Positions 1 to 32,041 of a stretch of 32,041 nucleotides of DNA are shown here, in pieces (position 1 is the first letter of the stretch; each line of letters starts with the position of its first letter). The stretch is from positions 1 to 32,041 of the forward strand of contig CACAVG010000005.1 in the NCBI GenBank assembly GCA_902535885.1. The letters run 5' to 3'. The DNA comes from an uncultured Alphaproteobacteria bacterium (GTDB lineage: Bacteria; Pseudomonadota; Alphaproteobacteria; HIMB59; GCA-002718135). The notes beneath the pieces were generated by a model, which saw only the letters and a program-made list of their open reading frames with translations, made no database searches and was not told the DNA's origin. Made by a program: the position numbers and the translations under genes.

Positions 1-30
1 GCTGCTAAAAAGAAGAAAAAAAGAAGATAG
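1..30 (+). CDS. C-terminal end of an upstream gene with a Lys/Arg-rich tail (…AAKKKKKRR*), partial
   Basis: Frame 1 reads gct gct aaa aag aag aaa aaa aga aga tag, followed by terminator-like hairpins; too short to identify. Confidence 0.3.
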   Translation, partial: AAKKKKKRR

Positions 31-97
31 TAAAACTTCAATTTTTCAAGAAAACTTTAATGTAAAGTTTTCTTTTTCTTATCTTTTTCAAAAAGAT

Positions 98-124
98 AAA
101 ACGGGGCTCTGCCCCGTTTTTTTT
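98..124 (+). terminator. Rho-independent terminator
   Basis: aaaACGGGGC-tct-GCCCCGTtttttttt: GC-rich stem with 3-nt loop and T tract. Confidence 0.85.
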
Positions 125-159
125 ATTGTTTTAAATCAAAAAGTAATTAGATCTAAATA

Positions 160-765
160 ATGATAATCGTTAAAGATTTGTCTATTGAAAGATCAAATAA
201 AAAAATATTCGAGAATGTTAATCTATCTGTTGGATCTGGAAAAATAATATTATTAAAAGGCAAAAATGGTTCTGGAAAAACTACATTATTGAAAGCTATA
301 CTTAATCTAATAGAACCCTCTTCTGGTGCGATATATTGGAAAGGAAAATTATTAAGAAGAAATTTATATGATTTTTTTAGTCAAGTTACATTTATTGCTG
401 ACAAAACATCAAGTCTAAGTAAATTATCAGTTCATGAAAATATTAATATTTGGAAAAAATTCTTTTTATCAAATATTAGTAATTCTCAGATTGAGAATAT
501 TTTAAAAACTTTGAAATTAGATATTTATTTAAATCAAAAAGTTAATTCATTATCATTAGGGGAAACAAAAAAATTAGAGTTTTTAAGATTAATTATAGAG
601 AACAAAAAAATTTGGATTTTAGATGAACCTCTATCTAACTTAGATGATGAATCGATTGATTTAATAGGGCAAACTTTTGAAGATCATCGATCTAAGGAAG
701 GTTCTATAATATATAGCTCTCATCAAGAATCAGAAATTAATGTTTCAGAAGAAGTTCTGCTATAA
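160..765 (+). CDS. ccmA: Heme exporter ABC ATP-binding protein CcmA
   Basis: Walker A GKNGSGKTT, signature-like LSLGE, Walker B IWILDEP; first gene of a ccm cassette. Confidence 0.93.
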   Translation: MIIVKDLSIERSNKKIFENVNLSVGSGKIILLKGKNGSGKTTLLKAILNLIEPSSGAIYWKGKLLRRNLYDFFSQVTFIADKTSSLSKLSVHENINIWKKFFLSNISNSQIENILKTLKLDIYLNQKVNSLSLGETKKLEFLRLIIENKKIWILDEPLSNLDDESIDLIGQTFEDHRSKEGSIIYSSHQESEINVSEEVLL

Positions 766-770
766 ATAAA

Positions 771-1442
771 ATGATAATTTTAAATAAAATAATTTCATTT
801 TATTACAGAGAATACAAATTAAATCTGAGCGGCTTTCAAGATATTTTAACAAATATCGTTTTTTTCTTTGTATCAATATTTATATTTATTTTTTCTATTG
901 GGCCAGAGAAGGAAAAGATTTCTATTTTAGGAATAGGAATTGTGTGGACATTGTTATTATTAAGCTCAACTTTATCTTTAAGGAAGTTTTACCAAGATGA
1001 TTTTGAGAATGGTAATTTGTTGATTATGCATTTAAATGGATTTAGTTTTGGTAGTATTGCTATTTTAAAAACTTTTTCTCATTTTTTGTTTGTCCAAATA
1101 CCATTTTTGATATCTATTCCGATAGCGTCTGTTTTGTTAAATATTGCAAATGATAAACTTATGTACTTATTTGCTAGTTTTGCGTTAGGATCTTTTATTC
1201 TATCTTGTCTAGGTTCAATTTCATCTTCAATGAATCTCATGAATCAGCGAAATTTTCTACTAGGTAGTATCATAGTAATGATATTTAGTGTTCCAATAAT
1301 TATTTTTTCCGTAGGTATTATTAATATGGAAGAAAACTTTAATTCTCTTATAAGTATATTATTTGGAATATTATTGATAGTTTTTGCCATAAACCCTTGG
1401 GCAAGTGGTTTTTGCCTTAAACTTTCAATAGAAAATAATTGA
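771..1442 (+). CDS. ccmB: Heme exporter membrane protein CcmB
   Basis: Polytopic membrane protein of CcmB size between ccmA and ccmC. Confidence 0.9.
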   Translation: MIILNKIISFYYREYKLNLSGFQDILTNIVFFFVSIFIFIFSIGPEKEKISILGIGIVWTLLLLSSTLSLRKFYQDDFENGNLLIMHLNGFSFGSIAILKTFSHFLFVQIPFLISIPIASVLLNIANDKLMYLFASFALGSFILSCLGSISSSMNLMNQRNFLLGSIIVMIFSVPIIIFSVGIINMEENFNSLISILFGILLIVFAINPWASGFCLKLSIENN

Positions 1443-1443
1443 C

Positions 1444-2142
1444 ATGAAATTTTTAGTTAATCCAAGTAAATTTAATGAAATAGCTGATTATATTTTTAAA
1501 CCAGTACTAATCTTATCTATCATATTGTTTGCAATAGGATTATTGTTTTCTTTTTATCTATCTCCAGATGATTATCAACAAGGATCAACTGTAAGAATAA
1601 TGTATGTACATGTTCCGAGTGCGTGGTTGGCCTTACTAACTTATGCAATAATGACTCTTTATAGTGTTTTGGCACTTGCTTTTAGACTACCCTTTGGTTT
1701 TATTTTTAATACAGCAGTAGCACCAATAGGAGCAGTTTTTACTTTAATATGTATAATAAGTGGATCTTTATGGGGAAAGCCAATGTGGGGTACCTGGTGG
1801 GTGTGGGATGCAAGGTTAACTTCTGTTGCAATACTTTTTGTTATTTATCTAATTATTATTTTTATGAATTTATCTTTTGAAAATAGGATTATAAGAGAAA
1901 AGGTTGTTGCTATATTTATTCTTGTTGGATCAGTAAACCTACCAATAGTTAAATTTTCTGTGGATTGGTGGAATACACTACATCAACCAGCAACAATAAG
2001 TAAATTGTCAAAACCCAGTATTGATCCTTCAATGATGACGCCTTTAATTATTATGACATTTGCATTTATAATGATTGGAATAGCAATAGCCATTTTAAGA
2101 ATAAAAACAGAGATAATTTCAAGAAAATCTTATTTAAGTTAA
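1444..2142 (+). CDS. ccmC: Heme exporter protein CcmC
   Basis: WWD-type motif WGTWWVWDARLTS; polytopic; VPSAW and LHQPATISK motifs. Confidence 0.95.
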   Translation: MKFLVNPSKFNEIADYIFKPVLILSIILFAIGLLFSFYLSPDDYQQGSTVRIMYVHVPSAWLALLTYAIMTLYSVLALAFRLPFGFIFNTAVAPIGAVFTLICIISGSLWGKPMWGTWWVWDARLTSVAILFVIYLIIIFMNLSFENRIIREKVVAIFILVGSVNLPIVKFSVDWWNTLHQPATISKLSKPSIDPSMMTPLIIMTFAFIMIGIAIAILRIKTEIISRKSYLS

Positions 2143-2203
2143 TTTGTGACTTTTAGTCCATTTGATTAAGTATCATTCCTAAGTATTTTTGTTATTAGAA
2201 GCT

Positions 2204-2308
2204 ATGTATTTTTGGTATATTTTAGGATCTTATATTACTGCTTTTCTTTTAATTTTTTTGTTATTATTTTTTAGTTACTTAAAACTTAGAAGAATAAAAA
2301 ATAAATGA
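2204..2308 (+). CDS. ccmD: Heme exporter protein CcmD (34 aa)
   Basis: Not in ORF track. Reads MYFWYILGSYITAFLLIFLLLFFSYLKLRRIKNK*: one TM helix plus basic tail, between ccmC and ccmE, with ATGA overlap to ccmE. Confidence 0.85.
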   Translation: MYFWYILGSYITAFLLIFLLLFFSYLKLRRIKNK

Positions 2309-2745
2309 GTCTACGATTTCAAAGATTGTTATTTATATTGCTTACTTTGGTAATTATACTAAGCGCAGTCTTGCTTATTTTATATAATACGAGAGAAAAT
2401 GTGTCGTATTTTTATACACCATCTGAAATTGATAAATCAGATATCATAATAAATAAAATAATAAGAATAGGCGGTTTTGTAGAAAATGATAGCTTTAATA
2501 AAATTTCTTCAAGTTCATTTAAATTTAAAATTACTGATGAAAATGCATCTATAGTTGTTACTTTCAAAGGCATTCTTCCTGATTTATTTAGAGAAGGGCA
2601 AGGTGCAGTGATAGAGGGTGCTTTTGTTGACAAAAACATTTTTAATGCAACTAATGTTTTTGCAAAACATGATGAAAATTATATGCCAGCATCAATAAAA
2701 GAAGGTCTGAAAGATACAGGTTATTGGAATAAAAAATATAAATGA
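2305..2745 (+). CDS. ccmE: Cytochrome c maturation heme chaperone CcmE
   Basis: N-terminal TM, OB-fold-like sequence, heme-binding motif AKHDENYMP. Confidence 0.95.
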   Translation: MSLRFQRLLFILLTLVIILSAVLLILYNTRENVSYFYTPSEIDKSDIIINKIIRIGGFVENDSFNKISSSSFKFKITDENASIVVTFKGILPDLFREGQGAVIEGAFVDKNIFNATNVFAKHDENYMPASIKEGLKDTGYWNKKYK

Positions 2746-4604
2746 GTTCATTAGTTGGTTTTTTAAGCTTAGTTTTTGCGATAGGTATTAATTTTTATCT
2801 ACTTTTATCGAGATATATATTTAAATTTCAAAATCAGAAATTTAATTTATTCATCCGCTTTTCGTCATTATTAACTTTGTTATCTTTTTTTTCATTAATG
2901 TATGCCTATGTGGTATCTGATTTCTCAAATTATAATGTCTTTCAAAACTCTCACTCAAATAAACCGTTAATATATAAAATTTCAGGTACTTGGGGAAATC
3001 ATGAAGGTTCGATGCTTTTGTGGTTAAGTATATTATCTATTTTCAGTTTCTTTTTTTCTTTTACAAAAGATATAGAAGAAAGTTTTCAAAGATTAACATT
3101 AATTATCCAATCTTTACTTCATATTTTATTTGGTCTCTTTATTGTCTTTACATCAAACCCTTTTCTAGTTAATTCAATTTTAGTAAATGAAGGTTTGGGT
3201 TTAAATCCAATTTTACAAGATCCAGGTTTGGCAGTTCACCCTCCAGTTTTATATGCAGGCTATGTTGGTTATTCCATTGTTTTCAGCATTGCAGTCGCTG
3301 GTTTATTTCAAAATACAGATAATGAATGGCTTTATGTTGCAAAAAAATGGTCATTGATTAGTTGGACTTTTTTAACTGGTGGAATAGCTCTAGGCTCATA
3401 TTGGGCATATTATGAATTAGGATGGGGTGGTTGGTGGTTTTGGGATCCGGTCGAAAATATTTCACTGATGCCTTGGATTGCTGGACTTGCATTAGTTCAT
3501 TCACTCATGATGGTAAGAGGTGAGCAAGCTATAAAAAAATGGATAGTTTTTTTGTCAATTCTTTGCTTTTCATTAAGTGTTTTTGGAACATTTTTAGTCA
3601 GATCTGGAATCTTAACAAGTGTACATTCATTTGCAGCAGATGCATCCAGAGGCATATTTATATTACTGATTTTTTTTATTGTAACTGGATTTGGTTTTTT
3701 AGTTTTTTTGTTAAAAGAACCAAAAAAATCAAATTCTTTAAACTTGTTATTTATCAATAAGGTTTCAGCACTCGTAATAAATAATATTTTAATGATTATA
3801 GCAACCTTAACAATTCTTTTAGGAACTATATACCCAATTATAATTGAAGTTTTGTATAATAAGAGAATATCAGTTGGAGGTCCTTATTTTAATTCAACTG
3901 TAATTCCTATAATGATACCTGGTTTTTTATTAATGAGTGTTGCACCGATTTTATCATGGCAAACAAATAAGATAAATGATTCAAAAAAATATGTTGTAGC
4001 TTTTATTATCTTATGTGTTTTAGTTCTGATTCAATCATATTTTTTGGATTTTAATACATGGGGTTTTGTTGGGTTACTTTTAGGTTGTTGGATAATATTG
4101 GCCTCATTTATTGCTATATTTTCTTCGTACAAAATTAAAATTAGCATTAAGTTTTTCAAAATAATTAATCCTCATGTAGCGCATATTGGTGTTGGTATTG
4201 CTATAATTGGTATCACTTGTTCAAGTGTTTTTCAAAATGAGCTAGATTTTAATCTTAGTGAGGGAGATAAGTTTAATGTAAATGGAAAAACAGTTTTGTT
4301 TGAAAAAATAGAAACAACTAATGAAATTAATTTTCAATCTTTAAGAGGAAAATTTTTGTTTGATATTGAAAAAAATCAATCAAAAGAAATAGAGGCTGGA
4401 AAAAATTATTATCCAGTGTCAAAGATGATTACATCTGAAGCTGGTATCTTACATCTGTGGAATAAGGATATATATTTTATCCTTGGTGATCAAAAAAATA
4501 ATGAGTGGTTCGTAAAAGTTTTAATAAATCCATTTGTTAGCTTTATATGGCTTGGGGTGATAATAATGATGTGTTCGGGTTTAATAGCAGTTTCTAGAAG
4601 ATGA
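2742..4604 (+). CDS. ccmF: Cytochrome c heme lyase subunit CcmF
   Basis: 620 aa polytopic; WWD motif WGGWWFWDPVENISLMPW; GTWGNHEGSMLLW. Confidence 0.96.
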   Translation: MSSLVGFLSLVFAIGINFYLLLSRYIFKFQNQKFNLFIRFSSLLTLLSFFSLMYAYVVSDFSNYNVFQNSHSNKPLIYKISGTWGNHEGSMLLWLSILSIFSFFFSFTKDIEESFQRLTLIIQSLLHILFGLFIVFTSNPFLVNSILVNEGLGLNPILQDPGLAVHPPVLYAGYVGYSIVFSIAVAGLFQNTDNEWLYVAKKWSLISWTFLTGGIALGSYWAYYELGWGGWWFWDPVENISLMPWIAGLALVHSLMMVRGEQAIKKWIVFLSILCFSLSVFGTFLVRSGILTSVHSFAADASRGIFILLIFFIVTGFGFLVFLLKEPKKSNSLNLLFINKVSALVINNILMIIATLTILLGTIYPIIIEVLYNKRISVGGPYFNSTVIPIMIPGFLLMSVAPILSWQTNKINDSKKYVVAFIILCVLVLIQSYFLDFNTWGFVGLLLGCWIILASFIAIFSSYKIKISIKFFKIINPHVAHIGVGIAIIGITCSSVFQNELDFNLSEGDKFNVNGKTVLFEKIETTNEINFQSLRGKFLFDIEKNQSKEIEAGKNYYPVSKMITSEAGILHLWNKDIYFILGDQKNNEWFVKVLINPFVSFIWLGVIIMMCSGLIAVSRR

Positions 4605-5125
4605 ATAGGATATTTATTTTAACACCATTAATAGTACTTTTAATCATATGTATTTTTTCACTAGTTTATTTGTTAAGTGGTAAAGATCCAAATAAACCAC
4701 CGAGTGCACTCTTAAATAAAGATGTTCCTATTTTTGAAAGTAGTTCTTTGTACAATGCAAAGGATATAATAAAATCAAAAGATATAGAAAATAAGAAGAC
4801 CTTAATTAATTTTTTTGCTTCTTGGTGTAGTCCATGTAAAATAGAGCATCCACTTTTTTTTGAAATACGTAAAAAATATCCTGAACTATATTTGTTGGGA
4901 TTTAACCACAAAGATCCACCTTCTGATGCAAAAAAATATTTGGAGGATGATGGAAATCCATACGATTTTGTTGGTGTAGACTCTGATGGTTTAATTGCAT
5001 TAGAATTTGGTGTTTTCGGTCTACCAGAAACATATTTAATTAATGAGGATGGTAAGATTATCTATAAATTTATGGGTCCATTAACAATGGATATTTTAAA
5101 AAATGAAATTGAGCCACTTCTATAA
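4601..5125 (+). CDS. ccmG: Thiol:disulfide interchange protein CcmG/DsbE
   Basis: Thioredoxin-like with WCSPC active site, N-terminal TM anchor, GVFGLPETYLI motif. Confidence 0.93.
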   Translation: MNRIFILTPLIVLLIICIFSLVYLLSGKDPNKPPSALLNKDVPIFESSSLYNAKDIIKSKDIENKKTLINFFASWCSPCKIEHPLFFEIRKKYPELYLLGFNHKDPPSDAKKYLEDDGNPYDFVGVDSDGLIALEFGVFGLPETYLINEDGKIIYKFMGPLTMDILKNEIEPLL

Positions 5126-5489
5126 ATTTTTACATATAATATTTCTAAGTTTTGTGTTTTTTACTTTCAAAATATTTGCAGTTGAAAATATTGATGAGAG
5201 AGTAAAAAAATTAACATTAGAGTTGCGATGTATGACGTGTCAAAATCAAAGCATTTATGACTCAGATGCAGAATTCTCAAATGATATTAAAAAAATAGTT
5301 AAAAATAAGTTGAAAGCTGGAGAAAGTGAGCGAGATATTAAGAAATTTTTAGTTGAAAGATATGGTGAATACATTCTTTTTAGACCATTAATGAATTATA
5401 ATAATATCTTTCTTTGGAGTTTCCCTTTTATATTACTAATAATTGGCTTATTTTTTGTATTAATTAAGAGCAAAGGAAACAAGGTCTGA
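5103..5489 (+). CDS. ccmH: Cytochrome c-type biogenesis protein CcmH
   Basis: LRCMTCQNQSI motif (LRCxxCQN), signal peptide and C-terminal TM; overlaps ccmG by 23 nt. Confidence 0.93.
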   Translation: MKLSHFYKFLHIIFLSFVFFTFKIFAVENIDERVKKLTLELRCMTCQNQSIYDSDAEFSNDIKKIVKNKLKAGESERDIKKFLVERYGEYILFRPLMNYNNIFLWSFPFILLIIGLFFVLIKSKGNKV

Positions 5490-5533
5490 AACAATTTATT
5501 TTGTTTTTTTTTATTTAGCTTATATGGTCCAAT

Positions 5534-5539
5534 TATAAT
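5534..5539 (+). promoter_or_regulatory. Possible -10 element (TATAAT) upstream of the substrate-binding protein gene
   Basis: Exact TATAAT about 28 nt upstream of the GTG start; no convincing -35. Confidence 0.35.
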
Positions 5540-5566
5540 TTAGAAATACTTCTTCAAGGAGGAAAA

Positions 5567-6400
5567 GTGAAAAAAATTTTAATATACTTACTATCAATTG
5601 GTATTTTTGGTGTTGCTTCAATTGCAAATTCACAAACAATAAGAATTGGTACAGAAGGTGCTTACCCGCCATGGAATAATCTTAATTCTGCAGGTGAGCT
5701 GGAAGGTGCCGAAATAGATTTTGGTAATGAAGCTTGTAAGCGCATGGGGGTTACTTGTGAATGGGTAACTCAAGATTGGGATGGTATAATACCTGCTCTT
5801 CTTCAAGGTAAATATGACATTATTATTGCTGGAATGTCTATTACTGAAGAAAGAAAAGAAAAAGTTAATTTTACTTCTGGATATATGACCGATGGTGCAA
5901 GATTTGCTGTTTTGAAAAATAGTGGTTTAGCAAATTTAAATATTGCAGGTATGGCCAAAGTTAATCTTAATAATGCAGGTGGAAAAGAACAAGCTGCAAT
6001 AGGTCAATTAATTGCTGCAATGGATGGTAAAACTGTTTGTGTTCAATCTTCAACAATTCACCAAAATTTCTTAGAAAAACACATGTCAGGTGCTGTTGAT
6101 GTTAAGCTATATCAAGCAGTTGACGATCACAATTTAGATTTAGCTGCTGGAAGATGTGATGCTGTTCTAGCCGATGTAGGATCAATTATTGATTTTATGG
6201 AATCTGATGGTGGTGTTGATGTTGCATTTACTGGCCCAACTTTTTCTGGTGGTGTCTTCGGTGATGGTGTTGGCGGAGCAGTTAGAAAAGAAGATACAGA
6301 TATCTTAGAGATGTGGAATGCTGCAATTGCAGAAATGTCTAAAGATGGAACTACTGCTGAAATAACTAAAGAGTGGTTTGGTAGAGATATCTCAATGTAA
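5567..6400 (+). CDS. Polar/basic amino-acid ABC transporter substrate-binding protein
   Basis: Signal peptide; IRIGTEGAYPPWN, EIDFGNEACKRMG, GKYDIIIAGMSITEERKEKVNF are typical of SBP family 3; GTG start after AAGGAGG. Confidence 0.9.
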   Translation: MKKILIYLLSIGIFGVASIANSQTIRIGTEGAYPPWNNLNSAGELEGAEIDFGNEACKRMGVTCEWVTQDWDGIIPALLQGKYDIIIAGMSITEERKEKVNFTSGYMTDGARFAVLKNSGLANLNIAGMAKVNLNNAGGKEQAAIGQLIAAMDGKTVCVQSSTIHQNFLEKHMSGAVDVKLYQAVDDHNLDLAAGRCDAVLADVGSIIDFMESDGGVDVAFTGPTFSGGVFGDGVGGAVRKEDTDILEMWNAAIAEMSKDGTTAEITKEWFGRDISM

Positions 6401-6418
6401 ATCAAATTTTATTTTAAT

Positions 6419-6449
6419 AAAAGCGGTCTTACAGACCGCTTTTTTTTTG
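6419..6449 (+). terminator. Rho-independent terminator after the SBP gene
   Basis: aaAAGCGGTCT-tac-AGACCGCTTtttttttt perfect stem with T tract. Confidence 0.9.
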
Positions 6450-6497
6450 ATTAAATTACAACCATAATGCATAATAGATATTAAATAAAAACTTATA

Positions 6498-6779
6498 ATG
6501 AACTCGCTTTTGTATTTAATTATTCAAGTTATAAACCTATTTCAGTTTGTCCTTATAATTTATATAATTCTAACTTGGCTTGTAAACTTTAATATAATTA
6601 ATACTGGTAATCGATTTGTTTATAGCATCCTTGATGCCTTATACCGATTATGTGAACCAAGTTTAAATTTTGTAAGAAGATACTTGCCTACTTTTGGTGC
6701 AATAGATTTATCTCCGATAGTTGTTTATCTTGGTTTGTGGTTTATAAAAAGTTTACTAATTGAATATTGGCCAAGATAA
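6498..6779 (+). CDS. YggT family membrane protein
   Basis: 93 aa, two TMs, ILTWLVNF and LDALYRLCEPSLNFVRRYLPTFGAIDLSPIVVYLGL typical of YggT. Confidence 0.92.
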   Translation: MNSLLYLIIQVINLFQFVLIIYIILTWLVNFNIINTGNRFVYSILDALYRLCEPSLNFVRRYLPTFGAIDLSPIVVYLGLWFIKSLLIEYWPR

Positions 6780-6781
6780 AT

Positions 6782-7660
6782 ATGCTTCATATATTAGATG
6801 GAAAAAAAATAGCACAAAACTTAAAAGATCAATTAAAAATTGAAATTAAAAATATAAAAATAAAATCTAATCGTGTTCCAGGATTGGCTGTAGTACAAGT
6901 AGGGAATGTTGCTGCAAGTAGCGTCTATGTTAAAGCTAAAACTAAAGCTGCAAGGGAGGTAGGAATTAACGTTTATGATCATCATTTAGAGGAAACAGCT
7001 AAACAAGATGATTTAGTTAATTTAATTAATTATTTAAATAATAATGAAGATGTTGATGGTATTCTTGTTCAACTACCTTTGCCCAAAACAATAAATGAGG
7101 AAACTGTATTAAATAGCATTACACCAGAAAAAGATGCTGATGGTTTTCATCCTTTAAATGTTGGCAAACTTTCAATTAGTCTTAAAAATGATGAAAATTT
7201 AATGATACCCTGTACTCCTTATGGTTGTCTTCTACTTCTGAGAGAGCTTAATATAGAGTTAGCTGGTAAAAATGCCGTTGTAATAGGAAGATCTAATATT
7301 GTAGGGAAACCTATGGCTCAATTATTACTAAAAGAATCTTGTACTGTTACAACAGTACATTCTAAAACTCAGAATATTGAAAACATTTGCAAAACAGCAG
7401 ACATTCTAATTGCTGCAATTGGAAAGCCTGAATTTATAAACAAAGATTGGGTAAAGGAAGGGGCAATTATTATTGATGTCGGTATAAATAGAGTCAAAAT
7501 AAATGACGAAAAATCAAAGCTAGTTGGTGATGTTTTATTTAGCGATGTAGAAAAAAAGGTAAGTGCAATATCTCCGGTACCTGGAGGTGTAGGACCGATG
7601 ACAATTGCATGCCTTTTAAGAAACACAACTATTTCATGCAAAAATAGATTAATTAATTAA
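6782..7660 (+). CDS. folD: Bifunctional methylenetetrahydrofolate dehydrogenase/cyclohydrolase FolD
   Basis: ILDGKKIAQ, DGILVQLPLP, EKDADGFHP, VIGRSNIVGKPMA, PVPGGVGPMT. ATG at 6782 preferred over the track's 6767 start. Confidence 0.95.
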   Translation: MLHILDGKKIAQNLKDQLKIEIKNIKIKSNRVPGLAVVQVGNVAASSVYVKAKTKAAREVGINVYDHHLEETAKQDDLVNLINYLNNNEDVDGILVQLPLPKTINEETVLNSITPEKDADGFHPLNVGKLSISLKNDENLMIPCTPYGCLLLLRELNIELAGKNAVVIGRSNIVGKPMAQLLLKESCTVTTVHSKTQNIENICKTADILIAAIGKPEFINKDWVKEGAIIIDVGINRVKINDEKSKLVGDVLFSDVEKKVSAISPVPGGVGPMTIACLLRNTTISCKNRLIN

Positions 7661-8502
7661 CTAATCTTATTAATATATTTTAAAAATACATCTACTGAGA
7701 TTGCTTTTCTAGCTTCCTTACAATGACTACACAATTTTTTATACTCTCCACATGGAGATAAATTATGGTCATAATATATATTCTCGTGGAAATCATAACC
7801 AATTGCTTCAGGGGTTATCCAACCTCCAAAATATAAAACTGCTTTTTTATTTAAAGCTGCGGCTACGTGCCCAAATCCTCCTTCAGGACCCACATAAAAA
7901 TCTGCTTCATTTAAAACAGCACATGCTAGACGAAAATCCATATTTTTAGGAGAAAAGACCGATAAGTTTTTTTTACTTTCCTTATGGACTGATTGAATTA
8001 CTAAAAAATCTTTTGTTAGTACATCAATTAGTTTTTGCCAATTTTTTGCTCCCCAATCTTTATTTTGATGCTTGATACTAAATTGCCGATCGTGAATTTT
8101 TGTAGATGAAGTTTCTAAAAAAATAATTTTTTTATAATTCTTTTTATTTGACCTTCTCCAAAACTTTATTGCTTTTAAAATTATTTTCTTTGCATCAACT
8201 TTTTCTTTCTTTGTAAAATAAATTTCTCCAGGATTGGGTTTAAATTTTTTCCAAACATAATTTGTATTAGTGCTTTTTTCATAATCAATATAAGGTCTAT
8301 TGTATGGATGATAATCAATTATATGCGTGGGTTTACTTTTATCAAGATTTCTGCAATCAGATATATTTGGATTATTATCGTATACTATAGAATGATAGGC
8401 GCTTTGGTTTTTTGCTTCACCGATTACAATTTGTCTATCTGGAAATTGTTTTTTAATTTTTGACGCAAATTTTGTTATTAGTAAATCATCACCGTAACCC
8501 AT
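7657..8502 (-). CDS. Glycosyltransferase family 9-like protein
   Basis: N-terminal GYGDDLLITKFA and C-terminal YVGPEGGFGHVAAALNKKAVLYFG resemble heptosyltransferase-like GT9. Confidence 0.7.
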   Translation of the reverse strand: MGYGDDLLITKFASKIKKQFPDRQIVIGEAKNQSAYHSIVYDNNPNISDCRNLDKSKPTHIIDYHPYNRPYIDYEKSTNTNYVWKKFKPNPGEIYFTKKEKVDAKKIILKAIKFWRRSNKKNYKKIIFLETSSTKIHDRQFSIKHQNKDWGAKNWQKLIDVLTKDFLVIQSVHKESKKNLSVFSPKNMDFRLACAVLNEADFYVGPEGGFGHVAAALNKKAVLYFGGWITPEAIGYDFHENIYYDHNLSPCGEYKKLCSHCKEARKAISVDVFLKYINKIS

Positions 8503-9696
8503 TTACTGACGATTGTTTTTTTTAAGTCTAACTGAATTTACTTTTATAAATCCTTCTGCATCTTTCTGATTATAATCTCCAACCTCATCAAATGAAACAA
8601 GGGAATTATCATACAAACTATTATTAGATTTTCTTCCTAAAATAATTACATTGCCTTTAAATACCTTAATTTTAACTTCCCCATTTACATTTTTTTGAGT
8701 GGAGTCAATCAGTCTTTGCATTGCTATTCTTTCTGAGGAAAACCAAAATCCATTATAAATTGTTTCGGCATATTTAGGCATTATCTCATCTTTAAGATGG
8801 GCCTCTCCTTTATCTAATGTTATGCTCTCAATAGCTTTTCTTGCATTAATTAATATTGTTCCTCCAGGAGTTTCATAAATTCCCCTTGATTTCATTCCAA
8901 CAAATCTGTTTTCCACAAGGTCGACTCTTCCAACACCATGCTTGCCGGCTATTGAATTTAATTTTGCTAAAAGCTCGTGCGGCTTAAAATTATTATTATT
9001 TATTGATACAGGATCGCCATTTTTAAATTCAATTATTAGTTCTTCTGCTTTATCTGGAGAATCTTCGATGCTACAAGTTCTTGAAAAAACATACTCGGGT
9101 GGCTCAATCCAAGGATCCTCAAGAAGTTTACCTTCAGAGGAAGTATGTAAAAGATTTGCATCTGTACTAAATGGAGGTTCGCCCATCTTATCTTTAGGAA
9201 TTGTGATCTGATTTTTTTCTGCATATTCAATTAGATCTTTTCTGCTTTGGAATTCCCAATCTCTCCAAGGTGATATAACTTCAATTTTTGGATTATTTGC
9301 ATAATAACCTAATTCAAATCTAACTTGATCATTACCTTTGCCAGTAGCACCATGAGCTACAGCATCAGCTCCGACGATTTTTGCAATTTCAATTTGTCTT
9401 TTTGCTATCAAGGGTCTTGCTATAGCTGTACCCAATAAATATGTTCCTTCGTAAAGAGTATTTGCCCTAAACATTGGAAAAACATAATCCGTAACGAATT
9501 CTTCTTGTAAATCTTCAATGAATATTTCTTCTACACCTAAATTTTTTGCTTTAGCCTCAATTGGTGAAAGCTCATCTCCTTGACCTATATCAGCTGTGAA
9601 TGTAACTACTTGGCATTCATATTTATTTTGAAGCCACTTAAGAATTACACTAGTATCTAATCCACCAGAATATGCTAAAACAATTTTTTTAGGCAT
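8503..9696 (-). CDS. argG: Argininosuccinate synthase
   Basis: [45 protein letters not shown]. Confidence 0.96.
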
Positions 9697-10170
9697 TTAG
9701 CACTCTTCAGTTAATTTATTATAAGCTGCAGTAAATCCATTAAGTGTGTATATGTCATTTGTTATAGTGCCTCTAGAGGACTCGCCACTAACTTTAAGCT
9801 CGAGTCCTTTTTTCATTGCAAAAATAACTTTATTATCTTCTTCTGTCCAAGCGGCGGTAGGCACATCTTCAGTTGTATAAAATTTATATTCTCCATTATC
9901 AATATTTACAATTATATCAGATGGAACTTTATAATTATAACCTGCTTCTATCTGTACTACGGTTTCTGGATTGCCAATGTTTTTATAAACCAAAACGTAG
10001 AAGTTACCTCTCTTCTTATCACTGGGTAAATCTGACTCTGTTGCCAAGCTGCCAATATAACAATACTCATCAGCTTTCTCAAAAGACCATTTACCAACCT
10101 CTAGCGCCATTAAAGTACTAGGAAGTGCTACATATAGCACTATTAAAAACTTAAGAAAAATTTTCATCAA
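9697..10170 (-). CDS. Secreted IalB-like (invasion associated locus B family) protein
   Basis: Signal peptide, conserved Cys, pattern Y.V..D....YT....AW....N..IFAMKKG…SSRGT…D.YTLNGFTAAYNK…C. Confidence 0.55.
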   Translation of the reverse strand: MMKIFLKFLIVLYVALPSTLMALEVGKWSFEKADEYCYIGSLATESDLPSDKKRGNFYVLVYKNIGNPETVVQIEAGYNYKVPSDIIVNIDNGEYKFYTTEDVPTAAWTEEDNKVIFAMKKGLELKVSGESSRGTITNDIYTLNGFTAAYNKLTEEC

Positions 10171-10239
10171 TTCTTTCTTTTAGTATATCTTATGCAATTA
10201 GTTAAGAGTGTTTAATCAATGTTAGGGTCTTTTTAAATT

Positions 10240-10776
10240 ATGGAAAAATTAAACTTAAATGACTTGATGAAACAGATTCAAAAAGACCGCGACGAAATGG
10301 CTTTTTCACAAATTTTTGATTTTTTTGCCCCTAAAGTTAACGCTTATTTTATTCAAAATAGGATCAAGTTTGAAAGCTCTGAAGAGCTTACACAAGAAGT
10401 CTTAAGTACTGTTTGGGTAAAATCAAACCTATATGATTCATCAAAATCAGCACTTTCAACATGGATATTTACTATAGCGAGAAACAAAAAAATAGACTTT
10501 TTAAGGAAAAATTCAAAAATTAACTTTAAAGAAGAAGATATAAGAGAATTTTTATACCAAGATAGAGAAGTTGATCTCATTGAAGAAAGTGAGGCAAAAA
10601 AACAAATAGAAAGAATAAATAATGAGCTCGATGAACAGCAAAAAATAATGATAAAAATGAACTTTTTTGAAAACAAAAGTCATAAAAAAATTGCAGATGA
10701 GCTTGAAATTCCATTAGGGACAGTTAAATCTAGAATAAGACACATTTTAACGAAAATGCAGGAATTTTTAAGATGA
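10240..10776 (+). CDS. RNA polymerase ECF sigma factor (RpoE/ECF11-like)
   Basis: Sigma region 2 (SSEELTQEVLSTVWVKSNLYDSSKSALSTWIFTIARNKKIDFLRK) and region 4 (HKKIADELEIPLGTVKSRIRHILTKM); followed by chrR with ATGA overlap. Confidence 0.93.
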   Translation: MEKLNLNDLMKQIQKDRDEMAFSQIFDFFAPKVNAYFIQNRIKFESSEELTQEVLSTVWVKSNLYDSSKSALSTWIFTIARNKKIDFLRKNSKINFKEEDIREFLYQDREVDLIEESEAKKQIERINNELDEQQKIMIKMNFFENKSHKKIADELEIPLGTVKSRIRHILTKMQEFLR

Positions 10777-11396
10777 ACGGAACAGTTGTAAAAAACCAGC
10801 TAATTTTTGATTTTGCCTCTGGAATATTGGGTCCAGCAAAGTCGCTGTTTACTTCAACATATTTAGAATTAAACTCAGATGCCTCAAAAATTGTTAGTAC
10901 ATTTGAAAATATGTTGGGTGAAAACTTGATGGATAACGAAAACATTCATCCTAAAAATTTGAAGTACAAAGACTGTATAAATAATGAAAATATAAAATCT
11001 GTTCCAAATCTTAAAGATCCAGTAACCAGTTTTTTTGGAAACATAAATAACTTAAATTGGAAACAAGTTTATAAAGGTTTTAAAGAGTATACCGCATCGA
11101 TCGATGATAAAGACGAATTGAAATTAATAAAAATGGACCCTGGAGTTTCTGTTCCGCTGCACTCACATGGTGGAAAAGAGTATATATTAGTCTTAGATGG
11201 TAGTTTCTGCGATGAATATGGTAAGTACTCTAGAGGTGATATTCAAATAAATGACCAAAAAATTAAACATACGCCAATAGCATCTAAAGACACGGGCTGT
11301 ATATGCATGAGTATAACCGAAAAAGATGTAATATTCTTTGGTAAGTATGGATCTTTTTTAAACTTATTTACATTTATTAAATCTTTTTTTAAGTAA
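10773..11396 (+). CDS. ChrR-like anti-sigma factor with C-terminal cupin domain
   Basis: Cupin motif VPLHSHGGKEYILVLDGSFCDEYGKYSRGDIQ…KHTPIASKDTGC; translationally coupled to the ECF sigma gene. Confidence 0.85.
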   Translation: MNGTVVKNQLIFDFASGILGPAKSLFTSTYLELNSDASKIVSTFENMLGENLMDNENIHPKNLKYKDCINNENIKSVPNLKDPVTSFFGNINNLNWKQVYKGFKEYTASIDDKDELKLIKMDPGVSVPLHSHGGKEYILVLDGSFCDEYGKYSRGDIQINDQKIKHTPIASKDTGCICMSITEKDVIFFGKYGSFLNLFTFIKSFFK

Positions 11397-11426
11397 AAAT
11401 AATCTCATTATTGTATAACTTAATAC

Positions 11427-12422
11427 GTGTCTAAGATTCACGTAGAATTTGTTAGGGGTAAAAGAGTTGAAAGCATCCATCAGGTTAAGGCTTTTGTAAC
11501 AGCTGTCGATGGTAAAATTTTATTATCTACAAATAATGAATATGAATATTTTTTTCCTAGGTCATCAATTAAAATATTTCAAGCAATTCCTTTTGCAATG
11601 TCAAATGCAATCAAAAATTATAAATTAAATAATAAACATATAGCTTTAGCTTGTGCTTCACACAAAGGAGAAAAATTTCATGTTAGAGAACTTAAAAAAT
11701 GGATTACAAAAATAAAATTAGAAACAAAAAATTTACAATGTGGTATTCATGCTCCATTAGATAAAAATGCCTCTGAAAAAATAATATATTCTAGAAAAAA
11801 ATTTAACGAACTACATAACAATTGTGCAGGCAAACACTTAGGTATGTTAACAAGCTGTTTGGTCAATAATCAGAGCATTACAAACTATCTTGATTATAAT
11901 CACGCGCATCAAAAAAGTATTAGAAAAATTTTTAATAAATTTACAGAAAGCAAATTGTCAAAGAAAAATTTCTCTCTAGATGGTTGTAGTGCACCACAAT
12001 ACTCATTTAAAATTAAATCTATATCAAGAGCATTAAATAATTTGATTAAGAGTTATAAAAATAATTATGAGTATACTGATCAGGTAAGAATTTTGGTTAA
12101 TTCAATTTTAGAAAATCCTGAATTTATTGGAGGAACAGTGAGTTTTGATACAAAAATAATAAAAGCTTCAAAAGGAAAAATATTTTGTAAAAGTGGGGCT
12201 GAAGGTGTTTTTTTGTTTGTTGATTTCCAAAAGGAAATAAGTGGGATAATTAAAGTTACAGATGGGAATGAAAGAGCTATTCCAATTGCTATACTGAATA
12301 TTTTTAAAAAGTTAAAAATTATGAATAGGAGAGAGTTAAAAAATTTAGAAAAGAAAGAAATATTTGAGCTTCGAAATCATACAAGTAAAAAAATTGGTCA
12401 TATCTGCATTACAATGAAATGA
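11427..12422 (+). CDS. Asparaginase (asparaginase II family)
   Basis: EFVRGKRVESIHQVKAFV, FFPRSSIKIFQAIP, ALACASHKGE, LHNNCAGKHLGML. Confidence 0.88.
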   Translation: MSKIHVEFVRGKRVESIHQVKAFVTAVDGKILLSTNNEYEYFFPRSSIKIFQAIPFAMSNAIKNYKLNNKHIALACASHKGEKFHVRELKKWITKIKLETKNLQCGIHAPLDKNASEKIIYSRKKFNELHNNCAGKHLGMLTSCLVNNQSITNYLDYNHAHQKSIRKIFNKFTESKLSKKNFSLDGCSAPQYSFKIKSISRALNNLIKSYKNNYEYTDQVRILVNSILENPEFIGGTVSFDTKIIKASKGKIFCKSGAEGVFLFVDFQKEISGIIKVTDGNERAIPIAILNIFKKLKIMNRRELKNLEKKEIFELRNHTSKKIGHICITMK

Positions 12423-12840
12423 AAAACAAAAATATGATTATTATAATCGTCAAAGGTAATCTGAGAAAGTAAAATACTTTTTTATTTGATTCGTTTGCAA
12501 ATAAAATAATATAGTCAAAAAATAATTGGGTTAACAACAATAAAGTTATTAAAATATAAATTAATATAATATTAATATTAAGAAGACTTAAAATAATAAT
12601 TATAACAGCAAATAAGCTTGGTAAAAAACCATATATCACTATGTGAGTTGGTGGATCCACTTTTAAATTCCAATTTATTGATCCAATAAAAACAATTATG
12701 ATTAGACTGTAGTATGTTATAAAATTAAGTAAATCTTCATCTTTAAGTATAAAAAAATAGTATTTATCTAAAAAAGCTAAAACATATGGTATTAATCCAA
12801 AATATGAAATTAAAAATTGAAAATTAATTTTTTTGGACAT
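12409..12840 (-). CDS. DUF3429-like small membrane protein
   Basis: Four-TM hydrophobic protein with LIPYVLAF and YGFLPSLFA pattern; convergent overlap with the asparaginase gene. Confidence 0.5.
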   Translation of the reverse strand: MSKKINFQFLISYFGLIPYVLAFLDKYYFFILKDEDLLNFITYYSLIIIVFIGSINWNLKVDPPTHIVIYGFLPSLFAVIIIILSLLNINIILIYILITLLLLTQLFFDYIILFANESNKKVFYFLRLPLTIIIIIFLFFISL

Positions 12841-12845
12841 TTGAT

Positions 12846-13721
12846 ATGATTAAAAAAAATATCATTATAGAAATTCAAAAACTTTTAAATAATAAAAAAA
12901 TTATAGATAGCAAGTTATTATCAGACTCTTTTGGCATTAATTGTATAAAGATTATTACAAATGATAGTAAGGAGTTTATAGTAAAATATTATTACAAAAA
13001 TAATGATGGATTTAATGCTATAAAATCTGAAACTGATAATCTTATATTTTTTAATAAACAAAAGTTTAATTATTTTCCTAATATTATTAACTATAATGAT
13101 AAATTTCTTGTAATGTCATTCATAGGTAATAATGATGATTATCCAGAACAAACAAATGTTGATTTGTTAAATGCCATAGTTTCTATTCATTCAATAAAAA
13201 ATAAAGATTATGGGTTTGATTTTGACACTCAGATTGGTGGTTTAAAACAGATTAATTCTAAATCTAAAAATTGGAAAGAATTCTATACAGAAAAAAGACT
13301 ATCTTACATATTTGATTTAATTAATAAAAATAAGCCTATGGATAAATCAATTAATACTAAAATTGATTTATTGATTAAAAAAATGGATAATTTTATTCCA
13401 ACCAATCCACAACCATCATTGTTGCACGGCGACTTATGGGAAGGAAATATACTTTTTAAAAACAAAAAGTTTGAAGGTTTTATTGACCCAGGATCATTTT
13501 ATGGTCACAATGAATTAGAGATTTCTTATTTGAGGTGGTTTAACCCAAAATTTATTGATGAAAATTTTTTAAATAAATACAACGATAAAATCAAGATTGA
13601 TAAAAATTACTTAGAATATGAACCAATTTATCAATTGTATTATTCGTTATTAAATGTTTTCTTATGGGATAGAGTTTATGTTAAGGATGTTCGTAGGTTA
13701 CTAAATAAAATTAAAATATAA
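12846..13721 (+). CDS. Fructosamine kinase family protein
   Basis: PSLLHGDLWEGNILF…EGFIDPGSFYGHNELEISYLRWF. Confidence 0.88.
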   Translation: MIKKNIIIEIQKLLNNKKIIDSKLLSDSFGINCIKIITNDSKEFIVKYYYKNNDGFNAIKSETDNLIFFNKQKFNYFPNIINYNDKFLVMSFIGNNDDYPEQTNVDLLNAIVSIHSIKNKDYGFDFDTQIGGLKQINSKSKNWKEFYTEKRLSYIFDLINKNKPMDKSINTKIDLLIKKMDNFIPTNPQPSLLHGDLWEGNILFKNKKFEGFIDPGSFYGHNELEISYLRWFNPKFIDENFLNKYNDKIKIDKNYLEYEPIYQLYYSLLNVFLWDRVYVKDVRRLLNKIKI

Positions 13722-13724
13722 ATA

Positions 13725-14777
13725 TTATACACAAGGATTAGGATCTGATAAGTGTATGTTCTCAATTTCTTTTAATATTTCTTTTGATAGTGTTATATTA
13801 ATACTATCAATATTTTCTTTAAGTTGATCCATAGTAGTAGCACCAATTATATTGCTTGTAACAAATGGACGATCATTAACAAAAGCGTTAGCAAATGTAG
13901 ATGGTGCTATTTCGTATTTTTGGGCAAGTTTAAAATATTTTTCAATTGCATTTTCACCTCTCTCAGTATGGTGTCTAGAAAATCGTCTAGGCCAAAGAGT
14001 ATACCGTGCTTTTTCCGGATTTTTTCCTCCAATATATTTACCACTTAGTCTACCACCTGCTAAAGGAGAATAAGCGAGTAACCCACAATTCTCTCTGATT
14101 GAGACTTCCGAGTTATGAATATCAAATACACGGTTAACTAAACTATAAACATTCTGTATTGACATCATTCGAGGAAGGTTTTTTTCTTTAGAAATTTGAA
14201 GGTATTTCATGACACCCCATGGTGTCTCATTAGATAAACCAGCGTATCTAATTTTGCCTGCTTTGACAAGTTGAGCTAAGTTATATAAAACTTCCTCTAC
14301 TGTTGTCCAATCATTATCACTTGCATCATATTCAAAATCTAGAATTCCAAATTTTGGTACTTTTCTCTCCGGCCAATGTAATTGGTATAAATCTATATAA
14401 TCAGTTTTTAATCTCTTAAGACTTTCATCTATAGCAGCATTCATATTTTGTTTATCAAAACCTAAGTTTTTTGATCCATTTCTAATCCACTCAAGACCGT
14501 CAGATTTAGAAGCTATTTTTGATGCTAAAATTATTTTGTTTCTATTTTTTCTTTCTTTAAACCAGCTACCTACTATTTCCTCAGTTTTTCCGTAAGTTTC
14601 TTTTCTAGGCATTACTGCATATAATTCAGCTGTATCAAAAAAATTTACACCTCTTTCAAATGCATAATCCATCTGCTCAAAGCCATCTTCTTGACTATTT
14701 TGTTCACCAAAAGTCATGGTTCCTAAACAAATGACACTTACATTTATGTCTGTATTGCCTAGTTTTCTATATTTCAT
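13725..14777 (-). CDS. Aldo/keto reductase (Tas-like), tandem copy 2
   Basis: MKYRKLGNTDINVSVICLGTMTFGEQNSQEDG, NFFDTAELY, RLKTDYIDLYQLHWPER. Start set at MKYRKL rather than the track's 14837. Confidence 0.93.
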   Translation of the reverse strand: MKYRKLGNTDINVSVICLGTMTFGEQNSQEDGFEQMDYAFERGVNFFDTAELYAVMPRKETYGKTEEIVGSWFKERKNRNKIILASKIASKSDGLEWIRNGSKNLGFDKQNMNAAIDESLKRLKTDYIDLYQLHWPERKVPKFGILDFEYDASDNDWTTVEEVLYNLAQLVKAGKIRYAGLSNETPWGVMKYLQISKEKNLPRMMSIQNVYSLVNRVFDIHNSEVSIRENCGLLAYSPLAGGRLSGKYIGGKNPEKARYTLWPRRFSRHHTERGENAIEKYFKLAQKYEIAPSTFANAFVNDRPFVTSNIIGATTMDQLKENIDSINITLSKEILKEIENIHLSDPNPCV

Positions 14778-14796
14778 TTTTTTATATTTTTTATTA

Positions 14797-15846
14797 TTAG
14801 ACGCACGGGTTTGGATCAAAAAGATGAATATCTTCAATCTCTTTTAATATATCATCAGTTAAAGTTATATCAATACTATCTATGTTTTCTTTAAGCTGGT
14901 CCATTGTTGTGGCCCCTATAATGTTGCTAGTTACAAAAGGGCGATTATTTACAAATGCATTTGCAAAAGTAGATGGAGTAATACCATGCTTATGAGCAAG
15001 ATTAACGTATTTTTCAATTGCGTTTTCTCCTCTCATAGTGTTATGTCTATCAAACCTATTAGCCCATAATGTAAATCTTGTATTCGGTGGATTTTTACCT
15101 CCAATATATTTTCCGCTCAATCTTCCTCCAGCCAAAGGTGAGTAAGCAAGTAAACCACAATTTTCTCGAATAGAAACTTCAGAGTTATGAATATCAAAAA
15201 TTCTGTTTACTAAACTATACACATTCTGAATAGACATCATCCGAGGTAAATTTTTTTCTTCAGATAATTTCATATATTTCATGACACCCCAAGGTGTCTC
15301 ATTAGAGACTCCTATATACCTCACTTTTCCTTGCTTAATTAAATCTTGAAGACAGAATAAAACTTCCTCTAACTCAACCCACGTGTCTTCTGGGTCATAT
15401 TCAAAATCTAGAGTTCCAAATTTTGGTACCTTTCTCTCTGGGGCGTGAAGTTGATATAAATCAATATAATCAGTTTTTAATCTCTTAAGACTACCTTCAA
15501 TTGCGGCATTAATATTTTTTTTATCAAAAATTAGATTTGGACCACCATTTCTTATCCAACTGTTTCCTTCACCTTTTGCACAAATTTTTGTTGCTAAAAT
15601 TACATCTTTTCTTTTATTATTTTGTTCAAACCAATTTCCAATAATTTCTTCTGTTTTTCCATAAGTTTCAGCTCTAGTTGGTATAGAATATACTTCAGCT
15701 GTATCAAAAAAATTTACACCTCTTTCAAATGCATAATCCATCTGCTCAAAGCCATCTTCTTGATTATTTTGTTCTCCCCAAGTCATAGTACCAAGACAGA
15801 TAACGCTCACATCTATATCTGTTGTCCCTAGTTTTCTATACTTCAT
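14797..15846 (-). CDS. Aldo/keto reductase (Tas-like), tandem copy 1
   Basis: MKYRKLGTTDIDVSVICLGTMTWGEQNNQEDG; paralog of the downstream gene with the same C-terminus DPNPCV. Confidence 0.93.
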   Translation of the reverse strand: MKYRKLGTTDIDVSVICLGTMTWGEQNNQEDGFEQMDYAFERGVNFFDTAEVYSIPTRAETYGKTEEIIGNWFEQNNKRKDVILATKICAKGEGNSWIRNGGPNLIFDKKNINAAIEGSLKRLKTDYIDLYQLHAPERKVPKFGTLDFEYDPEDTWVELEEVLFCLQDLIKQGKVRYIGVSNETPWGVMKYMKLSEEKNLPRMMSIQNVYSLVNRIFDIHNSEVSIRENCGLLAYSPLAGGRLSGKYIGGKNPPNTRFTLWANRFDRHNTMRGENAIEKYVNLAHKHGITPSTFANAFVNNRPFVTSNIIGATTMDQLKENIDSIDITLTDDILKEIEDIHLFDPNPCV

Positions 15847-15865
15847 ACTTTTTTTACAAAATGCC

Positions 15866-15895
15866 TTGAAATTGTCCGATTTATAGCGATATTAG
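15866..15895 (+). promoter_or_regulatory. Candidate sigma70-type promoter (TTGAAA-N18-TATTAG)
   Basis: Hexamers 18 nt apart upstream of the BI-1/YccA gene, with an aaaggag ribosome binding site before the ATG. Confidence 0.4.
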
Positions 15896-15916
15896 TAATA
15901 AATAAAAGGAGAAATT

Positions 15917-16666
15917 ATGGCTTTAGACTTTAATCAACGATCTTATACTAAATCAGTAGATCAGGCGGCAATTGATGAAGGCTTAAGAGCGTATATGCTT
16001 AAAGTCTACAATTATATGACTACAGGTTTAGTTCTTACTGGTTTCATTGCATATTTTTTTGGAAAAGCATCAGTTGAGGCTTACTTACCACAAGGTGTTG
16101 TTTTAACCCCCCTTGGTAACACGCTTTTTAACTCTGGACTAGCATGGGTTATAATGCTCGCACCTCTTGGTTTTGTTTTTTATTTAAGTGCAAGAATTAA
16201 TAAAATGTCATCTTCTTCAGCTCAAATAACATTTTGGATTTTTTCTTCTGTAATGGGTTTGTCAATGGCATCGATATTCATTCAATTTACAGGAGAGTCA
16301 ATTGCAAGAGTATTTTTTATAACTGCTGGAACTTTTGGTGCAATGAGTCTTTATGGATATACAACCAAAAGAGATTTAACTAAACTTGGTGGCTTCCTAT
16401 TTATGGGCCTAATCGGTGTGATTATAGCAAGTGTAGTAAACATATTTTTCCAATCAGGGCTTATGGCTTTTCTAATTTCAGTTATTGGTGTATTAGTTTT
16501 TGTAGGCTTGACTGCATATGATACACAAAATATTAAAAATATGTATTACGGTGGTGATAGTGAAGAAATAGGATCAAAAAAAGCATTGATGGGTGCATTA
16601 AAATTGTACTTGGACTTCATCAATCTATTCATTTTATTGCTACAATTATTTGGTCAAAGAAGATAA
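15917..16666 (+). CDS. Bax inhibitor-1/YccA family membrane protein
   Basis: Seven-TM protein; LRAYMLKVYNYMTTGLVLTGFIAY, VGLTAYDTQNIKNMYY, ALKLYLDFINLFILLLQLFG. Confidence 0.94.
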   Translation: MALDFNQRSYTKSVDQAAIDEGLRAYMLKVYNYMTTGLVLTGFIAYFFGKASVEAYLPQGVVLTPLGNTLFNSGLAWVIMLAPLGFVFYLSARINKMSSSSAQITFWIFSSVMGLSMASIFIQFTGESIARVFFITAGTFGAMSLYGYTTKRDLTKLGGFLFMGLIGVIIASVVNIFFQSGLMAFLISVIGVLVFVGLTAYDTQNIKNMYYGGDSEEIGSKKALMGALKLYLDFINLFILLLQLFGQRR

Positions 16667-16698
16667 TTCTTTTAAAAAGCAAATATCTTTTTATTATA

Positions 16699-16726
16699 CC
16701 CAGTCTTTTAAAGGCTGGGTTTTTTT
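16699..16726 (+). terminator. Rho-independent terminator, directly abutting the next start codon
   Basis: CCCAGTCttttaaaGGCTGGGttttttt (one G-U pair) ending immediately before ATG at 16727. Confidence 0.8.
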
Positions 16727-18532
16727 ATGTCTAACTTAGAAAATAAACTTAAAAAAATTATTGATACGTTCAACAATATAAATAAAGAAATAGCTTTCAA
16801 AGATATTAAAAAATTATCTGAAAAATATAATAAAAACATAAACGTTCAAAATGTTTTGTTTCAGGTAGCAAAGAAAGTAGGTGACATAGATACATCAATA
16901 AATGCTTTAAAAAAAATTGTCTTTATTGAAAATAATAACATTGCGTACCTTTCTCAACTATATAAATTACTTTTGAAAAAAGGTTTGTTTGATGAGGCGT
17001 TAGAAAAAATTAATTATATACTTAAGCTAGATAGTAAAAATTATGATGCTTTACGTGACAAGTCTTATATTCATTTATTACAGAATAATTATAACAGTGC
17101 AAAGGAACACATTGAAAATATTCCAAATTTAAAAGATGATGATTACTTTGGATATAATATTAAAGGGCTAATTTATCTTAAAAATAATTATTTTAAGGAA
17201 GCAAAAAGTTTCTTTAGTAAAGCTATACAGATAAATAGTCTCTACATAGATAGTTACAATAATTTAGGTTCTTGTTTACTTGAATTAGAGAAACTTGAAG
17301 AAGCAAAAAAAATATTTAATCTTGCCTATAATATTGATAAAAAAAGTGTCTCAACTCTAATGAATTTAGGTAATATTCTAAGTCTACAAGATGATATTTC
17401 AGGGGCATTAAAATATTATAATGAAGCTCTAAATTTAGATCCAAAAAATCAAGAAATTTTATCTAATTTAGCTATTTGCCATTGCAGAGAAGGTAACGAA
17501 AAAGAGGCAAAAATATTTTATGATAAAGCATTAAAAATAAATCCTTATGATTATAAATTAATGTATGCTTTTTGCACGTTACAATTAAAATTGAATAATT
17601 TTGATGGGGCTTGGAAATTATTTGACTCAAGATTATTAATTGAAAAAAATCAGAATAAATTAAAAAATTTTGATCTAGTCAAAGACAATTTATTTAATAA
17701 TTTAAAAATTAATCCAGATGATAAGTTGCTCATATTAAGAGAACAGGGAATAGGAGAAGAAATCTTATTTAGTTCAATATACCCTGAAATCATAGATAGA
17801 TTTGATGATCTTAAAATAGAAGCTGACAAAAGATTGGTATCTATATTTAATCGATCTTTTGGAAAAAAAATATTTGTAGAAGATGGATATTACTCCAAAA
17901 ATTTATCAATGTATGATTTTGATAAAGTAGCATATGCCGGAAGTTTGATTAAGTTTTATAGAAGAAATAAAATTGATTTTGATTATAAAGATTATTTAAA
18001 TGCTAGAAAAGATATTGTATCTGTCTACAAAGAAAAACTAAATAATTATAAAAAAAAGTTAAAGATAGGTATATCCTGGAAAAGTGTAGTAAACATTTAT
18101 GGCAGTTTAAAGTCGTTATCAATTAAAGATTTTGAACCTTTGTTTACTAATGACAGATTAATTATAAATTTACAATATGGTAATATAGAGTCAGATAAAA
18201 AATATATTTTAAGTCAAAATAAACATTTTGAGATATTTGATGATTTAGACTTATTTAATGATATTGAATCATGTATGGGTTTACTTAAAAACTTAGATTT
18301 ATTTATAACTGTTAGTAATTCAACAGCACACTTTGCAGGAGGTCTTGGAATACCAACAATTCTAATATGTCCAAAGAAATCATCAACTTATTATTATTGG
18401 GATACTAATAGTAGCTCATCAATATGGTATAAGAATATTAAAGTTTTAGGAATTAAAAAATCGATTAGTAAAACGATTGAAGATATAAATAATATTTTAG
18501 ATAAAAATAATGAATTTAAATTTTCAAATTAA
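16727..18532 (+). CDS. TPR-repeat protein with C-terminal glycosyltransferase-like (GT9/GT-B) domain, copy 1
   Basis: Multiple TPRs (e.g. SYNNLGSCLLELEKLEEAKKIFNLAYNID), then LLILREQGIGEEILFSS, KIGISWKS, NLQYGN, VSNSTAHFAGGLGIPTILI. Confidence 0.82.
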   Translation: MSNLENKLKKIIDTFNNINKEIAFKDIKKLSEKYNKNINVQNVLFQVAKKVGDIDTSINALKKIVFIENNNIAYLSQLYKLLLKKGLFDEALEKINYILKLDSKNYDALRDKSYIHLLQNNYNSAKEHIENIPNLKDDDYFGYNIKGLIYLKNNYFKEAKSFFSKAIQINSLYIDSYNNLGSCLLELEKLEEAKKIFNLAYNIDKKSVSTLMNLGNILSLQDDISGALKYYNEALNLDPKNQEILSNLAICHCREGNEKEAKIFYDKALKINPYDYKLMYAFCTLQLKLNNFDGAWKLFDSRLLIEKNQNKLKNFDLVKDNLFNNLKINPDDKLLILREQGIGEEILFSSIYPEIIDRFDDLKIEADKRLVSIFNRSFGKKIFVEDGYYSKNLSMYDFDKVAYAGSLIKFYRRNKIDFDYKDYLNARKDIVSVYKEKLNNYKKKLKIGISWKSVVNIYGSLKSLSIKDFEPLFTNDRLIINLQYGNIESDKKYILSQNKHFEIFDDLDLFNDIESCMGLLKNLDLFITVSNSTAHFAGGLGIPTILICPKKSSTYYYWDTNSSSSIWYKNIKVLGIKKSISKTIEDINNILDKNNEFKFSN

Positions 18533-20297
18533 TTATATCCTGAAAAAATTTGAAACTGGTAACAAGTTAGAAAGTTACAAAGAATTACAAAAAATTTTCA
18601 AAAAAAATAAAGATAATAATTTATTACGATACAACTTAGCTGTTATACAACAAAAACTAAACCTAAATGATGAAGCAAGAACAAATTATAATTATTTAAT
18701 TAAATTTGAAAATAACTTAAAAGCTATGATTAATCTATATAATATAGATATTGTGGAAGCAAAATATTACGAAGCACTAAATACAATAAACAAAATTTTA
18801 AAATTAGAGCAAATAGAAAATGTTCATAAAGACAAAGCCTTTATTTTTTTTAAACTAAATAGAATAGAAGATGCTAAAAAAATTTGTATCTTCTACTTAA
18901 AAAAAGACAATAAAGATTTAACTTCGTTAAATATTATTGGTCAGTGCTTCTTTAGTGAAAAAAATTATTCAGAGGCGATAAAAGTATTTGAAGATATATT
19001 ACTAATAAACAATAAAAATCTTTCAGCATTGAATTCATTAGGGCGAATATATCAAGAGAAAAGAGATCTTCTTAAAGCAGAAAAATATTTTTTAAAAGCT
19101 TTAGAAATAAATGATTCATCTTTTTATATATTAAACAATATTGCAGGACTTTATAGGGAGAAATTAAATTACAATAAAGCAATTAGTTACTATAAAAAAG
19201 CACTCTTAATAAACCCAAACAACCCATATATTTATAATAATTTATCAAAAATTTATTTTGATTTAGATGATCATGAAAAAGCAATAAAAAACAGCATTAA
19301 AGCATTAAATATTAAATCAGACGATGGCGATATTCAAAAAACAATTTCATTTATTTATTTAAAAGATCATAATTTCCAAAAAGGTTGGGAATATTTTGAT
19401 GGAAGATTAGATTTAGATGATTTTAAAGAAAAAAATGACTATGTCAGAAAGTTAAATAGTAAAATATTTAGATCGAATAAATTAAAAAATAAACAAGATA
19501 AATTTTTAGTAGTCCGAGAACAAGGTGTTGGTGATGAGATTCTTTATAGTTCTATGTATGATGAATTTTTAAATGATATTGAAAATACAAGGATTGAATG
19601 TGATTCTCGTTTATTAAATCTATTTAAAAGATCATTTTCAAAACATAGTGAAAAATTTATTGAAATAGGGTCGATAACAAACGATGATCAAAAATTTAAT
19701 CAAATTGATAAAGTTATTTATGCAGGAAGTTTAGGAAGGTATTACCGAAAGGATATTAAGAGTTTTCAAAAGGATGCATTTTTAAAAATAGATAAAAAAA
19801 ATTTTGAAGATATAAAAAGCAGATTATCAATTTACAAAAAAAAGTACAAAATAGGATTATCATGGAAGAGTTTTAATAATAGATTTGCAACTGATAAATC
19901 TCTAGATTTGGATGATCTTAGTAATATTTTCAAACTTAATAATTGTGATATCTTTAATTTACAATACGGTAATGTTTTAGATGAAATTAATAATTTTAAT
20001 AATAAATCAATTAATAAACTTATAAATTTAGAATGGCTTGACTTATATAATGATTTTGAAAGTATTGCTTCACTACTAAAGTCACTAGATATTTTTGTTA
20101 CAATTAGTAATAGTACCGCTCATCTTGCTGGATCAATAGGTGTAAAAACAATTTTAATTAAGCCTGAGAATTATGCTATCTTTCATTACTGGAATCAAAA
20201 AATAAACAAAACACCATGGTATTCATCTATAGAGCTTATAAATAAAAATGATTTTTTGAAAAACTCCTTTGATTTACGCAATTATTTAAAATTATGA
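18510..20297 (+). CDS. TPR-repeat protein with C-terminal glycosyltransferase-like (GT9/GT-B) domain, copy 2
   Basis: Paralog of the preceding gene: FLVVREQGVGDEILYSS, KIGLSWKS, NLQYGN, ISNSTAHLAGSIGVKTILI; overlaps copy 1 by 23 nt. Confidence 0.82.
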   Translation: MNLNFQINYILKKFETGNKLESYKELQKIFKKNKDNNLLRYNLAVIQQKLNLNDEARTNYNYLIKFENNLKAMINLYNIDIVEAKYYEALNTINKILKLEQIENVHKDKAFIFFKLNRIEDAKKICIFYLKKDNKDLTSLNIIGQCFFSEKNYSEAIKVFEDILLINNKNLSALNSLGRIYQEKRDLLKAEKYFLKALEINDSSFYILNNIAGLYREKLNYNKAISYYKKALLINPNNPYIYNNLSKIYFDLDDHEKAIKNSIKALNIKSDDGDIQKTISFIYLKDHNFQKGWEYFDGRLDLDDFKEKNDYVRKLNSKIFRSNKLKNKQDKFLVVREQGVGDEILYSSMYDEFLNDIENTRIECDSRLLNLFKRSFSKHSEKFIEIGSITNDDQKFNQIDKVIYAGSLGRYYRKDIKSFQKDAFLKIDKKNFEDIKSRLSIYKKKYKIGLSWKSFNNRFATDKSLDLDDLSNIFKLNNCDIFNLQYGNVLDEINNFNNKSINKLINLEWLDLYNDFESIASLLKSLDIFVTISNSTAHLAGSIGVKTILIKPENYAIFHYWNQKINKTPWYSSIELINKNDFLKNSFDLRNYLKL

Positions 20298-20987
20298 TTT
20301 GAATTTGTTAGAAAGATATTCATCTCTTTCCATAAGCCAATCTTTAGCAAATTCAACATCTTGCCACTCAGAAAACCATGGTCCACCACGCGTATAGTGA
20401 ACAGCATATGGTTTGTTATTATTGTGACTAGATGTCCAGCCCTCTAACCAATTCCATCTTTCATCTAGTGAACCAATTTCATTATCATTACACCATTTAA
20501 ATTGATGTAGATAAGCTCCTGTTTCATTATTTACTTTTTCAACAGTAAGATTTTTAGTACTTGGGTGAGAACAGTTGTATAGAATAAAACTAGACCAATT
20601 TTTTCTTGGGTATATAGTTTGTTTTTGTCCGTCCATCTTATGTTTTTCTTTAGGAGTATAATCATGTTGCACACAATATACAGCTTTTGATTCATCCAAA
20701 TTATTTAATAATTTAGAAACATCATCTAAAAAAATAAAATCACAATCACAAAAAACTGCCCAACCTTGATAATTCATAAGTTTAGGAACTAAAAATCTGG
20801 AATAGGTGAATTGTGTAGAAGCTAATGGATCAACATTTCTAGTATATAAGTTTTTAGCTATAAGTTCGTCTAGTTTTAAAGAAACAACACTCACATCAAT
20901 ACTGGAGCGTTTTAAAAGTGAATGTTTGCAAACTCTATAAGCAATATCTTCTTTAGAATCATATCCTATAAAGAAATGTAGTTTCAT
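20292..20987 (-). CDS. Putative glycosyltransferase (GT-A fold, GT8-like)
   Basis: DxD-type motif FCDCDFIFLDD; IGYDSKEDIAYRVCKHSL; HYTRGGPWFSEW. Confidence 0.65.
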   Translation of the reverse strand: MKLHFFIGYDSKEDIAYRVCKHSLLKRSSIDVSVVSLKLDELIAKNLYTRNVDPLASTQFTYSRFLVPKLMNYQGWAVFCDCDFIFLDDVSKLLNNLDESKAVYCVQHDYTPKEKHKMDGQKQTIYPRKNWSSFILYNCSHPSTKNLTVEKVNNETGAYLHQFKWCNDNEIGSLDERWNWLEGWTSSHNNNKPYAVHYTRGGPWFSEWQDVEFAKDWLMERDEYLSNKFKS

Positions 20988-20988
20988 A

Positions 20989-22290
20989 TTAATTATTATT
21001 TTGTCTTAGCATTTTATGAGTTGTCCAAACAAGAGAATTATAATTTCCAGAATTAGATAAAGCGCTCCATTCATCTTGAGTTTGATTTGAAATTCTACAA
21101 ATCCATGTATCTTCGATACTAGCATTCTCAGCTCTCATGATCCAAGCATCACTTTTCTGTTTATCATTATTTTCTCCAAGTTCTATATCTGACATAAAAT
21201 AACAAATTTCTTTTGATGGATTAGCTCCTATCATACCTGATATATTTTTTCTAGCAACATCCCAGTTAGAATTTTTTATAGCAAAATAAATTAAAAGTTT
21301 TTTGGATTCTTCTTCGTTTGCATTATTGTTAATTATTTCATTTATAAATTTTATCTCGGTAAGATCATTATCATTAAGTATTTTTATTATAATCGAACGA
21401 AGCAGAGAGCTTGGATTTAAAATCCAATATTTCTTGATTAATTTTTTAAGGTTTCTTTTATCGTTTAAACCAGCAATAATTTCTAGATGAAGCTTTACAT
21501 ATGGAGGAAAATTTTTTTTCAAATCTAATGCTTTCAAAATATTTTTTAATGAATCCTTAATATCGCTATCATATTTTATTTTAGCTATTTCATAAAATCC
21601 TACTGATTTATTTTCATTTAAATCATTTTTACTTATTATTTTATGCGAAAAAGCTTTATCTGATAATAAAACTATTTGATTCCAGTTTTTTGTTTTTGCA
21701 GCAATAAATATTAGTGTATCATAAAGTTTTTCAATATTTGGATTAATTGAAAATAATTTTTCTCCATATAAGAAGGCATGATGATAATCTTGATTTCTTA
21801 AATTTTGTTCCATTAAACCTCTATATCCAAGTGTTTCAGTTTTTTTTGATTTAATCATATCTTCATAAACATTACTTAATTCTGGAAATTTTTTTTCAAT
21901 CTTTAAAACTTCAGCTTTTAGTAACAGAGATAATGATGGATCATCTTTGAGATAACTAACCATTTTTTTATGTGATTTTAAGGCTGTTTTGTTATCTTTG
22001 TTTGCAACAGCTATCATTGCGTCGACAAAGTGTAAGTAACCTTTTTCAATTTTATTATATTTATTTTTTAAGAAATATTTACCGAGTGAAAGTCTTGATC
22101 GGAAAAATAAATAAAACACCAAATATAATAGAAAAATAAAAGATATAAAAACAACAGAAAGTAAATTTGAAGAAAAAGAATATTTTAAATTTCCTATATC
22201 TAAGGATATAATAAATGGATTGGTAAAAATAAAAGTAAGTGCTATGATTAATATCAAAAACTGCAATACAAAAATTGATAATCTATACAT
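20989..22290 (-). CDS. hemY: HemY-like membrane TPR protein
   Basis: Two N-terminal TMs then TPR-like region (GYLHFVDAMIAVANKDNKTALK, YRGLMEQNLRNQDYHHAFLYGEKLF); adjacent Mic60-like gene. Confidence 0.75.
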   Translation of the reverse strand: MYRLSIFVLQFLILIIALTFIFTNPFIISLDIGNLKYSFSSNLLSVVFISFIFLLYLVFYLFFRSRLSLGKYFLKNKYNKIEKGYLHFVDAMIAVANKDNKTALKSHKKMVSYLKDDPSLSLLLKAEVLKIEKKFPELSNVYEDMIKSKKTETLGYRGLMEQNLRNQDYHHAFLYGEKLFSINPNIEKLYDTLIFIAAKTKNWNQIVLLSDKAFSHKIISKNDLNENKSVGFYEIAKIKYDSDIKDSLKNILKALDLKKNFPPYVKLHLEIIAGLNDKRNLKKLIKKYWILNPSSLLRSIIIKILNDNDLTEIKFINEIINNNANEEESKKLLIYFAIKNSNWDVARKNISGMIGANPSKEICYFMSDIELGENNDKQKSDAWIMRAENASIEDTWICRISNQTQDEWSALSNSGNYNSLVWTTHKMLRQNNN

Positions 22291-23164
22291 TATTTAATTT
22301 TGATATTTCTGTTATAAAAGTATTATAGTTTTTCATTTCATTCAACGATACTTTAAAAAAAACATTATAATTTTCTATCTTACTTATAGTGTTATAAGCT
22401 TTAATTATGTTTCTATTTTTTATTAAAAATTTAGTTTCCTCTAATATTAAAATTTTTTCATCTGAAATAATATTTTCTGAAGATGGAGAAAGGTTTATGT
22501 AAGGTAAAAAAATTTTATTAAATAAGCTATTATTATTAACAATATTTTTCAAATATAAATTAACTTCTTCATTAAATTGATCTTCTAAAAATGAATGACC
22601 TTTGTATTTATTTCTTTTTAGAATTGATAATTTTTCCAAAATAGGTTTTTTATTATTTTTTAAAATTGTTTCAAGGTATTTAAGTTCCCTATCAAAATGC
22701 TTGTTATTTTCATATTTAATTTTTATTAACTCAACTATTTCATTGATAGATTGATTTACTAGTTCAGGATTATTATTAGACTGATCTTCAATATTTTTAT
22801 TTTTTATAGAAGAAATTTCATAACTTAGAGAATTGAAATTCTTGTTCAATAATTCTATACTTTCATTGATTGACGTCAAATCAACTTTTGATTCTTTATT
22901 TGAATTTTCTTTAATAAGTTTTTCTATATTTGTTAAAGCTGTTTTTGTTTCTAATATTTCTTTAGATATATTTTTTATAAATTTAGAATTTTCATTAATA
23001 CCTTCCCTAAGTTCATTTTCTAGTTCAATCTGAAGTTTTGATACTTCATCTTCTTTTTGATAATTCGTATAGAGAAGATAAATTAAGAAAAAAACACATA
23101 ATAAAAGAATAAAACTTAAAGAAAATTTAGAGAAAATATAAAAACTATCAAAAACTTTTTTCAT
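22283..23164 (-). CDS. Mitofilin/Mic60-like membrane coiled-coil protein
   Basis: N-terminal TM followed by long coiled coil; directly upstream of hemY and overlapping it by 8 nt, as in alphaproteobacterial hemD-mic60-hemY loci. Confidence 0.55.
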   Translation of the reverse strand: MKKVFDSFYIFSKFSLSFILLLCVFFLIYLLYTNYQKEDEVSKLQIELENELREGINENSKFIKNISKEILETKTALTNIEKLIKENSNKESKVDLTSINESIELLNKNFNSLSYEISSIKNKNIEDQSNNNPELVNQSINEIVELIKIKYENNKHFDRELKYLETILKNNKKPILEKLSILKRNKYKGHSFLEDQFNEEVNLYLKNIVNNNSLFNKIFLPYINLSPSSENIISDEKILILEETKFLIKNRNIIKAYNTISKIENYNVFFKVSLNEMKNYNTFITEISKLNNV

Positions 23165-23226
23165 GCCCTTTTTTTAGCATTATTAGTTTGTTGTTTAACA
23201 GTGTAAAATACTATACCAAAAAAAAT

Positions 23227-24225
23227 ATGCTTGTATTTGCTACAGAAACATCGTGCGACGAAACATCAATTTGTCTTATGGAAAACAGCTCTATTGTAGA
23301 ACATATTACTTTTTCTCAGGAAATTCATAAAATACATGGAGGTGTTGTTCCTGAGTTAGCTTCCAGGTCACATTTAGAAAAAATTCAAATTATGACAAAC
23401 GAATTGTTTGCTAGAAAAAATATAGATCCAAATGAAATAGATGTATTTTCAGCTACTTGTGGGCCAGGGCTTATAGGAAGTTTATTGGTTGGATCAACTT
23501 TTACAAAATCTTTAGCGATTTCTTTTCAAAAACCATTCATTCCAATAAATCATCTTGAAGGCCATATCCTTTCCACAAGTTTTAATAATGATATTAAATT
23601 CCCAAGTGTGGTCTTACTTTTAACAGGAGGACATACTCAAGTATACCTTATGAAGGATGAGTGCAATATTGAACTATTAGGGCAAAGTGTTGATGATGCA
23701 ATTGGAGAGGCTTTTGATAAAACTGCAAAATTAATAGGACTATCATATCCGGGTGGTGCTGAGATTGAAAGAGAGGCAATGAGAGGAGATGAAAATAGAT
23801 TTATTATACCAAAACCTTTAGCAAAAGAAAAAAATTTCAACTTTTCGTTTTCTGGGATTAAAACACATATAAATATTTTAACAAAAAAAAATAAAATTGA
23901 TAAAAAATTTATTCAAGATTTATCTGCTTCATTTCAAAAAAATATAACTGAAATATTGATAGAAAAATTAGATAGAGGATTAGAAAGATTAAATCATGAT
24001 AATATAAAAGTAAAATCAATATCTGTCGTTGGCGGAGTGTCAAATAATAAATTTATTCGAAAAAATTTAGAGAATTTTTTTTCTAAAAAAAATATTAAGA
24101 TTTACTATCCTTTAAAAGAAATGATGGGTGATAATGCAGCAATGATAGCTTGGGCATGTATAAAAAATTATGGTAAAATTAATAGTGATTTATTTTTTAA
24201 TCCAAAACCTAGATTAAGTGTTTAA
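23227..24225 (+). CDS. tsaD: tRNA N6-adenosine threonylcarbamoyltransferase TsaD
   Basis: FATETSCDETS, GGVVPELASRSHLE, HLEGHILS, LLLTGGHTQ, VVGGVSNNKFIR, MGDNAAMIAW; start at MLVFATETSC. Confidence 0.96.
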   Translation: MLVFATETSCDETSICLMENSSIVEHITFSQEIHKIHGGVVPELASRSHLEKIQIMTNELFARKNIDPNEIDVFSATCGPGLIGSLLVGSTFTKSLAISFQKPFIPINHLEGHILSTSFNNDIKFPSVVLLLTGGHTQVYLMKDECNIELLGQSVDDAIGEAFDKTAKLIGLSYPGGAEIEREAMRGDENRFIIPKPLAKEKNFNFSFSGIKTHINILTKKNKIDKKFIQDLSASFQKNITEILIEKLDRGLERLNHDNIKVKSISVVGGVSNNKFIRKNLENFFSKKNIKIYYPLKEMMGDNAAMIAWACIKNYGKINSDLFFNPKPRLSV

Positions 24226-24279
24226 AGTATATTATAGAATTAAATTCATTGAAAAATATTTAAATAAAAGATTAAGATA

Positions 24280-24687
24280 ATGAAATACTGGTTGTTAAAA
24301 TCTGAACCTGATACGTGGTCTTGGGAAAATCAAGTAGATGAGGGTCCATCAATGTGGGATGGTGTAAGAAATTATCAAGCAAGAAATAATCTGATGAAGA
24401 TGAAGAAAAAAGACTTATGTTTTTTTTATCACTCGGTATCTGAAAAAAAAATTATTGGAATTGTGGAAGTAGTTAAAGAATTTTATCCTGACCCGACAGA
24501 TACAAGTGGTAAATTTGTTGTAGTTAATGTTAAAGCAAGAAATAAACTGAAAAGACCAGTTTCTCTTGAAGAAATAAAATCAGTAAATAAACTATCAGGA
24601 ATAGCACTTATAAAACAAAGTCGATTGTCGGTTATGCCTATATCAAAATCAGAGTGGATAGAGATATTGAAAATTTCTAGTAGCTAA
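24280..24687 (+). CDS. EVE domain-containing protein
   Basis: MKYWLLKSEPDTWSWENQ, WDGVRNYQARNNL, CFFYHS; canonical EVE sequence. Confidence 0.94.
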   Translation: MKYWLLKSEPDTWSWENQVDEGPSMWDGVRNYQARNNLMKMKKKDLCFFYHSVSEKKIIGIVEVVKEFYPDPTDTSGKFVVVNVKARNKLKRPVSLEEIKSVNKLSGIALIKQSRLSVMPISKSEWIEILKISSS

Positions 24688-25571
24688 TGAGTAAGCATAT
24701 TTTTTGGATAGCATCTTATCCTAAAAGTGGAAACACTTTAATAAGAGCAATATTATCTTCACTTTTTTTTACAATTGATGGAACATTTAATCTAAAATTA
24801 CTTGAAAACATAAGACAATTTGAAACCACTTACAATATTTATAAAGTTAAAGATTTCATAGGAAAGGATTTGTATAAATTAAATGATATATCAATTTTCT
24901 ATAAGTATTTATTAAAAATACAACAAAAAGAAAATTTAGATTTTAAAGAAGATTTCAAATTTTTTAAAACACATTCGGGTAATTTTAAAATTAATGATAA
25001 TGCTTTTACCATGGAAGAGAACATAAGAGGGGCAATATATGTAATTAGAGACCCAAGAGACATTTGTGTTTCTTGGACTAATCATACTGGTGGATCATAT
25101 GATCAGAGCGTAGATTTTATGACTAATCAATTACAATCATTATTATGGGTAAAAGGAAAGAATAATCTTTTTGAAGAACATAATATGCCTATATCATTTT
25201 TGTCAAGTTGGGATAAACATGTAATATCATGGACATCTAATAATTGGAAATTTCCGTTATTAATAATTAAATTTGAAGATTTAGTTTATAGAAAAAAGGA
25301 AACAGTAAAAGTTATAGTAAACTTCTTTATTGATAAATTTGGTTTTAGATTTCACGATCTTGACCAAAAGATCGCTAATATTTTAAAAACTACTGGTTTT
25401 AATTATCTGAAGGAAGAAGAGATTAAAGATGGGTTTGCTGAGGCACAAGAAGGCAGAAGGTTTTTTAAAGAGGGAACTAAGAATCAGTGGAAAAACAAAT
25501 TAAACAAAGACCAAATATTAAAGATAGAAGAAAAATTCAAAATGGTTATGAACAAATTTGGGTATAAATAA
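24687..25571 (+). CDS. Sulfotransferase family protein
   Basis: PAPS-binding-like loop IASYPKSGNTLIRAIL and 3'-phosphate motif YVIRDPRDICVSW. Confidence 0.82.
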   Translation: MSKHIFWIASYPKSGNTLIRAILSSLFFTIDGTFNLKLLENIRQFETTYNIYKVKDFIGKDLYKLNDISIFYKYLLKIQQKENLDFKEDFKFFKTHSGNFKINDNAFTMEENIRGAIYVIRDPRDICVSWTNHTGGSYDQSVDFMTNQLQSLLWVKGKNNLFEEHNMPISFLSSWDKHVISWTSNNWKFPLLIIKFEDLVYRKKETVKVIVNFFIDKFGFRFHDLDQKIANILKTTGFNYLKEEEIKDGFAEAQEGRRFFKEGTKNQWKNKLNKDQILKIEEKFKMVMNKFGYK

Positions 25572-25610
25572 GTTGAATTTTTTTACTTTTAGAAATAATC
25601 TTAGGTAAAA

Positions 25611-27533
25611 ATGAAAATTAAAGAGAAATGGATTAAAGAAGGTAAGATTGATACTGAAACTTATACATCCCTTTATAATGATTCAATAAAAAATAACGAC
25701 GATTTTTGGAGTAATCAAGGGGATAGAATCCATTGGTATAAAAAGTTTACTAAAATAAAAAATGTTAAGTATTCAAGTAAGGATGTCAGTATAAAATGGT
25801 TTGAGGATGGGCAGCTAAATGTGACATACAACTGTATTGATAGGCATGCCAAAAAACACCCCGATAGAGTTGCAATAATTTGGGAAGGTGACGATCCAAA
25901 AGATACTAAAAGAATAACTTATAAAAATTTATTATATAACGTATCTAAAGCAGCTAATGTTCTGAAGAAAATTGGAGTTCAAAAAGGTGATAGAGTTACA
26001 ATTTACCTTACAATGATACCTGAGCTTGCATATGTAATGTTAGCATGTGCGAGAATAGGAGCTGTTCATTCAATTATTTTTGGTGGTTTTTCTGCGGACT
26101 CAATTGCAGGGAGAATTCAGGATTGTGGGTCAGAATATGTTATAACTGCTGATGAAGGGGTAAGAGGAGGAAAAAAAATTCCTTTAAAGTTAACTACTGA
26201 TAAAGCACTAGAATTATGTCCAGACGTTAAAAAATGTTTAGTAATAAAAAGAACAAACTTAAATATAGAGCTAAAAGAGGGTAGAGACATTTTTTATGAT
26301 GATCTTGCTAAAAATGTTGAAGATTATTGTGAACCTGAGGTTCAAAATGCGGAAGATCCATTATTCATATTGTATACTTCTGGCTCAACTGGTAAGCCAA
26401 AAGGCGTAATGCATACAACCGGTGGATATTTGGTCTATGCATCTATGACTCACGAATATATATTTAATTACAAACCAAATGATATTTACTGGTGTACTGC
26501 TGATATTGGTTGGATTACAGGTCACAGTTATATAATTTATGGACCTCTTTGTAATGGCGCAACAACTCTGATGTTCGAAGGTGTTCCAAATTATCCTGAT
26601 TTCTCAAGATTTTGGCAGATAGTTGATAAACATAAAGTTAATATATTCTATACTGCTCCGACTGCCATAAGAGCGTTAATGCGTGAAGGTGATGAATATG
26701 TTCATAAAACTGATAGAAAATCATTAAAACTTTTGGGTAGTGTTGGTGAGCCTATTAATCCAGAAGCATGGAAATGGTACTTTGAGATACCGGGTAGTTC
26801 AGAATGTCCTATAGTTGATACTTGGTGGCAAACTGAAACTGGTGGCATTATGATATCTCCACAAACAGGAGCAATGGAATTAAAACCTGGCTCGGCTGCA
26901 AAACCATTTTTTGGGATTGAACCCTGTATAGTAAATAAAGAAGGTGAAGAATTAGATGGTGAATGTGAAGGAATGCTATGTTTAAAAAAATCATGGCCAG
27001 GGCAGATGAGAACTGTTTATGGAGACCATAAAAGATTTATTAATACTTATTTTTCACAGTTTGATGGTAAATATTTTACTGGAGATGGATGTAGAAGAGA
27101 TAAAGATGGTTATTACTGGATAACAGGAAGAGTTGATGATGTTATCATAGTATCTGGACACAATCTAGGAACAGCTGAAATTGAAAGTGCTTTTGTATCA
27201 CATAATGACGTATCTGAAGCAGCTGTTGTGGGTTATCCCCACGAAATTAAAGGGAATGGTTTGTATTGTTATGTATCCCTTAAAACTGGAATTGATGAGT
27301 CAGATGATTTAATCGATAATTTAAAAAAAACTATAAGAGAAAAAATTGGGCCTATCGCTTCGCCTGATTATATACATATAACTTCTGGCCTACCCAAAAC
27401 ACGTTCTGGTAAGATTATGCGGAGAATTTTAAGGAAAATTGCTTGTAACGATTTTGAAGATTTAGGTGATATATCGACTTTAGCAGATCCATCTGTTGTA
27501 AATAAACTAGTTGAAAATAGAAAAAATAAATAG
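25611..27533 (+). CDS. acs: Acetyl-CoA synthetase
   Basis: [70 protein letters not shown]. Confidence 0.96.
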
Positions 27534-27536
27534 AGA

Positions 27537-28088
27537 CTATCTTGGCTCCCAATGTTTTAGGCATCTGGGTTCATAAATATTTGCTGCACCTACTTGAGTT
27601 CTCTGACCACCTTCAGTTTTCCTGTAAGTTTTGGTTGCTTCAACACCACAAACATTACAAAAACCATAAATTTTTAAAATCTTATCCGACAAACCTAGAA
27701 GCAATGAGGATGTTTCCCAAGGTTTTCCTCTTGAATCTTGATCAAGACCAGCACAAACTACATCTATTCCTTTGTTTAGTAAAATTTCAACATTATTAAT
27801 TGTATCGTTTGTATCCATAAATTGGATTTCATCAAGAAAAACCATATCGACATTTTTTTTATCAAAATTAAATTTGTTTAATGTAGTTGCCCAATCATTC
27901 ATTGCATAGCATTCATGACTAAGATCATTATGGGTTATAATTTTTTCGTTGGAATATCTATTATCAATACTGGGTTTAATAACTATAATTTTCTTATTTT
28001 GATGCTTGGCCCAAAGAATTCGTTTTAACAATTCACTAGTTTTACCAGCAAACATTGCCCCTACAATAGTTTCAAGATTACCTCGCAT
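27537..28088 (-). CDS. tdk: Thymidine kinase
   Basis: ETIVGAMFAGKTSELLKR, MVFLDEIQFMD, zinc-site CNVCG…CLKHW. Confidence 0.94.
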   Translation of the reverse strand: MRGNLETIVGAMFAGKTSELLKRILWAKHQNKKIIVIKPSIDNRYSNEKIITHNDLSHECYAMNDWATTLNKFNFDKKNVDMVFLDEIQFMDTNDTINNVEILLNKGIDVVCAGLDQDSRGKPWETSSLLLGLSDKILKIYGFCNVCGVEATKTYRKTEGGQRTQVGAANIYEPRCLKHWEPR

Positions 28089-28157
28089 AACTCAATATAT
28101 TTTATTTTTATTATTTATTATATAACTTATTTAAATAAATAATAAATATTTATAGCA

Positions 28158-28670
28158 ATGATAAAAGGTGAAAAGGTAAGGTTTGATATTTATAATATTC
28201 TATTTTCAATTTATAAATTTAATTTGACTTTGAATAGTGCTTCAATACAAAAAATTATTGATAAACAAAAAAGAAAAGATGTTGCATTATTGCATAACGT
28301 AACATTAAATTCGATGAGATATCATTTACACTGTATAAAAATAATAAATAAGTTCATAAATAAAAAAATTAAAATTAAAGAAAAAATATTATTAATAAGC
28401 GCTATAACTCAAATTGTATTTTTAGATTTTAAAGACTATGCTGTTATAAATTGTTCTGTAGAAATATCTAAGAAATTAAAACTTTATCCTGGACTTATAA
28501 ATGCTTCTTTGAAAAAAATATCTATGAACAAAGAAGATTTAAAAAAAATTAGTATAAATTTTAATGACTTCCCAACATGGTTTCAAAAAAAAACTTATTA
28601 TCTATCTAGTGATGAAAAAAAACGTATAATAAAATATATAATGTTCCTAATTGGACGGATGATACAATAA
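28158..28670 (+). pseudogene. Truncated RsmB-like gene: NusB/RNA-binding domain only, methyltransferase domain absent
   Basis: RFDIYNILFSIYK…DVALLHNVTLNSMRYHLHCIKII…AVINCSVEISKKLKLYPGLINASLKKI…FPTWF matches the RsmB N-terminal domain; ORF stops right after, with no SAM-binding domain. Confidence 0.65.
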
Positions 28671-28978
28671 AATTGGTAAAACAATACACAGATAGGGAAA
28701 TTATTGTACATAATAAGTATTCAAAAGAACCATTGAATTCACTTTTAAAAAATGCATGGGCCTTTGTAAGTTTACAATCCACAGCTGGGTTTAAAGCAAT
28801 GTTAAATGGGATTCCTTCATTTTTTACAGAAAAAACTCTCGAAAAAATTTGTAAGATTCAAGATATTGAAAATCCTACGATTAATTTTAATATTTTTTAT
28901 AATTTAGCTTATGGACAGTGGACACTTGAAGAAATGGCTTCTGGGGAAGCATGGGAAAGTATTTCTAAAAATTCTTAA
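28616..28978 (+). pseudogene. C-terminal fragment of an unrelated protein, no plausible start
   Basis: Open frame after TGA at 28613-28615 reads KKTYNKIYNVPNWTDDTIKLVKQYTDREIIVHNKYSKEPLNSLLKNAWAFVSLQSTAGFKAMLNGIPSFFT…NLAYGQWTLEEMASGEAWE; overlaps the rsmB-like ORF tail in another frame. Confidence 0.5.
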
Positions 28979-28984
28979 AATAAT

Positions 28985-29587
28985 TTAAATAAAATTAATT
29001 TGAATTGTAATATTAAAACTGATTACTATTCTCTCTTCATTAGATATATTTTCATTAACTGAGTGGTCTAGATAGCTGGGAAACATTACTAAAGCTCCTT
29101 CTTTAGGTGAAATTCCATTTACTTGCGCATTAAGTATATTCGGGTTTAAAGCTCTTGGGTATGAGTATACAGGCGCAGGTCTTGGATCATAAAATACAAT
29201 ATCTCCAGAATTTTCTGGAGCTCTTACATAATATGCTCCACTTATTGTGCTGTTCCCATGTTGATGCCTTAAATTTGCAGAACCACCAGTATTGATTATA
29301 GCCCACATATTATTAATATTAATTTTTTGTGTTTTTGTGTCCCAGTTCATGTCTGTCATAACTTTTTCAATGGCTGGTGAAATAAAAGCAATAAATGTTT
29401 TGGGTTCATTTTGTTGAAGATCAAAATCTTTAGAATGCCAGCCTTTCAAATTACTTTTCTTAATCCCCTTCATATCATTAGATTGTGAATCTTTGATAAA
29501 TTTATACATTTGCTCATTTACTTTTTTGTAACCATCTAGTTGTATTGTCCAAACGGGACTTGGAAAAAAAAGATTTGGCTTATCCAT
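28985..29587 (-). CDS. Putative 2OG-Fe(II) oxygenase (TIGR02466-like)
   Basis: LRHQHGNSTISGAYYVRAPENSGDIVFYDPRP and GALVMFPSYLDHSVNENISNEERIVISFNI. Confidence 0.82.
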   Translation of the reverse strand: MDKPNLFFPSPVWTIQLDGYKKVNEQMYKFIKDSQSNDMKGIKKSNLKGWHSKDFDLQQNEPKTFIAFISPAIEKVMTDMNWDTKTQKININNMWAIINTGGSANLRHQHGNSTISGAYYVRAPENSGDIVFYDPRPAPVYSYPRALNPNILNAQVNGISPKEGALVMFPSYLDHSVNENISNEERIVISFNITIQINFI

Positions 29588-29651
29588 ACTAGATATTTAT
29601 ATTAATTTTTAATTTCAGTAAACAAATCATACTATTATTATAATTAAAAAT

Positions 29652-29807
29652 TTAATTATTTTTTGAAAGAATATATTTTTTTATTATATTTATTGTTTCC
29701 ATAATTTTAAAATGATGTTGCTTGAAATTTTTTCTACCAGACACAATTTTAGGATTATTTTTTACAATATATTTTATATATTTTGGAATTTTAATTTTTT
29801 TACTCAA
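29652..29807 (-). CDS. Candidate 51-aa basic small protein downstream of purH
   Basis: Not in ORF track. TTG start overlapping the purH stop (TTGA): LSKKIKIPKYIKYIVKNNPKIVSGRKNFKQHHFKIMETINIIKKYILSKNN*. Confidence 0.3.
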   Translation of the reverse strand: MSKKIKIPKYIKYIVKNNPKIVSGRKNFKQHHFKIMETINIIKKYILSKNN

Positions 29808-30721
29808 TGTTTAAATAACCTATTTTTTATAAAGTATAATGATATTTTATTACTATTAGCATAAAGAATAATTTTTTTATCATTAATTGAACCACTTGGT
29901 TGAGCAACAACATTGCATCCATTTCTATTTAATAAATTAATACTATCTGTAAATGGAAAAAAACCATCAGAGGCACAAACAAAAGACTTAATTTTAAAGT
30001 ATTTTCTTTTATTGCTTAATGCAAATTTTAACGCATCAATCCTATTTGTTTGTCCGTTACCTAATCCCAATGTTTGTTTATTTTTTGATAACACAACTGC
30101 ATTTGATTTTAAATGTTTTGCAACTTTTAATGAAAATATTAGGTCTGAGATTGATTTAGTTGATCCTATTTTTTTAGAAACTAACTTCAAGAACTTTTTA
30201 TTAATAGGAGTAAGGTCTTTAGTTTGATAAAGATCTCCAAAAAGTGTTGATTTGTATTCAAAATTTATTTTTTTTGTATCTGGTTTTTTTAATAAAATTA
30301 GATTTTTTTTCTTTTTTAAAATTTCTATTGCATCTTTATCAAAACTATTCGCAACAATCATCTCAAAAAATTTTTTAGTTATAATTTTTGCTAGATTAGA
30401 GTTTACTTTTCTATTCAAAAAAATTATTCCACCAAAGGCACTTTTAGGATCGCTGTTATAAGACTTAATAAAAGCATCTTCAATATTCTTTGCTGATGCT
30501 ACACCACATGGATTTGTATGTTTTACAATTATGGATGTAGGTTCGTTAAATTCTTCTAAGCATTTTAACCCACTATCAAGATCAACTAAATTATTATAAC
30601 TTATTCTTTTTCCACTAATTTGATAATTAAAAATAGATTTATTATTGTAGCTGATTAAATAAGCATTCTGGTTTGGATTTTCTCCATATCTTAAACCAAT
30701 TTTATTGCTTTTAATTTTCAT
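29804..30721 (-). CDS. purH: PurH C-terminal part: AICAR transformylase domain
   Basis: LRYGENPNQNAYL, IVKHTNPCGVASA, DPKSAFGGIIFLN, CASDGFFPFTDSI, QPSGSINDKKII. Confidence 0.85.
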   Translation of the reverse strand: MKIKSNKIGLRYGENPNQNAYLISYNNKSIFNYQISGKRISYNNLVDLDSGLKCLEEFNEPTSIIVKHTNPCGVASAKNIEDAFIKSYNSDPKSAFGGIIFLNRKVNSNLAKIITKKFFEMIVANSFDKDAIEILKKKKNLILLKKPDTKKINFEYKSTLFGDLYQTKDLTPINKKFLKLVSKKIGSTKSISDLIFSLKVAKHLKSNAVVLSKNKQTLGLGNGQTNRIDALKFALSNKRKYFKIKSFVCASDGFFPFTDSINLLNRNGCNVVAQPSGSINDKKIILYANSNKISLYFIKNRLFKH

Positions 30722-31310
30722 TTAACCATTTAGAAATAACATTATCATACTTAGAGATTTGATTAAAAATCTTAAACGCCATTTTCTTTCGAAAAATAAT
30801 ATCAGTAACCCCATTATTTTTTTTCAAATTTTGAATCAATTTTTTATAATCATTAATATCAATTAAAGGAGTGATATATTTATAGTTTTTTCCTGCAGCC
30901 CTTAATAAGCTTGGCCCTCCAATATCTATCATTTCAATTATCTGATCATAATTTTTTCCTTTTATATATTTTTTAAAAGGATATAAATTAACAACAACAA
31001 TATCTATTTCTGGAATTTTTAATGATAGAAAATCTTTTGTATGATTTTGATTTTCTCTTTTATAAAGTATAGAGCTATATATAAGTGGATGTAATGTTTT
31101 AACCCTTCCTTCAAACATTTCTTTAAAATTAGTTATTTTTGAAATATCTTGACATTTAAAACCCATACCTCTTATTTTATTTCCTGTTGAACCACTAGAT
31201 ATTAAATTATATCCATGTTCGCTTAAATTTGTACAAAGATATTTTAAATTTGTTTTATCAAATACAGATATTAAAGCAGATTTCTTTTTCAAATTTTTTC
31301 TAATGACCAT
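30711..31310 (-). CDS. purH: PurH N-terminal part: IMP cyclohydrolase (MGS-like) domain
   Basis: KKSALISVFDKTNLKYL, LISSGSTGNKI, FEGRVKTLHPLIYSSIL, VVVNLYPF, MIDIGGPSLLRAAGKNY; ends at TAA just before the second PurH ORF. Confidence 0.85.
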   Translation of the reverse strand: MVIRKNLKKKSALISVFDKTNLKYLCTNLSEHGYNLISSGSTGNKIRGMGFKCQDISKITNFKEMFEGRVKTLHPLIYSSILYKRENQNHTKDFLSLKIPEIDIVVVNLYPFKKYIKGKNYDQIIEMIDIGGPSLLRAAGKNYKYITPLIDINDYKKLIQNLKKNNGVTDIIFRKKMAFKIFNQISKYDNVISKWLNEN

Positions 31311-32041
31311 ATTTTTGTAATTTTTTTATTTGACAATATACCCTTAATTACAATTTGTTTAGTAGGTTTTGTAACATTATTATCAACCAATATACTATTC
31401 TCAATTATTAATTCGGTATCACTTTTAAATAACCAAATATGATTTAATTTTGTTTTAATAATTATATTTTTCTTATTATTTGTAAGATTAAGGACAATTC
31501 CATCTGCCAAATGAAATCTTATATGATAAATCAATCTATTATTGATTTCTTTGTTTGAAATAAAACAATCTTCTCCTTCAATCTTATCTATATCTTTATT
31601 TACAATTAATTTTCTTTTAATAATTTTATTAAATTTTTTCGAGTATCCATTATGCGATCCTTCAAATATTTCTTGTTTACCATTATCTTCTCTTCTAAAG
31701 ACTACTGATTGAGGAAATTTTATATGAGGAGTACCTTCTTTTATTTCACTAATATTTGTATTTTGTAGAACAATAGTAGAGTGTGCAGCACTGTATCTTA
31801 AGTATTCAGGATTTTTTCCAAAACTCTCTGTACTTCCACAATTGGATAGAATTTTTTCTCCAAAACCACTTACTTCAATTGATAGAGTTCCTGCACTTAA
31901 GTTTGAACTTATTATATCTTTGTTAGGCTGAACTACATCAAAAAATACTTTCTTATTTTTATCTGAATAGAAAGCTAATCCATTTTCTATATTTACAAAT
32001 TGTCTTTTTTTCAAATAATTTTCTTTATTTAAAGTTTTATA
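31289..32041 (-). CDS. Heparinase II/III family protein, C-terminal part (runs off window)
   Basis: HNGYSKKFNKIIKRKLIV, DKIEGEDCF, YHIRFHLADGIVLNL, AAHSTIVLQN; frame stays open to the window edge; upstream of purH as in many alphaproteobacteria. Confidence 0.78.
   Translation of the reverse strand, partial: YKTLNKENYLKKRQFVNIENGLAFYSDKNKKVFFDVVQPNKDIISSNLSAGTLSIEVSGFGEKILSNCGSTESFGKNPEYLRYSAAHSTIVLQNTNISEIKEGTPHIKFPQSVVFRREDNGKQEIFEGSHNGYSKKFNKIIKRKLIVNKDIDKIEGEDCFISNKEINNRLIYHIRFHLADGIVLNLTNNKKNIIIKTKLNHIWLFKSDTELIIENSILVDNNVTKPTKQIVIKGILSNKKITKIWSLEKI

Follow-up and report, generated by a model that had tools for sequence, protein, structure and literature searches.

Our analysis indicates that the ChrR-type anti-sigma factor encoded in the window (the whole 32,041-nucleotide stretch of DNA that was analysed) has lost the zinc site of its anti-sigma domain and has kept the metal site of its cupin-like domain. 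A zinc-independent anti-sigma fold in this lineage is well supported by the alignments and the predicted structure, since the four zinc ligands are gone clade-wide and the domain has kept its fold and still experiences purifying selection. We favor the reading, to which we assign a probability of roughly 0.6, that in this zinc-free ChrR the sigma factor would be held by the N-terminal helices via packing, and that the metal cupin would sense light-linked oxidative damage. The features on which the argument rests are collected in Table 1.

Table 1. Positions of the sigma/anti-sigma gene pair, its domains and metal-site residues, and associated loci (window coordinates unless a contig handle is given).
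Feature	Position	Strand	Basis
Divergent IalB-like gene	9697-10170	-	Pfam IalB
Conserved 24-base block GTATATCTTAYRCAAWTAGTTAAG upstream of the sigma gene	10183..10206	+	Upstream regions of one subclade; one copy per genome, 4 genomes
ECF sigma factor gene, ECF11-like, 178 aa	10240..10776	+	Pfam Sigma70_r2 and Sigma70_r4_2
ChrR-type anti-sigma factor gene, 207 aa	10773..11396	+	TIGR02451, Cupin_7, 2q1z fold match
N-terminal anti-sigma domain, residues 1-55	10773..10937	+	AlphaFold2 helices, dN/dS
YLELNSDA, residues 30-37; canonical H-x3-C-x2-C site, here Y-x3-N-x2-A	10860..10883	+	Alignment columns
Cys68, where helix IV of ChrR binds sigma region 2	10974..10976	+	Invariant in 77/77; regional alignment
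C-terminal cupin-like domain, residues 89-200	11037..11372	+	Cupin_7, dN/dS, model
Cupin metal ligands H130, H132, E136 (HSHGGKE)	11160..11180	+	Invariant in 77 aligned proteins
Cupin metal ligand H166	11268..11270	+	Alignment; invariant in 77 proteins
Photolyase cluster	L214 8439-13636; matching cluster in L216 and L222		

By sequence, the pair at 10240-11396 combines an ECF11-like sigma factor with a ChrR-type anti-sigma factor. The two genes share 4 bp (ATGA), in which the start codon of the anti-sigma gene overlaps the stop codon of the sigma gene, and they are overlapping or adjacent throughout the family-level group to which the window protein belongs (f1) and its sister family (f2). The nearest solved relative of the sigma protein is Rhodobacter sphaeroides SigE (2q1z_A, E 2.6e-33; the runner-up has 3.2e-11). 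The anti-sigma protein matches nearly the whole TIGR02451 model with 117.5 bits (E 7e-34; cut-off 124.5), a model matched at E <= 1e-10 by all 77 aligned f1 proteins, and Cupin_7 with 51.1 bits (cut-off 27; E 1.3e-13). Among solved structures, only the ChrR chains of 2q1z and 2z2s match it over its full length, and in a profile search the N-terminal domain aligns with ChrR over its entire length. Although the TIGR02451 score lies just below the cut-off, two other marks of the ChrR family are present, namely an ECF11-type sigma neighbour and a ChrR cupin-like domain with HxHx3E...H.

The zinc ligands of R. sphaeroides ChrR are H6, H31, C35 and C38, as numbered in PMC6852236. In the alignment with canonical alphaproteobacterial ChrR proteins these columns are occupied by V, Y, N and A in the window protein, exactly as the original prediction had read the segment (H to Y, both Cys to N and A), and the N-terminal His, also said to be missing, is indeed replaced by V at the H6 column. 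The cupin motif, which had been called intact, is confirmed as such: its four ligands are invariant over the 77 proteins, and the HHEH set is found in all 155 aligned sequences. The HHCC pattern of the zinc-binding anti-sigma (ZAS) type, an N-terminal H plus H-x3-C-x2-C, is consequently not found in the window protein. What is found corresponds to a non-zinc class I anti-sigma domain (ASDI): three confident helices, the ChrR fold and an absent motif, with helix IV predicted at low confidence.

One would argue that ligands could have moved elsewhere in the N-terminal domain, which the original prediction had itself named as an outcome that would overturn it. They were looked for: judged by His/Cys conservation among the 77 f1 relatives, residues 1-55 hold no conserved His or Cys pair, and substitute zinc ligands in this domain were ruled out on that ground. 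The nearest His and Cys are H59, an unconserved position (His in 37/77), and C68, found in 77/77. Invariant Cys68 and the Asp, Glu and Asn residues available in the domain would be the material from which another metal site might be built; given the lack of a conserved pair, we consider it highly improbable that other residues of the domain still bind a metal.

The replacement is a property of the whole clade. Y-x3-N-x2-A occurs in all 77 distinct f1 proteins, down to 57% identity, which excludes chance or sequencing error. In the sister family, whose proteins are about 35% identical, all four ligands are missing in 20/20, with other residues at those columns. Thus 97/97 members of the order lack the HHCC set and keep the cupin HHEH, and canonical homologues in the clade, a second outcome that would have spoken against the original prediction, number 0 among the 77 and 20 proteins. 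In both families the pair is flanked by an IalB-like gene with argG and by a DUF3429 gene with an aldo-keto reductase, and we take the f1 and f2 genes to be orthologous because of this common genomic position; orthology rests on synteny, as the grouping of f1 with f2 in the tree is possibly a long-branch artefact. Since all f1 and f2 proteins are devoid of the ligands, the sequences place the loss of the zinc site either as order-wide and old or as having occurred in both families. Of the six genera of the family, the gene turned up in one; the five others yielded no match among about ten genomes searched, some of them incomplete.

The altered domain is not decaying. The frame is open in every f1 relative with a full-length match, and the dN/dS values (medians over pairs of 84-97% identity) are 0.073 for the anti-sigma domain, 0.183 for the linker and 0.031 for the cupin; a pseudogene was rejected on these two grounds. 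The AlphaFold2 model of the anti-sigma protein (mean pLDDT 87.1) shows a cupin barrel and three confident N-terminal helices, predicted at residues 3-16, 21-33 and 35-50, with pLDDT of 87-98 over residues 1-50; the helix-IV region is poorly predicted (pLDDT 60-67), and helix IV is shorter in f1 than in ChrR. When the model was compared with the PDB, six ChrR chains came out on top (E 7.7e-15 to 1.9e-8, TM-score by target 0.78-0.81) and all non-ChrR cupins ranked below them.

It could be that the anti-sigma role itself was lost, the protein being a metal-cupin protein whose N-terminal helices were reused, and the sigma factor being constitutive or otherwise controlled. The disappearance of all four residues on which zinc-dependent inhibition by ChrR relies, together with the shortened helix IV, would agree with this. 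However, the gene pair stays overlapped or adjacent in f1 and f2, the N-terminal domain experiences strong purifying selection and aligns with ChrR over its full length, and elsewhere anti-sigma domains work without zinc (PMC7406223). Thus we regard a loss of the anti-sigma role as quite unlikely.

Loss of the zinc site is not confined to this order. A class-wide sample gave 55 usable alphaproteobacterial ChrR-type proteins, after two gammaproteobacterial matches and one broken frame were set aside. HHCC is kept in 38 of them and incomplete in 17, among which 13 are without either Cys and 4 retain one. The cupin HHEH is present in 55/55, although sampling was done via the ChrR model, so that proteins with a lost cupin may be under-represented. 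Other proteins without HHCC, such as L191 (AYNQ), L199 (MYNA) and L182 (NYSA), have intact cupin ligands like the window protein, and near-identical Tyr/Asn replacements are seen in L191 and L199, two unrelated proteins. The tree positions of these three are not orthologous to that of the window protein, and the losses look separate. On the maximum-likelihood tree of 88 proteins the zinc-ligand trait changes 12 times, an approximate count in view of the long tips and the many open forks, and at least 6 changes are forced by well-supported branches. A single origin of the zinc-free ChrR proteins was rejected in all 200 bootstrap trees. L154, which is close to the canonical L149, reads YHCS at the HHCC columns, with 2/4 ligands left, and is possibly a recent, intermediate loss by its sequence.

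The loss of the zinc site is real, recurrent and within a known class, and it is less special than the original prediction took it to be. About 10,930 class I anti-sigma domains have been surveyed, of which approximately 44% do not carry Hx3Cx2C (28% among the soluble ones), and the zinc and non-zinc types are intermixed on the tree (PMC7406223). It is a modest departure from a known pattern: one metal site is lost repeatedly while the other is strictly retained, and this clade has in addition its own invariant Cys68. Zinc-free ChrR proteins as such were not found described in a literature search covering few subscription papers, a result of little weight.

The division of labour in R. sphaeroides ChrR suggests how such a protein could still work. 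There, inhibition depends on the zinc ligands of the anti-sigma domain but not on the cupin, which the singlet-oxygen response requires (PMC6852236). Some compensation must therefore be assumed in the zinc-free proteins. In the mechanism we propose, the N-terminal helices would hold the sigma factor in unstressed cells, and packing of side chains, as seen with RseA and RskA, would take the place of zinc in keeping the helix bundle stable. The metal-bound cupin would read light-linked oxidative damage, from singlet oxygen or organic peroxides, whereupon the anti-sigma factor would be destroyed or loosened and the sigma factor freed. E147 and H177 are needed for the singlet-oxygen response of ChrR (PMC6852236), and their equivalents are present in the window protein. 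The exact role of the anti-sigma-domain zinc in this response was called unknown in the same study (PMC6852236), and a peptide modelled on the site shows a fast reaction with singlet oxygen (PMC6432622). Without the zinc, one possible target of direct oxidation would be gone, but the cupin route would stay.

The original prediction had offered two consequences of the loss, a zinc-independent anti-sigma fold or altered singlet-oxygen/peroxide signalling. The first stands, on the lost ligands, the low dN/dS of the domain and the ChrR fold. The second gains no support from these data and is not needed, as the intact cupin is the domain that the response requires in R. sphaeroides (PMC6852236) and near-complete relatives carry a photolyase/DUF1365/CFA-synthase cluster similar to known sigma-E targets. 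A wider claim would be that the light-stress ChrR of the whole order senses via the metal cupin alone (or via Cys68), with the anti-sigma zinc being a dispensable prop and not the singlet-oxygen sensor; we put this forward tentatively, and we doubt it more than we believe it.

Cys68 deserves a consideration of its own, as by the alignment it may serve either in packing or as a newly gained thiol switch. If it were a switch, oxidation of Cys68, alone or with the cupin cysteines Cys146, Cys176 and Cys178, would release the sigma factor. The residue is kept in 77/77 proteins despite a surrounding linker that is only about 52% identical between f1 relatives, and it sits where ChrR helix IV contacts sigma region 2 (PMC6852236). 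However, a single invariant residue may equally be a packing contact, and Cys68 aligns with a hydrophobic Val/Leu position of the canonical helix IV. Cys176 and Cys178 correspond to C187 and C189 of ChrR, two residues on which the singlet-oxygen response does not depend (PMC6852236). Moreover, the sister family is without Cys68 and has an invariant Cys22 of its own (L109 numbering; L109-L128), the sole Cys of the f2 anti-sigma domain, located where H31 used to be or just beside it. Thus thiol sensing is, in our opinion, unlikely, and sensing by the metal cupin remains the reading we prefer.

Near-complete f1 and f2 relatives carry a cluster of photolyase, FAD oxidoreductase-like, DUF1365, cyclopropane-type methyltransferase (CFA synthase) and DUF2878 genes, which in G097 is separated from the sigma gene by about 0.3 Mb; the FAD oxidoreductase-like frame was assigned by look, as the piece searched had no Pfam match. 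Photolyase is a sigma-E target. By analogy with known sigma-E targets, which include furan fatty acid genes (PMC6852236) and which the cluster resembles, the photolyase/FAD oxidoreductase/DUF1365/cyclopropane-synthase cluster is likely among the targets of the sigma factor. The regulon is drawn by analogy only, since the search for a promoter motif common to the sigma gene and the photolyase cluster gave none: no clear common element stood out in the photolyase upstream regions inspected, and the canonical ECF11 promoter motif was not recognised by eye in the upstream regions. The conserved block GTATATCTTAYRCAAWTAGTTAAG occurs once per genome and so yields no target list. The block is probably a promoter, either of the sigma gene or of the IalB-like gene that diverges from it; the sister family has a different conserved block upstream. 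The IalB-like gene adjoins the sigma gene in both families, and this linkage may be functional. Each f1 genome contains one sigma factor above the Sigma70_r4_2 cut-off, so the pair appears to be the only ECF system of f1.

For the organism the pair matters, since no other ECF sigma factor of this type was found in these streamlined genomes of the sunlit ocean. For the protein family, the fact that natural ChrR proteins have lost the zinc many times and never, in our sample, the cupin site argues that, of the two metal sites, the cupin is the one that cannot be spared. Zinc-free natural ChrR proteins are suitable material for probing this point.

RseA and RskA are bound to the membrane, have no cupin domain and are released via regulated proteolysis or other routes. 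With RseA of E. coli and RskA of M. tuberculosis the window protein shares an anti-sigma helical bundle without zinc (PMC7406223, PMC6852236), and both inhibit sigma factors despite the absence of the motif; RsiW has the zinc motif, yet its sigma binding is independent of zinc (PMC7406223). RsrA of S. coelicolor and other ZAS proteins have the same anti-sigma domain fold in the sigma-bound state (PMC4960319). Their redox switch is based on zinc and cysteines, they have no cupin, and their cysteines are missing in the window protein. The R. sphaeroides SigE-ChrR pair (ECF11; 2q1z, 2z2s) differs in that its ChrR binds zinc through H6/H31/C35/C38 where the window protein has V/Y/N/A, a shorter helix IV and the invariant Cys68. 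The two systems have in common the overlapping or adjacent gene pair, the N-terminal anti-sigma domain, the H-x-H-x3-E...H cupin and the CIC motif, and SigE-ChrR is the best match to the window pair both by sequence and by fold.
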